The translations under genes were made by a program, and so were the position numbers. Positions 1 through 64,000 of a DNA stretch of 64,000 nt are shown here, one piece after another. The stretch spans positions 1 through 64,000 of the forward strand of contig JBCCEW010000013.1 of NCBI GenBank assembly GCA_039030075.1, given 5' to 3'. The notes under the pieces are model-generated. The model did no database searches, had not been told where the DNA came from, and saw only the letters and a program-made list of their open reading frames with translations. Source of the stretch: Myxococcota bacterium (GTDB lineage Bacteria > Myxococcota_A > UBA9160 > SMWR01). The first letter of the stretch is position 1; each line of letters begins with the position of its first letter.

Positions 1-376
<376 letters not shown>

Positions 377-493
377 CTGTTTCCTCGTGTTCGCGCTGCG
401 GGCCTCTGCCTCACTGCGCTGGTTTCTCTGGTTCGACTGATCTCGACTTCGCGCGCGTCGGAACTTCGGCCCCTCGCGCGGCGGGCCTCGCTG

Positions 494-570
494 TGGAGCG
501 GGAAACGGGATTCGAACCCGCGACCCCGAGCTTGGAAGGCTCGTGCTCTAGCCAGCTGAGCTATTCCCGC
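494..570 (-). tRNA. tRNA-Gly (anticodon UCC)
   Basis: A 77-nt cloverleaf on the minus strand with acceptor GCGGGAA pairing with TTCCCGC, anticodon loop CTTCCAA (anticodon UCC), T-loop TTCGAAT and an encoded CCA. It matches the position of glyT in the E. coli thrU-tyrU-glyT-thrT-tufB operon. Confidence 0.97.
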
Positions 571-626
571 TTGGACATTCTCTCGGGGTGCGTCGTGTGC
601 GACGCACCTTCGCGGCTCGGCGCGGA

Positions 627-711
627 TGGTGGAGAGGGGAGGATTCGAACCTCCGAAGTCATAGACAGCAGATTTACAGTCTGCCCCGTTTGACCGCTTC
701 GGTACCTCTCC
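627..711 (-). tRNA. tRNA-Tyr (anticodon GUA)
   Basis: An 85-nt class II tRNA on the minus strand. The acceptor GGAGAGG pairs with CCTCTCC, the anticodon loop is CTGTAAA (anticodon GUA), there is a long variable arm, and CCA is encoded. It is the second tRNA of the tuf operon arrangement. Confidence 0.97.
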
Positions 712-1114
712 AACCGGGTCACGCCGACCCAACGTCAAAATGGTGAGTGCACACCCCCCTGCCCTCGCCCGGTGCGTTCACGACCGAGGCGAAGGAAAAA
801 CTGATTTCTCTTTGAATGAGCGACGCGCTGATGGGACCGCGTCGATGATCTTGAGTTCGAGAACCCCTCCCGTGGCACCGGGAGAAGCGGGTGCGCTTCC
901 GAGACAAACCCTCGGCTCGCGCGCGATTCGTTTTCGATGACACACTCTTGTGCCCACGTGGTCATCGATGCGAGCGGTGTCCCGCTCCGTTGCCTTACGC
1001 CCTGCCCCAACCGTCTGCGTGTCCTCGCGCTACACCCGAGGACTTCGCTTCGTCTTCCGCGATCCTTACGACTCTCCGACGCCCACCGAACCTGCTCGAC
1101 TGCTCGACACACAC
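712..1114 (-). other. Long intra-operon spacer with two perfect hairpins
   Basis: These 403 bases separate tRNA-Thr(UGU) from tRNA-Tyr and hold no convincing gene; the open frames here lack family-like sequence. Two short perfect inverted repeats are visible: CTCCCG/CGGGAG with a 6-nt loop at 867-884, and GAGCGG/CCGCTC with a 4-nt loop at 972-987. On the transcribed strand there is also a T-rich patch near 785-800. The stretch could be a processing spacer, a secondary promoter region or a small RNA; I cannot decide between these. Confidence 0.35.
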
Positions 1115-1190
1115 TGGAGCTGGCGATGGGACTCGAACCCGTAACCTGCTGATTACAAATCAGCTGCTCTACCAGTTGAGCTACGCCAGC
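1115..1190 (-). tRNA. tRNA-Thr (anticodon UGU)
   Basis: A 76-nt cloverleaf on the minus strand with acceptor GCTGGCG/CGCCAGC, anticodon loop TTGTAAT (anticodon UGU), T-loop TTCGAGT and an encoded CCA. It is the first tRNA of the cluster and lies just downstream of the promoter at 1211-1239. Confidence 0.97.
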
Positions 1191-1210
1191 GCGGAGACGA
1201 TCGACCCGAG

Positions 1211-1239
1211 ACTATACGGCGGGCCCCCCAGCGGGGCAA
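1211..1239 (-). promoter_or_regulatory. Promoter of the tRNA-tuf operon
   Basis: On the minus strand, TTGCCC (1234-1239) lies exactly 17 bp from TATAGT (1211-1216). Transcription would start about seven bases later, some 12-15 nt before tRNA-Thr(UGU). The bases after the -10 box are GC-rich (CTCGGG), a discriminator type known for stringently controlled stable-RNA promoters. Confidence 0.7.
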
Positions 1240-1287
1240 CGCCCTGGGAATCGGAAGCTGACCGGGAAGGTCCCCGTACCCGCAGGG

Positions 1288-2097
1288 TTAACCGGCCCCT
1301 TCGGACTGGCGCATCAGCTCGAAGAGGATCACGGCGGCGGCGGTCGAGACGTTGAGCGAAGCGACCTTTCCCCCGAGGGGAATCCGGACCGCCCGGTCGA
1401 GCTGCTTGCGCACTCCGTCGCGCAAACCGCGCCCCTCCGCCCCGAGCACCACCACCCAGGGCCCACCGCTCCCGAGCTCGCCCTGGTAGAGCGAGTCGGC
1501 CCCGGCGAGGTCGGCCCCCAGAATCCAGTACTGGCGCTCCTTCAGGTCGCCGAGCGCCCGAGAAAGGTTGGTGACCCGGGCGACCGGCAGCCACTCGATC
1601 GCGCCCGCGCTCGCTCGGGAGACGGCGGCGGAGAGCGGCGGCGCGTTGCGCCGGGTGAGAATCAGCCCACCCGCACCCGAGGCCTCGGCCACCCGCGCCA
1701 TGGCTCCCAGGTTCTGGGGGTCCTCGACTCCATCCAGCGCCACCAGGGTTCGCCTGCCCCTCGCGGCGACGTGGTCGACGAGCTCCTCGAGCCCGAGCTC
1801 GGGGAGCGCCCCGACCGCCAGTGCCAGGCCCGGCGCAGGCAGTCGCTCGGCGGCGGCGCCTTCGCGGTGGCGCACCTCGATGCCCGCCGCGATAGCCTGC
1901 TCGGTGAGCTCCCCCACCGCGGGATGGCGCGCCGTCGCTGCCACCTCCAGCCAGAACAGCGTTCGTCTCCGGGCCGCCAAGGCTTCTCGGATGGGGTGCA
2001 GCCCCGCGAGGCGCTCGGCCACGCCGGCGGCCTGCTCGGACCGGGCGTCGGGACCCGACCGTGCGCCCGCGCTCTTCCGCCTGCCTCGGCTGGCCAT
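1288..2097 (-). CDS. rlmB: TrmH/SpoU-family 23S rRNA 2'-O-ribose methyltransferase (RlmB-like)
   Basis: This 269-aa protein has the layout of RlmB: an N-terminal substrate-binding domain (about residues 28-100) and a SPOUT catalytic domain. All three SpoU motifs are visible: motif 1 around DPQNLGAMAR, motif 2 VLGAEGRGL, and motif 3 IPLGGKVASLNVSTAAAV near the C-terminus. Family members use S-adenosylmethionine to methylate a ribose 2'-OH, G2251 of 23S rRNA in E. coli. The ATG is nine bases from a TATGCT box and has no Shine-Dalgarno sequence. A basic N-terminal tail of about 25 residues precedes the fold. The exact target (rRNA or tRNA) is not certain from sequence alone. Confidence 0.9.
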   Translation of the reverse strand: MASRGRRKSAGARSGPDARSEQAAGVAERLAGLHPIREALAARRRTLFWLEVAATARHPAVGELTEQAIAAGIEVRHREGAAAERLPAPGLALAVGALPELGLEELVDHVAARGRRTLVALDGVEDPQNLGAMARVAEASGAGGLILTRRNAPPLSAAVSRASAGAIEWLPVARVTNLSRALGDLKERQYWILGADLAGADSLYQGELGSGGPWVVVLGAEGRGLRDGVRKQLDRAVRIPLGGKVASLNVSTAAAVILFELMRQSEGAG

Positions 2098-2106
2098 GGG
2101 GCGCGC

Positions 2107-2112
2107 AGCATA
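2107..2112 (-). promoter_or_regulatory. Predicted -10 box (TATGCT) of rlmB, near-leaderless
   Basis: TATGCT on the minus strand ends nine bases before the rlmB ATG. No Shine-Dalgarno sequence and no clear -35 box are seen. It belongs to the TAnnnT set found throughout the window. Confidence 0.45.
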
Positions 2113-2165
2113 CCGCTCCGCGCCGGGACAGCCCCTGGCGGTCCGGTCCGATCCCGACCCTCGGG

Positions 2166-3407
2166 TCAGAGATCCGCGCGCAGCCCGTCCAGATGCTCGA
2201 GGAAGCCCTCGGCGTCCTCGATCTTCGGGTGGTTCAGGAGCTCGAACTCGGCGTAGGAGAGCAGCTCGCCCAGCGCGGCCCGGACCTCGCGCAGTCGGTT
2301 GCCCGGGAACACCTCAGCCCGCTCGATCAGCACCTCGGGGTCGAGCACCCCACCTGGGCCGAAGGCCAGGCCCTGGAGCAGATGGGGATGCCGGGTGGCC
2401 GCCTCCCGGCTCACGTCGGCGATGCGCTCACGGACGGCGTCGGCCCCGTCCCAGGCCACCAGCGGAGCCGTCAGCTCGGCCAGCAGCTTCGCGTGTGCGG
2501 TCACGCTCGTACGCAGCTCGGCGTCGGCGTCGTTCGACGTGGTCACCGACTCGTCGCGCGCGATCCGCAACGCACCGAGCTTCTCGAGCAGCTGCACGGT
2601 GCGCGCACCCGAGAGCGAATCGATGCCCACGCGTTGGCACATGGCCGGGAAGCTGTCGGTCTCGGCGAGCGCGTGCATCAACGCTGCCGCCGTTCCTTCG
2701 AGCGTCCGCACGGCGCCCGGGATCGGCTGCAGGCTGGCCTGGCTGTCCTCGAGCTGCGCGAGGAACACCAGCAGCTCGTCGCGGTGCTGGAGCCCTTCTT
2801 GAATCAAGCGGCCGGTGGGAAGTGCCAGGCGCACGACGTTGTCCGGTCGCACCTCGCCTTCCCACAGGAAGAGCTGGCCCGTGGCATAGGCGAAGAGCGA
2901 GCGCACGATGTCCTCGACCTGGGCCTTCACGCCGTCCCAGAGCTCACGCGGCGAGAGCAGGCCACGCTCGACCAGGAAACGACCGAACTGCTGCGGCGGC
3001 GCGTACGCCTCGGAGGCCAGCTGCTGTTCCTGCAGGGAGAGCGCTCCCATGCGCACCAGGCTCTCTCCCAGGCGATCGATGGCCTGGTTCGAGCTGGCGA
3101 AGACGACTTCTCCGGCGTGGAGGAACACGCTCTTCACGCAGTCCCCGTGTTCGAACTGCAGGAACCCGGACTTCCCCGAGCTGTGGACCATCTGCAGCAC
3201 GTCCGCGACCGAGAAGGCGCGGACGTCGGCCACCAGCACCAGGTCGCGATCCCAGGGAATGGGCGGCGCGTCGGGATCGATGCGCTCGAGCATCAAGGTG
3301 CGGTGCCCGACCGCGAGCGGGCGTACCTGACAGGTCTCCGTGGGAAGCCCGAGCGCCTCGGCCTGGTCGGCCGTGAGCGTCATCGGCCCCTGTGAATGCT
3401 GGATCAT
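2166..3407 (-). CDS. DUF4388 domain protein (PatA N-terminal-like)
   Basis: This 413-aa protein has a DUF4388-type region at about residues 40-180 (numbered from the chosen start): a core that senses or stores a signal (DVLQMVHSSGKSGFLQFEHG), then a helical part with FGRFLVERGLLSPRELW. Such proteins occur in gliding and social bacteria and are linked to signalling, but their biochemistry is unknown. I start it at the ATG at 3405-3407 because GGAG lies five bases before it; an upstream GTG at 3473 is possible. A shorter paralogue lies at 33601-34608. The C-terminal half, about 200 residues of helices, matches nothing I recognise. Confidence 0.75.
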   Translation of the reverse strand: MIQHSQGPMTLTADQAEALGLPTETCQVRPLAVGHRTLMLERIDPDAPPIPWDRDLVLVADVRAFSVADVLQMVHSSGKSGFLQFEHGDCVKSVFLHAGEVVFASSNQAIDRLGESLVRMGALSLQEQQLASEAYAPPQQFGRFLVERGLLSPRELWDGVKAQVEDIVRSLFAYATGQLFLWEGEVRPDNVVRLALPTGRLIQEGLQHRDELLVFLAQLEDSQASLQPIPGAVRTLEGTAAALMHALAETDSFPAMCQRVGIDSLSGARTVQLLEKLGALRIARDESVTTSNDADAELRTSVTAHAKLLAELTAPLVAWDGADAVRERIADVSREAATRHPHLLQGLAFGPGGVLDPEVLIERAEVFPGNRLREVRAALGELLSYAEFELLNHPKIEDAEGFLEHLDGLRADL

Positions 3408-3544
3408 CCGAACTCCGTGACAGGGAATCCCCGGGAATCCCTCGGCGATTCCAGCGCTTGGCTTGAGGGGCACCGCCCGTGCCGGGACTCCCTGCGCTCA
3501 AGTTGCGCACCCGTTGCACCCGATGGGGGGAACGGAGGTGTGTC

Positions 3545-3946
3545 ATGTCCGACGATTCCCACGATCCGCCGCGCCGACAGCCGCGCGTCGACACCGAGAT
3601 CCCGGCGCGGATCTCGACCATCGAACCCGACAGCGATCCGGTCACCGGCCGGAGCTACTTCCGGGCGTCCCACGAACTCGCGTCCAACGTGTCGCGCGGC
3701 GGTGCGTTCATCCGGACCACCGAGCTGCTGGAGCGCGGCCGACGGGTGCTGGTCGAGCTGTCGCTTCCGACGGGCGAGCACGTCGAAGCCGTGGGCCGCG
3801 TCGCCTGGACGCAGCGCGTGCTCACGCCCGGAGGCGGGCTGCCCGAGTGCGGTGTTGGCGTCGAGTTCCTCGGCGGCGAATCCGATCAGCTGTCGCGCCT
3901 GGACGACTTCGTTCGCAAGGGAGCGGACGATTCCACCGACCACTGA
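3545..3946 (+). CDS. PilZ domain protein
   Basis: This 133-aa protein is a single PilZ domain, a family whose members bind cyclic di-GMP. The N-terminal RxxxR signature (RRQPR) and the second signature NVSRGGAF are both present, so ligand binding is likely retained. The ATG has GGAGG eight bases upstream (5'-ggaggtgtgtcatg). It is divergent from the DUF4388 gene, which hints at a shared signalling role, but no output domain is attached. Targets in the family include flagella, pili and exopolysaccharide synthesis. Confidence 0.88.
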   Translation: MSDDSHDPPRRQPRVDTEIPARISTIEPDSDPVTGRSYFRASHELASNVSRGGAFIRTTELLERGRRVLVELSLPTGEHVEAVGRVAWTQRVLTPGGGLPECGVGVEFLGGESDQLSRLDDFVRKGADDSTDH

Positions 3947-3982
3947 CGCGCGGTTCGGCTTGAACTGGCGCGGAGGGGCCTT

Positions 3983-3988
3983 TACGCT
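3983..3988 (+). promoter_or_regulatory. Predicted -10 box (TACGCT), short leader
   Basis: TACGCT ends ten bases before the ATG at 3999. No Shine-Dalgarno sequence intervenes. It belongs to the TAnnnT set seen through the window. Confidence 0.35.
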
Positions 3989-3998
3989 CGTTCTCCCG

Positions 3999-4349
3999 AT
4001 GAAACCCGCCGGTTCCTACAAGATCCGTTATCAGCGCGGCGCGCACGCGCGCAGCGTCCGTCCGACGACGGCGAGCGAAGACCCGATCGAGACACTCCTG
4101 GCGGAGGTCGCCGAATCGGATCACCGGGTCCGGCGCATCGTCGAGTCGCTTCGCGACGAGATTCTCGATGCCGGCGAATCGGCCGAGCTGCGGGTGCGCC
4201 GGGTGTTCAGCTCCCCGCGCGAGATCTTCCGGCTGGAGATCGAGCGGCCCGAGTTCGGCTACCTGCGGACCACGCTGCTCGATCGCGAGGCGCTCGAGGC
4301 TCTGCTCGAGACCGACGAGGTCCGCCACCGTGTCGCTGCGGTGGCCTGA
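3999..4349 (+). CDS. Small hypothetical protein
   Basis: This 116-aa protein is not recognised. It begins with a basic stretch (KIRYQRGAHARSVR), followed by a charged helical region rich in Glu and Arg (about residues 25-65) and a mixed region containing FSSPREIFRLEIERPEFGY. There is no signal peptide or membrane segment. It follows the PilZ gene by 52 bases with its own TACGCT box. Codon usage matches the surrounding genes, so I treat it as real, although support comes only from open frame and context. Confidence 0.55.
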   Translation: MKPAGSYKIRYQRGAHARSVRPTTASEDPIETLLAEVAESDHRVRRIVESLRDEILDAGESAELRVRRVFSSPREIFRLEIERPEFGYLRTTLLDREALEALLETDEVRHRVAAVA

Positions 4350-4454
4350 GCCCCAGAACGAGCCGCCGGACCGATCCATCAGACCGAGCCACCCGATCCA
4401 GCCGCGGGCGCCGCTCGGGCCTTGAGCGGGAGCCGCGCACCGACGAAAAGCGTG

Positions 4455-4540
4455 TGGTGCCCGGGGCAGGACTCGAACCTGCACGGCTCTAGGCCAAGCG
4501 ATTTTAAGTCGCCCGCGTCTACCGATTTCGCCACCCGGGC
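4455..4540 (-). tRNA. tRNA-Leu (anticodon UAA)
   Basis: An 86-nt class II tRNA on the minus strand. The acceptor GCCCGGG pairs with CCCGGGC, the anticodon loop is CTTAAAA (anticodon UAA), there is a long variable arm, and CCA is encoded. Confidence 0.97.
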
Positions 4541-4551
4541 TCGAAGCCCAG

Positions 4552-4559
4552 TCTATACT
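4552..4559. promoter_or_regulatory. Bidirectional -10 element between tRNA-Leu and a GT2 gene
   Basis: The sequence TCTATACT reads TATACT on the plus strand (4554-4559) and TATAGA on the minus strand (4552-4557). The first would serve the glycosyltransferase at 4589 and the second tRNA-Leu, whose 5' end is 11 bases away. No good -35 is visible on either side. Confidence 0.4.
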
Positions 4560-4588
4560 CGTCGCCGCTCGAATTCAGGAGCCCGTAC

Positions 4589-5386
4589 GTGTTTCACGGC
4601 AAGAAGATCGTGGTCGTCATGCCGGCCTACAACGCGGCCCGCACGATCGAGCAGACGTACCGGGAGATCCCGCTCGATCTGGTGGACGAAGTCGTCGTCA
4701 CCGATGACGCCAGCCGGGACGACACGGTCAAGGTGGCCGAGCGCCTCGGGCTGCGGACCCTCGTCCACACCGAGAACCGCGGGTACGGCGGCAACCAGAA
4801 GACCTGCTACGCCGAGGCGCTGCGGCTGGGCGCGGATGTCGTGGTCATGCTGCACCCCGACTACCAGTACACACCGAAGCTGCTGCCCTCGATCATCGGG
4901 CTGATCACGGACGGCCCGTTCGACGTCGTGCTCGGATCGCGCGTGCTGGGCGGCCGCGCCCTTGCCGGTGGCATGCCGGTCTACAAGTACGTCGCGAATC
5001 GCTTCCTCACCGCGTTCCAGAATCTCCTGTGCGGTGCCAAGCTCTCCGAGTACCACACCGGTTATCGCGCGTTCACGCGCGAGGTCCTGATGTCGCTACC
5101 GCTCCTCGAGAACTCGGACGACTTCGTCTTCGACAACCAGATGCTCGCCCAGATCCTGGTGGCCGGGTTCGAGATCGGTGAGGTGAGTTGCCCGGCGGCC
5201 TACTTCGAAGAGGCGTCGTCGATCAACTTCCAGCGTTCGACGAAGTACGGGCTGGGCGTCCTGTGGACCTCTTGCCAGGCCTTCGCCCATCGCATGGGTT
5301 GGACGAAGGTCCCGATCTTCGATCCGACCGGGCGTCGCCTCGAGATCGCCGACACCACCGCCGCCCCGAGCCCCGAAGCGGCCTGA
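4589..5386 (+). CDS. Glycosyltransferase family 2 (dolichyl-phosphate mannosyltransferase-like)
   Basis: This 265-aa cytoplasmic GT-A protein starts IVVVMPAYNAARTI, then has the nucleotide-sugar region VVTDDASRDDT (about residues 36-46) and a DPM1-like acidic site LHPDYQYTP. Relatives transfer a sugar from a nucleotide donor to a lipid phosphate or a glycan. No C-terminal membrane segments are present, unlike GtrB-type enzymes. The GTG start is supported by AGGAG about eight bases upstream. The next gene, a GH15 enzyme, begins three bases after its stop, so the two are probably translated together. Substrate unknown. Confidence 0.85.
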   Translation: MFHGKKIVVVMPAYNAARTIEQTYREIPLDLVDEVVVTDDASRDDTVKVAERLGLRTLVHTENRGYGGNQKTCYAEALRLGADVVVMLHPDYQYTPKLLPSIIGLITDGPFDVVLGSRVLGGRALAGGMPVYKYVANRFLTAFQNLLCGAKLSEYHTGYRAFTREVLMSLPLLENSDDFVFDNQMLAQILVAGFEIGEVSCPAAYFEEASSINFQRSTKYGLGVLWTSCQAFAHRMGWTKVPIFDPTGRRLEIADTTAAPSPEAA

Positions 5387-5389
5387 TCC

Positions 5390-7285
5390 TTGGACCTCTA
5401 CACCGCATCGCAGCGGGTCGGAACCGAACACGTCCTCGACGGCTCGACGCCGAGTCTGACCGACTACGGACTGGTCGGCGACGGGCATACGGCTGCGTTG
5501 GTCGGGATCAATGGGTCGGTCGATTGGCTGTGCTGGCCGCGCTTCGACTCGCCGAGCCTCTTCGCCGCCCTGCTCGATCCAGACCGCGGCGGCTCGTTCC
5601 AGATCGCGCCGGCCGAACTCGGCTGCACCAGCCGCCAGGCCTACGACACGGGCACGAACGTGCTGCAGACCCTCTTCCGCCGGGAAGGCGTGGCGACGGT
5701 CATGCTCACCGACTTCATGCCCTGGAACGGTGACCCGCGCTCGCACGTCGCCGAGTTCCATCGCTTGATCGAGACCCGGGAAGGCCAGATGGAGATGCGG
5801 ATCGTCTTCGACCCGCGCTTCGACTACGGCCGCAGCCCTGCGAAGATCACGATCGAGTCCGACGGGGTGATGGCCGAGGGCCCGAACGGCGAGCGCGTCT
5901 CGCTGTCGGTAAGCGGCGGTGCCTCCTTCCACCCGCGCGACGCCGGCGGCGTCGAAGCCGTACTCCACCTCCGCAGCGGCCAGCGCGCCTGGGCGATCTT
6001 GTCCTGGCGTTCGGGACGGCCCGAGCGCGTGTCCGCCTATCGCCCCTTCGACCACCTGCGCGCCACGCGCCGCTTCTGGCGTCACTGGTCCGGGCGCCTC
6101 GAGTACGACGGCCCCTGGCGACACGACGTCATGCGCAGCGCCCTCGTGCTGAAGCTGCTCCAGTACGCCCCGACCGGTGCCATGGTCGCGGCTCCGACCA
6201 CCAGCCTGCCCGCCTGGGTCGGCGGCGACCGCAACTGGGACTACCGCTTCTCCTGGACCCGCGACAGCGCCATGGCGATCCGCGCGATGAACCAGATCGG
6301 CTATCCCGACGAGGCCCAGGGGTTCTTCCACTTCGTGCGGGACACCATCGAGGCACGTCGCGCCCTCGACATCATGGTGACCCTCGACGGCACCGAGGTG
6401 CCCGACGAGAAGATCCTCGACCACCTGTCGGGCTACCGCGACAGCCAGCCCGTACGCGTCGGCAACGCGGCCCGGCTCCAGATCCAGCACGACATCGCGG
6501 GCCCGCTGCTCGACGCCGCCTCGGTGTTCGAACAGTCGGGCGGCACCCTCGGATTGCGACTCTGGCGCCAGGTGCGCTCGCTCCTCAACGACTCGGTGCA
6601 GCACGCGGCCCAGCCCGACCACGGCATCTGGGAACCCCGGTCCGAACCCTGCCATCACGTGCATTCCAAACTGATGCAGTGGGTGGCGCTGGATCGCGGC
6701 CTCGACATCGCCCAGCGCTTCGGCGGTGACCGCGAGGAGCATGCCTGGCGCCAGGCCCGGGAACAGCTGCGCGAGGCGATCCTGCGCGACGGGTTCGACA
6801 CCACCAGCGGGAGCTTCGTGAGCGAGTACGGTGGCAACCGCACCGACGCGAGCCTGCTGCTCGCACCCCTCTACGGATTCCTGCCTCCGCGCGACCGGCG
6901 CGTGCTCGGCACCATCCAACGGGTGATCGACGAGCTCTCGGACGGGAAGTTCCTGCGCCGCTATCGCACCGATGACGGCATCGACTGCGACGAGGGCGGC
7001 TTCGTGCTGTGTGGCTTCTGGTTGGCCGAGGCACTGGCCCTCGCCGGACGCCTCGACGACGCGCTCGAGGTCTTCCACAACCATCTCGGCGCGGCGAACC
7101 ACCTGGGCCTGCTGGCTGAGGAAGTCGACCCGGGAAGCGGAACCGGGCTCGGCAACTTTCCCCAGGCCTTCAGCCACCTGGGGTTGATCCAGGCTGCCGC
7201 CAGGCTCGACCATGCCCTGCGCCTGCGGGACGAGGGATCGACCGAGCCGCCGCTCCTGCCCTTCGACCGACGCGCGGACGAGTAG
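5390..7285 (+). CDS. Glycoside hydrolase family 15 (glucoamylase/trehalase-like)
   Basis: This 631-aa protein has an N-terminal trehalase-like domain (LTDYGLVGDGHTAALVGING, SVDWLCWPRFDSPS) and the (alpha/alpha)6 catalytic domain of GH15. Diagnostic stretches are NWDYRFSWTRDSAMAI, GIWEPR with the general acid Glu, HVHSKLMQWVALDR, and CDEGGFVLCGFWL near residue 540. The family releases glucose from alpha-1,4-glucans or trehalose. There is no signal peptide, so a cytoplasmic role is likely. The TTG start is inferred; it lies three bases after the upstream glycosyltransferase stop, suggesting coupling. A role in turnover of a storage glucan or trehalose is inference. Confidence 0.88.
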   Translation: MDLYTASQRVGTEHVLDGSTPSLTDYGLVGDGHTAALVGINGSVDWLCWPRFDSPSLFAALLDPDRGGSFQIAPAELGCTSRQAYDTGTNVLQTLFRREGVATVMLTDFMPWNGDPRSHVAEFHRLIETREGQMEMRIVFDPRFDYGRSPAKITIESDGVMAEGPNGERVSLSVSGGASFHPRDAGGVEAVLHLRSGQRAWAILSWRSGRPERVSAYRPFDHLRATRRFWRHWSGRLEYDGPWRHDVMRSALVLKLLQYAPTGAMVAAPTTSLPAWVGGDRNWDYRFSWTRDSAMAIRAMNQIGYPDEAQGFFHFVRDTIEARRALDIMVTLDGTEVPDEKILDHLSGYRDSQPVRVGNAARLQIQHDIAGPLLDAASVFEQSGGTLGLRLWRQVRSLLNDSVQHAAQPDHGIWEPRSEPCHHVHSKLMQWVALDRGLDIAQRFGGDREEHAWRQAREQLREAILRDGFDTTSGSFVSEYGGNRTDASLLLAPLYGFLPPRDRRVLGTIQRVIDELSDGKFLRRYRTDDGIDCDEGGFVLCGFWLAEALALAGRLDDALEVFHNHLGAANHLGLLAEEVDPGSGTGLGNFPQAFSHLGLIQAAARLDHALRLRDEGSTEPPLLPFDRRADE

Positions 7286-7303
7286 TCCGCGAGACCGGGT
7301 TGG

Positions 7304-7377
7304 TGGAGGCGGCGCCCGGACTCGAACCGGGGATCAGGGCTTTGCAGGCCCGTGCCTTACCACTTGGCTACGCCGCC
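7304..7377 (-). tRNA. tRNA-Cys (anticodon GCA)
   Basis: A 74-nt cloverleaf on the minus strand with acceptor GGCGGCG/CGCCGCC, anticodon loop CTGCAAA (anticodon GCA), T-loop TTCGAGT and encoded CCA. It stands alone between the GH15 gene and crcB. Confidence 0.97.
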
Positions 7378-7484
7378 GAAGCCCGCCGCAGGGGGCGCGC
7401 CCGGACAAGGGTGGGTATCGCGCGCCGCCGTCGGCGTCAATTCGCGCCTCGCGCGACCCGGATGTGAGAAGCGGCCCCGTCCGG

Positions 7485-7490
7485 TAGGGT
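7485..7490 (+). promoter_or_regulatory. Predicted -10 box (TAGGGT) of crcB, leaderless
   Basis: TAGGGT ends seven bases before the crcB GTG with no room for a Shine-Dalgarno sequence, so the transcript probably starts at or next to the start codon. I saw no fluoride riboswitch upstream. Confidence 0.5.
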
Positions 7491-7497
7491 CCGCGGC

Positions 7498-7872
7498 GTG
7501 CGGTGGTGGCTCGTCTTCGCAGGGGGCGGACTCGGCGCCCTGGCCCGGTACGCCCTGGCCCTCTGGGTCGAGGGCAAGACCGGCCCGGGCTTTCCGTGGG
7601 GCACCTTCTCGGTGAACGTGCTCGGCTGCTTCGCGATCGGCGTCGCCGCCACACTGGCCGACGAACACGCCTGGCTGTCTCCTTCGGCCCGCCTGCTGCT
7701 GGTGACTGGCATCCTCGGCGGCTTCACGACCTTCTCGACCTTCGGCTACGAGACCTGGCAGCTCGCCAGCGAAGGGGCCGCGGCCGCGGCGCTCGGGAAC
7801 GTCCTGGCGAGCGTCGGCGCGGGCCTGGTGGCCGTCGTGCTCGGGATCGTGGTCACGCGCCAGCTGGTGTGA
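7498..7872 (+). CDS. crcB: CrcB/Fluc fluoride channel
   Basis: This 124-aa inner-membrane protein has four hydrophobic helices. It carries the Fluc hallmarks: a GGGLGALARY start, an Asn in FSVNVLGCF, and the GGFTTFSTFGYE break in helix 3 that holds the phenylalanine track. Family members form antiparallel dimers that export fluoride. The length is typical for a single-gene homodimeric Fluc. The GTG start follows a TAGGGT box by seven bases, suggesting a leaderless message. The gene stands alone; no second crcB copy is adjacent. Confidence 0.93.
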   Translation: MRWWLVFAGGGLGALARYALALWVEGKTGPGFPWGTFSVNVLGCFAIGVAATLADEHAWLSPSARLLLVTGILGGFTTFSTFGYETWQLASEGAAAAALGNVLASVGAGLVAVVLGIVVTRQLV

Positions 7873-7906
7873 GCGCGGCGCCGACCGAGTGTGGGGAGCG
7901 GCTGGG

Positions 7907-8380
7907 CTAGAGGTCGGGCAGCGGCGTCCAGACACCGTCGATGCGCAGCCCGAGTCCGGCGTCTCCCTCCTCCACCGCCTGCAGGAGCTCGGCTTGAGGC
8001 CCTGGGAAGAAACGCGCCAACAGGCCGGCGGGTTCGAGCGATGTCTTCACCCGGCACAGGAGCGCGCCGTCCCGGGGCGACCAATGCAGGCTCGACGCGT
8101 CGAGACGCTCCGCGCTGCCATCGGACAGGGTGAGCCGGCCGGATGCCGGATCGATGTCGCGCACGAAGAAGGCCGCCTCCTCGAGCGTGATCTCGCCGCG
8201 GAAATGACGCAGGGTGACCACGTACTTCCGCTCGTCGGGCAGGTAGCGGACGCTCCGGTCGAAGTGCTCGCGCAGCTTCCGGTGCCGGATCGGCTCGCCG
8301 TCGTGGGTCCAGCGACCGTCGTGATGGAGCACCAGGCCAAAAGGCCGCAACGGCGGCGGGCCGCGGCGTTCAGCGGCCAC
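7907..8380 (-). CDS. DUF1285-like protein
   Basis: This 157-aa soluble protein begins, after a short tail, with GLVLHHDGRWTHDGEPI, resembling the start of DUF1285 proteins, followed by beta-rich segments (VRYLPDERKYVVTL, EEAAFFVRDID). The function of DUF1285 is unknown. The GTG start lies three bases after the stop of the small upstream gene, so it is the last gene of the nuoI-nuoC-nuoD transcript. The family assignment rests on the N-terminal pattern and is moderate only; no catalytic motif is visible. Confidence 0.6.
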   Translation of the reverse strand: MAAERRGPPPLRPFGLVLHHDGRWTHDGEPIRHRKLREHFDRSVRYLPDERKYVVTLRHFRGEITLEEAAFFVRDIDPASGRLTLSDGSAERLDASSLHWSPRDGALLCRVKTSLEPAGLLARFFPGPQAELLQAVEEGDAGLGLRIDGVWTPLPDL

Positions 8381-8383
8381 GGT

Positions 8384-8650
8384 CTAGCCTCCCCCGGCCG
8401 TGCTCGGCGCGTCTTCCTCGGGCAGCGGGACGCGGGTCCCATCGGGCTCGAACACGCCGCGCAGGTCGTAGCGGAACCAGAGCACGACCTTCCGGATCTC
8501 CGAATCGGGCCCGGCTCGGTAGATCCACTTCTCGTTCCAGGTCTCGTCGAACTCGAGCTGCGTGCGCGGGTCGTTCACGCTGCCGACCTGATCCGTCGGG
8601 GCCCCGAGCCACTCCCACACCTCGCCGCGCCCCCAGCTCACCGGTCGCAC
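8384..8650 (-). CDS. Small hypothetical protein after nuoD
   Basis: An 88-aa protein with no family I recognise. It is rich in Trp and acidic residues, with WGRGEVWEWLGAP at the start and EKWIYRAG and KVVLWFRYDL in the middle, then a Gly/Pro-rich tail. The first two could be a start-proximal helix and beta strands of a small cytoplasmic domain. The GTG at 8650 overlaps the nuoD stop by 13 bases; an in-frame GTG at 8641 gives a 4-base GTGA overlap and is the more usual coupling. It could be a complex I accessory factor, but only position supports this. Confidence 0.6.
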   Translation of the reverse strand: MRPVSWGRGEVWEWLGAPTDQVGSVNDPRTQLEFDETWNEKWIYRAGPDSEIRKVVLWFRYDLRGVFEPDGTRVPLPEEDAPSTAGGG

Positions 8651-9876
8651 TCACCGCCGATCATGTTGATGAAGTCGAAAGTCGGGATGAGATCCGCAAG
8701 CAGGCAGCCCTTCAGCATCTCCGACATCGGGGCCAGATTCAGGAAGCTCGGCGGGCGACAGCGCACCTTCTGGGGCCGCGCGCTGCCGTCGGAGACGAGA
8801 TAGAAGCCGAGCTCGCCGTTCGCCGACTCGACGGCAGCGTAGGCCTCGCCAGCCGGCACCTGGGGCCCTTCGGTCACCGACTTGAATTGCTGGATCAGCT
8901 CTTCCATCTGGTTGAAGACCCGCCCCTTCGCCGGCCAGCGCACTCGGGGGTCCAACACGTTGACCGGGCCGGGCCCGAGCGCGTCGAGCTTCTCCAGACA
9001 CTGCTCCACGATGCGCAGGCTCTGGTGCATCTCCTCGACACAGACGAGGTAGCGATCGTAGTTGTCCCCGACGGTTCCGACCGGGATGTCGAAGTCGAGC
9101 TCGTCGTACACGAGGTAGGGCTCCTGCTTGCGCAGATCGAGCGGCTCCCCGGTCGAGCGCAGGATCGGCCCGGTCACCGCGTACTGGAGACAGGTCTCGC
9201 GATCGATGACGCCGGTGCCCTGCAGGCGGTCCACGAAGATGCGGTTGCTGGTGACCACGTCGTCGAAGTCCTTGAGGAGCGCCCGCGCCTTGCGCAGGTA
9301 GGCATCCCCCTCGGCGCGGAACCCGTCGGGCAGGTCGTGCTTCACGCCCCCGATGCGGATGTAGTTGCTGGTGACCCGGGCGCCGCAGAGCGCCTCGAGG
9401 AGGTCCCAGGTGAGCTCGCGCGCCTCGATCCCGTAGAGGAACGGCGTCATCGCCTGGAGCTCGAGGCAGGCGGCGCCGCAGCGGGTGAGGTGGTCGCCCA
9501 CCCGGGAGAGCTCCGCTGCCAGCACCCGCAGCCACTGGCAGCGCTCCGGGGTCTCGAGCTCGAGGAGCTTCTCGACGGCCATCACGAACCCCAGGTTCGC
9601 GAGAATCGCCGAGTTGTAGTTGAGCCGGTCGGTGTAGGGAATGCACTGATACCAGCTGCCGGCCTCGCACTCCTTCTCGAAGCCCCGGTGGAGGTATCCG
9701 ACCTGAACATCGAGGTTCACGATGTTCTCGCCGTCGAGCTCCACCAGGAACTTCACCGTGCCGTGGGTGGCGGGATGGGAGGGACCCATGTTGAGCAGCT
9801 GGTGCTCGGTGTGGAGGTCGCGGGCGAAGTCGTCATCGCCCGCGTGGGGCGGGGTCGGGAAGCTCGGCTGGGCCAT
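8638..9876 (-). CDS. nuoD: NADH-quinone oxidoreductase subunit D (49-kDa type)
   Basis: This 412-aa subunit lines the quinone cavity of complex I together with NuoB. Family hallmarks are LNMGPSHPATHG near the start (the His of the quinone headgroup site), GYLHRGFEK, RGGCAACLEL-like RCGAACLEL, and the C-terminal FDFINMIGGECDR. Its length is that of ordinary NuoD, not fused to NuoC. The ATG overlaps the nuoC stop (TGATG). In the window it is the last of the nuo genes, followed by two unknown small genes. It works at the inner face of the cytoplasmic membrane in the peripheral arm. Confidence 0.97.
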   Translation of the reverse strand: MAQPSFPTPPHAGDDDFARDLHTEHQLLNMGPSHPATHGTVKFLVELDGENIVNLDVQVGYLHRGFEKECEAGSWYQCIPYTDRLNYNSAILANLGFVMAVEKLLELETPERCQWLRVLAAELSRVGDHLTRCGAACLELQAMTPFLYGIEARELTWDLLEALCGARVTSNYIRIGGVKHDLPDGFRAEGDAYLRKARALLKDFDDVVTSNRIFVDRLQGTGVIDRETCLQYAVTGPILRSTGEPLDLRKQEPYLVYDELDFDIPVGTVGDNYDRYLVCVEEMHQSLRIVEQCLEKLDALGPGPVNVLDPRVRWPAKGRVFNQMEELIQQFKSVTEGPQVPAGEAYAAVESANGELGFYLVSDGSARPQKVRCRPPSFLNLAPMSEMLKGCLLADLIPTFDFINMIGGECDR

Positions 9877-10364
9877 CAGTTCTGGGGCCCCACCAACGGC
9901 TGTCGCCGTTCCTTCGGGTAGTCCTTCCGCAGCGGGTGCCCCTCGAACTCGTCGTACAAGAGGATGCGCCGCAGATCCGGGTGACCCTCGAAGCGGATCC
10001 CGTAGAGATCGAAGACCTCGCGCTCCATCCAGTTCGCCGACTGGAAGAGCGGCACCAGACTCGGCACCGCCGGCGCGTCTTCGGACACCAACACCTTGAT
10101 CCGGAGGCGCTGGTTCCGCGCCACCGAGTACAGGTGGTAGACGACCTCGAAGCGCGGCGTTCGCGGCAGGGAGTCGACCGCGCACAGATCGGTGAGCATC
10201 TCGAAGTGCAGGGTCGGATCGTCGCGCAGGAGCGCCATCACGGCGGGAAGCGACTCGCGGTCCACCACCGCCGTCGCGTCTCCGTGGTCGGCGTGGGTCG
10301 ATTGGAGCGCCGCCGGGAATCGCTGGAGTAGCCGCTGCAGGGCCGGAACGCCGAAGTCGTCCAT
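9876..10364 (-). CDS. nuoC: NADH-quinone oxidoreductase subunit C (30-kDa type)
   Basis: This 162-aa protein is NuoC. The diagnostic C-terminal stretch WMEREVFDLYGIRFEGH followed by LRRILL and GHPLRKDYP is intact. It packs against NuoD in the Q module and binds no cofactor. It is separate from nuoD, unlike the fused NuoCD of E. coli. The start overlaps the nuoI stop and its stop overlaps the nuoD start (both TGATG), so the three genes are translationally coupled in the order I-C-D, which is not the usual B-C-D order. Confidence 0.96.
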   Translation of the reverse strand: MDDFGVPALQRLLQRFPAALQSTHADHGDATAVVDRESLPAVMALLRDDPTLHFEMLTDLCAVDSLPRTPRFEVVYHLYSVARNQRLRIKVLVSEDAPAVPSLVPLFQSANWMEREVFDLYGIRFEGHPDLRRILLYDEFEGHPLRKDYPKERRQPLVGPQN

Positions 10365-10939
10365 CAGGCCGCTCCCTCGGCGGCCGCGTCATCCCGGTCG
10401 TACTCGCTCCGCAGGAACGCCAGACGCCGCTCCAGGAGGGTCTCTGGCACCAGCAGGCGCTCCTTGTCGAAACACATGGACTCACGGGTGTAGCCGGCGA
10501 TCTCGACCTCGCGGCTCATCACGATCGCCTCTTCCGGACAGGCTTCCTCACACAGGCCGCAGAACATGCAGCGCGACATGTCGATGTCGAACGCCTCGGG
10601 GAAGCGTTCGATCCCGGCCCCCTCGAGCTCGCCCGGAACGATCGAGATGCAGTCGGTCGGACACGCGAACTCACACAGGCCGCAGGCCACGCACTTCGGC
10701 TGACCGTTCTCGAGCTGCACCAGGACCGGCATTCCGCGAAAGGCGTCTGCGAAGTCGACGCGCTCCTCCGGATACTGCACGACGAAGTCGGTGCGGTTCC
10801 GGCCGGTGACGAAACCGCGCAGATTGCGAAAGAAGTGTCGCGCGGTGACCGCGAGCCCCTTCGCGATCATCGGCACGTACAGGCGCTCGAGAAGGCCCAG
10901 CTTCTCCTGGCGCCGAACGACCACCACCTTCCCCGGCAT
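10364..10939 (-). CDS. nuoI: NADH-quinone oxidoreductase subunit I (two 4Fe-4S clusters)
   Basis: This 191-aa ferredoxin-like subunit carries two complete CxxCxxCxxxCP motifs (CVACGLCEFACP and CMFCGLCEEACP), ligands of clusters N6a and N6b. It also has the membrane-proximal GLAVTARHFF segment typical of NuoI. Electrons pass through it from NuoG to the N2 cluster in NuoB. The ATG is seven bases from a TATCAT box with no Shine-Dalgarno sequence, so nuoI probably heads its own nuoI-C-D transcript in addition to any read-through from lipB, whose stop is 66 bases upstream. Confidence 0.97.
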   Translation of the reverse strand: MPGKVVVVRRQEKLGLLERLYVPMIAKGLAVTARHFFRNLRGFVTGRNRTDFVVQYPEERVDFADAFRGMPVLVQLENGQPKCVACGLCEFACPTDCISIVPGELEGAGIERFPEAFDIDMSRCMFCGLCEEACPEEAIVMSREVEIAGYTRESMCFDKERLLVPETLLERRLAFLRSEYDRDDAAAEGAA

Positions 10940-10946
10940 CGCCGCG

Positions 10947-10952
10947 ATGATA
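10947..10952 (-). promoter_or_regulatory. Predicted -10 box (TATCAT) of nuoI, leaderless
   Basis: TATCAT on the minus strand ends seven bases before the nuoI ATG, with no Shine-Dalgarno sequence between. It would give nuoI-nuoC-nuoD a promoter independent of E2-lipB. Confidence 0.45.
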
Positions 10953-11005
10953 ACGGGATCGGCCCCACCGAGCCCGAGCGAGCGCGGCGTCCGAGGCGAG
11001 AGGGA

Positions 11006-11722
11006 TCAGCCCTGCGCGGAGCCGCTCCGTGGGTCCTCGTCCGCGGCGCCGCTCGCTCCCAGATCGGCTTCGAAGGCCGCCCGCACCGCGACCCGCGTCC
11101 GCGTCGCGCAATCTGCACCGGAGGTGCCGAGCTCCGCGGCGACCGAAGTCATGTCCACCGCTTCGAGACCACACGGCACGATGCAGTCGAACCCGCCGAG
11201 GTCGATGTCGACGTTGAGGGCAAACCCGTGATAGGTGACCCAGCCGCGGACCCCGATGCCGATCGACGCGATCTTGCGCGCGCGCGCCAGCGCCGGGGTC
11301 TCGACGAACACGCCGGTCCAGCCGGGCACGCGGCACCAGGCAACGCCGAGCCCCGTGAGCGCCCGCCCGAGGTTCTCCTCCAGCCGGCGCAACCAGGCGT
11401 GGACGTCGCGTGCGTCGCGCGCCGCCAGGTCGACGATCGGGTAGCCGACCAACTGCCCCGGGGCGTGGTACGTCACGTCGCCCCCACGCGCGACCTCGTG
11501 CAGGGCAACGCCCTTCTGGGCGAACTCCTCGGGCGTCCAGCGAAGATTCGACGGCTTCGCGCTGCGGCCCTGGGTGACCACCGGCGGGTGTTCGAGGAGC
11601 AGAAGCGTGTCCGGGCAGTGCCCGGCCCGCCGTTCGGCGACCACGCGCTCCTGCAGGGCGAGCGCCTCGTCGTAGGGCACACAGCCGAGCTCGCGTACCT
11701 GCAGCTCGGAAGCCTCGCCCAT
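11006..11722 (-). CDS. lipB: Octanoyltransferase (lipoyl(octanoyl) transferase)
   Basis: This 238-aa LipB moves octanoate from acyl carrier protein to the lipoyl lysine of carrier domains. The key region RGGDVTYHAPGQLVGYP (about residues 79-95) is intact, and the catalytic pair is visible as Lys150 (ARKIASIG) and Cys184 (IVPCGL). The start ATG lies four bases after the stop of an E2 gene whose lipoyl domain is a natural substrate. No lipA is seen in the window. The C-terminal 20 residues form a low-complexity tail. Confidence 0.95.
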   Translation of the reverse strand: MGEASELQVRELGCVPYDEALALQERVVAERRAGHCPDTLLLLEHPPVVTQGRSAKPSNLRWTPEEFAQKGVALHEVARGGDVTYHAPGQLVGYPIVDLAARDARDVHAWLRRLEENLGRALTGLGVAWCRVPGWTGVFVETPALARARKIASIGIGVRGWVTYHGFALNVDIDLGGFDCIVPCGLEAVDMTSVAAELGTSGADCATRTRVAVRAAFEADLGASGAADEDPRSGSAQG

Positions 11723-11726
11723 CGCG

Positions 11727-12989
11727 CTAGAGATCGAACTCGGCCTCTTCGAGCAGCTCGCGCACTCGGAAGAGGAAGCCGTTCGCCGGCGCCCCGTCGA
11801 CCACGCGGTGGTCATAGGACAGGGCCAGGTGCATGGTCGGACGGATCACGATCGCGTCCTCGCCGGCGATCGTGCGTACGACCGGTCGCTTCACGATCTC
11901 GCCCATGCGCAGGATGCCCACCTGGGGCTGGTTGATGATCGCGAAGCCGTAGAGGTTCCCGTTCCGGCCCGGGTTCGAGAGCGTGAAGCTGCCGCCCTTC
12001 AGTTCGTCGGGCGAGAGCTTCTTCGAGCGCGCGCGCGAGGCCAGGTCTTCCACCGCCTGGGCGAGCCCGGCGAGCGACAGTCGGTCTGCGTGGCGCACCA
12101 CGGGCACGACCAGGCCCTTCTCGGTCTCGACGGCGATGCCGATGTGGATGTCCTTCTTCTCGATGATCGCGTCCTCGACCACCGACGCGTTGAGCCGCGG
12201 GAACTCGCGAAGCGCGCGCACCGTGGCGTGGACGATGAAGGGCAGGAACGAGAGCGAGAATCCGTGCGACTCCTTGAAGCCGCGCTTCTGGGCATTGCGC
12301 ACCTTCACGACGCCCGACATGTCGATCTCGGCAACGGCACCCACGTGGGGGCTCACCTGCTTCGAGAGCACCATGTGCTCGGCCACCAACCGACGCAGGG
12401 GCGTCATCGGAACGACCTTGTCGCCGGGCTGCAGGGCGTACTGGAACTTGTTGCGAATCGCGGCCGGGGGCCCTGCAGCGGGCGCAGGGGCCGCAGCCGG
12501 CGCGGGAGCCGGCGTGCGCTGGGACGCGACGTGCCGGTCGACGTCCGCCTTGCGGACCTTGCCGCCTTCGGCCGGGACATCGGCGAGGTCCACGGCGGCC
12601 GCCTCGGCGGCGCGCTTCGCGAGCGGCGTGGCCGGGGTGCTGGAGGGGCTGGCCGGTGCGGGGGTCGGAGCCGGCGCTGCGGCGGCGGGAGCGGGAGCCG
12701 CCTGGGGGGCCGGCGCGGCAGCGGCCGCGGGCGAGGCACTCGCGGCGGCGCCATCGGAGTTGATCCGCAGCAGCTCGGCGCCCACGGGTACGGTGTCCCC
12801 TTCGGACACGAGGAGGGCCTCGACCACCCCGGCGACGGGTGAGGGAACCTCGGCGTCGACCTTGTCGGTCGTGACCTCGACGAGGGGCTGATCGACGGTG
12901 ACGGAGTCGCCCTCCTTCACCAACCAGCGCGAAACCGTGCCCTCGACGACGCTCTCGCCCAGTGCCGGCAGCTCGACCGCGATACCCAT
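11727..12989 (-). CDS. Dihydrolipoamide acyltransferase (E2 of a 2-oxo acid dehydrogenase)
   Basis: This 420-aa E2 has one lipoyl domain (residues 1-78, lipoyl Lys43 in TTDKVDAE), an Ala/Pro linker, a peripheral subunit-binding domain (TPLAKRAAEAAAVDL), a second linker and the acyltransferase core ending with the active-site HxxxDG (His394 in YDHRVVDG). It could belong to a pyruvate, 2-oxoglutarate or branched-chain complex; the sequence does not let me choose. E1 and E3 genes are absent from the window, which is unusual, but lipB follows directly. It sits between nuoB and nuoI on the same strand. Confidence 0.92.
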   Translation of the reverse strand: MGIAVELPALGESVVEGTVSRWLVKEGDSVTVDQPLVEVTTDKVDAEVPSPVAGVVEALLVSEGDTVPVGAELLRINSDGAAASASPAAAAAPAPQAAPAPAAAAPAPTPAPASPSSTPATPLAKRAAEAAAVDLADVPAEGGKVRKADVDRHVASQRTPAPAPAAAPAPAAGPPAAIRNKFQYALQPGDKVVPMTPLRRLVAEHMVLSKQVSPHVGAVAEIDMSGVVKVRNAQKRGFKESHGFSLSFLPFIVHATVRALREFPRLNASVVEDAIIEKKDIHIGIAVETEKGLVVPVVRHADRLSLAGLAQAVEDLASRARSKKLSPDELKGGSFTLSNPGRNGNLYGFAIINQPQVGILRMGEIVKRPVVRTIAGEDAIVIRPTMHLALSYDHRVVDGAPANGFLFRVRELLEEAEFDL

Positions 12990-13105
12990 GAAGCCAATCC
13001 CCCTGCGAACGGCTCAAGTGCCCTTCGGCACTCCCATTCTACCGTCCGCATCGGCCGCAGCACCCGCGCTCTTGACGGCACAGCGCCGGCCGGGGCCGGA
13101 TCGGC

Positions 13106-13720
13106 TCAGGGGATGGGCTTCTCCGTCACCGGCAGGCTCAGCTCGGCGGTCTCGCGGTGGCGCCCGTCGGCCGGGACGCGCTCGGCCTGAACCCGGGCCT
13201 GGAGCTTGATCAGGCCGTCGATCACGGCCTCGGGCCGCGGCGGGCAGCCGGGGATGTAGATGTCGACCGGGATCAGGGTGTCGATGCCCTGGACCGTCGC
13301 GTAGTTGTTGTAGGGGCCCCCGGAGCACGTGCAGGCCCCGAATGCGACCACCCATTTCGGCTCGGCCATCTGGTCGTAGACCTTCTTGAGCACGGGGGCC
13401 TGCCGATGGGTGATCGTCCCCACCACCATCAGGAGGTCGGCCTGGCGCGGCGAGAAGCGCGGCAGTGCGCAGCCGAAGCGGTCGATGTCGTAGCGCGGCC
13501 CCGCCACCGACATGAACTCCATGCCGCAGCACGCGGTCACGAACGGGTAGAGGAACATCGAGTACTTCCGCGCCCAGTTGAGGACGTCGTCGACCCGTGT
13601 GGTGAGAAACGAGTCGCCCCCCTGGCGCAGGAACTCCACGGCCCGGGCGCGGTGGACCGCCTCGGCCTGATCGCGCGTGGCGCGCCCCGGCAGCGGTGTG
13701 GGCCTGGCGTCGCTCGACAT
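13106..13720 (-). CDS. nuoB: NADH-quinone oxidoreductase subunit B (N2 cluster)
   Basis: This 204-aa NuoB holds the N2 4Fe-4S cluster that reduces quinone. The ligands are visible: the tandem Cys64-Cys65 in TACCGMEF, Cys130 in FGACTC, and Cys159 in IPGCPPRPE. Start ATG is preceded by a strong GGGGGG purine run four bases upstream. A TATGCT box on the minus strand (13745-13750) fits a promoter shared with the divergent pcs. It lies 116 bp upstream of the E2-lipB pair, apart from nuoI-C-D. No nuoA is present. Confidence 0.96.
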   Translation of the reverse strand: MSSDARPTPLPGRATRDQAEAVHRARAVEFLRQGGDSFLTTRVDDVLNWARKYSMFLYPFVTACCGMEFMSVAGPRYDIDRFGCALPRFSPRQADLLMVVGTITHRQAPVLKKVYDQMAEPKWVVAFGACTCSGGPYNNYATVQGIDTLIPVDIYIPGCPPRPEAVIDGLIKLQARVQAERVPADGRHRETAELSLPVTEKPIP

Positions 13721-13744
13721 GTTCCCCCCTGCGATCGCGCCCAC

Positions 13745-13763
13745 AGCATAGCGGCTCTAGACT
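13745..13763. promoter_or_regulatory. Divergent -10 boxes between nuoB and pcs
   Basis: TATGCT on the minus strand (13745-13750) lies 24 bases from the nuoB ATG, with a Shine-Dalgarno sequence between. TAGACT on the plus strand (13758-13763) would serve pcs-hemH. No good -35 elements are seen, and the two boxes are close enough to compete for polymerase. Confidence 0.35.
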
Positions 13764-13831
13764 GGGGCCCGATCCTTCCCCTGTGGCACCGGCGACACAC
13801 CGTCGCGTCGGCGTCCAGCCCCAGGCGCTCC

Positions 13832-14563
13832 TTGGCCCAACCGGCGAACCACGCCCCCGAGAACGAGACCGGCCGCGTCTGGCGCGCTCGGGCGGTGCAT
13901 GCGCTGACCGCGAGCGGCGCCGTACTCGGGACGCTCTCGCTCTGGGAGATCGCCCGCGAGCGCCACGAGTGGGTCGCGACCTATCTGCTGATCGCGCTGG
14001 GGATCGATGCGATCGACGGCACCCTCGCGCGCCGCGCCCAGGTCACCCGCTACACACCGGGCATCGATGGCCGGCGCCTCGACGACATCGTCGACTTCCT
14101 GAACTTCGCCGTCGTGCCGATCGTGTGGATGCTGTCGCTGGGCGCCTTCCTCCACCCGGCGCTCGCCGCCTTGCCGATCCTGGCCAGCGCCTATGGTTTC
14201 TCCCAGGAGGACGCGAAAACCGAGGACGACTTCTTCCTGGGCTGGCCGTCCTACTGGAACCTCGTCGCGCTGTACGTCTGGATGCTCGCGCTCTCGCCGG
14301 GCGCGGCGACGGCCTGGGTCGTCGGGCTGAGTGTCGCCATCTTCGTGCCGTTGAAATACCTGTATCCGAGCAAGATGCCCCGCTTCCAGATCACCACGAT
14401 CGCCGGCGGGCTCCTGTGGGCCTCGGTGATGTCCGTGTGCGTCTGGCGGCAGGACCTGGCCGTACGCTTCTTCCTGGTGGAGATCAGTCTCTTGTACCTC
14501 GTCTACTACGTCGGCATGTCGGCCTGGCTCGGGGGCTGGTTCCGGCGCGGGGACGCGGCATGA
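13832..14563 (+). CDS. pcs: Phosphatidylcholine synthase (CDP-alcohol phosphatidyltransferase)
   Basis: This 243-aa membrane protein has the CDP-alcohol transferase signature D-G-x2-A-R...G-x3-D-x3-D, here DGTLARR then GRRLDDIVD, with one extra spacer residue as in Pcs enzymes. The later stretch KTEDDFFLGWPSYWN is characteristic of Pcs, which condenses choline with CDP-diacylglycerol. The TTG at 13832 is chosen because it places RARAVHALTASGAV at the usual distance from the N-terminus; Shine-Dalgarno support is weak. Seven or eight hydrophobic helices are visible. It overlaps hemH by four bases (ATGA). Confidence 0.85.
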   Translation: MAQPANHAPENETGRVWRARAVHALTASGAVLGTLSLWEIARERHEWVATYLLIALGIDAIDGTLARRAQVTRYTPGIDGRRLDDIVDFLNFAVVPIVWMLSLGAFLHPALAALPILASAYGFSQEDAKTEDDFFLGWPSYWNLVALYVWMLALSPGAATAWVVGLSVAIFVPLKYLYPSKMPRFQITTIAGGLLWASVMSVCVWRQDLAVRFFLVEISLLYLVYYVGMSAWLGGWFRRGDAA

Positions 14564-15657
14564 GCGGCCCGCTCGGCGTGCTGCTGATCAACCTGGGCAC
14601 GCCCGACGCCCCCACCTCAGCGGCGGTGCGACGCTACCTGCGCGAGTTCCTGGGCGACCCACGCGTGATCGACCTGCCCGCCCTGCCCCGCACACTCCTG
14701 CTCGAGGCGGCGATCCTGCCGACCCGCCCACGCGCATCGGCCGCGGCCTACGCGAAGGTCTGGACCGACGCCGGCTCGCCGCTGCTCGTGCATGGGCAGG
14801 CCCTCGCCAGCGCGCTGCAGGACGAACTCGGCGAGGCGGCGGTCGTGCGTCTCGGCATGCGCTACGGCCAGCCGTCTCTCGCCCGCGCTTTGCGCAGCCT
14901 CGAGGAGCACGGCGTGCGGCGCGTCGTCGCCCTGCCCCTCTTTCCTCAGTACTCCTCCGCCGCGACGGGGTCGGCCCTCGATGCGCTGTTCGCCGAGCCC
15001 GCCGCCGGGCGCCTCACCCAGCTCGAGGTCGTGCCACCTTTCTTCGCCGATCCGGGTTTCATCGATGCCTGGGCGGCGGTGTCGCGGCCAGCACTCGACG
15101 GCTTCGGTCCCGACTTCGTCCTGCTCTCCTACCACGGTCTTCCCGAACGCCAGATTCGCGCCGGCGACGTGAGTGGCGCGCACTGCCTGGAGCTCGACGA
15201 CTGCTGCGAACCGCTGCGCGGCGCGGGACAGCACTGCTACCGGGCCCAGTGTTTCGCGACCAGCCGCGCGATCGTCGCCGCGCTGGGCCTCGAGACCGAA
15301 CGCACCAGGACGAGCTTCCAGTCGCGCCTGGGGCGGACCCCGTGGATCCAGCCCTACACCGACTTCGTGCTCCCCGAGTTGGCCGAGCAGGGCGTGCGGC
15401 GCCTGGCCGTGCTGTGTCCGGCCTTCGTGGCCGATTGTCTCGAGACCGTCGAGGAGATCGGGATGCGCGCGCAGGAGCAGTGGGCCGAGGTCGGCGGCGA
15501 GGAGCTCCTGCTGGTGCCCAGCCTCAACGCGCACCCACGCTGGGTCGAGGCCGTCGCCGCGCTCGTGCGTCAGTCGATGGCCACCGACGCGAGCACGCGC
15601 TCCGCCGCAGCCACCCCAGACGCCAGTGCGTCGGCCACACCGACGCCCGCCACGTAG
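14560..15657 (+). CDS. hemH: Ferrochelatase with Cys-rich insert
   Basis: This 365-aa enzyme inserts Fe2+ into protoporphyrin IX at the membrane. The catalytic His is in LLSYHGLPER and the conserved acidic helix is FVADCLETVEEIG. Between them lie Cys209, 215, 216, 226 and 231 (CLELDDCC and HCYRAQC), the internal pattern of ferrochelatases that bind a 2Fe-2S cluster, as shown for Myxococcus and Caulobacter enzymes. The Thr/Ala/Ser-rich tail of about 25 residues is not part of the fold. The last 88 bases are shared, in antiparallel sense, with hemY. Confidence 0.95.
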   Translation: MSGPLGVLLINLGTPDAPTSAAVRRYLREFLGDPRVIDLPALPRTLLLEAAILPTRPRASAAAYAKVWTDAGSPLLVHGQALASALQDELGEAAVVRLGMRYGQPSLARALRSLEEHGVRRVVALPLFPQYSSAATGSALDALFAEPAAGRLTQLEVVPPFFADPGFIDAWAAVSRPALDGFGPDFVLLSYHGLPERQIRAGDVSGAHCLELDDCCEPLRGAGQHCYRAQCFATSRAIVAALGLETERTRTSFQSRLGRTPWIQPYTDFVLPELAEQGVRRLAVLCPAFVADCLETVEEIGMRAQEQWAEVGGEELLLVPSLNAHPRWVEAVAALVRQSMATDASTRSAAATPDASASATPTPAT

Positions 15658-16931
15658 TTCCCCGCCAGCGCCAGGCCGGGCGAGGCTTCGAGGCGCGATG
15701 CGATCCAGCGCATCCGCTCGGCGTGATGGCGGTCGGGCTGGGGCACGGCGCGCGGCCAGCGTACCCAGGCCAGGGGCTCCGGCATGTCGCGCAGCCCGAG
15801 GGTGGTCTCGAGATCGCGGGCCAGGGTCTCGGCCAGGGTGTCGTCGGGGAGCTCCACCGCCTCGGGCCAGCGCACACCGCCGAGCATGCAGTGGAGAAGT
15901 TCGTGGCCTGCCGGCGCGCGCCCCGGGAAGAGCTGGCTCATGTAGAGGCAGCCGAGGAGTCCGAGATCTTCGGTCCGCGGCACCAGGAAGCCGAAGCCGT
16001 CGATCGGGGTGCGCACCTGCGCGGGCTCCACCCCGAGCGGAGCCACGACCATCGGCGCGTAAGGGATGGCTTCGAGCGCCGCAGCGACCTCGCCATCGAT
16101 TCCCAACACCAGCTGCGCGGCATCGAAGGACGGCGTGGCCACGACGACGCGCTGCGCTTTGATCGCCGAATCGCCGCTCGGGCTTGCGACGTCCACGTGC
16201 CAGCGATCGCCATCGCGATAGAGGCCCGCGACACGGCTGCCCATCGCCGGCGGTTCGTGCAACGCCTCGGCGAGGCGCCGGGCGAAGGGGCCGAAGCCGT
16301 CTTCGCTCGATCGCGATCCAGGGAGGCCCTTGGGTCCGCGCTGCCCCAGGCTGCCGAGCAGCACCGACCCGCTGCGACGCTCCGCCTCGACGAGGCTGGG
16401 AAACACGGCTTCGGCACCGAGCTCGTTCTCATCGCCGGCGTAGACGCCCGTGAGGAACGGACCGACCAGGCGGTCCGCCACCTCGGGCCCGAGACGCCGC
16501 GCCGTGAACTCGCGCACGGATTCGGGTTCGCCCTTCCCGCGGCTGCGCAGGGGTTCGGCCAGCACCGAGAGCTTCGCGCGCGTCGAGAGCAGCGGCGTCC
16601 TCAGAAACCCGAGGACCGAGCTGGGCACCGGCTGCAGGGCCCCGTCGCGGAACAGCCAGCGCTTGCGGCTGGCCGGGCTCGCGGGACGCAGCGCGTCCTC
16701 GAGGTGGCGCCGTTCGAGGAACGCGCGCATCGGGGCCTTGACCTGGGCCGTGTTCGGACCGCTCTCGAAGATGTAGCCACCGCGGTGTTCAGTGCGCATG
16801 ACGCCGCCGGGTCGGTCCGACGGATCGATGACCAGCACCTCGCAGCCCGCCGCCTGCAGCTCGTGGGCGGCGGCCAGGCCGGAGATTCCGGCACCGGCCA
16901 CCAGCGCATCGACCGTGATCTCGGGCGGCAT
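15570..16931 (-). CDS. hemY: Protoporphyrinogen oxidase (FAD-dependent, HemY type)
   Basis: This 453-aa flavoprotein begins with the dinucleotide motif VAGAGISGLAAAHELQ and then DRPGGVMRTE. The C-terminal FAD-contact region GLALAGNYVAGVGVADALASG is typical of HemY. The enzyme oxidises protoporphyrinogen IX to protoporphyrin IX using oxygen in most relatives; some variants in anaerobes use coproporphyrinogen instead. ATG at 16931 lies four bases after the hemN stop, so hemE-hemN-hemY form one operon. The 3' end overlaps hemH by 88 bases. Confidence 0.92.
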   Translation of the reverse strand: MPPEITVDALVAGAGISGLAAAHELQAAGCEVLVIDPSDRPGGVMRTEHRGGYIFESGPNTAQVKAPMRAFLERRHLEDALRPASPASRKRWLFRDGALQPVPSSVLGFLRTPLLSTRAKLSVLAEPLRSRGKGEPESVREFTARRLGPEVADRLVGPFLTGVYAGDENELGAEAVFPSLVEAERRSGSVLLGSLGQRGPKGLPGSRSSEDGFGPFARRLAEALHEPPAMGSRVAGLYRDGDRWHVDVASPSGDSAIKAQRVVVATPSFDAAQLVLGIDGEVAAALEAIPYAPMVVAPLGVEPAQVRTPIDGFGFLVPRTEDLGLLGCLYMSQLFPGRAPAGHELLHCMLGGVRWPEAVELPDDTLAETLARDLETTLGLRDMPEPLAWVRWPRAVPQPDRHHAERMRWIASRLEASPGLALAGNYVAGVGVADALASGVAAAERVLASVAID

Positions 16932-16935
16932 CTGC

Positions 16936-18339
16936 TCAGACCGTCTTGCTGAACATGCGACCACCCGCGCGCTGCTGCTCGGGCAGGTAGGCGTCGAAGA
17001 CCATCGCTACGTTGCGCACGAGGAGGCGTCCGCGCGGCGTCATGCGCAGGCTGCCGTCCTCATCGCGCTCGACCAGGCCGTCGGCCTCGGCCCCCGCCAG
17101 GGCCGCGAGTTCGTCGGCGTAGCGTTCGCTGAACTCCCCGCCGAACACCTCGCGGTACTCACGCGCGCGGAACTCTCCCAGGCACATGATCCGCGAGATC
17201 ACCCAACGCCGCTCGACGTCGTCTCGCGATAGCCGGTGTCCGCGCATCGTCGCGACGCCGTGATCCTCGACCGCCGCTTCCCAGGCCGGGATGTCCCGGA
17301 ACGACTGGGCGTAGCTGGTGCGCAGCTCGCTGATCGCGGAGGGACCGAAGCCCAGCAGATCGACCCCTGCCTGGGTGGTGTGCCCCATGAAGTTGCGGCG
17401 CAAGGTGCGGTCGTGAAGCGCCTCGGCGAGTTCGTCGTCGGGTCGCGCGAAGTGGTCGAGCCCGACGAAGACATAGCCCTCGGCGAGGAAGCGCCGGATC
17501 GCCATCAGCAGGATCTCCAGCTTCGTCGCGGCGTCGGGCAGATCCTTGCGCTCGAAGCCCCGCTGCTGCTTCGCGAGCCAGGTCACGTGGGCGTACGAGT
17601 AGAGCGCGATGCGGTCGGGCGCGATCGCGAACAAGGCATCGAGGGTGGCCTCGAACGTCTCGACCGTCTGATAGGGCAAGCCGTAGATCAGATCGAAGTT
17701 GACGCTCTCGAAGCCCCGCCGGCGCGCCGCATCGACCAGCTGGCGCGTCTGCTCGGCGGGTTGAATGCGGTGGATCGCCTCCTGCACCCGGGGCTCGAAG
17801 TCCTGGACACCCATCGAGATGCGGTTGAAGCCACAGTTCGCGAGCACGGCCAGCTGGTCCTCGGTGGTCACCCGGGGATCGACCTCGATCGAGACCTCGG
17901 CCCCCTCGCGGACCGGAAAGGCGTCGGTCAGCAGGCGAAAGAGCCGTTCGATCTCTCCGGGTGCCAGCCAGGTCGGCGTGCCGCCGCCCCAGTGCACCTG
18001 GGTGGCTGCCCGCGGCACGCGCGTGGCGGACCGGACGCCGGCGATCTCCTTTCCGATCGTCTCGAGGTACGGCCCGGCGCGATCGTGATCGCGGGTGATC
18101 ACCTTGTTGCAAGCGCAGAAGTGACACAGGGAATCGCAGAACGGCACGTGGACGTAGAGCGACAGACCGTCGCTGGCCTCGATCACCGGATCGGCGAGAT
18201 CCGTCGTGAAGTCGGTCGGGCCGTAGTCGTCCTTCCAGACCGGTGCGGTCGGGTAGCTCGTGTAGCGCGGCCCATCGATGGCGTAGCGTGGAAGCAGCTC
18301 GGCGAGCGGCTCGAGGGCGAGATCGAAGCGGTCGCTCAC
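16936..18339 (-). CDS. hemN: Oxygen-independent coproporphyrinogen III oxidase
   Basis: This 467-aa radical SAM enzyme decarboxylates coproporphyrinogen III to protoporphyrinogen IX. The cluster ligands are Cys68, Cys72 and Cys75 (CxxxCxxC) plus Cys77, all of the true-HemN pattern that separates it from HemW. The N-terminal RYTSYPTAPVW substrate region and the C-terminal HemN domain (DLLGFGPSAIS) are also present, and the length matches E. coli HemN (457 aa). The GTG overlaps the hemE stop by GTGA. Pairing with an oxygen-linked HemY type suggests microaerobic or facultative life. Confidence 0.95.
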   Translation of the reverse strand: MSDRFDLALEPLAELLPRYAIDGPRYTSYPTAPVWKDDYGPTDFTTDLADPVIEASDGLSLYVHVPFCDSLCHFCACNKVITRDHDRAGPYLETIGKEIAGVRSATRVPRAATQVHWGGGTPTWLAPGEIERLFRLLTDAFPVREGAEVSIEVDPRVTTEDQLAVLANCGFNRISMGVQDFEPRVQEAIHRIQPAEQTRQLVDAARRRGFESVNFDLIYGLPYQTVETFEATLDALFAIAPDRIALYSYAHVTWLAKQQRGFERKDLPDAATKLEILLMAIRRFLAEGYVFVGLDHFARPDDELAEALHDRTLRRNFMGHTTQAGVDLLGFGPSAISELRTSYAQSFRDIPAWEAAVEDHGVATMRGHRLSRDDVERRWVISRIMCLGEFRAREYREVFGGEFSERYADELAALAGAEADGLVERDEDGSLRMTPRGRLLVRNVAMVFDAYLPEQQRAGGRMFSKTV

Positions 18340-19394
18340 GCCGCCGTCCCCGACAGGCCGCGCACGGCTTCGGTGAAGGACCGCACGCCTTCGACGGGCG
18401 TCTCGGGCAGGCAGCCGTGGCCGAGGTTCACGATGTGACCCCGCGCGGGGCCAGCCGCTTCGACCATCGAACGCACCTCGTCCGCGACCGTCGCCGGCGG
18501 TGCCGCCAACGCGCAGGGATCGAGATTCCCCTGCAGGCTCACCCGGTCGCCGACGCGCCGCGCGGCCTCCCCGATCTCGACGCGCCAATCCAGGGAGAGC
18601 ACGTCGGCACCCGTGTCCGCCATCTCGTCGAGCACGTGGGCCCCGTCGTTCACGTAGAGGATCAGCGGCGCACGGCTGCGATCGAGACGCTCGGCGATGG
18701 CACGATGGGTGGGCTGCACCCAACGCCGGTACTCGGCGGGTGAGAGCATGCCGGCCCAGGTGTCGAAGAGCTGGACGGCCTGGGCGCCGGCCTCGATCTG
18801 CGCGTTCAGGTAGTCGACGGTCAGATCCGTCAGGCGCTCGAGAAGCGCCTGGGCGACCTCGGGCGCGTTCCACAGCATGCGCTTCCAGACGCCGAAGTGA
18901 CGGGAGCCCGACCCCTCGACCAGGTAGGCGGCCAGCGTGAACGGAGCCCCCGCGAAGCCGAGCAGCGGCACCGCCGGCTCGGCCAACGCCGTGCGCAAGC
19001 GGCGCAGGATCTCGAACACGAAGGGCACCGACTCGCGCGGATCGCTGGGGCGCAGCCCTTCGACCTGAGCGGCCGTGCGGATCGGCTCTGCGATCACCGG
19101 GCCCGGCCGAAAGTCGACGTCGACGCCCATGCCCGGAATCGGCGTGAAGATGTCGGAGAAGAAGATCACCGCCTCGGTCCCGACGAGCTCGAGGGGCTGC
19201 AGCGAGACCTCGACCGCGCGATCCACGTCACGGCAGAGCTCGAGGAAGCTCACCTGCTTGCGCACACGTCGGTACTCGGGCAGGTAGCGCCCGGCTTGGC
19301 GCATCAACCAGACCGGCGGCCGATCGACCGGCTCCCCGCGGCACGCGCGCAAGAGCCTCTCGGTCGGTGTCCAGGTGTTCACGAAGACAACCAC
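18336..19394 (-). CDS. hemE: Uroporphyrinogen decarboxylase
   Basis: This protein of about 352 aa converts uroporphyrinogen III to coproporphyrinogen III in the cytosol. The signature [16 protein letters not shown] near residue 28 and the later [16 protein letters not shown] and [16 protein letters not shown] are intact; no cofactor is needed. The start is uncertain: I favour the GTG at 19394 because GAGG lies eight bases upstream, but a TTG at 19400 or GTG at 19382 is possible. A TATCCT box at 19448-19453 on the minus strand could drive hemE-hemN-hemY. Confidence 0.93.
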
Positions 19395-19479
19395 CCCCAA
19401 CGCCTCGCGGCGGCACCATGCGAGCCGCCCGAGCGCGGCCCGCGAGGATAGCCTCGGCCCCAGGGGTACGCCGGCGCGC

Positions 19480-19485
19480 TAGGCT
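19480..19485 (+). promoter_or_regulatory. Predicted -10 box (TAGGCT) of ispH, leaderless
   Basis: TAGGCT ends seven bases before the ispH ATG and no Shine-Dalgarno sequence is present. It lies divergent from the hemE -10 box TATCCT on the other strand (19448-19453). Confidence 0.5.
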
Positions 19486-19492
19486 TCGCGGC

Positions 19493-20416
19493 ATGCAAGT
19501 TTCCCTTGCGAGTCCGCGCGGCTTCTGTGCCGGCGTCGACCGCGCGATCGAGATCGTCGAAGTAGCCCTCGAGCGGTTCGGAGCCCCGGTCTACGTGCGT
19601 CACGAGATCGTCCACAACCGCTACGTCGTCGATTCGCTCCGCGAGAAGGGGGCGATCTTCATCGAGGACCCGACAGAGGCGCCCGAGGGCGCCCTGCTGA
19701 TCTTCAGTGCCCACGGCGTCTCGCCCGCGGTGCGGGAAGCCGCCGATGCGCGCAAGCTGCGGGTGATCGATGCCACCTGCCCACTCGTGACGAAGGTCCA
19801 CGTCGAGACGCTGCGCATGGCCAAGGAGGGCTACGAGATCGTGCTCGTCGGCCATGCGGGCCATGTGGAGGTCGAGGGCACCCTCGGCCACGCGCGCGAG
19901 CGCATGCACCTGGTCGAGAGCGTCGAAGACGTCGAGCGGCTGGAGGTCGAGAACCCGGACCGGCTCGGCTGCGTCACCCAGACCACCCTGTCCGTCGATG
20001 ACACCCGCGGCATTCTCGACGCGCTCGTCGCGCGCTTCCCCGACATCCGTCTGCCCCGCAAGGACGACATCTGCTACGCGACCCAGAACCGACAGAACGC
20101 CGTGAAGGGGCTGTCGGAGCATGCCGACCTGGTGCTCGTCGTCGGCGCGCCCGAGTCGTCGAACAGCAACCGCCTGGTCGAGCTGGCGCGAAAGCAGGGA
20201 CGTTCCGCGCATCTCGTGCAGACCGCCGACGACATCGATCCGAGCTGGCTCCAGCAGGTCGATCACGTGGGTGTGACCGCGGGTGCCTCGGCGCCGGAAG
20301 TGCTCGTGCAATCGGTCGTGGACAGACTGCGGACGCTCGCCCCCGCGGTCGAAGTCGCCCCCGTTTCCGAAGTAGACGAAGGAATCGTCTTCCAGCTGCC
20401 TTCCGAGCTCCGCTGA
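19493..20416 (+). CDS. ispH: 4-hydroxy-3-methylbut-2-enyl diphosphate reductase
   Basis: This 307-aa iron-sulfur enzyme makes IPP and DMAPP in the last step of the MEP isoprenoid pathway. The three Cys ligands of the 4Fe-4S cluster are visible in SPRGFCAGV (Cys12), DATCPLV (about Cys97) and DDICYAT (about Cys192), and the catalytic [10 protein letters not shown] segment is intact. The length is normal. The gene heads a transcript with the MATE-type gene after it (7-bp spacing). ATG is seven bases after a TAGGCT box, suggesting a leaderless message. Confidence 0.96.
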
Positions 20417-20423
20417 GCCCGGC

Positions 20424-21896
20424 TTGACAGCCTCGCCCCCGGACACGCCCGAGCTCGCGGCGGAGAACGCCGTCGATCCGGAAGGCTCGGATCTCCCCTC
20501 CGCCACCCTCGCCACCGCCGCCACGCCGCCCGCGCGTGATCTCGCCGCGTCGACGAGCGTGTCCTTCGACTCGATGCGCGAGATCTGGGCGCTCTCGTGG
20601 CCCGTGATGTTGTCCCAGGTGCTGCTGAATCTGGTGGGCCTGATCGACATCGCGATGGTGGGTCGACTCGGCTCGGATGCCGTCGCCTCGGTGGGCTACG
20701 CGAGCCAGTTCTTCCACCTGTCCCAGTCGGTGCTCTTCGCCGTCGGCTTCGCGACGGTCGCGTTGATGGCCCAGGCGATCGGCGCCGGCGATCCGCTGCG
20801 CGCGCGGCATTCCCTCGCCGCGGCGCTGGTCGTCTCGGTCGGAACCGCCGCCGTGCTGACCGCCGCCATGCTCGCCGCGCCCGGTCCGCTGCTGGCGATG
20901 CTGGGGGCCGAGCCCCAGGTGGCTGCGGATGCGATTCCCTACCTGCAGCTCGTGATCGGTTCGTCGCTGTTGCTCTCGATCGCGATGACCCTCGAGTTCG
21001 GCCTGCGCGCCGACCGCGACACGCGCACTCCGATGCTGATCGCGACCATCGTCACGAGCGTGAAGATCGCTGGCAACGGCGTGCTGATCTTCGGCGCCGG
21101 CCCCTTCCCCGCCCTCGAACTGGTCGGCGCCGGGCTCGCCACGCTCGCCTCCCAGGTCGTCGGACTCCTGCTCTTCGCCACCGTCGTCGTGCGCTCGACC
21201 CGAGACTCGCCGCTCTCGCTTCGACTGGGCGACTTCGCGGCGGCCCGCGCGCACCTGGGTGAGGTCGTGCGCCTGACCCTGCCGGGCGTAGGAGAACGCC
21301 TCGCCAACAACCTCGCGCTGCTCGCCTACTTCCGGGTGCTCTCCGAGTACGGGTCGATCGCCATCGCCACCTACACCGTGGGCATCCGCCTGCTGGCGTT
21401 CACCTGGATCCCGGGCATCGCCTTCGGCACCGCCGCGTCGACGCTCGTCGGCCAGGCGCTCGGCGCCCGCCAGGAGGAGAGTGCCCAGCGGGCCGGCTGG
21501 CGGGCCACCTATCTGGCGCTGGTCGTCGCTGCGGCCCTGGGTGGGGCCTGCGCGCTGATGCCCCGCATGCTGGCACGACTCTTCACCGAAGACGCCGAGC
21601 TGATCGACGCGCTGGTGCCGTTTCTGATCGTGCTGGCGCTCGTGCAGCCGGCACTTCAGTCCCACTTCACGTTGGGCGGGGCCCATCGCGGCGCCGGCGA
21701 CACCTTCACGCCGTTCATCGCGGCCACCATCGGCAACTGGGCGATCCGCGTTCCCCTGGCCGCCCTGTTCGCCTTCGCATTCGGCGCACCCGTGCTCTGG
21801 ATCTGGCTGGTGATCTTCGGCGATCACATCCTGCGCGCCGTGTGGCTTACCTGGAGCTTCCAACGCGGGGTGAAGCCTCTCGAAACAACCGCCTGA
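20424..21896 (+). CDS. MATE-family multidrug efflux transporter
   Basis: This 490-aa inner-membrane protein has about 12 hydrophobic helices arranged as two bundles of six, as in MATE transporters. The first helix contains WPVMLSQVLLNLVGLIDIAMVG. MATE proteins exchange Na+ or H+ for cationic drugs. A hydrophilic N-terminal segment of about 50 residues precedes the first helix; if the ATG at 20574 is used instead of the TTG at 20424, this tail disappears. The choice of start is therefore open. It follows ispH by seven bases and probably shares its transcript. Substrate unknown. Confidence 0.87.
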   Translation: MTASPPDTPELAAENAVDPEGSDLPSATLATAATPPARDLAASTSVSFDSMREIWALSWPVMLSQVLLNLVGLIDIAMVGRLGSDAVASVGYASQFFHLSQSVLFAVGFATVALMAQAIGAGDPLRARHSLAAALVVSVGTAAVLTAAMLAAPGPLLAMLGAEPQVAADAIPYLQLVIGSSLLLSIAMTLEFGLRADRDTRTPMLIATIVTSVKIAGNGVLIFGAGPFPALELVGAGLATLASQVVGLLLFATVVVRSTRDSPLSLRLGDFAAARAHLGEVVRLTLPGVGERLANNLALLAYFRVLSEYGSIAIATYTVGIRLLAFTWIPGIAFGTAASTLVGQALGARQEESAQRAGWRATYLALVVAAALGGACALMPRMLARLFTEDAELIDALVPFLIVLALVQPALQSHFTLGGAHRGAGDTFTPFIAATIGNWAIRVPLAALFAFAFGAPVLWIWLVIFGDHILRAVWLTWSFQRGVKPLETTA

Positions 21897-21905
21897 GCGC
21901 TCGCC

Positions 21906-24203
21906 TCAGGCCGGCGCCTTCGCCTTGCGGCGCCCCCCGCCCGCCTTCGAAGCGCTCTCGAAGGTGAGCCGGTCGGCCTCGGAATCGACACCGACGCGCA
22001 CGGTCCCGCCCTTCGCGAGATCGCCGAAGAGCAGATCGTCCACGATGCGGTCCTTCAGCTCGGACTGGACCACCCGCGCCATCGGCCGCGCACCGAAGTC
22101 CGGGTCGTAGCCCTTCCGCGCGAGCCAGGCCCGCGCGTCGGCGTCCAGCGAGATCTTCACCTTGCGCTCGGCGAGCTGCTGCTCCACCTCGACCACGAAC
22201 TTGTCGACGACCTTCTCCATCACGTCGGGTCCGAGATCGTGGAAGGTCACGACCTCGTCGAGACGGTTGCGGAACTCGGGGCTGAAGAGCCTCTCGATCT
22301 CCTTCTTGCCGTCGCCCCGCGAAGACCCGAAGCCGATGCCGCGTGACTGCATCTCCCGAGCACCGACGTTCGAGGTCATGATCAGCGTGACATGGCGGAA
22401 GTCGGCCTCGCGTCCCTGATTGTCCGTCAGGGTCGCGTGGTCCATCACCTGGAGCAGGATCGCGAAGAGATCCGGGTGGGCCTTCTCGATCTCGTCGAGC
22501 AGCAGCACCGTGTAGGGCTCCTTGCGGATCCGCTCGACGAGCAAGCCGCCCTGGTCGTAGCCGACGTAGCCCGGAGGCGCGCCGATCAGCCGCGACACCG
22601 CGTGCTTCTCCATGTACTCACTCATGTCGAAGCGCACGAAGGGGACGCCCATCGCCTTCGCGAGCTGCTTCGAGAGCTCGGTCTTCCCGACGCCGGTCGG
22701 CCCGGTGAACAGGAAGCTGCCGATCGGCTTGTCCAGCCCGGCGAGGCCGGCGCGACCGCGCTTCACCGCGCGCACGACGGTCGAGATGGCCTCGTCCTGC
22801 CCGAAGACGACGGCCTTCAGCTCCTCTTCGAGGTTCTCCAGGCGCTTGCGGTCGGCCCCCGACGCGCGCACCGTGGGAATGTTCGCCATCCGCGCCACGA
22901 CCGCCTCGACGTCGCGCACGCCGACCGTCTTGCGGGGCTTCGAGGCGGGCCGCAGCCGCACCGCGGCGCCCGTCTCGTCGAGCACGTCGATGGCCTTGTC
23001 CGGCAGGAAGCGATCGTTCACGTGTCGGATCGCCAGGTCCACACAGGCCTTGAGCGCCGCCTGGGTGAAGTGCACGCCGTGGTGATCCTCGTACTTTGGC
23101 GCGAGCCCCTGGAGAATCCGCACCGTCTCTTCGGGGCTCGGCTCCTTCACGTCGACGCGCTGGAAGCGGCGCGCCAGCGCGCGGTCGCGCTCGAAGTGGC
23201 GGTATTCCTGATAGGTGGTCGACCCCATGCAGCGCAGCTCGCCGTTCTGGAGCAGCGGCTTCAGCATGTTCGAGGCATCGACCGTCGCACCCTGGGCCGA
23301 TCCGGCGCCGAGGATCGTGTGGATTTCGTCGATGAACAGCAGCGCGTTGTCGCGCTCCCCCAGCGCCGCCATGTAGGCCTTGAAGCGCGCCTCGAAGTCG
23401 CCCCGATAGCGGGTGCCCGCGAGCATCGAACCGATGTCGAGGGAGAAGAGCTCGGCGCTCTGCAGATCGTCGGGGACGCGGCCCTCGTGGATCCGCAGCG
23501 CCAACCCCTCGGCCAGCGCCGTCTTGCCGACGCCCGTCTCGCCCACCAGGATCGGGTTGTTCTTCCGCCGGCGCGCCAGGATGTGCACGATCCGATCGAG
23601 CTCGGTGCCGCGCCCGATCAGCGGATCCAGGCGCCCCTCGGCCGCGCGGTCGGTGAGGTTCGTGGAGAAGGCCGCCAGCGGGTCCTCGGGCAGCTCACCG
23701 GGCTCGCCCATGCCCATGTCGCCGCCCATCGGCATCTCGCCAGGCCGGCCCCCGCTCTCGCCACGCGCCTTCGACACGCCGTGGGAGATGTACTGGAGGA
23801 CATCGAAGCGGGTGACGCCCTGCCCTCGCAGCAAGGTGACCGCGTGCGACTCGGGCTCCTGGAAGATCGCCGCCAGGATGTCGCCGGCGTCGACCTCGGC
23901 CTTCTCGGCGCCTTCGCAGTGGCTCACCGCGTTCTGCAGCACGCGGTGGAACGCGAGGGTCTGCTGGGCTTCGTAGCTCTCGTCGCCCGGAACCTCTTCG
24001 AGGTCCTCGTTGAAGTAGCGGTCCAGCGCCTGCTTCAGGGCAGGCCCGTCCGCACCCGCGTGGCGCAGGACCTCGCTGCCCTGCGCGTCGTGGAGCATCG
24101 CGTAGAGCAGATGCTCCACCGTGACGTAGGCGTGGCGCCTCGCGAGGGCTTCGCGCACGGCGGCCTGCAACATGAGGTGGAGTTCCCGACCAATCTGACT
24201 CAT
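21906..24203 (-). CDS. clpA: ATP-dependent Clp protease ATP-binding subunit ClpA
   Basis: This 765-aa AAA+ unfoldase has a Clp-N domain (1-145), a Gly/Met-rich linker and two nucleotide-binding domains. The Walker A motifs are at 221-228 (GETGVGKT) and 501-508 (GPTGVGKT). The GIGFG loop at 622-626 matches the IGF/L-type loop that docks on ClpP. It threads substrates into ClpP. clpS is encoded just upstream on the same strand (18 bp apart), the usual pair. No clpP is in the window. Confidence 0.97.
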   Translation of the reverse strand: MSQIGRELHLMLQAAVREALARRHAYVTVEHLLYAMLHDAQGSEVLRHAGADGPALKQALDRYFNEDLEEVPGDESYEAQQTLAFHRVLQNAVSHCEGAEKAEVDAGDILAAIFQEPESHAVTLLRGQGVTRFDVLQYISHGVSKARGESGGRPGEMPMGGDMGMGEPGELPEDPLAAFSTNLTDRAAEGRLDPLIGRGTELDRIVHILARRRKNNPILVGETGVGKTALAEGLALRIHEGRVPDDLQSAELFSLDIGSMLAGTRYRGDFEARFKAYMAALGERDNALLFIDEIHTILGAGSAQGATVDASNMLKPLLQNGELRCMGSTTYQEYRHFERDRALARRFQRVDVKEPSPEETVRILQGLAPKYEDHHGVHFTQAALKACVDLAIRHVNDRFLPDKAIDVLDETGAAVRLRPASKPRKTVGVRDVEAVVARMANIPTVRASGADRKRLENLEEELKAVVFGQDEAISTVVRAVKRGRAGLAGLDKPIGSFLFTGPTGVGKTELSKQLAKAMGVPFVRFDMSEYMEKHAVSRLIGAPPGYVGYDQGGLLVERIRKEPYTVLLLDEIEKAHPDLFAILLQVMDHATLTDNQGREADFRHVTLIMTSNVGAREMQSRGIGFGSSRGDGKKEIERLFSPEFRNRLDEVVTFHDLGPDVMEKVVDKFVVEVEQQLAERKVKISLDADARAWLARKGYDPDFGARPMARVVQSELKDRIVDDLLFGDLAKGGTVRVGVDSEADRLTFESASKAGGGRRKAKAPA

Positions 24204-24221
24204 GCCTTCTCCACGATCTGG

Positions 24222-24593
24222 CTATTCCTTCTCCGCGCCAGCCCGGAGCGGGTAGCCCCGGGCTTCGGCTGCCGCGTGCACGGCGGCGACCTTCGTCTCT
24301 GCGATGTCCTGTACGTAGACGCCCGCGATGCCCAGCCCCGTCCGATGGATCGCGAGCATGATCTGGGTCGCCTCCGACGGCCCCTTCCCGAAGAGCTTCT
24401 CCAGGAGGGCGACCACGAACTCCATCGGTGTGTAGTCGTCGTTGTAGAGGATGACCTTGTACTTCGGGGGACGCGCCACGGAGCGCCGCGTGACCGTCGC
24501 GAGCCCGCCTTCCCGGTCCGGGGCCCCGCGCTGGGGTCGCTCGGGGGGCGGTCCCTGGGGCGGATCGCCGGGCTCTCCAGGTCCGTTGCGCAT
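24222..24593 (-). CDS. clpS: ClpS adaptor for N-end rule degradation
   Basis: This 123-aa adaptor has a Pro-rich N-terminal tail of about 45 residues and then the ClpS fold: KVILYNDDYTPMEFVVALL, with the acidic NDD-type pocket that binds N-terminal bulky residues, and a C-terminal EARGYPL. ClpS delivers substrates to ClpA. The chosen ATG at 24593 lies eight bases after a TATGGT box on the minus strand, suggesting a leaderless message. The long low-complexity N-terminus is typical of adaptors that insert into the ClpA pore. Confidence 0.95.
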   Translation of the reverse strand: MRNGPGEPGDPPQGPPPERPQRGAPDREGGLATVTRRSVARPPKYKVILYNDDYTPMEFVVALLEKLFGKGPSEATQIMLAIHRTGLGIAGVYVQDIAETKVAAVHAAAEARGYPLRAGAEKE

Positions 24594-24601
24594 CACAAGA
24601 G

Positions 24602-24607
24602 ACCATA
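24602..24607 (-). promoter_or_regulatory. Predicted -10 box (TATGGT) of clpS, leaderless
   Basis: TATGGT on the minus strand ends eight bases before the clpS ATG. It is divergent from the TACACT box at 24655-24660, and no Shine-Dalgarno sequence is seen. Confidence 0.45.
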
Positions 24608-24654
24608 GCGCGCGCCCGCATTCTCCCCCGCGGGCCACCGACGCGAGCGGCCCC

Positions 24655-24660
24655 TACACT
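24655..24660 (+). promoter_or_regulatory. Predicted -10 box (TACACT), leaderless
   Basis: TACACT ends six bases before the GTG of the FemAB/GNAT-like gene. With only six bases between, the message probably begins at the start codon. Confidence 0.5.
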
Positions 24661-24666
24661 GCCTCC

Positions 24667-25833
24667 GTGGGCCGAGAGATCGAGGTGCTGGACGGCGTTG
24701 CGGACGTGGCGCGCGACGACTGGAACGCGCTGGTCGCCGATGCCTCCCCGTTCCTCGAGTGGGAGTGGCTCGCGTCGCTCGAAGAAGCCGGCTGCGTCGG
24801 GGAAGAGCACGGTTGGCAACCGCGCCCGATCGTGCTCCGCGAGGACGGCCGGCTGGTGGCCGCCTGCCCGCTGTACGTGAAGTCGCACAGCGAGGGCGAG
24901 TTCGTCTTCGACTGGGGTTGGGCCGACGCCGCCCACCGCGCCGGCATCGACTACTACCCGAAGCTGCTGGTCGGCGTGCCGTTCACGCCGGTCACGGGCG
25001 CTCGCTTCCTGACCGCGCCCGGCACCGACCGGCCACGCGCGATCGCGGAGCTGGGGGCAGCGCTGCGCAGCCTCTGCGACGACAACGGGCTCTCGGGCGT
25101 ACACGTGAACTTCTGCCTGCCCGACGAAGTCGAGGCCCTCGAGGACCGCGGCTACCTGCTGCGGGTCGGGCTCCAGTACCACTGGCAGAACGCGAGCTAC
25201 GAGAGCTTCGAGGACTACCTGGGCCAGCTCCGCAGCAAGCGCCGCAACCAGGTGCGCCGCGAGCGCCGCGGGGTGCGCGAGCAAGGGGTGACCACCGAGG
25301 TCTGGCGTGGCGACGCCATCCCCGCCGAGCTCTTCGACCCGATGTTCGAGTGCTATCGGGTCACGGTCGACAACCACTTCTACGGACGCCGCTACCTGAA
25401 CCGGCGCTTCTTCGCCCTGCTGGAGGAGCGTTTCTGCGAGCGGCTCTGCTTCGTCGTCGCCCGCCAGGACGGCGAGGTGATCGCGGGCACGACCAACGTC
25501 ACCAAGGGGGACGCACTCTACGGCCGCTACTGGGGTGGCCTGCGCAACCTCCGCTATCTGCACTTCGACGTCTGCTACTACGCCGCGATCGAGCATTGCA
25601 TCGAGGCGGGACTGCAGCGCTTCGAGCCCGGCGCGGGCGGTGACTACAAGTTCCTGCGCGGCTTCGACCCCCAGCCCACCTACAGCCTCCACCATCTCGC
25701 CGACCCCCGACTCGCCCATGCGGTCGAGCGCTACCTCGTGTCCGAGCGGGCCGATGCCGAGCGCACGATCCACGTGCTCCACGAGCACAGCCAGCTGAAG
25801 CCCACGAGCCCGGCCGGCGGCGATCCGGCCTGA
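24667..25833 (+). CDS. GNAT/FemAB-like acyltransferase (DUF482 type)
   Basis: This 388-aa soluble protein has a paired GNAT-like fold resembling the DUF482 (COG3146) family and, more distantly, FemAB peptidyltransferases. Recognisable pieces are PFLEWEWLASLEEAG at the start, the basic SKRRNQVRRERRGV segment (about 195-208), and FEPGAGGDYKFLRGFDP towards the end. Family biochemistry is unknown. No signal peptide is present. It stands alone between divergent clpS and the DUF547 gene, after a TACACT box placed for leaderless start. Confidence 0.8.
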   Translation: MGREIEVLDGVADVARDDWNALVADASPFLEWEWLASLEEAGCVGEEHGWQPRPIVLREDGRLVAACPLYVKSHSEGEFVFDWGWADAAHRAGIDYYPKLLVGVPFTPVTGARFLTAPGTDRPRAIAELGAALRSLCDDNGLSGVHVNFCLPDEVEALEDRGYLLRVGLQYHWQNASYESFEDYLGQLRSKRRNQVRRERRGVREQGVTTEVWRGDAIPAELFDPMFECYRVTVDNHFYGRRYLNRRFFALLEERFCERLCFVVARQDGEVIAGTTNVTKGDALYGRYWGGLRNLRYLHFDVCYYAAIEHCIEAGLQRFEPGAGGDYKFLRGFDPQPTYSLHHLADPRLAHAVERYLVSERADAERTIHVLHEHSQLKPTSPAGGDPA

Positions 25834-25834
25834 T

Positions 25835-25846
25835 TCTCGGCCGAGA
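25835..25846. terminator. Small palindrome after the acyltransferase gene
   Basis: TCTCGGCCGAGA forms a perfect 12-bp palindrome two bases after the stop of the 24667-25833 gene. There is no T-run, so factor-independent termination is doubtful. Confidence 0.25.
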
Positions 25847-25963
25847 GCGAAACCGATTCCCGCCCCATCGCGTACCTCCCCAGCGACCGGGAGAACCGCC
25901 CACTGAAACCGGGCGATGGGCGCCGGCATCGGACCCCCGAACCGCCGCCAAGGGAGACTCGCC

Positions 25964-26719
25964 ATGCACCGTTGGATCCTGACCACCCTGCTGGGCCTGC
26001 TGGCCGCCGCCCCCGCGGCGGCCCTCGATGAAGCCCTCTACGCCCAGTTGCTCGAGAAGCACACCCGGGCCACGAACGACATCGTCCGGACGCGCGTCGA
26101 CTACGCCGCCATCCAGAAGTCCGCCGACTGGAAGAAGCTGGTGAAGAGCCTCGAGCGCTTCGACACCGGGACGCTTCGCACGAAGAACCAGAAGCTCGCG
26201 TTCTGGAGCAATGCCTACAACATCCTCGCCATCGACCTGGTCGCGAAGAACTACCCGCTCAAGAGCATCCGCGACATCGGGTCGGTGTTCAGCCCGGTCT
26301 GGAAGAAGCCGGCGGGCGTCGTGGGTGGCAAGACCGTCACCCTGGACCAGATCGAACACGAGATCATTCGACCGCTCGGCGACCCGCGCACCCACGCGGC
26401 GGTGATCTGCGCGTCGACCTCCTGCCCGGCGCTCCGCCGCGAGCCCTGGAACGCGGCTCGTCTCGACGCCCAACTCGACGACGAAACCCGCAAGTGGCTC
26501 GCCCACCCGGAGAAGGGTCTGCGCGTCGATCGGCGGAGCAACACGATCTATCTCTCGAAGATCTTCGACTGGTTCGAAGAGGATTTCGAAGCCGGCGGCG
26601 GCGTGCGCGCGTTCGCCGCGCGCTACGCACCCGAGGCGGATCGCGCCTGGCTGGCGAACGAGGGGAAGCGCGCTCGGATCGTCTACTTCGACTACGACTG
26701 GAGTGTCAACGCGCTGTAG
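25964..26719 (+). CDS. DUF547 domain protein, exported
   Basis: This 251-aa protein has a signal peptide (MHRWILTTLLGLLAAAPAAA, cleavage near residue 20) and then a DUF547 domain with the pattern KLAFWSNAYNILAI and CASTSCPALRREPW. DUF547 is widespread but of unknown function. The ATG at 25964 is preceded by GGGAG seven bases upstream; an earlier in-frame start would spoil the signal peptide. The last 14 bases overlap the convergent glycosyltransferase gene. It probably acts in the periplasm. Confidence 0.85.
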   Translation: MHRWILTTLLGLLAAAPAAALDEALYAQLLEKHTRATNDIVRTRVDYAAIQKSADWKKLVKSLERFDTGTLRTKNQKLAFWSNAYNILAIDLVAKNYPLKSIRDIGSVFSPVWKKPAGVVGGKTVTLDQIEHEIIRPLGDPRTHAAVICASTSCPALRREPWNAARLDAQLDDETRKWLAHPEKGLRVDRRSNTIYLSKIFDWFEEDFEAGGGVRAFAARYAPEADRAWLANEGKRARIVYFDYDWSVNAL

Positions 26720-27581
26720 CGCCGAACCCCAGGCGTTGGCGCAGCCACGCCGAGCGAAAGCGCACCCGCGGATCGACGGCGGCGGCTTCCTCGAGGAGGC
26801 GCCGCCGTTCTTCTTTGTTCTCGGCGCGCTTCGCCGAAGACACCAGGTAGCGCGCGAGCTTGCTGCGCATCGCTTCCTGGCGCTCGGGGTCCGGCTCTCG
26901 CTCCAGATGAGCCCGCAGCACCTTCGCGTTCCCGCCCGCCAGACGGCGGCGACCGGTCTGTCCATCGTGGAGGTGGTAGCGGGTCAGACACGCGTGCATC
27001 GCCCCGACCTTGTGTCGCTGCGCGACCTTCAACGCGAAGTCGAGGTCCTCGGTGCCATCGAAGTAGGGATCGAAACCGCCCACACCGCGTGCCACCTCGG
27101 TCCGTACCATCACGGCACTCGGCACGAACGCGAAATGGTCGGCGATCGCCAGGAACGACGCCTGCAGCGCGGCCGTGTCGTGGTGGGGCGGTGCCGGTTC
27201 GGTGCGGCCGTCGGGAAACACCTTCTCGAGGCCGTGGGCGCTCATGCCCAGCTCGGGGAACTGATCGTGGAAGGCGAGCTGCTCGCGCAGCTTCTGGGGT
27301 AGCCAGGCATCGTCGGAATCGAGGAACGCGACGAACTCGCCCTCGGCCCGCCCGATCCCGGCGTTGCGCGCCGCCGAGCGGCCGGACGGCGGCAGCGTGA
27401 TCACCCGGATCCGGTCACCGTAGGAAGCCAGCACCGCCGGCGTCGCGTCCCGCGATCCGTCGTCCACGACGATCAGCTCGCAATCCGCTCCCTGCTGCGC
27501 GAGCACGCTGTCGATGGCGCGGCCGATCAGCCCCGCGCGGTCGCGGACCGGGATCACGCCGGTGACGCGGGGCCCCGTCAT
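26706..27581 (-). CDS. Glycosyltransferase family 2
   Basis: This 291-aa GT-A enzyme starts with [19 protein letters not shown], has the [10 protein letters not shown] donor-binding region and a clear DxD at DSDD (about residue 91), followed by a Phe/Trp-rich acceptor part and HLHDGQT. It lacks membrane segments. The ATG overlaps the stop of the gor gene (ATGA), so both are translated from one message. The acceptor (lipid or polysaccharide) cannot be told from the sequence. Confidence 0.85.
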
Positions 27582-28939
27582 GCGTCCGACACCTTCTCCC
27601 GCATCGTGACGAACTCCTCGGCCGATGTCGGGTGGATGCCGATGGTCGCGTCGAACTGGGCCTTGGTGGCGCCGCACACCAGCGCGATCGCCACCCCCTG
27701 AATGATCTCGCCGGCGTGGTCGCCGACCATGTGGGCGCCAACGACGCGCTGGCTCTCGCCGTCGACGATGAGCTTCATCAGGGTGCGCTCCTCGCGTCCC
27801 GACAACGTGTGCTTCAGCTCGCGGAAACGGGCGCGGTAGATGTCGACGTCGGAGAATCGGGCCCGGGCCTCGCTCTCGGTGAGCCCTACCGAGCCGATCG
27901 GCGGCTGACTGAAGACCGCGGAGGGCACGTTGTCGTGGACGGGCTTCGTCGGCCGGTCGTCGAACAGCGTGGCGGCCAGGCACATGCCCTCATGGATCGC
28001 GACGGGCGTGAGGTTCACGCGGTTCGTCACGTCGCCGATCGCCCAGACGTTCGGGACCGATGTGCGCGAGTAGGCATCGACGGGGATCGTGCCGTCGGAG
28101 GCCACCTCGACCCCTGCCGCCTCGAGGCCGAGGTCGGCGGTGAGCGGGTGACGCCCGGTGGCGTAGAGGATCGCATCGCCTTCCAGGGTCGAGCCGTCTT
28201 CGAGGGTGGCGCGCAACCCGCCGTCGGAAGCCTTGTCGACCCGCGTGATGTTCGCGTCGAAGCGCAGGGCGATTCCCTGGGCGCGCATCTCCTCGGCCAG
28301 GACCTCGCGAACGTCGTCGTCGAACCCGCGTAGGAAGAGGGGTCCGCGGTAGAGTTGAGTGACGTCGGCGCCGAGCCCGTGGAGGATCCCCGCGAACTCG
28401 ACGGCGATGTACCCGCCCCCGACGACGATCGGGCGCTCGGGCATGCGGTCGAGATGGAACGCCTCGTTCGAGGTGATGACGTGCTCGATGCCGGGGATCT
28501 CCGGCACGTAGGGCCAGCCGCCCACGGCGACGAGGATGTGCTCCGCCGTGTAGCGCTCGCCGGCGACCTCGACCGTGTGAGCGTCGACGAGGCGCGCGCG
28601 TCCCTCGATGCGCGTGACACCCGCGTTGTCGAGCAGACGCGCGTAGATCCCGTTCAAGCGGGAGATCTCCGCGTCCTTGTTCTGGATGAGGGTCTTCCAG
28701 TCGTGAGACGCCGGCGGCGCCGACCAGCCGAAACCGCCCGCATCTTCGACGTCGCGACGGAAAGCCGAGGCGTAGACCAGGAGCTTCTTCGGAATGCAGC
28801 CGACGTTGACGCAGGTGCCGCCGAGATCGCGCTCCTCGGCCACCGCCACTCGCGCGCCGTAGGAAGCCGAGATGCGGCTCGCCCGAACGCCGCCCGAACC
28901 GGCACCGATCGTGAAGAGGTCGTAGTCGTACTGCGCCAT
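27578..28939 (-). CDS. gor: Glutathione-disulfide reductase (pyridine nucleotide-disulfide oxidoreductase)
   Basis: This 453-aa flavoenzyme has the redox pair in [16 protein letters not shown] motif [13 protein letters not shown] at the start, the NADPH domain [13 protein letters not shown] and the C-terminal dimer His in [10 protein letters not shown]. It reduces glutathione disulfide with NADPH in the cytosol. Other disulfide reductases are possible, but GCIPKKLL(V) and HPTSAEE fit GR best. The ATG lies well after a GC-rich spacer; a TACGCT element occurs about 45 bases upstream. It is followed by a coupled GT2 gene. Confidence 0.9.
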
Positions 28940-29015
28940 GGCCCTCGCCCGTGGGTTCCCGAGACCGGTGGCCTCGACGGCAGCGTAGCTCCTCACGCCC
29001 GGCGGCGAGTTCGGC

Positions 29016-30698
29016 CTAGCGGCACTCCGCGAGACAGCGCGCGATCCGGCGCGCCACGGCCTCGGGGCCCAGGGCCGCGAGGGTGTCGCCGAGCGGCGGG
29101 CTCGAGGCCGACCCGGTGACCGCCACGCGCAGGGGCTGGGCGAGCTTGCCCAGGCCCACCCCGAGTTCCTCGGCCAGCGTCTCCATCCGCGCCTCGATCG
29201 CCTCGGACGCCCAATCTTCCAGGGTGGCCAGCGCGGCACCCGCGGCCTCGAGCCGGGTGAAGCCGTCGGGCTCGCCTTTCCGCAGCCATTTCTCCACCGC
29301 CTTCGCGTCGAAGGCGTAGGCGTCATCGTCGACCCAGGCGAAGCCGCCCGGACCGTCGCGCCGGCTGACGTCTGCGAGCGTGCGGCAGCGGGAGCGGATC
29401 ATCGCGGCAAAGCGCGTGAGCCAATCCGAATCCCGCGCGGCGTCCGCCACGGCATAGCGGCTGGCCCAGTCGCGCCACGCCGCGAGGAAGTCGGCATCGT
29501 CCTGCTCGGCGATCGTCTGTTGGTTGAAGGCGAGCAGCTTGTCCATGTCGAAGCGCGCGTTCGACACGCCGACCCGGTCCAGCGCGAAGCGCGCTTGCAG
29601 GAAAGCGCGGTCGAAACGCTCGAGGTCCTTGCCCTCGTCATCCTTCTCGCCAGGGCTCCAACCCAGGAGCGCCAGATAGTTGCAGAGCACGTCGGGCAGG
29701 AAGCCCGCGCGTCGGAAGTCTTCGACCTCGATGCAGGGCAGCGCGAGGCCCAGATCGAGCGCCAGCCCGTCGAGCAGGTCGGTCGGCAGCTGGGAGCGCT
29801 TGTCCTTCAACCAGCCGTCGAGGCCCTTCGGCGCCGTCGCCTCGGGAACCAGGGCCTCGAAGTCCGCCTTCCGGGCGCTGTCTTCCTTCAACGCCTGGCG
29901 CACGGCCGCCCGAGCCGCCTTGTCCTTGTCGCGCTTCGACATCTTCGAGCCGTCGGCGTTGAAGATCACGGGCAGATGGGCGTAGACGGGCGCGCGATAA
30001 CCCAACGCTTCCTGCAAGGCCGCGTGGCGCGGCGTGTTGTTGAGGTGTTCCTGGCCGCGGAGCACGTGGGTGATGCCCATCGCCTCGTCGTCGACCACCA
30101 CCGCCAGGTGATAGGTCGGGAAGCCGTCCCGCTTCCAGATCACGAAGTCGTCGAGGTGCTCTTCGCCGAACTCGATCTCGCCGAGGATCTCGTCGACCAC
30201 TCGGAGCGGTGTCTCGGGCATCCGAAACCGCACGACGTGGGGCTCCGAGGCCGCCCGTGCGAGGGCCGCGTCGCGGTCGAAGTCGGCCGCGCACCGGTAG
30301 CGGAAGTTCCGCTTCTCCTCCCGCGCCTGGCGACGCAGCGCGTCGAGTTCCTCGGGGGTTTCGAAGGCCGGGTAGGCCCGGCCCTCCGCGATCAGGCGGT
30401 CCACCGCCTTGCGGTAGAGCGAGAGGCGCTCGGCCTGGCGAAACGGCCCGATCTCGCGCGGGTCCCCCCCGGCGCCCTCCGCCACGGGGCCTTCGCTCCA
30501 GACGATCCCCAGCCACAGGAGGTCTTCGAGGATCCCGGCGGCCGCCTCCTCGGACGATCGCGCCGCATCGGTGTCTTCCACCCTCAGCAGAAACCGGCCG
30601 TCGTCCCGGGCCAGCGCCCAGTTGTACAGAGCCGTGCGCGCCCCGCCGATATGCAAGTGACCGGTAGGAGAAGGGGCAAAGCGGGTCGTCACAGGCAT
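29016..30698 (-). CDS. gltX: Glutamyl-tRNA synthetase with inserted segment after KMSKR
   Basis: This 560-aa class I synthetase charges tRNA-Glu. The HIGH-type motif is HLHIGGA (14-20) and KMSKR is at 252-256. Directly after KMSKR there is an insertion of about 65 residues (257-323), Lys/Arg/Asp-rich and ending before [23 protein letters not shown], which in ordinary enzymes follows KMSKR closely. This accounts for the length above the usual 470-490 aa. The ATG is eight bases after a TAGGCT box. The gene is divergent from rpsR. Confidence 0.93.
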
Positions 30699-30706
30699 GG
30701 CGCGGA

Positions 30707-30712
30707 AGCCTA
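30707..30712 (-). promoter_or_regulatory. Predicted -10 box (TAGGCT) of gltX, near-leaderless
   Basis: TAGGCT on the minus strand ends eight bases before the gltX ATG, and no Shine-Dalgarno sequence is present. Confidence 0.45.
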
Positions 30713-30940
30713 GCAGGATCGAAAATACCTTGGGGAACAGGCAGATAGCGGCTGCGGCGAGCGTCTGGGGGATGGTCTATGCTCGGCGCCCGCGCGCGAC
30801 GGGGGGTCCCGTTGCGTGGGATCGTCCTGGCATTGACGCGGCATCCGAGCTGCGATCGGCGCCGGAGCGCGACGCATCATCGAGTTTTTGGCTGTGGCAC
30901 CCCACCCTGGCGGCGCCGACAGCGCCCCAGGAGAACTGCC

Positions 30941-31279
30941 TTGGCCTACGAAGACACCCGACGCGACGACCGACCCGAGCGACCCGAGCGCGGGCCCATG
31001 TCGGTGAAGTCGCGGCTGCGGGCCAAGGCGCGCAAGCGCGACCGCAAGAACAAGAAGCGCTCCTTCTCGCGCAAGAAGGTCTCGCGGCTCACGACGGACA
31101 AGACGCTCGTCGTCGACTACAAGGACCCGAAGCTTCTGCGCAGCTTCCTCTCCGAGACGGGGAAGATCCTGCCGCGGCGCATCACGGGCAACACGGCGAA
31201 GCAGCAGCGCGAAGTGGCGCTCGCGATCAAGCGAGCCCGTCACCTCGCCCTGCTCCCCTACCCGCCGAACATGGCGTAG
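30941..31279 (+). CDS. rpsR: Ribosomal protein bS18, stand-alone copy with basic N-terminus
   Basis: This 112-aa small-subunit protein contains the S18 core [22 protein letters not shown] followed by [26 protein letters not shown]. The N-terminal 55 residues form an Arg/Lys-rich extension with no Cys pair. The TTG start is chosen because AGGAG lies exactly seven bases upstream; a later ATG at 30998 is less well supported. rpsF and rplI, its usual neighbours, are absent, so it is either relocated or a second copy. Confidence 0.9.
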
Positions 31280-31281
31280 CC

Positions 31282-31296
31282 ACCCCGCTCCGGGGT
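31282..31296 (+). terminator. Hairpin after rpsR
   Basis: ACCCCG and CGGGGT form a perfect 6-bp stem with a 3-base loop three bases after the rpsR stop. A T-run is lacking, which is common in high-GC genomes. Confidence 0.45.
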
Positions 31297-31311
31297 CGAC
31301 GCCAACGCCAG

Positions 31312-33576
31312 ATGACGACCTCGCGAGGGACGGAACTCCGACCCTCGTGGACGCGGCCCGTGCGCGCCTGGCTCGCGGCGCTCGCCATCCTGCTGCTCGG
31401 CCCGACGGCCACGGCCGCGACGTTCTTCGTGACGTCGACCGCCGACTCGGGCCCCGGCACCCTGCGCGCCGCGGTGACGGCGGCGGCGGCCTCGCCGGAT
31501 CTCACCAACACCATCCAGTTCCAGCTCCCCGCGAGCTCCACGATCAGTCTCGTCACCCTGTTGCCGCCAGTGACGACGAACCTCGTGCTCGACGGAAGCG
31601 CGTCGCCCGGGGTCACCATCGATGCTGGCGCGCTGATGCCCTTCTTCGCGCCGACCAGCAGCCTGACCTTCCAGGACGTCAGCGTCACTGGGGGCACGAG
31701 CACGCTCGATCTCGGCTTCGGCGTGCTCACGCTGCAGGAGACCGGCGCCGGCACCTTCGCGACCAACGTGAACGAGCCGATCTTCACGATCGTCAAGTCG
31801 GGCGCGGGCACGACGACGATCCCCACCGGCACGGTGATGCTGACCACCCTGCTCGGTGAGATTCAGATCAACGAAGGCACGCTCGAGGTGAACGGCGTCG
31901 TGTCGGGGGCCCAGGGCGTACGCGTCGGTCCCAACGGAACGCTCGGTGGCTCGGGCGGCGGCAACATCGGCGGCCCCACCACCATCGAAGGACGCGTCGC
32001 GCCCACGACCACCTCGGGCAGTCTGACCTTCTTCAACGGCGTCACCTTCACGCCCGGCTCGGTCTATGCGGTCGACATCCTGCCCGGAAACATCGGCGAC
32101 ACGATCAACTCGGACACGGTCACGATCCAACCGGGCGCGCGCCTCGATATCCTGAGCCAGCCCTCCTCGATCACGACCGACACCACGGTCACGCTGGTCA
32201 ACACGACGACCGCCCTCACCGGCAGCTTCCAGATCCCAGACTTCGCGTTCCTCGACGAGACCGTCGCCCAGACCGCGACGACGCTGATGCTGACCCTGGG
32301 CCCGAACGGCCAGACGCTCTCGACGCTGGCGCAGACCGACAACCAGCGGGCCGTCGCTGGGACGCTCACCGGCCTCGCGCCGGGCACGGGCGACCTCGCC
32401 GACGTCCTCGACGCGATCGATCGCTCGACGACCGGTGACATCGCCCCGCTGCTGGACGCGATCGGCGGCGAGCCGCTGACCGCCTTCGCCACGGGTCGCC
32501 AGATGCTCGGCGAGCGGACCGCCCGGGCGCTGCACCGCCGCGTGCGCGACCGCGCCTGGGGCCAGGCCGAGGCGTTCTACGCGAGCCGACTGGACACCAC
32601 CGAGACGACCGCGAGCGGTTTCCTCGGAGCCGGCTTGGCCACTCCGATGGGCCACTTCGCGATGGGCGCCCCGGCCGCGCGCGCCGACACGACGACACCC
32701 GCTCCGGTGAGTGCGCCGCGTCGCCATGGCCCCGACCGCGCCGGGGTCTGGGTCGACAGCTTCGGACTGTTCGGAACCCTCGAAGGCGAACGCGGTGAGG
32801 CCGAGGTCGAGACGACGCTGTTCGGCGGCATGCTCGGCTTCGACGCCTGGCTCACCGACGAGATCATGGTCGGCCTGGCCGGTGGGTATGCGCGCGGCGA
32901 CCTGGATCCCCAGGGACGCGAAGCCGATCTCACCACCGACACGATCCACGGCGCGCTCTATGCGGGCTGGACCGATTCGAAGGGCTTCCTGTCGGCCTAC
33001 GGCCGCTTCGCCCACACCCTGCAGAGTTCGCGGCGCCGGATCGAAACGACCCAGCTCAACCGCACGGCCAGCGCCGACTGGGACGCCCAGGACTTCGGAG
33101 CCGGGGCCGAAGCCGGCCTCACCGTGTTCTCGCGCGAGCACTGGGGTTTCCAACCGCTCGTCGGCATCGATTGGCTGCGCTTGACCGAGGAGAGTTTCCG
33201 TGAGTCGGGCGCGGGCTCGCTGAACCTCGACGTGGACCCGGAAGATCTCGAGAGCGTCACGGGGCGCTTCGGAGGACGCGTGTTCGGCCGCATCGAGCTC
33301 GACCCGCGGGTCGAGCTGGTCCCCGAGCTGCGCGTCTTCTGGCAGCGCGAGTTCGGCGACCGCGACCGCGCGCTCCAGGCCAATCTGATCGGGACCGGAC
33401 CCGCCGGTACGCTCCGCGTGCGTGGCCCCGAGCTGCCCCGCGACGCCATCATCGCCGGCGTCGGCTGGAGCGCCGCGATCGGCGACGTATTGCAGATCCT
33501 GCTCGACTACGACGTGCTGCTCGACAGCGACCGTCTCGAGCACCAGGGCAACCTGGCGCTGCGCCTGCGCTTCTAG
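31312..33576 (+). CDS. Autotransporter (type Va secretion) with beta-helix passenger
   Basis: This 754-aa protein has a signal peptide (about 1-36), a beta-helix-like passenger whose start carries TSTADSGPGTLRAAV, a linker near 420-470 and a C-terminal 12-stranded beta domain of about 280 residues. The beta domain ends in NLALRLRF, the Phe needed by the BAM complex. The passenger shows no protease or lipase motif I recognise. It is expected at the outer membrane. It is preceded by an S18 gene and faces a DUF4388 gene. Function of the passenger unknown. Confidence 0.9.
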   Translation: MTTSRGTELRPSWTRPVRAWLAALAILLLGPTATAATFFVTSTADSGPGTLRAAVTAAAASPDLTNTIQFQLPASSTISLVTLLPPVTTNLVLDGSASPGVTIDAGALMPFFAPTSSLTFQDVSVTGGTSTLDLGFGVLTLQETGAGTFATNVNEPIFTIVKSGAGTTTIPTGTVMLTTLLGEIQINEGTLEVNGVVSGAQGVRVGPNGTLGGSGGGNIGGPTTIEGRVAPTTTSGSLTFFNGVTFTPGSVYAVDILPGNIGDTINSDTVTIQPGARLDILSQPSSITTDTTVTLVNTTTALTGSFQIPDFAFLDETVAQTATTLMLTLGPNGQTLSTLAQTDNQRAVAGTLTGLAPGTGDLADVLDAIDRSTTGDIAPLLDAIGGEPLTAFATGRQMLGERTARALHRRVRDRAWGQAEAFYASRLDTTETTASGFLGAGLATPMGHFAMGAPAARADTTTPAPVSAPRRHGPDRAGVWVDSFGLFGTLEGERGEAEVETTLFGGMLGFDAWLTDEIMVGLAGGYARGDLDPQGREADLTTDTIHGALYAGWTDSKGFLSAYGRFAHTLQSSRRRIETTQLNRTASADWDAQDFGAGAEAGLTVFSREHWGFQPLVGIDWLRLTEESFRESGAGSLNLDVDPEDLESVTGRFGGRVFGRIELDPRVELVPELRVFWQREFGDRDRALQANLIGTGPAGTLRVRGPELPRDAIIAGVGWSAAIGDVLQILLDYDVLLDSDRLEHQGNLALRLRF

Positions 33577-33578
33577 CG

Positions 33579-33594
33579 CGGGCGCGCGCGCCCG
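33579..33594. terminator. GC palindrome between convergent genes
   Basis: A 16-base perfect palindrome (CGGGCGCGCGCGCCCG) starts three bases after the autotransporter stop and ends six bases before the stop of the opposite gene. It could act as a bidirectional terminator, though no T-run is present. Confidence 0.4.
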
Positions 33595-33600
33595 GCCGGA

Positions 33601-34608
33601 CTAGTTCCGGTGGATCCGGCTCTTCACACGCGCGTGGAGCGCCTGGTGCACCGTCGCTTCGAGGTGCTCTCCGGCGACGAAGAGCAGGAAGAGCATCACT
33701 GTCGACAGCATCGACGAGAGCTGTTCGCAGGCGTCGTCCGACTTGAAGCCGCGATCGTCGAGCATCCCCATCACCACGTCCTCTGGCAGTTCGCCGTCGG
33801 CCGCGAAGCGCAGGCCCCGGAACGTCGCGTGGGCCGGATCGTCGTCGAAGACGCTCTCGACGGCACGATGCAGCGCGGAACCGGCGCCCGCATCGGCCGC
33901 CGTCGCGAAGATGTCGCGGAACGCGCTGTTGAAGGCGATGAGCACGCGCCGCGGTGCATGGTCGTCGCCGTCGGCGCCGACGCGCAGCTCGTCGAGCCGG
34001 CGCACGCCTTCCATCAGGAGTCCCTCGGCCGAGAGCCCGGGGAAGAGCAGCGACTCGTCCACCTCTTCGTCGGTGAGGACGAAACTGCCCTTCGTCTCGA
34101 GCAGGATCGCCTGGAAGACCGTGGTGACATGCTCCTGCACGGCGTTCCAGAGATCGCGCTCCGAGAGCATGCCGCGCTCGACTGCCACGCGGCCCGCGTG
34201 ACGCGCGTCGCCGAACTCGTGCACGAGATCGTCCATGTGCTTGCGCTCGACCAGCCCCATGCGCACCGCCACGTCGTCCAGATGCTCGCCGGCGCGCTGA
34301 CTCGCCGTCCCGCGCACCTCTCCCTGACGGAAGACCACGGTGCGGGTCACGGACGAGCCGTAGACGCGCAACACGGCAGAGCGACGTCCGTGGGCGATCA
34401 GCGTCACGACCTCCGGGAACGGCACCTGGGTGAGATCACCGGCGAGCACCAGGGTCTGGCCCTCGGGTGCCTCGCGCAGCTCGTCGACCCCGAGCAGGAT
34501 CGACGCCGGGGTCTCCACGAGGGCGTAGCCGCGCTCGCGGTGCCGCTCGGGCAGCTCCCCCTGGAGACGAACCCGCCCGTTCTTCGCGATCTGGATGCGT
34601 ACGCTCAT
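33601..34608 (-). CDS. DUF4388 domain protein, second copy
   Basis: This 335-aa paralogue of the 2166-3407 gene has the same layout: a start domain with a short beta region, then EVVTLIAHGRRSAVLRVYG, and the helical GRVAVERGMLSERDLW segment. The C-terminal 130 residues, beginning around IAFNSAFRDIF, differ from the first copy. The family is thought to relay signals, but the mechanism is unknown. The ATG is at 34608, and no clear Shine-Dalgarno sequence is seen. It is the last gene of a minus-strand run after the PQQ dehydrogenase, 56 bp downstream. Confidence 0.72.
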   Translation of the reverse strand: MSVRIQIAKNGRVRLQGELPERHRERGYALVETPASILLGVDELREAPEGQTLVLAGDLTQVPFPEVVTLIAHGRRSAVLRVYGSSVTRTVVFRQGEVRGTASQRAGEHLDDVAVRMGLVERKHMDDLVHEFGDARHAGRVAVERGMLSERDLWNAVQEHVTTVFQAILLETKGSFVLTDEEVDESLLFPGLSAEGLLMEGVRRLDELRVGADGDDHAPRRVLIAFNSAFRDIFATAADAGAGSALHRAVESVFDDDPAHATFRGLRFAADGELPEDVVMGMLDDRGFKSDDACEQLSSMLSTVMLFLLFVAGEHLEATVHQALHARVKSRIHRN

Positions 34609-34664
34609 GCGAGGACCTTCGGCGCGATCCGCGGAGCTCTTGAGACGGCGACCCTCCATGGGCG

Positions 34665-36722
34665 TCACGGCTTCTGGACGCCGGCGGGGCGTGTCCGTGC
34701 TCCGGCCGGGCGCGAAGCTTCCAGGCCCGGCGGAGTACGTGTCGCCTCGCCAGCTTCGGGAAGGGCGAACGCCACCAGGCTGTCGCCGAGGGTCGTTCCG
34801 AGGGTCCCGTGCCCGCCCGCGGCGATCACCACGAACTGACGGCCTCCGGCCAGACGGTAGGTGAGCGGAGTGGCCTGGCCGCCTGCGGGAAGCGTGGCCT
34901 TCCAGAGCAGATCGCCGGTGTCGAGATCGTAGGCGCGGAGCGCATCGTCCATCGCCGCACCGATGAAGACGAGACCGCTCGCCGTGACGATCGGCCCGCC
35001 CATGCTCGGCAGGCCCCACTCGAACCAGAAGGGGAACGGCGCCAAGCCCCGGGTCGATCCGAAGGGCACCTCCCAGCGGACCTCCCCAGTCTCGAGCTCG
35101 AGGGCCAGCAGGGTTCCCCAGGGCGGCGCCGTGCAGGGGACGCCGAGATCGGAGACCAGCACGGATTGGAAGTGTGCGTAGGGCGTGCCGCGTTGGGGAA
35201 AGAGCGTCGAGCGCGGACGCTCGACCACCACCGCGTCGGCTTCGTCGCGGGGCACCACGCGCTCGACGTTCGGCATGCGGTTGACGTTGAGCACCGCGAC
35301 GCCCGTCTCCGGGTCGACCGCGACCCCACCCCAGTTCACGCCGCCCGCCACGCCCGGCGACTGCAGGGTGCCGCGCAGACTCGGGGGCACGAACAAACCC
35401 CCGTGGTCGAGGGCATCGATCTGTGCCGCACACGCGTTGCGCTCCCAGGGAAAGAGGCCCCAGGCCTGTTCGGGCCCCAGGTGCTCGGGCAACAGCCCTT
35501 CCAGATGGGTCGGAAAGGGCTGGGTCGGCGCCGCCTGCTCGTCGGGCAGGGTCGAGGCCGGAACCGGACGCTCCTCGACCGGAAACACGGGAACGCCGGA
35601 CGTGCGGTCGAGCAGGAAGAGGTGCCCCATCTTCGTGGCCTGCAGCAGTGCGGGCACCACGCCCGCCTCGGTCGTGAAGTCGAGGAGTGTCGGCTGGGCC
35701 GCGACATCGTAGTCCCAGAGGTCGTGGTGCACGGTCTGGAAGTGCCAACGCACGGCACCGGTCGCCGCGTCGAGCGCCACGACCGCACTGCCGAAGTGGT
35801 CGCTCCCGGCCCGCGCACCGCCGAAGAAGTCCGGGCTCGGGTTGCCCGTCGGCAGGAACACGAGCCCTCGCGCCGGATCGGCGGCAAGGATCGACCACGC
35901 GTTCGGCGTACCGGCGTGGTACTGGAGCGTGCCGTCGGGCGCCGCTGGTTTCGGAGGAGTCCCGGGCGCCGCCGGGTCGAAGGCCCAACGCAGGGCCCCG
36001 TTGTGGACGTCGAAGCCCCGAACGACGCCGCTCGGCGCGTCGACCCGCTGGCCGTCGGAGACCTGGGAGCCGACCACCACCACGTCGCCGATCACCGTCG
36101 GCGGCGAGGTCACCGCGTACTCGTCCGACGCCTCGACGCCGACGCCCGCCCGCAGGTCGATGTTCCCGTTCACGCCGAAGTCCGCGCAGGGAAGGCCCGT
36201 CTGGGCGTCGAGCGCGATCAGCCGCGCGTCCATGGTTCCGGTGAACACGCGCGCGGCACACGCGCCCTCCGCTGCCGTTCGCACGAACGCCACGCCGCGA
36301 CAGGTCCGCAGCCAATGCCCGGTCGGCGCGACCTCGGGGTCGTAGGTCCAGAGGGCTTCTCCGGTCGCGGGGTCGAGGGCGAACACGCGATTCAGCGGGG
36401 AACAGAAGAAGAGTCGATCCTCGACCACGATGGGCGTGGCCTGGAAGGCGGTCTTGTTGCGGCCATCCTCGTCGCCCGCCGAGACATCGCCGGTATGGAA
36501 CGTCCACGCGGGCTCGAGTGCGGAGACGTTCTCGGGCCCGATCTCGGTGAGCGGCGACCACTGCTGCCCACCCGGATCGCCCCCGTACACCGGCCATTCG
36601 GCGATCGGTCCACTCCGCGGCGAAGTCACGCCCTCCCCACATGCCAGTGCCAGGAGGCCGACGGCGGCGAGTTCGAGCGCCACCTGCAGCGTTCGGAGCA
36701 CAGCTCCCGCGACCCGCCTCAC
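34665..36722 (-). CDS. PQQ-dependent dehydrogenase, lipoprotein-like, without membrane domain
   Basis: This 685-aa quinoprotein resembles membrane glucose dehydrogenase (Gcd) but lacks its five N-terminal membrane helices. It has a short hydrophobic signal with Cys28 in LLALACG, a weak lipobox. The catalytic segment LPTGNPSPDFFGG with Asp298 and the QTVHHDLWDYD motif are intact, as are repeated TGE(A/V)xW beta-propeller blades. The enzyme would oxidise an alcohol or sugar and pass electrons to a quinone or cytochrome. GTG at 36722 is chosen for the signal peptide. It lies 19 bp after a cytochrome-propeller gene. Confidence 0.82.
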   Translation of the reverse strand: MRRVAGAVLRTLQVALELAAVGLLALACGEGVTSPRSGPIAEWPVYGGDPGGQQWSPLTEIGPENVSALEPAWTFHTGDVSAGDEDGRNKTAFQATPIVVEDRLFFCSPLNRVFALDPATGEALWTYDPEVAPTGHWLRTCRGVAFVRTAAEGACAARVFTGTMDARLIALDAQTGLPCADFGVNGNIDLRAGVGVEASDEYAVTSPPTVIGDVVVVGSQVSDGQRVDAPSGVVRGFDVHNGALRWAFDPAAPGTPPKPAAPDGTLQYHAGTPNAWSILAADPARGLVFLPTGNPSPDFFGGARAGSDHFGSAVVALDAATGAVRWHFQTVHHDLWDYDVAAQPTLLDFTTEAGVVPALLQATKMGHLFLLDRTSGVPVFPVEERPVPASTLPDEQAAPTQPFPTHLEGLLPEHLGPEQAWGLFPWERNACAAQIDALDHGGLFVPPSLRGTLQSPGVAGGVNWGGVAVDPETGVAVLNVNRMPNVERVVPRDEADAVVVERPRSTLFPQRGTPYAHFQSVLVSDLGVPCTAPPWGTLLALELETGEVRWEVPFGSTRGLAPFPFWFEWGLPSMGGPIVTASGLVFIGAAMDDALRAYDLDTGDLLWKATLPAGGQATPLTYRLAGGRQFVVIAAGGHGTLGTTLGDSLVAFALPEAGEATRTPPGLEASRPAGARTRPAGVQKP

Positions 36723-36741
36723 GAACGCGCGTGCGCCGCGC

Positions 36742-38595
36742 TCAGCGCCGCGTCCCCTCTTGGCGTGCGTAGTCGGGATCCGGGACGCCACGCGGGTCCA
36801 GCCGCAAGAGCCGCGGCGTGCCTCCTTCGATCTGCCAGGTCGGTTGGTTGGAGTTCGAGGTCCAGACCCGACCTTCGTCGTCGAAGTCGATCTCGCGGGT
36901 GTACGTGACACGGGTCGGGAGGGGGAAGACCGTGAAAGTCTCGGTCTCGGGGACGAAGCGGATCAGCGTGTCGCTGTTGGTGCCGCAGATCCACACGTCC
37001 CCGCTCGGCCGATGGACGTGGAGCGCGTAGGGCGTCTCGGTTCCGGCCGGCTCGATCGGCAAGGGGTACTCGCGGAACTCCCGGGTCTCGGGGTCGAAGC
37101 GCGCGAGCACCCCCGAGGAGAAACCGGGGATCCAGAGCATGCCCTCGTCGTCGAACCGCAGCCGCCGCGGTGCCGTGAACGGCGTCTCGACCATCTCGAT
37201 CGCAAAGCTGTCGGGATCGATGCGTCCGATCCGGTGCTCGTTCAGCTGGCTGAACCAGACCGCCCCGTTCGGCGCGACGTCGATGCCGTAGGGAATCGGC
37301 GCCGTGAACCCATCGCCGTCGGCCGCCGTGCCTCGCAGATCGACGTGGCGCCCGATCCAGAGGGCCAGCGGCATCATACGCATGGCGAAGGCCTGGCCGA
37401 AGGTCCGCGCCGGGAGACGGAGCTCGCGTCGCTCCTCGGTGTGGGGGTCGTACATGCCGAGGTGGTTCGAGGCGGCGATCGTGTACCAGATGCGTCCGCG
37501 CAGATCGAAGCGCAGCGTGTGCGGGTAGAAGCCCTCTTCGAGCGTGACCGTCGTGAACGTCTCGGTCTCGACATCGAAGCGCGCCAGCTGGTTGCCCAGT
37601 GCGAGGGTGATCCAGACGTTGCCATCCGGCGCCACCTGCAACGAGTGGGGCCCGACGTGCGCATTGGCGTTCGGCACCATCGGCGGCCCCGCGCTGGCGA
37701 ACACACCGCCCAGCGGCAGGTCTCCGTGCGGAATCGACCAGGCTTCACGGGCCCCGGTCTCGGGCGTGAGCCGGTAGAGCTGGTCCTGGGTCATGTCGAC
37801 CGAGTAGATCCGCCCGTCCGGGTGCACGAGCATGTCGTGCTGCATGGACGCACGACCGCCGAGGTCCCATTCCTCGACCACCGCCTTGCGCACCTCGGAC
37901 GGCGGCGGGGGCGCGAAGCCAGGCTCGCCCACGCCGAGCGCGGCTGCCGCGTGGTTCGGATCGTAGGCCTCGTTCAGCAGCGCCGGAAGCTTCTCGCGGA
38001 GATCGCGGCTGAGGAGGCCCCCCATGCGACCCATCAGATGCAGGATCTTCCGCCACTCTTCCGGGTCGCGTTGGCGGCGGGTCGCCCAGTTGCCCTGCTG
38101 GTGGCAGTAGGTGCACTGGCGCACGAACTCTTCCCGCTCGTCCGGGTCGTCGAGCCGCGCGAGCAGCAGGTCGAACCAGCGGTTCGCCGGAAGCTGAGCC
38201 GCGACCTCGAGGGGATCCTCGGTCGGCGAAACATCGAGCCGCAGCCACTGTCCGTCCTCGAGCGGGATGTCCTCGCGACGCACGGTGTTCCAGCCGATGC
38301 GGCGCGCGATCACGGTGGTCGGGCCTGCGCCCGCGAGGGGCGGCGTCTGGAAGATCCCCCGCTCGTCTGTGAACACGCTCACCCGGTGCGCCGGCGTGCC
38401 GCGTTGGAAGGTTACGATCGCACCGACGACCGGCTGCTTCCCAGGGCCGAGCACGGCGCCCCGAATGCCCTCCGCAGCACCGGCGGGCGCGCTCTGCGCG
38501 AGCATCCCGACCACGAGCCCGGATAGAATCGCCGCCGCCCTCGCGCTGATGCGTCCGGGCGCGTCGCTGCGCCCGCTGCGAACGGAGACGTCCAT
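36742..38595 (-). CDS. Three-domain protein: carboxypeptidase-regulatory-like, c-type haem, Vgb-like beta-propeller
   Basis: This 617-aa exported protein (signal peptide about 1-41) has three parts. Residues 43-125 are carboxypeptidase-regulatory-like beta-sandwich. Residues 150-215 hold CTYCH (161-165), a CxxCH haem c site, with Met188 or Met191 as possible distal ligand. Residues 235-600 form a beta-propeller like streptogramin lyase (Vgb), with repeats such as PDGRIYSVD, PDGNVWIT and PSGDVWICG. The lyase activity itself is not shown. The ATG has a good purine-rich Shine-Dalgarno sequence. It is co-directional with a PQQ dehydrogenase 19 bp downstream. Confidence 0.8.
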   Translation of the reverse strand: MDVSVRSGRSDAPGRISARAAAILSGLVVGMLAQSAPAGAAEGIRGAVLGPGKQPVVGAIVTFQRGTPAHRVSVFTDERGIFQTPPLAGAGPTTVIARRIGWNTVRREDIPLEDGQWLRLDVSPTEDPLEVAAQLPANRWFDLLLARLDDPDEREEFVRQCTYCHQQGNWATRRQRDPEEWRKILHLMGRMGGLLSRDLREKLPALLNEAYDPNHAAAALGVGEPGFAPPPPSEVRKAVVEEWDLGGRASMQHDMLVHPDGRIYSVDMTQDQLYRLTPETGAREAWSIPHGDLPLGGVFASAGPPMVPNANAHVGPHSLQVAPDGNVWITLALGNQLARFDVETETFTTVTLEEGFYPHTLRFDLRGRIWYTIAASNHLGMYDPHTEERRELRLPARTFGQAFAMRMMPLALWIGRHVDLRGTAADGDGFTAPIPYGIDVAPNGAVWFSQLNEHRIGRIDPDSFAIEMVETPFTAPRRLRFDDEGMLWIPGFSSGVLARFDPETREFREYPLPIEPAGTETPYALHVHRPSGDVWICGTNSDTLIRFVPETETFTVFPLPTRVTYTREIDFDDEGRVWTSNSNQPTWQIEGGTPRLLRLDPRGVPDPDYARQEGTRR

Positions 38596-39127
38596 GGCTT
38601 CCTCTCCTGACCGACCCGAGCACGCTGACCGACCCGAACCCGCCGATCGATCCCGACGCGATGCTATCGCCGCCCTCTGGGTCCTGCCGCTGGCCTGGGC
38701 CTGCGCGTCCACCCCGGCCCCGCCCCCCGACCTCGCAGTCGACGCCCCCCGCGATGCCACCACGCTCCAGGTGTCCCTGGTCTTCGGGCCCGACGCCGAC
38801 CTCGATCTCTACGTGACGGGCCCCTCGGAAGAGACCGTCTACTACGCGAACACTCCCGCCCGTGATCGCGGTCACCTCGACGCCGACCGCCGCTGCGATG
38901 CGCCCGCACCTCGGATCGAGACGATCTCCTTCCCGGCTGCGGTCGCCGGCCGCTACCGGGTGGGAATCGACTATCCCGAAGACTGCGACGACGGGCGGCG
39001 CAACGTCCCCTACCAACTCGTGTGGCACGCACCGGGTGCCGAACCGCGCGGGCAGGACGGCGTCGCCCGCTTCGGTCGCTTCGACTCACGGGTCGTCGAG
39101 ATCGACGTCGGCGACACCGGCCCCTGA
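38594..39127 (+). CDS. DUF2135-like exported protein
   Basis: This 177-aa protein has an N-terminal DRSRRDAIAALWVLPLAWAC, a signal with a twin-arginine pair and a possible lipidated Cys39. The mature part carries GPDADLDLYVTGPS and GRYRVGIDYPEDC, as in DUF2135 (YfaP-like) domains of unknown function. The ATG at 38594 shares the CATG with the divergent haem/propeller gene, so the two coding regions overlap by two bases. GGAG lies six bases upstream, inside the other gene. Start reliability is good because no later start fits. Confidence 0.7.
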   Translation: MASSPDRPEHADRPEPADRSRRDAIAALWVLPLAWACASTPAPPPDLAVDAPRDATTLQVSLVFGPDADLDLYVTGPSEETVYYANTPARDRGHLDADRRCDAPAPRIETISFPAAVAGRYRVGIDYPEDCDDGRRNVPYQLVWHAPGAEPRGQDGVARFGRFDSRVVEIDVGDTGP

Positions 39128-39179
39128 CGGCGAAGCGCGGGATGGCTACCCGTCTCCCCCACGCGGGAGGGACAGACTC

Positions 39180-41213
39180 ATGGCCAGAAACGCATCGGTG
39201 GCCAGAAGCGCACTCGCCTGGATCGGTTTCGCAGTGGGGATGCTCGGTTGCGCGGCACTCGCGCTCACCCTCTACCTGTGGTTCGGAGACTGGCCGCGGG
39301 CGACCCGAGACACCGTCGACTACCTGCGGTCGGTGGCCGCCACCGAGGACGAGCCCCCCGAACCGCTGGTCATGCATCCCGGCGGCCGCCGACACACGAA
39401 GCTGTCGGGCACCTGGCAGCGCGTCGTCGACCCCGGGAACTTTCCGCTCGCGGATCTGGCCGGCTGGTTGCCCCGGGAAACGCGACCCACCTCGCCCGCT
39501 GATCTCGTCGAGGCGGCCTTCGATCCGACCCAGACGCTCGCCGTCCCGGGCGACTGGAACAGCCAGGCCCCGGAGCTCTTCCACTATCAGGGCGCGGTCT
39601 GGTATCGCCGCAGGTTCGAGGCGACGCCGTCTCCCGAAGTCCGGCACGTGCTCTATTTCGGCGCCGCGAACTACGCCGCCTCCGTCTATCTGAACCACCG
39701 ACGCGTAGCGGTCCATCGCGGCGGCTTCACGCCCTTCAACGTCGACGTCAGCGAGCACCTCCGCCCGGGTGAGAACGTCGTGATCGTGCGCGTCGACAGC
39801 CGGGTCGGCGCCCTCGACGTGCCGACGGCGTCGACCGACTGGTTCTCCTACGGCGGCCTCACCCGTGACGTCCAGCTTCTCGAACTGCCCCGCACCTATC
39901 TGCGGCACTATCGCGTTGCCCTCCGCGAGGACGAGAGCGGCATTCGCGCCGAGTTTCGCCTGGCGGGCGATCCCGTCGGGGGACAGCCGGTTCGACTCGA
40001 GATCCCCGAGCTCGGGGTCGTGGCCACGGCGACGTCCAACGTCGCTGGCGACGCGGTGGTCTCGGTCGATGCAGCCCCGGAACGCTGGTCGCCCGAGAAC
40101 CCGCGGCTCTACGAGGTCTTGCTCCAGGCGGGGAAGGACGCAGTGCGCGAGGAGATCGGCTTCCGGAGCTTCCGGGTCGAAGGCCGCGACCTCTTGCTCA
40201 ACGGAGAGCCGGTCTTCCTGCGAGGGATCGCGCTCCACGAGGAGGCGCCCGGCGGCGGCCGCGCCCACGGCGAGGCCGACGCGAAGACCCTGCTCGGGTG
40301 GGCGAAGGAGCTGCACTGCAACTTCGTGCGCCTGGCCCACTATCCCCATGACGCCGCCACGGTCCGACTCGCCGACCGCCTCGGTCTCCTCGTCTGGGAA
40401 GAGATCCCGGTCTACTGGAACATCGCCTTCGAGGAACCCGCAACGCTGGCGCTCGCGAAGCAACAGCTCGGCGAGCTGATCGAGCGCGACGTGAACCGCG
40501 CGTCGGTGGTGTTGTGGTCGATCGCCAACGAGACACCCGCCGGTGACGCACGCAACGCCTTCCTGGCCGAGCTCGCCGCCCACGCCCGGGCACTCGACCC
40601 GAGTCGACCGGTCACCGCCGCGCTGCTCTCCGGGCCGGAGTTCCTCCGCCCGTTCCTCACGGACGCCGGCCTCGCCCTGGCGACGGGCATCGCGAACGAG
40701 GAATGGGAGCTTCCGCTCGAGGATCCGCTGGCCGAGATCGTCGACGTCGCCGCGCTCAACGAATACTTCGGCTGGTACTACACGAGTCTGCTCGCGGCCG
40801 TCACGCCCTTCGAAGCCCAACGCGTGCGCCGCACGGTGCTCGAGCACCTGCCGCGGCTGCGTTTCACGCTGGCGGCCGAGAAACCGCTGATCGTCAGCGA
40901 ACTCGGCGCCGGCGCGCTCGCGGGCCGTCGCGCCGATCCCGAGTCCCTCGCGGTGTTCAGCGAAGACCTGCAGGCTCGGGTCTACGAACGCCAGATCGCC
41001 ATGCTCGAGCGCCAGAGCATCGTCCGCGGCGTCTCGCCCTGGGTGCTGATGGACTTCCGCTCGCCGATGCGACTCCTGCCCGGCGTGCAGGACTTCTGGA
41101 ACCGCAAAGGACTGATCTCGGATGCGGGGGAGCGGAAGCTGGCCTTCGGCGTGCTTCGCGACTGGTACCAGCAGCTCGAGGCCGAAGCGCGCGCGCCCAC
41201 CGCGACGCCCTGA
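39180..41213 (+). CDS. Glycoside hydrolase family 2, membrane-anchored (beta-glucuronidase/galactosidase-like)
   Basis: This 677-aa protein has one N-terminal membrane segment (about 13-36) and the GH2 three-domain layout: sugar-binding jelly roll (PGDWNSQ, then WYRRRFE), immunoglobulin-like domain, and TIM barrel. The acid/base Glu451 (SIANET) and nucleophile Glu574 (VSELGAG) are visible. The family hydrolyses beta-glucuronides, galactosides or mannosides; the substrate is unknown. The ATG is preceded by GGGAGG nine bases upstream. It follows the DUF2135-like gene by 52 bp. Confidence 0.87.
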   Translation: MARNASVARSALAWIGFAVGMLGCAALALTLYLWFGDWPRATRDTVDYLRSVAATEDEPPEPLVMHPGGRRHTKLSGTWQRVVDPGNFPLADLAGWLPRETRPTSPADLVEAAFDPTQTLAVPGDWNSQAPELFHYQGAVWYRRRFEATPSPEVRHVLYFGAANYAASVYLNHRRVAVHRGGFTPFNVDVSEHLRPGENVVIVRVDSRVGALDVPTASTDWFSYGGLTRDVQLLELPRTYLRHYRVALREDESGIRAEFRLAGDPVGGQPVRLEIPELGVVATATSNVAGDAVVSVDAAPERWSPENPRLYEVLLQAGKDAVREEIGFRSFRVEGRDLLLNGEPVFLRGIALHEEAPGGGRAHGEADAKTLLGWAKELHCNFVRLAHYPHDAATVRLADRLGLLVWEEIPVYWNIAFEEPATLALAKQQLGELIERDVNRASVVLWSIANETPAGDARNAFLAELAAHARALDPSRPVTAALLSGPEFLRPFLTDAGLALATGIANEEWELPLEDPLAEIVDVAALNEYFGWYYTSLLAAVTPFEAQRVRRTVLEHLPRLRFTLAAEKPLIVSELGAGALAGRRADPESLAVFSEDLQARVYERQIAMLERQSIVRGVSPWVLMDFRSPMRLLPGVQDFWNRKGLISDAGERKLAFGVLRDWYQQLEAEARAPTATP

Positions 41214-41262
41214 CCCGCCTCCCATTGCAGACGCGCCACCCCATGGTCGTCCCGCGACCCGG

Positions 41263-41268
41263 TAGGAT
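41263..41268 (+). promoter_or_regulatory. Predicted -10 box (TAGGAT), leaderless
   Basis: TAGGAT ends six bases before the ATG of the ankyrin gene at 41275, with no Shine-Dalgarno sequence. Confidence 0.45.
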
Positions 41269-41274
41269 GTTCCC

Positions 41275-41949
41275 ATGTCCGACCCGACCCTCTTCGACCA
41301 GCTCGGCTCCCTCTCGCCCGACGACCTCGTCGCCGCCGTCGCGAAAGCCGACACCCACCCGAGTCGGATCTTCAACCCGGCGGGTACCAGCCTGGTGCTC
41401 ACCTGCGTGTTCGCCGGCCTGGGTGAGCACGCCGAGGCCCTGCGCGTGCGCTGGCCCGACCTCTCGCTTCACGACGCCGCGACCCTCGGTGACACCGAAC
41501 GCGTCCGTGCCCTGCTCGCGATCCCGACCGACGCCCTCGATTGTCTCTCCCCCGACGGCTGGACGGCGCTGCACCTCGCCGCGCACCTCGGACACACGGA
41601 GATCGTCGGGGCACTGCTCGAGGCCGGGGCGCAGACCACGATCCAGTCTCGCGCCTTCGAACAGAACCTCCCGCTGCACGCGGCCTGCGCGGGACGCTCG
41701 GAAGACGGGGTCGCGCTGCTGGCGGAGCGCACGCCCGAGCTCGACGTCCGTGTCGCCGAGGGTTTCACCGCGCTGATGGAAGCCGCGTATCAGGGGCTAC
41801 CGAACGCCGTCGAGACGCTGCTCCGCCTCGGAGCGGATCCGCGGCTGCGCAACGATGCCGGACACGACGCCGCCGACCTCGCCCGGGAGGCCGGCCACAC
41901 GGCGTTGGCCGAGCACCTCACCGCCGAGGCGAAAGCGCTGGCGCGCTAG
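41275..41949 (+). CDS. Ankyrin repeat protein
   Basis: This 224-aa cytoplasmic protein has four ankyrin repeats, from about residue 62. The best is GWTALHLAAHLGHTEIVGALLEAGA; another is FTALMEAAYQGLPNAVETLL. Ankyrin repeats bind proteins, so no enzymatic role is implied. The first 60 residues match nothing I recognise. A TAGGAT box six bases before the ATG suggests a leaderless message. The stop overlaps that of the convergent GTPase gene by four bases. Confidence 0.88.
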   Translation: MSDPTLFDQLGSLSPDDLVAAVAKADTHPSRIFNPAGTSLVLTCVFAGLGEHAEALRVRWPDLSLHDAATLGDTERVRALLAIPTDALDCLSPDGWTALHLAAHLGHTEIVGALLEAGAQTTIQSRAFEQNLPLHAACAGRSEDGVALLAERTPELDVRVAEGFTALMEAAYQGLPNAVETLLRLGADPRLRNDAGHDAADLAREAGHTALAEHLTAEAKALAR

Positions 41950-43343
41950 ACGGCGGGCGCGTCGCCGTCCGCCACGATCGGCGTCAGGCAGATCGCCAGG
42001 TCTTCCTCGTGCTCCTCGCCCGAACGCAGGTCCCGGAAGAGCCGATCGAGTTCCTTGCGGCGCGCCGGATCGAGGCGCTCGATCCAGTTGTCCTCTTCGA
42101 GGTCCTCGTCGAGGCGTAGCGCACTGCGGTCGGCGTGGGTGCGCCCGGCGATGCGCGCGTGGTGGTAGAGCGCCCGCCCGAGGACGACGTAGGGGAAATT
42201 GAGGCTGTGGGCGGGACCGCAGCGGAGCAGCCGTCCACCGAGAGGCAGTTCGAGGACCCGGATGCGGGCGAGCCGGTGGCTCGACCACCACGCGCCGGCC
42301 CCACCGATCGCGGCGCCCACCAGGCTTCCCAGCAAGAGCGACGCCCCGCCCACGCCGATGTCGATCGCGCCACCGAGCACCGCGCCTCCCGCGGCCCCCG
42401 AGGCAATCAGCTGACGGCGGTTCAGTCCCCAGAAGTACCACTGGTCGGTGGAGAAGAGGTCCTGCTCGAGAAGTTCGAGCCCGCCCTCTTCCCGTTCGAT
42501 CTCGCGGTGGCCGTAGATCCGCTCGACCTCGCGTCGCCCGGCACGTTCGAGATCGCGCAGGGCATCCTTCCACTGATTCTCGAGGTTCGACTCGTAAAGT
42601 GTGGGATCGGCGTCGGATGCCAGCCGCTTCTCGACCGTGTGGGTGAGCATCCGCTGCACCAGCCCCGCGAGCGCCCGACCCACCCGGCGATGGTCGCGAC
42701 CGCGCTCTTCTGCCAGCACCTCCACGGCCGCATCCAGGGGACGGCGCCAATCCTCGACCAGCTGCCCGAAGCCACGCAAGAGCTCGAGGCGGGCTTCGAA
42801 GGGCGCTTCGAGCGCGTCGAACACGCGCACGATCTTGAAGTACTGCTGCAGGGCGGCGCGCCAATCTTCGACGTAGGCGTCGCTGTCGATCGGGTTGATG
42901 AGCGCCATGCTGGGTTGGCCCGTCCAGCGCAGGATCTCCATCTCGGCCTCGTACTCGGGCCCATAGGGCACGGACCCGTCGACCACGTAGAGAATGCCCG
43001 CGCCTTCGAGGAGCGGTGCCAGCAGCTCGCACTCGTCGTCGAACTGACCGGTCCCCTGGTGCTCGGCGACGAACTGGGCGACGACTTCGCGGTGGGCACC
43101 GGCGTGGGTCTCACGTTGTCGCATCCAGGCCAGGACCCGGCGCGCCCGCTGGAAGCCCGGCGTGTCGACGAGCACGTACTGCACCTCGCCATCCACGCGC
43201 ATCGGGTACGCCTGGCGCGCGATCGTCGTACCCGGGTCGGGCGCGACGCGCACCGAGTCGTCGTGGGCCAGCGTCGCCACGATGCTCGACTTCCCCTTGT
43301 TCGGGTGTCCGACAACGGCGAAGGTGGGGATCCGACTGATCAC
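41946..43343 (-). CDS. GTPase with DUF3482 C-terminal domain
   Basis: This 465-aa protein has a Ras-like GTPase domain with P-loop GHPNKGKS (12-19), DTPG at 60-63 and a degenerate G4 (NPID, 150-153). The second half carries a Gly/Ala-rich hydrophobic hairpin (about 310-350) that could insert in the membrane, within a DUF3482 domain. The GTP-dependent task is unknown. The GTG start is 16 bp after the stop of the DUF2868 gene; the two families are known to occur as neighbours. Function is inferred only from domains. Confidence 0.82.
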   Translation of the reverse strand: MISRIPTFAVVGHPNKGKSSIVATLAHDDSVRVAPDPGTTIARQAYPMRVDGEVQYVLVDTPGFQRARRVLAWMRQRETHAGAHREVVAQFVAEHQGTGQFDDECELLAPLLEGAGILYVVDGSVPYGPEYEAEMEILRWTGQPSMALINPIDSDAYVEDWRAALQQYFKIVRVFDALEAPFEARLELLRGFGQLVEDWRRPLDAAVEVLAEERGRDHRRVGRALAGLVQRMLTHTVEKRLASDADPTLYESNLENQWKDALRDLERAGRREVERIYGHREIEREEGGLELLEQDLFSTDQWYFWGLNRRQLIASGAAGGAVLGGAIDIGVGGASLLLGSLVGAAIGGAGAWWSSHRLARIRVLELPLGGRLLRCGPAHSLNFPYVVLGRALYHHARIAGRTHADRSALRLDEDLEEDNWIERLDPARRKELDRLFRDLRSGEEHEEDLAICLTPIVADGDAPAV

Positions 43344-43359
43344 GAGGCGCGCTCCCCCC

Positions 43360-44865
43360 TCATCTCGACCCTGCGATCACTTCGAGCCAGGGGTCGCCGG
43401 CGCGGTCGAGACGACGCACCCAGGTCTCGGCCATGCGACCCGTCGCGAAGCGAAAGCCGGGCGCATCCCCCTCGCTCGCCTCCACCGGTACGACCAGGAT
43501 GGGACGCCCGTCGCCGAGCGCCGCCCTCAGCTCGTCGAGCCAATCGAGCAGTTCGCCGAGGGGCGGCTCCCAGCCCTTGACCAGCAGGGTCGGTGCCGAC
43601 GCGTCGACCCCCAGCGCGGCAACGAGCTCGGCGTCGCCGAGTCGGCTGCCAGCACCGCCGTCGAGCACCTCGACCAGTTCGGCCCCGAGCGGTGTGAGCA
43701 GCACCCGAACGTCGGCTTCCGAGAGCGGGAGGCCCGACCACCGCACGGCCCGCAGCTGGGTCGGCCGCTCCTGGGGTGCGCGTGCCGGTGCCGGGCCCTC
43801 GGCCGCCGGGCGTCTCTCGGGGCGGTCGGCTCCCGTCGACACCCAGCGGGAGTCCAGCCGGTCGCGCAGCGCGGCGACGCCGGGCAGGTGTCGAAACGCC
43901 CGGTCGAGTGCGCGGGAACGCCGCCAGCTCACGAAGACCAGCGCCACGAGCCGGGGCAGTGCACCGTAGAGGGCCATCGCCGCGAGTACGAAGCGCCACC
44001 AGGCCGCCGAGTCGAGGGCGTCGATCACCAACCCGCCCTGGCCTCGGAAGTACTGGGTCTGCTCGACGAGGGCGAGGCTCGGCACGGCCTCGGGCCAGAG
44101 CGTCGACCAGGGGCGCGCGAGTGCGTCTGCGATGCGGTGCACCTCGGCAACGGACACGTCGAGGGTCGTCGACCAGCCGAAGGCCAGGTCACTGAAGGTC
44201 ACGAGCGCCGCCGCCGTCGCCCACGCCGCCGCGTGAAAAGACAGGGCGAACCACTGGGAGAGCGCCAACAGCGACCACTTCTGGACGTCGCCGTAGAGCC
44301 GCTGATGCCGCCGTGCGAGACCCGACGCACGTTCGAGCGCGTCGCGCTGGGCAGCCGGAAGCGCGCGGCGCAGCGCGGGCTGCCAGCGACCCGGGCTCGC
44401 CAACCGCAGCACGTCCTGCACCGCCGCCAGGCCGGGAACCCGACTCCGCCAGGTCTCGGGCAGAGCCAGGATCGCGGTCCCGATGAGCAGCACGGCCTGG
44501 AGGGCCACGAAGAACGCCAGCACCTGGACGACGTTCACCGGGTGGGTGCCGTCGTAGCGGAAGAATGCCAGGGCTGCGCCCACGCCGAGCGCACCACCGA
44601 CCCCGATCAACAGCGCGCGCAGGGTGCGCTCGGCACGCTGGGCTCGCTCGCCTGCGGTGGGATCGCTGCCGGTGCGGAGGCGATCGAGCCAGGCCTCGAC
44701 CCGCGCGGTCGCGTCGGCCACGTGATCGGCGAGCTCGCGACCGAGGGTGCGATCGCGCTCGCGGAGCGTCTCGGGCTCCAGCTGGTGATCGGCTTCGAGT
44801 CGGTCGGCGAGATCGACGACGCGGGCGAGGTCGACGCGCGGCAATGGCGTGGGCCCGGTCGGCAT
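43360..44865 (-). CDS. DUF2868 membrane protein
   Basis: This 501-aa protein has four hydrophobic segments, roughly at residues 83-103, 112-135, 203-230 and 290-312, and a C-terminal region (about 365-501) that is soluble and may be a P-loop-like or Rossmann-like domain, since it has WSGLPLSEADVRVLL and LVKGWEPP. DUF2868 proteins usually sit beside DUF3482 GTPases, as here. The ATG lies seven bases after a TACCCT box, suggesting leaderless start. Biochemical function unknown. Confidence 0.78.
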   Translation of the reverse strand: MPTGPTPLPRVDLARVVDLADRLEADHQLEPETLRERDRTLGRELADHVADATARVEAWLDRLRTGSDPTAGERAQRAERTLRALLIGVGGALGVGAALAFFRYDGTHPVNVVQVLAFFVALQAVLLIGTAILALPETWRSRVPGLAAVQDVLRLASPGRWQPALRRALPAAQRDALERASGLARRHQRLYGDVQKWSLLALSQWFALSFHAAAWATAAALVTFSDLAFGWSTTLDVSVAEVHRIADALARPWSTLWPEAVPSLALVEQTQYFRGQGGLVIDALDSAAWWRFVLAAMALYGALPRLVALVFVSWRRSRALDRAFRHLPGVAALRDRLDSRWVSTGADRPERRPAAEGPAPARAPQERPTQLRAVRWSGLPLSEADVRVLLTPLGAELVEVLDGGAGSRLGDAELVAALGVDASAPTLLVKGWEPPLGELLDWLDELRAALGDGRPILVVPVEASEGDAPGFRFATGRMAETWVRRLDRAGDPWLEVIAGSR

Positions 44866-44872
44866 CGGCGTC

Positions 44873-44878
44873 AGGGTA
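44873..44878 (-). promoter_or_regulatory. Predicted -10 box (TACCCT), leaderless
   Basis: TACCCT on the minus strand ends seven bases before the ATG of the DUF2868 gene. The MerR gene upstream ends at 44900, so the two transcription units are close. Confidence 0.45.
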
Positions 44879-44899
44879 GCGAGGCCGTCCCGGCCCGCG

Positions 44900-45286
44900 T
44901 CAAGCGTCGCGCAACGCCTTTCCGCAGTCCTCGAGGGTGGGACACTCGCAACCGTCGAGGGTCTCCAGCAGCCCCAGCATGCGCTGGGCCTCGGTGATGC
45001 GCCGCCCGAGCTCTTCGCGCTTCGTCGCCGTCAACGCCCGCCAGCGGGGCCCGGGCCCTGTGCGCCGCGAGAAGCCGCCGAGGAGTCGCTCGATCTCGAT
45101 CAAGGAAAACCCCGCGCTCTTCGCCAGCTCGATCACCGCGAGGCGATCCAGCACCGTATCGTCGAATACGCGCGCACCGCCCCGCCTGCCCGCGGCCGCC
45201 ACGAGACCGCGCTCTTCGTAGTACCGAATCGCCGAGGCGCGCAGTCCCGTCGCCCGGGCCACTTCGCCAATGCGCAGTTCGCTCAT
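44900..45286 (-). CDS. MerR-family regulator with a Cys-rich C-terminus
   Basis: This 128-aa protein has the MerR winged helix (RIGEVARATGLRASAIRYYEERGL), a dimerisation helix and a C-terminal CECPTLEDC. That element resembles the CxC-x5-C of the SoxR 2Fe-2S site but lacks SoxR's first Cys, so a thiol or metal signal is more likely than an intact iron-sulfur cluster. The ATG overlaps the stop of the lipoprotein-like gene upstream (ATGA), so both are coupled. The regulator may control that operon. Target operator not identified. Confidence 0.82.
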   Translation of the reverse strand: MSELRIGEVARATGLRASAIRYYEERGLVAAAGRRGGARVFDDTVLDRLAVIELAKSAGFSLIEIERLLGGFSRRTGPGPRWRALTATKREELGRRITEAQRMLGLLETLDGCECPTLEDCGKALRDA

Positions 45287-45642
45287 CCCGAATCTCCCGT
45301 GTGGTGGGGACGCGGGTCGATCGCCCAGAAGCTGCCGGGCAACGGCACGAAGCTCCGCCGCTCGGCCGACACGTGGTCCTGCGTGCGTGCCTCGAGGTGA
45401 ACACAGGTCCGCGGCACCGCGATCCAGCGCCGCTCGCCGGGCTGGAGTGGCGACGCGGTCAGCGTGCGGCCGGTCGTACCCTCGCAGGGGGTCGCACGGA
45501 TCTCGTCGACCGCGAACCCGGAGCGGTTCTCCACCTGGACCTCGACCGGCGCCGGATTCGAGGCGCAGGCCCAGGTCAGCGTGGCCACGAGCGCCGTAGC
45601 GTGCCCACTCCACCCTCTGCTTTGACTGGTTCGCGTCGACAC
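45283..45642 (-). CDS. Small lipoprotein-like exported protein
   Basis: This 119-aa protein starts with a signal whose Cys26 (LTWACASNPAP) could be lipidated, although the preceding residues are not a consensus lipobox. The mature part holds VQVENRSGFAVDEI and two further Cys residues. I recognise no family. A purine-rich AGAAGGGAC precedes the GTG start. Its stop overlaps the MerR start by ATGA, an unusual order with the regulator second. Signals sensed by the MerR protein might relate to the envelope. Confidence 0.6.
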   Translation of the reverse strand: MSTRTSQSRGWSGHATALVATLTWACASNPAPVEVQVENRSGFAVDEIRATPCEGTTGRTLTASPLQPGERRWIAVPRTCVHLEARTQDHVSAERRSFVPLPGSFWAIDPRPHHTGDSG

Positions 45643-45723
45643 GTCCCTTCTCGTCCCGAGAGGGGGTCGCCCAGCGGACCGCGGTTGTTACACAGCCGGT
45701 CCTCGAGGCCGCCGGATGTCCTC

Positions 45724-45738
45724 GCGGGGAGCCCCCGC
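45724..45738 (-). terminator. Hairpin after the ADH gene
   Basis: GCGGGG and CCCCGC pair in a perfect 6-bp stem with a 3-base loop, seven bases after the ADH stop (45746 on the minus strand). There is no clear T-run. Confidence 0.4.
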
Positions 45739-45745
45739 CAAGCGA

Positions 45746-46822
45746 CTAGGCGTAGTCGATGACCGAGCGGATCACCTCGCCGGCCTGCATCGCGCGGAAG
45801 GCGTCGTTGATGTCGTCCAGCTGGATGCGGCGGCTGATCATGCCCTCGAGGTCGAGCTTCCCGGACTTCCAGAGGCGCAGCAGGCGCGGGAAGTCGGTCC
45901 GCACGTTGGCGCTGCCATACATGGAGCCCTTGAGCGTCTTCTCGGCGTAGAAGAGTTCGAAGGCGGTGAACTCGATCTTCTGGTCCATGCGGCCCACGCC
46001 CACCACCACGGCCGTCCCGCCGCGGCGGACGGCGTCGTAGGTGGAACGGATCGTGGCCGGGTGCCCAACACATTCGAGGGCGTAGTCGAAGCCCTCGCCG
46101 CCCGTGACGTCGTTCTTCGCGCCCTCGAGGTCGTCGGGCTTCACCGCATGGGTCGCCCCGAACTTCTTCGCCATCTCGAGCTTCGAATCGACCGTGTCGA
46201 CCGCGACGATCTCCGAGGCACCCGCAATGCGCGCTCCCTGGATCGCCGAGATGCCGACGCCGCCGCAGCCGATCACCGCCACGGAGGTACCGGGCTTGAT
46301 GGCTGCCGTGTTGATCGAGGCGCCCACGCCGGTCATCACGCCGCAGCCGATCAGCGATACGACGTTCAGCGGGATGTCGTTGTCGACCTTGATGACCGCC
46401 GCCTCGGGCAGAATCATCTCTTCCGAGAAGGTGCCGCAGCCGGTCATGCCACCCATCACCTGGTCACCGACCTTGAAGCGCGGCGCCAGGATCATGCCCA
46501 TCGTCGCCTCGCAGAGGTTCGCCTGGCCGCGCATGCAGTTGTTGCAGACCCGGCAGGCGGGCGTGAACGAGACGATGGCGTGGTCACCGGCCTGCAGACC
46601 CGTCACCGCAGACCCCACTTCGAGGACGACGCCCGCGCCTTCATGGCCCAGCACACACGGAAGTCCCGTCGGGATCGTGCCGTTCTGCGCGGAGACATCC
46701 GAGTGGCACACTCCGCTCGACACGGTCTTCACGTGGACGTCGTTCGGGCCCAGCTCGGTCAGCTGGACGTCGTCGCGCACCTCGAGTTCCTTGTTGAGCT
46801 CCCAGAGAACGGCTGCCTTCAT
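45746..46822 (-). CDS. Zinc-dependent alcohol dehydrogenase (MDR family)
   Basis: This 358-aa medium-chain dehydrogenase has catalytic zinc ligands in GVCHSD and GHEGAG, structural zinc ligands in CRVCNNCMRGQANLC (CxxCxxCx7C), and the NAD domain VIGCGGVGISAIQGARI with an Asp after the second strand (IVAVDT), favouring NAD over NADP. The substrate is a primary alcohol or an aldehyde adduct; the sequence does not settle it. The ATG follows GGGAGATTCCGACC, an acceptable Shine-Dalgarno sequence. It is divergent from the NTF2-like gene. Confidence 0.9.
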   Translation of the reverse strand: MKAAVLWELNKELEVRDDVQLTELGPNDVHVKTVSSGVCHSDVSAQNGTIPTGLPCVLGHEGAGVVLEVGSAVTGLQAGDHAIVSFTPACRVCNNCMRGQANLCEATMGMILAPRFKVGDQVMGGMTGCGTFSEEMILPEAAVIKVDNDIPLNVVSLIGCGVMTGVGASINTAAIKPGTSVAVIGCGGVGISAIQGARIAGASEIVAVDTVDSKLEMAKKFGATHAVKPDDLEGAKNDVTGGEGFDYALECVGHPATIRSTYDAVRRGGTAVVVGVGRMDQKIEFTAFELFYAEKTLKGSMYGSANVRTDFPRLLRLWKSGKLDLEGMISRRIQLDDINDAFRAMQAGEVIRSVIDYA

Positions 46823-47051
46823 GGTCGGAATCTCCCGTTGAGGTGCGCTTGTCGCGAGTCGGGGCGCTTGGGTTTCGCCAGATGCGGCGGGGTTTTCGCT
46901 GGCAATCGAGGCGCCTCGTCGGACGCGCCTCGGAACGCGCGATTGCAACACGTTCTACGGGGCCTTTCAAGCCCGACGAGAACGCTTCGCGTCCGGACGC
47001 TCCGACGAGCCCCGCGGTATGCTCGCCGATCGCCGTCCACCGGGGGAGCCC

Positions 47052-47588
47052 ATGACCGACGACGCCCTGAAAATCGACGCGCTGGAAGCCCGCCTCGCCG
47101 CGCTCGAGCGGCGCGCCGCTGCTACCGAAGCGGTGCTGGAGATCCAGCGACTCAAGGCCGAGTACGCTCGCCTGGTCGACGCGCGCTACCTGCGCGGCGG
47201 CGGCGTCATCGCGCCCGACGCGCTCGAGACCGTCAGCCGCGACATTGCGGCGCTCTTCACCCCCGACGGGCGCTGGGACGGCGGCGCCGCCCTCGGCGTC
47301 AGCGAAGGACGGGACGCGATTGCCGCGCGCATGCGCGAGCCGACCCTCGAGTTCTCCTGGCACTTCTTCGTGAAGCCCGAGATCCAGGTCGATGGGGATC
47401 GGGCGACCGGGCGCTGGGACATCCTCTCGCCCTGCACGACCAAGGAAGGTCGCCCGATGTGGATGACCGGCGTCGAGCACGACAACTACCGTCGCCACGA
47501 GGGCCAGTGGCTCCATGAGACCATGGAACTCGAGGTGATCTTCATGGCCCCCCACGACCGCGGCTGGGCGAAGCGCCGCAACGGCTGA
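47052..47588 (+). CDS. NTF2/SnoaL-like protein
   Basis: This 178-aa cytoplasmic protein has an N-terminal coiled-coil-like helix (about 5-35) and then an NTF2-like cone fold with EIQRLKAEYARLVDARY, LFTPDGRWDG and WHFFVKPEIQVDGDRATG. Related proteins include steroid isomerases and polyketide cyclases, but many have no known reaction. The ATG at 47052 follows GGGGGAGCCC, a clear Shine-Dalgarno sequence, and TATGCT 31 bases upstream. It is followed by the M19 dipeptidase gene after 15 bp, so co-transcription is likely. Confidence 0.75.
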   Translation: MTDDALKIDALEARLAALERRAAATEAVLEIQRLKAEYARLVDARYLRGGGVIAPDALETVSRDIAALFTPDGRWDGGAALGVSEGRDAIAARMREPTLEFSWHFFVKPEIQVDGDRATGRWDILSPCTTKEGRPMWMTGVEHDNYRRHEGQWLHETMELEVIFMAPHDRGWAKRRNG

Positions 47589-47603
47589 CGCGAGCCTTCC
47601 CCG

Positions 47604-48779
47604 ATGGCGGTGACTCCTCCCGCGAAGCCCGCGCACACACGACGCGTGTGGATCGTCTTGCTGGCCGTCGCCGCGCTCTGGGGCGCCCTCGCCTTCGGCC
47701 TGGAGGCGTTCCTCAACCGCGTCACCCCGGCAGCGCTCCCCGCGGTGTCCGCCGACACCCGCGCCTTCCACGACGCCCAGCTGGTCGCGGATCTGCACGC
47801 CGACTCGCTGCTCTTCCGACGCGACCTGAGCCAGCGCGCGCGTTTCGGACATGCGGATTTCTCGCGGTTGCGCTCGGGAGGCGTCGGCCTCCAGGTGTTC
47901 GCCGTCGTGACTCGGGTGCCCCTCGGCAGCAACTTCGACCACACGCCCGCCGACCGCCTCGACCTGGTGCGCGCCTACGGCTGCGTCACCTGGGCGCCCA
48001 GCTGTTTCGCCGGCCCGTTCCGACGGCTCGCAGATCAGGCGGAACGGCTCGCGAATTCCGTCGCACGCGATTCGAAGGCGGTGTGGATCCGCAGCCGGGA
48101 GGATCTCGCGCGCTTCGAAATCCGGCACCGCGAAGATCCGGAGACCCTCGGCGTCCTGCTCGCGATCGAGGGAGCCCACGCGCTGGAAGGGGAAGTCGCC
48201 AATCTCGAGCGCGCGCACGCACTCGGTGTGCGCATGATCGGCCTGACCCATTTCTTCGACAACGCCTACGCCGGTTCGGCGCACGGTGTGGACAAGAACG
48301 GCCTGACCGAACTGGGGCGGGACACCTTGATCCGCATGCAGCAGCTGGGCATGGTGGTGGACCTCGCCCACCTCGCGCCGCGCGCGATCCCGCAGGTGCT
48401 CGCGCACGCGAAGAATCCGGTCGTGGTCTCCCACGGCGGCGCCTACGGCGTGTGTCCCAGCCGCCGCACCCTCTCCGACGACGAGATCCGCGCGGTCGCC
48501 GCGAACGGCGGCGTCATCGGCATCGGCTTCTGGCCCGGCGCGATCTGCGGCACGACGCCCGCGGACGTCGCGCGCAGCGTCCGCTACGTCGTGGAGCGGG
48601 TCGGCGATGACCATGTCGCATTCGGTTCGGACTACGACGGAGCGACCCACGTCGGCTTCGACGCGACCGCCTTCCCCTCCCTCACGCAGGCGCTCCGGGA
48701 CAGCGGCCTCTCGGACGCGAGCGTCCGGAAGGTGCTGGGAGGGAACGTCCTGCGGGTGCTGCGGGAAAACCTGCCCTGA
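47604..48779 (+). CDS. Membrane dipeptidase (peptidase M19), membrane-anchored
   Basis: This 391-aa protein has an N-terminal membrane helix (about 16-36) and an M19 metallo-domain. The zinc ligands are visible as His and Asp in DLHADSLL, Glu in AIEGAHAL, and His in LVVSHGG-like VVSHGGAY; the GSDYDG segment is also typical. M19 enzymes cleave dipeptides, including D-amino-acid and beta-lactam substrates. The ATG at 47604 lies 15 bp after the NTF2-like gene. The stop is 12 bp from that of the convergent gene. Substrate unknown. Confidence 0.88.
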   Translation: MAVTPPAKPAHTRRVWIVLLAVAALWGALAFGLEAFLNRVTPAALPAVSADTRAFHDAQLVADLHADSLLFRRDLSQRARFGHADFSRLRSGGVGLQVFAVVTRVPLGSNFDHTPADRLDLVRAYGCVTWAPSCFAGPFRRLADQAERLANSVARDSKAVWIRSREDLARFEIRHREDPETLGVLLAIEGAHALEGEVANLERAHALGVRMIGLTHFFDNAYAGSAHGVDKNGLTELGRDTLIRMQQLGMVVDLAHLAPRAIPQVLAHAKNPVVVSHGGAYGVCPSRRTLSDDEIRAVAANGGVIGIGFWPGAICGTTPADVARSVRYVVERVGDDHVAFGSDYDGATHVGFDATAFPSLTQALRDSGLSDASVRKVLGGNVLRVLRENLP

Positions 48780-48791
48780 AGTCGCAGCGGG

Positions 48792-49892
48792 CTAGTCGGC
48801 CACGCTCCCGGCGTCGCGCAGCCCGCACTTCTCGAAGGCACCGATGAAGGCCTGCTCGTGCAGCCCGAACCCGACGTTGCCCTCGTACTCGAAGCGGGCC
48901 ACGTGATCGACCACGCCGTACTGACCGATCTTCCCCACTTCGCTGTGTTCGAGATCGAGGCCCTGCACCACGAGCGGGCCCTGGTACATGCCGTGTCGCC
49001 AGTCCTGATCCATGCCGTAGCCCGTGCCGACGGCGACGAACGCGTGGGTGAGCGGCGTGACTTCGATCTCGAAGCCTCCGCCCGGCGCCTCCGGGAAGGC
49101 CAGGCGCGACTTCTCGACCACCCGGGTGCCCGACACGAGCTTGTGATCGTACTCGGGCCGCCCCAGCCACTCGGGCTCGCGCGCCGGATCGCTCCAGATG
49201 CGCACTGCCTCCTCGATCAGCCGCTCGCCCTCGTTGGTCTCGTTCAACAGGTAGAGGATCGAGTGATCGCCGAACTGCATCGGGGAGTAGTTCCACATCC
49301 CGGTCATCTGCCCTTCGCCCTGGCGGATGCCGGGCGGCTCGGCTTCGCCGACCGGACGGACACCCCACGAACGATCCCGGGTGCCCCACCAGCGATCGGG
49401 GGTGACCTCGATGCGCTCTCCGGCCACCTCGAGGTGACCCTTCCAGCAGCCGGTCTGCGCGAAACGCACGGTGTCGAAGAGCACCCGGCCGTACTTGCGG
49501 ATGTACTGGCGCGGCTCCTCGAAGGCGGGGATCGCCCCCTGCCAGGTTACGTCGCAGGCGAGGTCGTGCTCGGTCGACTCGAGGATGAAACGCACCGAGA
49601 CCAGGGGCTCGATCACCTCGACACGAAACGGCCCGACCGTCGTGTCCATGCGGTCACCGAGCTCGCGCGACGCCCGCACCACTCGGTGCCGGTCGCCGCG
49701 CCGCACGCAGGCGAAGGCATCCTGCACGCCCAGGTTCGGGTACTGCCCCATCCCCATTACCATGAAGAGCTCGTCGCTCGACCCGTGCAGGTTGAAGTAG
49801 TAGCGATCGTAGAAGTTGCGGTCCGAGGTACCGGCGTGGCGAATCGTCTCGGCCACCTGATGGATCGGATAGTCGTCCCAAGAAGAGAGCAT
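48792..49892 (-). CDS. AttH/CrtC-like (lipocalin-type) protein
   Basis: This 366-aa soluble protein is not firmly recognised. The segment ITPDRWWGTRDRSWGVRPVG-like VTPDRWWGTRDRSWGV, the beta-rich second half and a final VDHVARFEYEG resemble proteins of the hydroxyneurosporene synthase (CrtC)/AttH group, built from two lipocalin-like barrels. It is the third gene after an alpha/beta hydrolase and an SDR, 28 bp from the SDR stop, so it is probably part of a catabolic or terpenoid/steroid-related operon. No catalytic residue can be named. Confidence 0.6.
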   Translation of the reverse strand: MLSSWDDYPIHQVAETIRHAGTSDRNFYDRYYFNLHGSSDELFMVMGMGQYPNLGVQDAFACVRRGDRHRVVRASRELGDRMDTTVGPFRVEVIEPLVSVRFILESTEHDLACDVTWQGAIPAFEEPRQYIRKYGRVLFDTVRFAQTGCWKGHLEVAGERIEVTPDRWWGTRDRSWGVRPVGEAEPPGIRQGEGQMTGMWNYSPMQFGDHSILYLLNETNEGERLIEEAVRIWSDPAREPEWLGRPEYDHKLVSGTRVVEKSRLAFPEAPGGGFEIEVTPLTHAFVAVGTGYGMDQDWRHGMYQGPLVVQGLDLEHSEVGKIGQYGVVDHVARFEYEGNVGFGLHEQAFIGAFEKCGLRDAGSVAD

Positions 49893-49920
49893 CGGGTTTC
49901 TCCAGAATGAAATCGGCGCT

Positions 49921-50700
49921 TCAGCCGATGTGAATGCCGCCGTTCGGAGACAGCGCCTGTCCCGTCAGATACGCGCCGTCGTCGCTCGCGAAGAACAGCG
50001 CCGCCGCCGCGATCTCTTCGGCGGTGCCCATGCGACGCAGGGGAGTCGCCGCGATGAACCCCTTTAGCACCGGCTCGGGCAGCGCCTGGGCCATGGGCGT
50101 ATCGATGGCGCCCGGGCAGATCGCGTTGACCCGGATCTTGCGCGGCCCGAGCTCCCGGGCCAGCGACTTCGTGAAGCCGAGCAGGCCGCCCTTCGCCGTC
50201 GCGTAGTGGATCGGTCCCATCCCGGCGAGGCCGGCGATGCTCGACATGTTGATGATCGACCCCGAGCCGGTCTCGAGCATCAGCTTCGCCGCCTCTCGCG
50301 CACAGAAGAACGCGCCGTTGAGGTGGATCTCGAGCATGCGCGTCCAGCCGGCGTCCGGCATCACGGTCACCAGAGACGCGCTCGCGCCGCCACTCAACAC
50401 GTCTTCCATGCCGTCGCCGGGAAGACGGTCGACCCCGGCGTTGTTCACGAGGACGTCCAGGCGTCCGCACTCCTGACGGATCTGCGCCCCCATCTCCGCG
50501 ACGCGCGCGCTGTCCGAGATGTCGCCGCCCTGGGCCAGATGGCCGCTGCCGGCGAGCATCTTGACCGTTTCCTCGGCGGTCTCGGGCCGCAGATCGTTCA
50601 CCACCACCCGCGCTCCCTCGGCCGCGAAACACTGACTGATGGCACGACCGAGCCCCGAACCGCCGCCAGTGACCCACGCCACGCGTCCTTCGAGTTTCAT
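49921..50700 (-). CDS. Short-chain dehydrogenase/reductase
   Basis: This 259-aa SDR has TGGGSGLGRA (cofactor), an NNAG motif, a catalytic Ser in NMSSIAG and YATAK (Tyr and Lys) in the active site, with NGGIHIG at the end. The Asp in VVVNDLRP after the second strand suggests NAD. SDRs of this type oxidise or reduce secondary alcohols, often in steroid or fatty acid metabolism. The ATG overlaps the hydrolase stop by ATGA. It stands second of three coupled genes. Confidence 0.9.
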   Translation of the reverse strand: MKLEGRVAWVTGGGSGLGRAISQCFAAEGARVVVNDLRPETAEETVKMLAGSGHLAQGGDISDSARVAEMGAQIRQECGRLDVLVNNAGVDRLPGDGMEDVLSGGASASLVTVMPDAGWTRMLEIHLNGAFFCAREAAKLMLETGSGSIINMSSIAGLAGMGPIHYATAKGGLLGFTKSLARELGPRKIRVNAICPGAIDTPMAQALPEPVLKGFIAATPLRRMGTAEEIAAAALFFASDDGAYLTGQALSPNGGIHIG

Positions 50701-51590
50701 TGGGATTCTTCCTCCAAGAATGTGCGCAACGTCTGCATGAAGACGTCGAAGCGATCGTGGTGCGCCCAGTGGCCCGCCCCCTCGATGGGGACGAGGCGCA
50801 CGTCGGCGAAGTCCTCTGCGCGGCGATCCGATGCCGGGTCGTTCGCCCAGCTCTCGGTCCCGCGAACCAGGAGGACCGGACACGCAATGCGCCGCCGCGA
50901 CTCGGCCGCGTCTTCGTCGCTGAAGCCGCCGGGTGGGAACGCTCGGGTGTAGTTGTCGAACTTCCATGAGAAGCTTCCGTCTTCGTTGCGGGCGACCCCG
51001 TGGATCGTGAGGTGGCGGGCCTGGGCCTCGGAGAGAAAGCTGTTCTCGTCCTGCATCCGCTTCGCAGCCTCGTCGATCGACGCGTAGCGCCGCGGCTGGC
51101 GCGCGGCGAGCTTCTGCATCTGCCCGGTCCAGTCGCGAACGCGCTGCCAGCGCGGCACGCCCTGGATGCGCTCGAGGACCGCCGGGGGCGGCCCGAGTCC
51201 CTCGATCACGGCCAGCTTCTTCACGCGCTCGGGGAACGCGCCGGCCACCTGCACGCTCACCGCGCCTCCGAGGGAATGTCCGACGATCGTCGCGGGAGTG
51301 GGACCCAACACGTCGAGCAGCTGTACGATGTCGAAGACGAAGTCGGTCGGGGCGTAGTGGCTCCCGACCGCCCACGCGCTGTCGCCGTGGCCGCGCAGGT
51401 CCGGCGCCACGACGTGCCAGTCGTGCCGGAGTTCCTGCGCCACCCAGTCCCAGCTACGGGCGTGGTCGCGATTCCCGTGCACCAACAGGAGGAGCGGCTT
51501 CTGCTCGTTTCCCCAGTCGACGTAGTGCAGACGCAGGCGCTGCGAGACGTAGAAATGGGAAGCCGGTCCGACGACTTCGGGGGGCGTCAT
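50697..51590 (-). CDS. Alpha/beta hydrolase
   Basis: This 297-aa alpha/beta hydrolase carries the oxyanion motif LVHGNRDHARSW, the nucleophile Ser in IVGHSLGGAV, and the catalytic His in EGAGHWAHH. Candidate activities are esterase, epoxide hydrolase and C-C hydrolase; no lid residues allow a choice. There is no signal peptide. The ATG lies eight bases after TAGCAT on the minus strand, suggesting leaderless translation. It heads the hydrolase-SDR-CrtC-like operon. Confidence 0.88.
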   Translation of the reverse strand: MTPPEVVGPASHFYVSQRLRLHYVDWGNEQKPLLLLVHGNRDHARSWDWVAQELRHDWHVVAPDLRGHGDSAWAVGSHYAPTDFVFDIVQLLDVLGPTPATIVGHSLGGAVSVQVAGAFPERVKKLAVIEGLGPPPAVLERIQGVPRWQRVRDWTGQMQKLAARQPRRYASIDEAAKRMQDENSFLSEAQARHLTIHGVARNEDGSFSWKFDNYTRAFPPGGFSDEDAAESRRRIACPVLLVRGTESWANDPASDRRAEDFADVRLVPIEGAGHWAHHDRFDVFMQTLRTFLEEESQ

Positions 51591-51598
51591 GGGCGCGA

Positions 51599-51604
51599 AT
51601 GCTA
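51599..51604 (-). promoter_or_regulatory. Predicted -10 box (TAGCAT), near-leaderless
   Basis: TAGCAT on the minus strand ends eight bases before the ATG of the alpha/beta hydrolase gene. Confidence 0.4.
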
Positions 51605-51666
51605 GCGCGGGGGGTCCCGAAGACGGGCCGGCGTCATCGCGCTTTTCTCCGCGGGTGCGGCGCGCG

Positions 51667-51672
51667 TAGAAT
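51667..51672 (+). promoter_or_regulatory. Predicted -10 box (TAGAAT), leaderless
   Basis: TAGAAT ends six bases before the GTG of the cyclic-nucleotide-binding gene. Divergent from the TAGCAT box of the hydrolase operon. Confidence 0.5.
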
Positions 51673-51678
51673 CAGGGT

Positions 51679-52170
51679 GTGAGCCCGCGTGACGAGCGGA
51701 TTCAACGCCTCCAGAAGACGGCCCTGTTCGGCGCCACCGCCGAAGAGACGGTGGCCTTCGTCCTGGAACGAGCACCCGAGGTCCGCGTTTCGGCCGGGGA
51801 GTGGTTCTTCCGCGAAGACGAGCGCGGCACGGCGATCTATTGGCTCGAAGAAGGTCAGGTCGCCATTCACAAACGCCGCGCCGGCCACGAGGTGGCGCTG
51901 CGCCGCCTCGAGGTGGGCGACTGCTTCGGCGAGGTCGCCCTGTTCGACTTCGGCCCGCGCAGCGCCTCGGTGCGGGCCGTCGAGGATTGCCTGGCCCTCG
52001 AGATCTCGAGCGCGTTGCTCCGTGAAGTGGCCGAGCGCGATCTCGAGCAGTTCACGTTGCTCACGATGAACCTCGGGCGCGAGCTGGCCCGGCGCCTGCG
52101 CGCCGTCGAGGAACACCTCTTCGAGGTGACGCGCGCCTGGGCCCGCGACGAACCGACGCCCCTCACCTAG
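51679..52170 (+). CDS. Cyclic nucleotide-binding domain protein without DNA-binding domain
   Basis: This 163-aa cytoplasmic protein has a single cNMP-binding barrel (about 15-120). The phosphate-binding cassette GEVALFDFGPRSASVRAVEDC contains the Glu and Arg that contact the cyclic nucleotide. After it comes one long helix (about 122-152); there is no HTH, so it is not a CRP-type regulator. Its partner is unknown. The GTG lies six bases after TAGAAT, pointing to leaderless translation. Divergent from the hydrolase-SDR operon. Confidence 0.87.
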   Translation: MSPRDERIQRLQKTALFGATAEETVAFVLERAPEVRVSAGEWFFREDERGTAIYWLEEGQVAIHKRRAGHEVALRRLEVGDCFGEVALFDFGPRSASVRAVEDCLALEISSALLREVAERDLEQFTLLTMNLGRELARRLRAVEEHLFEVTRAWARDEPTPLT

Positions 52171-52258
52171 CCGTCGCCTGGCCCCGCTGCGGGCGCGCGA
52201 ACTGGCCCTTGTGCCGAACCGGCGGCGCCGGAACACTGCGCGCGTCGAGGAGGACGCG

Positions 52259-52675
52259 ATGTCGGACGCTCTGCACGAAGCCCTTCAGAAGACCACGGTC
52301 GGGTTCTATCCGGAGCTGCTCGGCGTGCGCTTCGTCTCGGCGTCGAAGACCGAGATCGCGGGGGAGCTCGAGGTGCGCCGTGACCTGTGTACGCTCCCCG
52401 GCCGGGCGCATGGCGGCGTGCTGATGAGCTTCGCAGACATCCTCGGCGCCTACGGAGCCGTCCTCAACCTTCCCGAGGGCGCGAGCACGACCACCCTCGA
52501 GTCGAAGACCAACTTCTTCGCCGCGGGCCCGGAAGGTGGGACCCTGCGCGGGGTCGCGACACCGCTCCACGTCGGCCGCACGACGATGGTCTGGCAGACG
52601 CGCATCACGACCGAGGACAAGCTCGTCGCGCTCGTGACCCAGACCCAGATGGTGCTCCTGCCGAAGGCGTCCTGA
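52259..52675 (+). CDS. PaaI-type hotdog thioesterase
   Basis: This 138-aa protein has the hotdog fold with the signature GRAHGGVLMSFADILGAYGA (His/Gly/Asp region of PaaI thioesterases), then TTLESKTNFFAAG and a final QTQMVLL. Such enzymes hydrolyse CoA or ACP thioesters, commonly of phenylacetyl or short acyl groups. The ATG at 52259 is chosen because GAGGAGG precedes it by about five bases, rather than an upstream start at 52211. It may act with nearby catabolic genes; it is not clearly in the same operon. Confidence 0.86.
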   Translation: MSDALHEALQKTTVGFYPELLGVRFVSASKTEIAGELEVRRDLCTLPGRAHGGVLMSFADILGAYGAVLNLPEGASTTTLESKTNFFAAGPEGGTLRGVATPLHVGRTTMVWQTRITTEDKLVALVTQTQMVLLPKAS

Positions 52676-52707
52676 GGCGTCGCGGCCGTACCCACCGCCG
52701 ACGGTTC

Positions 52708-53745
52708 CTAACAGCAGTCGACCCCACGCATCTCGTCGAAGATGTCGTGCCAGTGGGGCACCTTGTCGAAGGCGCCGCTCGCGACGGCGTGGCGGAGGGT
52801 GCGCTCGGCATCGATGCGCAACGGACCGTCTCGGCGCACCGAGAGTCGCACCTCCTGCCCGTCGGCCAGGTTGCGCTCGCGGTCGCCGTCGAAGGCCAGC
52901 AGTCCGGGTCCTACCACCGACACGGTCTCCCCGAGCGGGAGCTTGCGCGCCGACACGACCCGCACGGCGCGAAACAACCCGGGCGAGAGCGGCACGAGCA
53001 GGTCGCGTCCCGGATCCTCGGGCCCCCCGCAGACGACTTCGACGCCATAGTCGTCGGCTTCGCTGCAGGGCTCGAGCAGGCCGCCGATCGGCGACATCCC
53101 GACCGAGGTGGGCTCGGCCCGCGACAACACGACGCGGCGCAGCTTCTGCGGCTCGAAGGGCATGTAGTTGCCGACCGCATCATCGACGACGTGCGCCGCG
53201 TCGATCAGTGCGAGATCGGCCGGCTCGTCCTCGAACGCGACGTGGACCTGTTTCACCCGCCGGGTCGCCACGTCGAGGGGAGCCTTCCCCGACGCGACCA
53301 GCCCCGCCGCGAGGCCCGCACTGGTGGCCTCCAGGTTCACGGGGAACACGTTGTTCGTGCCGGTCGAGAGCGGCAGGAGGGGGGCGTCGGGCCAGGCCTT
53401 CGCGACGATCCGGTTGGTGCCGTCGCCGCCGAGCACGATCAGCGCCCGGCAGTCCCGGCTTCGCATCTCCTCGACCGCCCGAACCGTATCCGTCGCGCGC
53501 AGCTCGGCCCCGATGTCGAGCTTCTCGATGGTGGCCGAGAGGCCGAGCGTCTCGACGGCCGAGGTCGAGATACGGAAGGGCTCGTCGATCACCAGCAGTC
53601 GGTCCGCTCCGCCGGCCACCGCCCCGATCGCCGCCCGCGCTACCTGATCCCGCTTGATCTCGGGCGTCGTGGTACTCGCGCGCGCCGCCAGGCGACGCAC
53701 GTCCTTCCCGGACATCGGATTCGCGAGGATGCCGACACAGCTCAC
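52708..53745 (-). CDS. ATP-NAD/AcoX kinase-family protein
   Basis: This 345-aa protein has the NAD kinase-type motif LGGDGTNR (about residues 113-120) and a following LSTGTNNVFP segment, as in NAD kinases and AcoX proteins. The first 40 residues include GILANPMSGKDVRR. The C-terminal 180 residues form a beta-rich region that exceeds normal NAD kinase length and is typical of AcoX-like relatives. The exact substrate is unclear. The GTG start is separated from the divergent psd by 46 bp. Confidence 0.83.
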   Translation of the reverse strand: MSCVGILANPMSGKDVRRLAARASTTTPEIKRDQVARAAIGAVAGGADRLLVIDEPFRISTSAVETLGLSATIEKLDIGAELRATDTVRAVEEMRSRDCRALIVLGGDGTNRIVAKAWPDAPLLPLSTGTNNVFPVNLEATSAGLAAGLVASGKAPLDVATRRVKQVHVAFEDEPADLALIDAAHVVDDAVGNYMPFEPQKLRRVVLSRAEPTSVGMSPIGGLLEPCSEADDYGVEVVCGGPEDPGRDLLVPLSPGLFRAVRVVSARKLPLGETVSVVGPGLLAFDGDRERNLADGQEVRLSVRRDGPLRIDAERTLRHAVASGAFDKVPHWHDIFDEMRGVDCC

Positions 53746-53779
53746 GGCGGGCAGCGTGGCTCAGCTCGAGCGCGCTGAC

Positions 53780-53785
53780 TACCCT
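53780..53785 (+). promoter_or_regulatory. Predicted -10 box (TACCCT) of psd, leaderless
   Basis: TACCCT ends six bases before the GTG proposed for psd, and no Shine-Dalgarno sequence is present. Confidence 0.45.
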
Positions 53786-53791
53786 GCGCCC

Positions 53792-54646
53792 GTGATTTCG
53801 TTCCCCGGGCTGGCGATGGCCTTCCTGCGCGCGCTCCCCGTGCACGCCCTCTCGCGCCTCGCGGGTCGCGGGGTGTCCCTGCCCCTTCCCTCCGCCCTGC
53901 GCGCGCCGGCATGTCGGGCCTTCGCGGGGATCTTCGGCGCGAACCTCGACGAGGTCGAACGCCCGCTCGCCGAGTACGCCTCGATCCAGGACTTCTTCGT
54001 GCGGCGCCTCGCAGCCGGCGCCCGTCCCGTCGACCCGGCGCCGGACGCCTGGGTCGCTCCCTGTGACGGCGCCTGGGGCGAAAGCGGAACCATCGAACGC
54101 GGCCAGCTGCTCCAGGTGAAGGGTCGCCCCTATGCCCTGAGCGATCTGCTCGGCGACGCCGAAGCGGCCCGCGCCTTCGAGGGCGGCGCGTTCGCGACGC
54201 TCTACCTCGCGCCGCGCGACTACCACCGCTTTCACACGCCCTGCGCCGCGCACGTGCTGCGCGCCGTCCACCTGCCCGGGTCGCTCTGGCCCGTCAACCG
54301 GATCGGGCTCGAGGGGGTCGACGGCTTGTTCGCGGAGAACGAGCGGATCGTCGCCTTCTTCGCGCGCGAGGGGGCCGAAGCCGAGTTCGCGATCGCCGCG
54401 GTCGGCGCGACGATGGTGGGAAAGGTTCACGTCACCTTCGACGACCTCACGACGAACCTGGGGTCAGGCCCTCCCCGCTGGCGCCACTACGACGAGGCGC
54501 CCGCGTTCGAGAAGGGCGAAGAATGGGGACGCTTCGAGTTCGGCTCGACGCTGGTGATCGCGGCGCGCCCGGGCGCCCTCGTCCTGGACGCCCAGCCCGT
54601 CGGCGCCCCGCTGCGTCTCGGCGCCCGGATCGGAACGCTCGGCTAG
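53792..54646 (+). CDS. psd: Phosphatidylserine decarboxylase proenzyme
   Basis: This 284-aa proenzyme makes phosphatidylethanolamine at the membrane. The maturation site is FGST (250-253), cut between Gly251 and Ser252 to create the pyruvoyl group. Also intact are Asp92 (APCDGAW), the YHRFHTP histidines (His145, His148) and the FAENER motif. GTG at 53792 is chosen because a TACCCT box lies six bases upstream; an ATG at 53729 would overlap the divergent gene. It is somewhat short of the E. coli enzyme (322 aa). Three bases separate its stop from the pepN stop. Confidence 0.93.
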   Translation: MISFPGLAMAFLRALPVHALSRLAGRGVSLPLPSALRAPACRAFAGIFGANLDEVERPLAEYASIQDFFVRRLAAGARPVDPAPDAWVAPCDGAWGESGTIERGQLLQVKGRPYALSDLLGDAEAARAFEGGAFATLYLAPRDYHRFHTPCAAHVLRAVHLPGSLWPVNRIGLEGVDGLFAENERIVAFFAREGAEAEFAIAAVGATMVGKVHVTFDDLTTNLGSGPPRWRHYDEAPAFEKGEEWGRFEFGSTLVIAARPGALVLDAQPVGAPLRLGARIGTLG

Positions 54647-54649
54647 CAC

Positions 54650-57298
54650 TCAGCCCAACGCGCGCGACGCGATCTCGAATACGTCCTTCGAAAGGCCCGC
54701 GTGGCGCGCGATGCGCTCGAGCTGGGCCCGCATGCCGTCCTGGGGGCCCACCGGGAAGCGCCGCCAGTCGTTGAACGCCGACACCAGACGCGCAGCCAGC
54801 TGGGGATTGCGCCCGTCGAGGTCCAGGACCACGTCCGCGAGAAACACGTAGGGGCGGCCGTCCGCCGCGTGGAAGCGCACCGGGTTCGCCGTCACGAAGG
54901 CACCCACCAGCGAACGTGCCCGGTTCGGGTTGGCCAGCGTGAAGTCCGGGTGCTCGGAAAGCGCGACGACCCGATCGAAGGTGTCGTCCCGGGTCGACAT
55001 CGCCTGCACGCTGAACCACTTGTCCAGCACGAGCGGGTCGCTCTGCCAGCGGGTGTGGAAGGCCTCCAGAGCGGCGTCCCGCGCGTCGCCGGGACAGTCG
55101 ACCAGGATCTGCAGCGCCGCCTGGCCGTCGGTCATGTTGTTCGCCTGCTGGAACTGAGCCTGGGCCCGCTCCACCCAGCGAAGCTCTCCCGTCGCCGCCA
55201 GGTAGCGGAGCGCCGTATTGCGGAGGCGTCGCGCATCGATGTCCGCGGGCTCGATCTGGTACGGCACGTCGATCGGTGCCGCGTCGACACAGGCCGCCAG
55301 CGCGGTCGCGTGAGCGCGGGCGATCGCCGCGATCACCCGCTCGCGGACGACGTGGAGCGCTGCGTAGTCGACGGGCTGCATCGATTGGCCCAGGGTCCGG
55401 ACGTTGGGCAGGGCCAACATCAGGGAGCGCAGCGAGCCATCGAGCTCCGGTACGGACAGCACCGCACCCATCGCCGCCACGTAGTCGTCGGGCACCTCGA
55501 GGGCGCGACCCGCCCCTTCCGCGGACGCCATCTCCAACAGGATTCCCTCGGCCAGGGTCTGCGCTGCGTCCCAGCGCGCGAAGGCATCGCTGTCGTGCGC
55601 GAGCAAGAAGGCGAGCGCATCGCGACTGCGCTCCATCGCGAGCTTCACCGGCGCCGAGAAACCCCGCAGCAGGGACGGCACGGGCTCGGCGGAGAGCCCG
55701 GTGAACGTGAAGGTCTCGCTTTCGTCCTCGAGGGTGAGCACCCGCGTCGTGGGAGCCGACGCATCCGCAGCGCCGGCCAGGCGCAGGGGCAGATCGCGTC
55801 CGTCGGCGTCGAGCAGACCCATGCGCACCGGGATCGGCAGGGGCTCGGCGCCGGATTCCGCATCGAGCGCGGGCGCCTGCTGGCGCAGGGTCAAGCGGTA
55901 CTCGCCCGCCGTCGCGTCGAAGTCGCCGTTCGCGAGCAGGCGCGGCGTGCCCGGCTGGGCGTACCAGCGCTCGAAGCGGGCGAGGTCCATGCCGTTCGCG
56001 TCGGCCATCGCGGCGCGAAAGTCGTCGCAGGTGACCGCATCTCCGTCGTGACGCTCGAAGTAGAGGTCCATGCCCCGCCGGAACCCGTCGTCGGCGAAGA
56101 GCGTGTGGTACAGGCGCACGACCTCTGCGCCCTTTTCGTACACCGTCGCCGTGTAGAAGTTGTCCATCGAGATGTAGCTCTCGGGACGAATCGGGTGGGC
56201 CATCGGGCCCGTGTCTTCGGCGAACTGATGGGTCCGCAGGGTCACGACGTCGCGAATGCGCTTCACCGCAGCCGACGTGGAGTCGGCCGTGAACTGCTGA
56301 TCGCGGAAGACCGTGAGCCCCTCCTTCAACGTCAGTTGGAACCAGTCGCGACAGGTGACGCGGTTGCCGGTCCAGTTGTGGAAGTACTCGTGGCCGATCA
56401 CCGCTTCGATCGCCTCGTACTCGTCGTCGGTGGCGGTCTCGGGCTTCGCGAGCACGTACTTCGCGTTGAAGACGTTGAGCCCCTTGTTCTCCATGGCGCC
56501 CATGTTGAAGTCGTTGACGGCGACGATCATGTAGAGGTCGAGGTCGTACTCGAGACCGAAGGTCTCCTCGTCCCAGCGCATCGCCTTCTGGAGCGAGCGC
56601 ATCGCGTGCTCACAGCGGTCGATGTTCTGGGGCTCGACCCAGATCTCGAGGCGCACCGCGCGATCCGAGCGGGTGGTGAAGCTCCCCTCGTGGCAGCGCA
56701 GGTTCCCCGCCACGAGCGCAAACAGGTAGGAGGGCTTCGGGAACGGGTCTTCCCAGTGGACCGCGTGGCGCCCGTCGTCCAGGGTCTCGACCGCACCGCG
56801 GTTGCCGTTCGAGAGCAGCACCGGGTAGCGCTCGCGATCGGCGGCGATCCGGACGGCGTAGGTCGCCATCACGTCGGGCCGGTCCAGGAACCAGGTGATG
56901 CGGCGGAAGCCGTGGGCCTCGCACTGCGTGCAGAACATGCCAGCGCTTCGGTACAGGCCCGAGAGCGCCGTGTTCTTCTCGGGGTGGATCCGCACCCGGG
57001 TTTCGAGTTCGAAACGCTCGGGAGGAGCCTGGATCTCCAGTCGATCGTCCCGCTCGGAGAACTCGGAAGCAGCCAGGGCTCGGCCGTCGATGGCCACGCT
57101 CAGGGTCTCGAGCTCTTCGCCGTGGAGCACCAGCGGCGGCACGTCCCCCAGCTCGACCGGAGCCCGCACCACCTGGAGCTTCGCGGACACCACCGCCTCG
57201 TCTTCGTGCAGATCGAAGTCGAGCGCGACGTGTTCGATGCGGTAATCCGGCGGCCGGTAGTCCAGCCGGTAGACGGTCTGCGGTTTCTCTCCCGACAC
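54650..57298 (-). CDS. pepN: Aminopeptidase N (M1 family)
   Basis: This 882-aa cytosolic zinc aminopeptidase releases N-terminal residues from peptides. The GAMEN substrate motif is at 267-271, HEYFH (zinc) at 303-307, and the third ligand Glu326 follows in LKEGLTVF. The length and the four-domain layout match E. coli PepN (870 aa). The GTG start follows a purine-rich AGGGGGAAGT. A TAGACT element occurs about 20 bases upstream. It is convergent with psd and divergent from map. Confidence 0.96.
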   Translation of the reverse strand: MSGEKPQTVYRLDYRPPDYRIEHVALDFDLHEDEAVVSAKLQVVRAPVELGDVPPLVLHGEELETLSVAIDGRALAASEFSERDDRLEIQAPPERFELETRVRIHPEKNTALSGLYRSAGMFCTQCEAHGFRRITWFLDRPDVMATYAVRIAADRERYPVLLSNGNRGAVETLDDGRHAVHWEDPFPKPSYLFALVAGNLRCHEGSFTTRSDRAVRLEIWVEPQNIDRCEHAMRSLQKAMRWDEETFGLEYDLDLYMIVAVNDFNMGAMENKGLNVFNAKYVLAKPETATDDEYEAIEAVIGHEYFHNWTGNRVTCRDWFQLTLKEGLTVFRDQQFTADSTSAAVKRIRDVVTLRTHQFAEDTGPMAHPIRPESYISMDNFYTATVYEKGAEVVRLYHTLFADDGFRRGMDLYFERHDGDAVTCDDFRAAMADANGMDLARFERWYAQPGTPRLLANGDFDATAGEYRLTLRQQAPALDAESGAEPLPIPVRMGLLDADGRDLPLRLAGAADASAPTTRVLTLEDESETFTFTGLSAEPVPSLLRGFSAPVKLAMERSRDALAFLLAHDSDAFARWDAAQTLAEGILLEMASAEGAGRALEVPDDYVAAMGAVLSVPELDGSLRSLMLALPNVRTLGQSMQPVDYAALHVVRERVIAAIARAHATALAACVDAAPIDVPYQIEPADIDARRLRNTALRYLAATGELRWVERAQAQFQQANNMTDGQAALQILVDCPGDARDAALEAFHTRWQSDPLVLDKWFSVQAMSTRDDTFDRVVALSEHPDFTLANPNRARSLVGAFVTANPVRFHAADGRPYVFLADVVLDLDGRNPQLAARLVSAFNDWRRFPVGPQDGMRAQLERIARHAGLSKDVFEIASRALG

Positions 57299-57388
57299 AC
57301 TTCCCCCTGTGGCGGACGAGTCTAATGCTGCGCCGGGGTGCTAGCAGCCTCTGCGGGAAACCTTGAGGCGACCTGGAGGGCCCTTCCC

Positions 57389-57394
57389 TACCCT
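57389..57394 (+). promoter_or_regulatory. Predicted -10 box (TACCCT) of map, short leader
   Basis: TACCCT ends ten bases before the map ATG at 57405, leaving only a very short leader. Confidence 0.35.
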
Positions 57395-57404
57395 CGATTT
57401 CGCG

Positions 57405-58241
57405 ATGCTCCAGACCGAACGCGCCCACGGCATCCAGCTGAAGAACCAGGCGCATCTCGAGGCGATGCGTGTGGCGGGACGGATCTCCGCCGAGTGCCTG
57501 GCCTGGGTGATCTCCGAGGTGGCGCCAGGTCAGTCGACCCAGGAGATCGACGATCTGGTCTGCCAGTTCGCGGAACGCCACGGGGTCACGCCGGCACCGA
57601 AGGGCTACCGCGGATTCCCCCGCTCGGTCTGCACCTCGATCAACGAGGTCATCTGCCACGGCATCCCCGCCCCGGAGACCCGGCTGCGGGAAGGCGACAT
57701 CATCGGCATCGACGTCGCCCTGATCGTCGAGGGCTTCCACGGCGACAACGCCGCCACGGTCGGCGTCGGCGACATCGACGAGCCTGCGCGTACCCTCTTG
57801 AGCGCGACCCTCGAAGCGCAGCGCCGCTCGATCGCCATCGTGGCCCCCGGCACGCGCCTCGGCGACATCGGCCACGCCATCCAGAGCCACGTCGAAGCCC
57901 AGGGCTTCTCGGTGGTGCGCGACTTCGTCGGGCACGGCGTGGGGCGCCGCTTCCACGAGGAGCCCCAGGTGCTCCACTACGGCACGCCGGGGCGCGGCAT
58001 GCGGCTGCGTCCCGGACTCACCTTCACGATCGAGCCGATGATCAACGCGGGAGCGCCGGGCATCGAGATCCAGGACGACGGCTGGACCGCCCTCACCGCC
58101 GACCGCAGTCTCTCGGCCCAGTACGAGCACACCCTCGAGGTCACCGAGGACGGGGTCCGCGTGCTCACGGTCCAGAACGAGACTGGCGCCTGGGAGCCCC
58201 CGGGTCGCTGGACGCCGCCCGGCTACGAAATCCCCGCCTGA
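57405..58241 (+). CDS. map: Methionine aminopeptidase, type I
   Basis: This 278-aa enzyme removes N-terminal Met from new proteins. Metal ligands can be seen in GIDVALIVEGFHGDNA (two Asp), VGHGVGRRFHEEP (His), FTIEPMIN (Glu) and YEHTLEVTEDG (Glu). The substrate pocket has the KGYRGFPRSVCTSINEVICHG stretch, split here by its position at about 66-86. ATG at 57405 is chosen after a TACCCT box ten bases upstream; a TTG 14 codons earlier is possible. The last 19 bases overlap the convergent aminotransferase gene. Confidence 0.95.
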   Translation: MLQTERAHGIQLKNQAHLEAMRVAGRISAECLAWVISEVAPGQSTQEIDDLVCQFAERHGVTPAPKGYRGFPRSVCTSINEVICHGIPAPETRLREGDIIGIDVALIVEGFHGDNAATVGVGDIDEPARTLLSATLEAQRRSIAIVAPGTRLGDIGHAIQSHVEAQGFSVVRDFVGHGVGRRFHEEPQVLHYGTPGRGMRLRPGLTFTIEPMINAGAPGIEIQDDGWTALTADRSLSAQYEHTLEVTEDGVRVLTVQNETGAWEPPGRWTPPGYEIPA

Positions 58242-59635
58242 GGGGCGCTGCGGCGCTTCGTGCGTAGGGCCGCCGACGCGAGGTGCTTCCCCAGATCCCA
58301 GATCGCCCCGCCCGGCCGCTGGGTCTCGGCCACCACCGCATCCACCGCGTCGCGGATCCAACGCCGTTCGGCGTCGCCGATCACCAGGGGCGGCAGGAAC
58401 TTCACGATCGGTAGATCGTGTCCGGCGGTCTGGCTGAGGATCCGGTGCTTCTGGAAGAGCGGCACGGTCACGAGCTGACTGAAGAGACCCTTCTGCGCGG
58501 TGTCGACCAGGCGGTAGGCGGCGCGCAGCTTCAAGCGTTCGGGTGGCGCGAACTCGATCGCGGTCATCAGTCCCAGGCCACGCACGTCGTGGACGAAGTC
58601 GTAGCGCGACACGAGCGGCGCGAGATCGGCGAGCAAGGCGCGGCCGGTTCGCTCGGCATGGGCGCAGAGATCGTGCTCCTGAATCACCTCGAGGGTCGCG
58701 ATCCCTGCCGCCATCGCCAGGTCGTTCTTCGAAAAGGTCGAGCCGTGCACCGGCGCGCGCAGCATGTTCGAGAACACGGAATCGAAGACGTCCCGGCGCA
58801 GCAGCACCGCGCCGACGGGCGCGAAGCCCCCCGAGAGCGCCTTCGCCGAGAGCAAGAGATCCGGCTCGACACCCCAGTGCTCGACCGCCCAGAAGCGGCC
58901 GGTGCGCCCGAGACCGGTCTGGATCTCGTCGGCGACGAAGAGCGTCCCATGCTTCCGACACAGCCGCGCCGCCTCGGGCAGATAGTCGTCGTCCGGGAGG
59001 TTCACCCCGTGTCCCTGGATCGGCTCGACGATGAAGGCCGCGATCTGCCGCGATGCGAGCACCCGCTCGAGCGCGGCCAGATCGTTCCAGGGGACCCGCT
59101 CGCTGTGCGGCAGCAGCGGACCGAAGCCCTCGCGGAACGCCCCCTCTCCGTTGACCGACAACGCGCCCAGCGTCAGGCCATGAAAGCCGTGCTCGCAGTA
59201 GGCGAGGCCAGGCCGACCGGTGTGCATCCGGGCGAACTTGATGGCGGCCTCGACCGTCTCGGCCCCGGAGTTGGCGAAGAAGACCTTGTCCAGATCGCCG
59301 GGGGCGGTCGCCACCAGCCGCTCGGCGAGGATGCCGGCGAGCGCCGACACATCCATCTGGACGAGACCGGGAAGTCCGGCATCGAGCACGTCGCGCAGAG
59401 CCTGCGTGATCGTCGGGTGATTGCGGCCGAGGGCAAAGACGCCGAACCCCGAGAGGAGATCGAGGTAGCGGTGGCCATCGTCGTCGAAGAGGAAGGGCCC
59501 CTCACCGCGCACGTAGTGGCGGTCGAACCCGATCGTCCGCAGCACCCGCACCATCTGCGTGTTGAGATGACGCTCGTGGAGCGCGAAGCGCTCCTGGGAG
59601 CGCTGAACGAGCAGGTCCCGGATCCGCGTCGCCAC
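58223..59635 (-). CDS. Class III PLP-dependent aminotransferase
   Basis: This 470-aa enzyme transfers an amino group from an omega-amino donor to a keto acid or aldehyde. The PLP lysine lies in LLSAKALSGGFAPVGA; the cofactor Asp is in FVADEIQTG, and the Gly-rich NSGAETVEAAIKFAR segment binds phosphate. Relatives include ornithine and acetylornithine aminotransferases and the hopanoid enzyme HpnO; I cannot pick a substrate. The GTG start lies three bases after the stop of the diiron protein gene, so the two form an operon. Confidence 0.88.
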   Translation of the reverse strand: MATRIRDLLVQRSQERFALHERHLNTQMVRVLRTIGFDRHYVRGEGPFLFDDDGHRYLDLLSGFGVFALGRNHPTITQALRDVLDAGLPGLVQMDVSALAGILAERLVATAPGDLDKVFFANSGAETVEAAIKFARMHTGRPGLAYCEHGFHGLTLGALSVNGEGAFREGFGPLLPHSERVPWNDLAALERVLASRQIAAFIVEPIQGHGVNLPDDDYLPEAARLCRKHGTLFVADEIQTGLGRTGRFWAVEHWGVEPDLLLSAKALSGGFAPVGAVLLRRDVFDSVFSNMLRAPVHGSTFSKNDLAMAAGIATLEVIQEHDLCAHAERTGRALLADLAPLVSRYDFVHDVRGLGLMTAIEFAPPERLKLRAAYRLVDTAQKGLFSQLVTVPLFQKHRILSQTAGHDLPIVKFLPPLVIGDAERRWIRDAVDAVVAETQRPGGAIWDLGKHLASAALRTKRRSAPQAGIS

Positions 59636-59638
59636 GGG

Positions 59639-60424
59639 CTACGCGGACCCGGACACCGCGGGCTCCGGGCGCGGATCGAGGGCGCCGGGACGCTCGGGGG
59701 ACTCGATCGTGACGAAGCGGCGCCAGGTGATGCAGCGCTCCACCCAGTAGATCGCGCGAATGCCGAAGGCCAGGAGTCGGGCCTTCCAGACGGGCCAGGC
59801 GAGTGTGCGCGCCATGTGACCCATCACGGCGAGGGACACGTCGCGATACGTTTCGATCTCGGCGCGGGTGTACTCGCGCAGCATCTGGCGAATCCGCGGC
59901 TCGTAGCCGCGATCGCAGAAGCGCTGGAGTTCTTCGTGGGTGAACGAGAGATGGTTCACCTCGTCGTCGGCGATCATGCGGATCGCCCGACCCAGCTCCG
60001 GGTCGTCGCCGAAGAGCTCTTTCTGCTGATCGACCTCTTCGCGGGCGCGCTGTTCGGTTACCCGCGAATGGACCAGGTATCGCAGGATCTCCTCATCGGA
60101 GAGCGGATCGTCACGGCGAAGGCGATCGTGAGAGAGGCCGATGCCCCGCTGCTCGAGGAGCAGGGTGTAGTCGACTTCGAGGGGAACGGTGCACGCGTCG
60201 AGCCCGCGCTTGCGCAACAGCGCCTCGAACAGCCGACCGTGTTTGTCCTCGTCGAGGCCGTGGCGCTCCACCTTCGGACGCAGCGCCTCGTCGCGAATCA
60301 ACGCGGCGATCCGTCGATTCTCCCAGCCACCCTGGGTCTCGCCCTTCGCAGCCACGCTGCAGAACAGGCGATAGGTCTCGTCGTTGTCCCGAATCTCGTG
60401 ATAGATCGCCCGAGCCGAAAGCAA
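59639..60424 (-). CDS. Ferritin-like diiron protein
   Basis: This 261-aa protein has a four-helix bundle with two ExxH motifs: EDKH (in RHGLDEDKHG) and EVNH (in ADDEVNHLSF), plus Glu residues on the other helices, the ligand set of a diiron site. It may be an oxygenase, peroxidase or iron-handling protein. The TTG at 60424 is favoured because AGGGGGG lies about five bases upstream; GTG at 60466 is the alternative. It is translated just before the class III aminotransferase. The last 70 residues lack the bundle pattern. Confidence 0.75.
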   Translation of the reverse strand: MLSARAIYHEIRDNDETYRLFCSVAAKGETQGGWENRRIAALIRDEALRPKVERHGLDEDKHGRLFEALLRKRGLDACTVPLEVDYTLLLEQRGIGLSHDRLRRDDPLSDEEILRYLVHSRVTEQRAREEVDQQKELFGDDPELGRAIRMIADDEVNHLSFTHEELQRFCDRGYEPRIRQMLREYTRAEIETYRDVSLAVMGHMARTLAWPVWKARLLAFGIRAIYWVERCITWRRFVTIESPERPGALDPRPEPAVSGSA

Positions 60425-60579
60425 GGCGCCCCCCTGTGACGGCGATCCCGCGGCGCCCGCGTCCACCCCGTCGACGTTGCGACGATTCTATCCACCCGCC
60501 CCGGGCCGCGCATGGCACACCCGACGGGCGCCTCCCCGGTGTTAGGATGCGGCCCCAACCCGGAAGCGAGGAGAGAGCG

Positions 60580-60882
60580 ATGTTGGTGGTGGCAGGCGTG
60601 GTCCGACTCAACCCCGAAAAGCGCGAAGAGGCGATGGTGGCCGCGCGCGAGATGATGACGGCGACCCGCGCGGAAGCCGGTTGCATCTCCTACACCTTCT
60701 CCGCCGACCTCGACGATCCGGGCGCCTTCCGGATCTTCGAAGAATGGAAGGACCAGGCTGCGCTCGACGCCCACTTCGAAGCCCCCCACATGGCGACCTT
60801 CGCGGCGAAGGTCGGCGGCTTCGGCGTCGAGGAAATGACCGTCCAGAAGTACGAGGTCGCCTCGGTCGGTCCGGTCCGCTAG
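60580..60882 (+). CDS. Antibiotic biosynthesis monooxygenase (ABM)-domain protein
   Basis: This 100-aa protein is a ferredoxin-like ABM domain with VVAGVVRLNPEKREEAMVA at the start, TRAEAGCISYTF, and FRIFEEWKDQAALDAH in the middle. Some members are quinone-forming monooxygenases, others are of unknown role. The ATG follows AGGAGAG by six bases, and a TAGGAT box lies 30 bases upstream, so this transcript has a leader. Divergent from the diiron/aminotransferase operon and convergent with the carbamoyltransferase. Confidence 0.88.
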   Translation: MLVVAGVVRLNPEKREEAMVAAREMMTATRAEAGCISYTFSADLDDPGAFRIFEEWKDQAALDAHFEAPHMATFAAKVGGFGVEEMTVQKYEVASVGPVR

Positions 60883-60903
60883 CCGCGCCCTCGCCCGGCC
60901 TGC

Positions 60904-62613
60904 TCAGCCCCCGGGTTTCTCGACGTACCAGTCCTCGAGGAACAGGTGCAGCAGGTCGCTGCCGAAGAACATGTCCAGTGCCTCGTCGGGCGTGCACACG
61001 ATCGGCTCGCCGCGACGGTTGAGCGACGTGTTGATCACGCAGGGCAACCCGGTGCGTTGCTCGAACTCCTGGATCAGCCGGTGGTACCGCGGCAGCGTCT
61101 CGGCGTGGACCGTCTGGGGACGCGCCGTCCCGTCGACGTGGACGACCTCCGGCGTGCGCTCGGCCCAGGCCTTCGGCAGCTCGAACGCCTGGGCCATGAA
61201 CGGCGAGGGGTGAACACTGCCGAGATAGTCGGGCGCGCGCTCGGCGAGCACGGACGGACAGAACGGCCGCCACTGCTCCCGGAACTTGATGCGCGCGTTG
61301 ATCTGATCGGCCGTACCGAGCTTCCCCGGATGACCGAGGATGCTGCGCGCCCCGAGCGCACGCGCTCCCCATTCCATCCGGCCCTGGAACCAGGCTACGA
61401 CCTCGCCCTGCGCCAGAAGCTCGGCCGCCTTCGCGGGCGCGTCATCCACGCGTTGCCCGGCCACCCCGCGCCGTGCGAGGACCGCCTCGACCTCCGCGTT
61501 GCTGAACGAGGGCCCCAGTTGCGCCGTCGAGAGCGGCGCGATCGTCTCGCCCTCCCGCTGCGCCACCACGGCCGCCGCGCCCAGCGCTGTTCCCGCATCG
61601 TCGGCCGCCGGCGGCACGAAGAGTCGGTCGACCAGCGGATGGTCCCGGAGGAGTCGGTTGAGCTTCACGTTCAGCGCGCAACCACCGGCGAAACACAGGC
61701 TCCGCGTGCGCTCCAGGATGAAGCCGAGGTGATGCTCCACGAGATCGAGGGCGCTCCGCTCGAAGAGGGCCTGAGCCGCGGCGGCCACGTGGATGTAGGG
61801 CGCGCCGGCCGCATCGCCTTCCCGCGGCGGTCCGAAGCGGTCCACCAACGCGGTGCCGAAACGTCGCCCTTCGTAGCGGTATTTCTTCGTCGGCCAGATC
61901 GCGCGCAGATCGAGGCGGAGATCCCCACGCTGACAGCGCAGGAAGTCGGAGAGATCGGCCTGCGCCGGGTCGCCGTAGGCCGCCATGCCCATCAGCTTGT
62001 ATTCGCCGTCGTTCACGTCGAAGCCGAGGTAGTCGGTGATCGCCGAGTAGAAGAGACCGAGCGAGTCCGGGCGCTCGATCTGGTGGAAGAGATCGATCTC
62101 GCCGCCCGTCGCCGATCCGAAGGAACAGGTGGTCAGCTCGCCACCGCCATCGATGGTGAGGACGGCGCACTCGTCGAAGCCCGAGAAGAGGACGGTCGAG
62201 GCCGCGTGGGCCAGCTGGTGGGGCACGTGTTCGATGCGCGTGCGGTCCGGGTCGAAGCCGGCGTCCCGGAGGCTCGCTTCGAGCCGCGCCAGCGGACGCG
62301 CCCCGCGATCTCGCCAGCGGAACGGCAGGGCCAGCGCCTTGCTCGGCCGACGCAGGAGGGAGCGGCGCACGAAGCCCCAGCGATGCGCCTCGACGGCCTC
62401 GAGCGACCAGGGAAAGGCCACCGCATCGACGTCTTGGGGCCCGAGTCCGGCCTGGGCCAGGACCGCCCGTGCCGCGTCGCCGCACCCCTCTCCCGAAGCG
62501 TGCTTCTGCCGGGAGAGCCGCTCTTGCTCGACGGCCGCGACGACCTCTCCATCGACGAGCAGGGCTGCCGAGGGGTCGTGCCCGAAGCTGGCGTTGAGGC
62601 CCAGGACGACCAC
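60904..62613 (-). CDS. NodU/CmcH-type carbamoyltransferase
   Basis: This 569-aa enzyme transfers a carbamoyl group from carbamoyl phosphate to a hydroxyl. It has the N-terminal Kae1-like domain (VLGLNASFGHDPSAALLVDG; the His in HQLAHAASTVLFSG; GGCALNVKLN) and the C-terminal carbamoyl-acceptor domain (RMEWGARALGARSILG, NRRGEPIVCTPDEAL). The targets are antibiotics or cell-surface sugars; no acceptor can be named. GTG at 62613 is six bases after TAGGGT. No biosynthetic cluster surrounds it, so a cell-surface role is plausible. Confidence 0.9.
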   Translation of the reverse strand: MVVLGLNASFGHDPSAALLVDGEVVAAVEQERLSRQKHASGEGCGDAARAVLAQAGLGPQDVDAVAFPWSLEAVEAHRWGFVRRSLLRRPSKALALPFRWRDRGARPLARLEASLRDAGFDPDRTRIEHVPHQLAHAASTVLFSGFDECAVLTIDGGGELTTCSFGSATGGEIDLFHQIERPDSLGLFYSAITDYLGFDVNDGEYKLMGMAAYGDPAQADLSDFLRCQRGDLRLDLRAIWPTKKYRYEGRRFGTALVDRFGPPREGDAAGAPYIHVAAAAQALFERSALDLVEHHLGFILERTRSLCFAGGCALNVKLNRLLRDHPLVDRLFVPPAADDAGTALGAAAVVAQREGETIAPLSTAQLGPSFSNAEVEAVLARRGVAGQRVDDAPAKAAELLAQGEVVAWFQGRMEWGARALGARSILGHPGKLGTADQINARIKFREQWRPFCPSVLAERAPDYLGSVHPSPFMAQAFELPKAWAERTPEVVHVDGTARPQTVHAETLPRYHRLIQEFEQRTGLPCVINTSLNRRGEPIVCTPDEALDMFFGSDLLHLFLEDWYVEKPGG

Positions 62614-62619
62614 GCCGGG

Positions 62620-62625
62620 ACCCTA
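62620..62625 (-). promoter_or_regulatory. Predicted -10 box (TAGGGT), leaderless
   Basis: TAGGGT on the minus strand ends six bases before the GTG of the carbamoyltransferase gene. Confidence 0.45.
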
Positions 62626-62714
62626 GCGAAAGAGCCACCGCGGACACCGCGTCGATCTTCGCCGAGCTGTGAAGCAGTTCATATCTGCGGGCCTCGAGTC
62701 TGGGCGAAGTTGAG

Positions 62715-62747
62715 GTCGTTCCAGAGAAACCCGGAGGGAGGAACGAC
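62715..62747 (+). promoter_or_regulatory. Hairpin enclosing the Shine-Dalgarno sequence of the sigma-factor gene
   Basis: GTCGTTCC (62715-62722) is perfectly complementary to GGAACGAC (62740-62747), and the ATG starts at the next base (62748). The 17-nt loop contains CGGAGGGA, the probable Shine-Dalgarno sequence. The stem would thus abut the start codon and could regulate translation, for example by temperature, a protein or a ligand. No known riboswitch is recognised. Confidence 0.55.
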
Positions 62748-63359
62748 ATGCAGGTCCAGATCACCACCCAGATCCCGCACCCCGGCCCGAAGCCGGGCAG
62801 CCAGCGGGCCCAAGATCTCGAGCTCGCCGGGCGCCTTTGCGCGGGCGACGAGAGCGCCTACGACGAGCTCGTGGGGCTCTACCACCGGCGCGTCTTCGCC
62901 TTTGCGCTGAAGCGGCTGGGCGACGCCACCGAGGCCGAGGACGTGGCCCAGGACACCTTCTTGCAGCTGTATCGCTCGATCCAGAAGTACGAGGGGCGCT
63001 CCAGTCTGCTCACCTGGATCTTCGGCATCGCCCACCACGAAGTCTGCAACCGCTTCCGGCGCCAGCGCCTCGAAACGGTCCCGCTCGAGGATCAGGAGCG
63101 CGAGCTGGTCGCGCCGATGCCGGGCCTCGAGAGCACCATCGACGCCCTGCGCCGCCTCGACCGCTGCCACGAGGTCCTGCAGGGCAAGGTCTCGCCGGCC
63201 CAACGCCGCGTGTTCGAGTTGCGCTACTGGGGTGCGCGTTCGATCGAATACATCGCCGAGGAAACCGGGAAGAGCCCGGGCGCCGTGCGGATCGGCCTGT
63301 TGCGGACGCGCCGCACCCTCGCCGAACAGGCACTGGAGGCACAGCGCCTCGCGAGCTGA
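62748..63359 (+). CDS. ECF-type RNA polymerase sigma factor
   Basis: This 203-aa sigma factor has region 2 (YDELVGLYHRRVFAFALK, then GDATEAEDVAQDTFLQLY) at about 42-85 and region 4 (SPAQRRVFELRYWGARSIEYIAEE) at about 146-170, with no region 3, as in the ECF group. It directs polymerase to its own promoters under envelope or other stress. No anti-sigma gene is adjacent on either side. The start is preceded by GGAGGGAGG inside a hairpin (62715-62747). Promoter targets not identified. Confidence 0.92.
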   Translation: MQVQITTQIPHPGPKPGSQRAQDLELAGRLCAGDESAYDELVGLYHRRVFAFALKRLGDATEAEDVAQDTFLQLYRSIQKYEGRSSLLTWIFGIAHHEVCNRFRRQRLETVPLEDQERELVAPMPGLESTIDALRRLDRCHEVLQGKVSPAQRRVFELRYWGARSIEYIAEETGKSPGAVRIGLLRTRRTLAEQALEAQRLAS

Positions 63360-63427
63360 ACCACGGCCTCCCCCTTGACGCCGGCGCCCGCGAACCGAAC
63401 AGTGCCGGTCGAGGAGGCCGGACCGTC

Positions 63428-64000
63428 ATGGGACCGATCGCAAAGCTGCAGGTGGGTGAACTCGAGGGCCGCGATCGTGGTGGTCACCTGCTGTTCGCGG
63501 GCATCCCCTACGCCGCTCCGCCCACAGGTGATCGCCGCTTCGCACCGCCCGAGCCGCACCCGGGCTGGAGCGGCGTGCGCTCCGCCCGCGCGTTCGGCAA
63601 GGCCGCCCCCCAACTCCCCGGCACCGGACTGACCCGGTTCCCCGTCGAGTGGGACGAGGACTGTCTCACCCTCAACGTCTCGACCCCGGCGCTGGACGAC
63701 GCGGCGCGGCCGGTCCTGGTGTGGATCCACGGCGGCGCCTTCGTCCACGGCAAGGGCGGCATTCCTTGGTACGACGGCGGCTCCTTCGCGGAGCGCGGCA
63801 ACGTCGTGACGGTGAGCATCAACTACCGACTCGGGGCCCTCGGCTTCGCACAGCTCCCCCTCGACGTGCCCGAGTTCGCGGAAACCGGACGCCTCGGCCT
63901 GCTCGACCAGCTCTGCGCGCTGCGTTGGGTGCAGGAGCACATCGCGACCTTCGGCGGCGACCCGAGCCGCGTCACGGTGGCCGGCGAATCCGCCGGGGCG
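63428..64000 (+). CDS. Type B carboxylesterase, N-terminal part (cut by window edge)
   Basis: The 191 visible codons show the start of a type B carboxylesterase: FAGIPYAAPPTGDRRFAPPEP (about 23-43), the EDCLTLNVSTP segment, the oxyanion-hole WIHGGAF, and the nucleophile elbow GESAGA, which lies at the window edge. The full protein would be about 500 residues. It hydrolyses carboxylic esters. No signal peptide is seen. AGGAGG lies ten bases before the ATG and can pair with an upstream GGCCTCC, which may reduce translation. It follows the sigma-factor gene by 68 bp. Confidence 0.9.
   Translation, partial: MGPIAKLQVGELEGRDRGGHLLFAGIPYAAPPTGDRRFAPPEPHPGWSGVRSARAFGKAAPQLPGTGLTRFPVEWDEDCLTLNVSTPALDDAARPVLVWIHGGAFVHGKGGIPWYDGGSFAERGNVVTVSINYRLGALGFAQLPLDVPEFAETGRLGLLDQLCALRWVQEHIATFGGDPSRVTVAGESAGA

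Follow-up and report, generated by a model that had tools for sequence, protein, structure and literature searches.

The window, a 64,000-nucleotide stretch of contig JBCCEW010000013.1 from a Myxococcota bacterium, contains two consecutive genes on its reverse strand and a third, small gene that diverges from them. The first (36742..38595, minus strand) is an intact open reading frame for HEM, a secreted haem c / Vgb-type propeller protein of 617 aa that carries a signal peptide, yielded a confident AlphaFold model (pLDDT 88, pTM 0.87) and has orthologues in many relatives. HEM combines a CarboxypepD_reg domain (residues 44–122; 38230..38466, minus strand; Pfam 40.3 bits, cut-off 32.3), a haem c site with the motif CTYCH (residues 161–165; 38101..38115, minus strand) that lies within a small helical region, and a Vgb-type propeller (residues 239–600; 36796..37881, minus strand) recognized by Pfam, in the AlphaFold model and by Foldseek. 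Met188 (38032..38034, minus strand), located in helix 178–190 of the model, is a candidate sixth ligand of the haem. The Pfam family Vgb_lyase (PF24684) matches residues 434–581 with 81.7 bits (cut-off 50), and the closest solved structures found by Foldseek are virginiamycin B lyase chains, with TM scores of 0.90–0.92 calculated over the target and 16–17% identity. This three-part composition had been proposed in an earlier, sequence-only reading of the locus. The CarboxypepD_reg and Vgb assignments exceed their cut-offs and the haem-binding motif is present, but the haem segment matches none of the curated cytochrome c families in Pfam, including PF00034 and PF13442.

The second gene (34665..36722, minus strand) is likewise intact, begins with a GTG codon 19 bp past the HEM stop and encodes a Gcd-type PQQ dehydrogenase of 685 aa, as identified from the open reading frame, Pfam, TIGR03074 and alignment to E. 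coli Gcd. PF01011 spans the entire PQQ domain (positions 1–595) with 758 bits, and the whole catalytic propeller is shared with the glucose/quinate/shikimate dehydrogenases of TIGR03074, with 39% identity to E. coli Gcd over 636 aa. The Gcd segments HHDLWD, the Lys of TK/AKxG, the Asp of AAMDD and the His of AGGHG are kept, as the sequence-only reading had stated, and all four residues aligned to D466, K493, D730 and H775, the catalytic residues of E. coli Gcd, are identical. In contrast to the E. coli enzyme, however, the protein remains under the TIGR03074 cut-off (729.6 bits against 832.65) and its match begins only at profile position 153; therefore, the N-terminal membrane part is absent. 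Instead, the signal sequence ends in a lipobox (LLALACG), which had not been mentioned before and marks the enzyme as a lipoprotein. The loss of the membrane domain had been recognized before, but it is a trait of the whole subfamily and not a peculiarity of this protein: ahead of the PQQ domain, 47 subfamily relatives have 0–1 hydrophobic windows versus four in E. coli Gcd.

The divergent gene (38594..39127, plus strand) encodes a small lipoprotein with a PPC/DUF2135-like beta-sandwich, and its start codon overlaps that of HEM within a CCATGG palindrome. Members of this family, which extends to Alphaproteobacteria (L202, L207, L210), share a nearly invariant lipobox Cys, a D-L-D motif and two more invariant cysteines (C101, C131). 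The predicted model is a beta-sandwich (pLDDT 85), for which a fold search of the PDB returned nothing at E<=0.001; the top match had an E value of 0.0025 and a low TM score. The earlier label "DUF2135-like" could not be maintained, as no DUF2135 model matches the protein encoded here or any of 41 members; PPC matches this protein and nine of the 41, in each case under its cut-off. It had also been suggested that this gene and an adjoining GH2 gene might supply the sugar substrate of the dehydrogenase. The small gene did turn out to be the most frequent and most conserved neighbour of HEM (47 of 92 loci), but it encodes a lipoprotein without any sign of an enzyme. The GH2 gene adjoins HEM in this genome only and is absent beside every other HEM homologue, so that neither its role in substrate supply nor its membership in the system was retained.

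Invariant residues and the propeller pore of HEM

A CxxCH motif is present in all of the 92 HEM homologues compared, and C161, C164, H165, W181, M188, H253, D254, H317, H359, Y436, R477, R478, W488 and Y523 are identical throughout this set. The homologues from the contig search were picked by the patterns CxxCHQQG or GxYPHT, which favours C161–H165 and H359; those relatives that were gathered without pattern selection are likewise invariant at these positions. His165 would be one ligand of the haem and Met188 probably the other. The three histidines, two arginines and two tyrosines of the invariant set that fall within the propeller (H253, H317, H359, Y436, R477, R478, Y523) would face the pore, judging from their position at the start of each blade, and the pore looks like a functional site.

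HEM resembles virginiamycin (streptogramin) B lyase, Vgb, in its propeller fold and in two histidines located in equivalent PH motifs, as H317 and H359 align with the histidines of the PHAI and PHGI motifs of that enzyme. It differs from Vgb by its low identity, by the fusion to haem c and CarboxypepD_reg and by the replacement of the Glu of the EPH motif by Y357 (Y-P-H). The NCBIfam models of Vgb resistance lyases score 49.6 and 40.5 bits on HEM, far below their cut-off of 600. With the EPH Glu lost and these cut-offs missed, a function as antibiotic (streptogramin) lyase was rejected. According to a published summary, the substrate and Mg2+ of Vgb are located at blades 6 and 7 (PMC8916777).

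The conserved pore raises the question whether HEM has a catalytic role of its own in the pathway of the dehydrogenase. The pore would then bind a metal or substrate, the haem would relay electrons from that site, and the dehydrogenase would carry out an adjacent step and use a separate acceptor. Such a function would agree with the presence of all seven pore residues in 92 of 92 homologues, with the alignment of H317 and H359 to the Vgb histidines, with the site of substrate and Mg2+ binding in Vgb and with the occurrence of HEM without PQQ dehydrogenases and with other oxidoreductases (see below). However, conserved pores can be structural, some of the homologues were recruited by patterns that contain H359, and we found no related propeller protein that combines a fused haem with an established catalytic activity. 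Moreover, with Y357 in place of the EPH Glu lyase chemistry is unlikely. We thus regard a catalytic HEM as possible, albeit somewhat unlikely.

A haem c that adjoins beta-sandwich and propeller domains is also a feature of quinohaemoprotein amine dehydrogenase. HEM shares this layout with the enzyme, but has one haem motif instead of two and a propeller of a different family. PF09098 reaches 13.8 bits on HEM (cut-off 25.2) and matches weakly in four of 33 members. Because of this score below the cut-off and the single CxxCH, HEM was not assigned to these enzymes.

Conservation and co-inheritance of the gene pair

HEM homologues were detected in 64 of 148 relatives searched, with those from members of the order being mostly full-length and 52–72% identical. 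A scan of named genomes assigned the order to Myxococcota, with matches in Deltaproteobacteria MAGs, one of them labelled UBA9160. The same scan revealed that HEM homologues also exist in Gammaproteobacteria, among them Halieaceae and Spongiibacteraceae, and, with lower identity, in Alphaproteobacteria, Betaproteobacteria and Nitrospirae. Within 1.5 kb of the 92 distinct HEM homologues, the lipoprotein is encoded in 47 cases, a PQQ dehydrogenase in 27, a cytochrome in 15 and an aldo/keto reductase in eight, and none of these in 28, a class that includes short contigs and distant homologues. The sequence-only reading had made its proposal depend on a pairing of HEM and PQQ dehydrogenase that is conserved in other genomes, and the pair is indeed kept and co-inherited in two phyla. 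Adjacency was observed in more than one family within the Myxococcota order, several in all, where the PQQ gene lies directly 3' of HEM in the window and in L075, L079, L080, L082, L093, L102, L106, L115, L116 and L117, and in Gammaproteobacteria, where the same arrangement occurs in L181, L182 and L184–L187. As genomes of this order carry several PQQ dehydrogenases, with three Gcd-like genes in the present one (5.76 Mb), the two genes might in principle be chance neighbours. However, simple arithmetic puts the chance that one of three such genes in a genome of this size falls within 1.5 kb of a given gene at well below 1%, as compared to the 27 of 92 observed across two phyla, which renders coincidence hardly credible.

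When 46 PQQ dehydrogenases were placed in a tree together with E. coli Gcd, those linked to HEM clustered, requiring five label changes versus a mean of 16.1 after shuffling (0 of 500 shuffles as low); partner labels are clustered on the HEM tree too (five changes versus 18.9). The HEM-linked dehydrogenases form two main groups, type A, defined by the gene order HEM>PQQ, and type B, whose loci also contain the lipoprotein and a cytochrome. Myxococcota and Gammaproteobacteria come together in each group. Distances between HEM proteins correlate with those between their PQQ partners in Mantel tests over all 23 pairs (r = 0.75), the 15 type-A pairs (r = 0.83) and the ten Myxococcota type-A pairs (r = 0.75), with none of 5000 permutations as high in each case. 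Furthermore, each of the five gammaproteobacterial type-A pairs tested has its closest Myxococcota HEM protein and its closest Myxococcota PQQ protein in the same pair of loci, L093 and L102. Common ancestry of adjacent genes feeds the correlation, which therefore indicates that the two genes travel together rather than that their products are in contact.

Besides the PQQ dehydrogenase, HEM has a varied set of neighbours. Within the order, a small cytochrome c is encoded directly 3' of HEM in L092, L094, L097, L099, L100, L101 and L104, and an aldo/keto reductase in nine loci. PQQ dehydrogenase, lipoprotein, HEM and cytochrome follow each other in a row in L092 and L101, and the order HEM>lipoprotein>cytochrome>PQQ is found in the gammaproteobacterial loci L156 and L178, in the latter with touching gene ends. 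The cytochrome counted in 15 loci is a mono-haem cytochrome c, and HEM loci without an adjacent PQQ gene often carry a cytochrome c. Antisense open reading frames conserved across loci (cluster c28) were discarded as apparent shadows of the cytochrome gene. In 65 of the 92 loci, some of them on short contigs, no PQQ gene lies within 1.5 kb, and a genome search found no Gcd-like gene in the HEM-bearing genomes G022 and G023; this retention of HEM without the dehydrogenase keeps the above-mentioned enzymatic function in play. In L197, HEM is located beside a different kind of PQQ protein that has its own haem motif. In a distant branch, HEM shares its operon with genes for an epimerase-type SDR, an MFS transporter and a short-chain dehydrogenase, joined in L203 and L210 by one for an SBF-type transporter (identified in L210 solely from sequence resemblance). 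Such a gene content again suggests that some small molecule is catabolized.

Acyl-CoA enzymes, a P450, SDRs and transporters are encoded in some HEM neighbourhoods, and the partners differ between loci. Both observations would also be expected if HEM, the lipoprotein, the PQQ enzyme, the aldo/keto reductase and others were merely co-regulated catabolic genes whose products share a pathway without contact, with HEM sensing or binding the substrate. That the trees of HEM and PQQ run in parallel across phyla and that type-A loci are very tightly spaced, on the other hand, suggests more than loose co-regulation, and we consider this explanation improbable.

A candidate periplasmic oxidation module

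The host genome encodes PqqC and PqqE as well as a CcmF homologue that scores under the cut-off of the model used, and the organism is thus probably able to make both the PQQ and the c-type haem cofactor. Together with the conservation and co-inheritance of the pair, this gene content makes it plausible that HEM is the electron acceptor of the PQQ dehydrogenase, as had been proposed from the window alone. In the mechanism that we put forward, the lipid-anchored Gcd-type quinoprotein would oxidize an alcohol, sugar or cyclic polyol, leaving reduced PQQ. HEM would accept these electrons via the single c-type haem beside its propeller and pass them on to the respiratory chain, either directly or through a small cytochrome c, for which this genome would need a gene at another locus. 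A probable role of the small lipoprotein is to assist in anchoring the complex at the membrane or in assembling it there. The data establish the order of the genes, their domains and cofactor motifs, the capacity to make PQQ and probably cytochrome c, and the conserved, co-inherited pairing; we infer the contact between HEM and dehydrogenase, the direction of electron flow, the substrate and the role of the lipoprotein in this scheme.

The chances that HEM and the dehydrogenase form the core of such a periplasmic oxidation module, with HEM taking the electrons of the enzyme, appear about evenly balanced to us. In favour of the module are the conserved adjacency to PQQ genes, the clustering of the HEM-linked dehydrogenases in their tree, the parallel distances, the shared nearest Myxococcota pairs of the gammaproteobacterial proteins, the frequent cytochrome c at HEM loci that lack a PQQ gene, the invariant CxxCH and Met, the cofactor genes and the L178 and L197 loci. 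Several points count against it: 65 of the 92 HEM loci have no PQQ gene nearby and G022 and G023 show HEM without a Gcd-like hit, the conservation of the HEM pore exceeds the needs of a mere electron carrier, distant HEM homologues are accompanied by an epimerase, an MFS transporter and an SDR in place of a PQQ enzyme, the haem segment falls outside the curated cytochrome families, and the membrane-bound Gcd family hands its electrons to ubiquinone and not to cytochrome c. Also, operons with both HEM and PQQ genes, among them the four-gene ones, often encode a second, ordinary cytochrome c, which could be an alternative electron acceptor to HEM.

If HEM does act as haem partner, this would assign a function to a large family that curated libraries see only through its Vgb-type propeller and CarboxypepD_reg domain, and also to the new lipoprotein family. 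What is known of the Gcd family does not explain how electrons leave those enzymes that have lost the quinone-interacting membrane domain, a question to which a conserved haem partner would provide an answer. A wider interpretation, which seems rather unlikely to us, is that HEM represents a novel class of redox enzymes in the periplasm that join haem c to a Vgb-type propeller and have a histidine-based site in the pore. HEM would then cooperate with the new family of lipoproteins and with exchangeable partners, including PQQ enzymes of the Gcd type or with a haem of their own, small cytochromes and reductases, and move between phyla as a cassette.

The sequence-only reading did not know the combination as a described system, and in the open-licence literature searched no published description of it was found. 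The HEM/PQQ pair is probably an undescribed periplasmic electron-transfer module. Its components are known folds; absent from the literature searched are the HEM fusion and its conserved tie to Gcd-type dehydrogenases, the lipoprotein and the cytochrome. Dedicated cytochromes c also accompany certain PQQ alcohol dehydrogenases, for example those of the ped cluster. Common to these systems and the HEM loci is a periplasmic PQQ enzyme with a linked c-type haem protein; here, however, the enzyme stems from the Gcd branch and the candidate acceptor is a large propeller fusion.

Genes beyond the PQQ dehydrogenase gene

In the window, the PQQ dehydrogenase gene is followed by a gene for a DUF4388 protein (33601-34500, minus strand). 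This gene also occurs after the PQQ dehydrogenase gene at L075 and after the gene of the haem c/propeller protein (HEM) at L076, and its conservation is thus limited to near relatives. A long ORF (30697-33576, plus strand) resembles an autotransporter barrel in its C-terminal part; the N-terminal stretch in that frame may be non-coding.

Flanks of the gammaproteobacterial pairs

Among the gammaproteobacterial loci with the PQQ dehydrogenase gene immediately downstream of HEM (L181-L186), acyl-CoA dehydrogenase or acyl-CoA ligase genes flank the pair in L181, L184, and L186, and a P450 gene is also found among the flanking genes of L184. These neighbors hint at a lipid-like substrate.

Other partners of HEM homologues

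At nine loci (L083, L087, L088, L095, L103, L105, L109, L110, L120), an aldo/keto reductase gene replaces the PQQ dehydrogenase gene just 3' of HEM. At L197 (5503-9488), a HEM homologue is directly followed by a different kind of PQQ protein, which carries its own N-terminal haem motif. A recurring cluster surrounds the distant homologues at L200, L201, L202, L203, L205, L209, and L210, which come from Herbaspirillum, Noviherbaspirillum, Alteromonas, Thalassotalea, Simplicispira, and Alphaproteobacteria. Besides HEM, its genes come from a set made up of an epimerase-type SDR, an MFS transporter, and an SDR; at L203 and L210 there is also a transporter of the SBF (bile acid symporter family) type.
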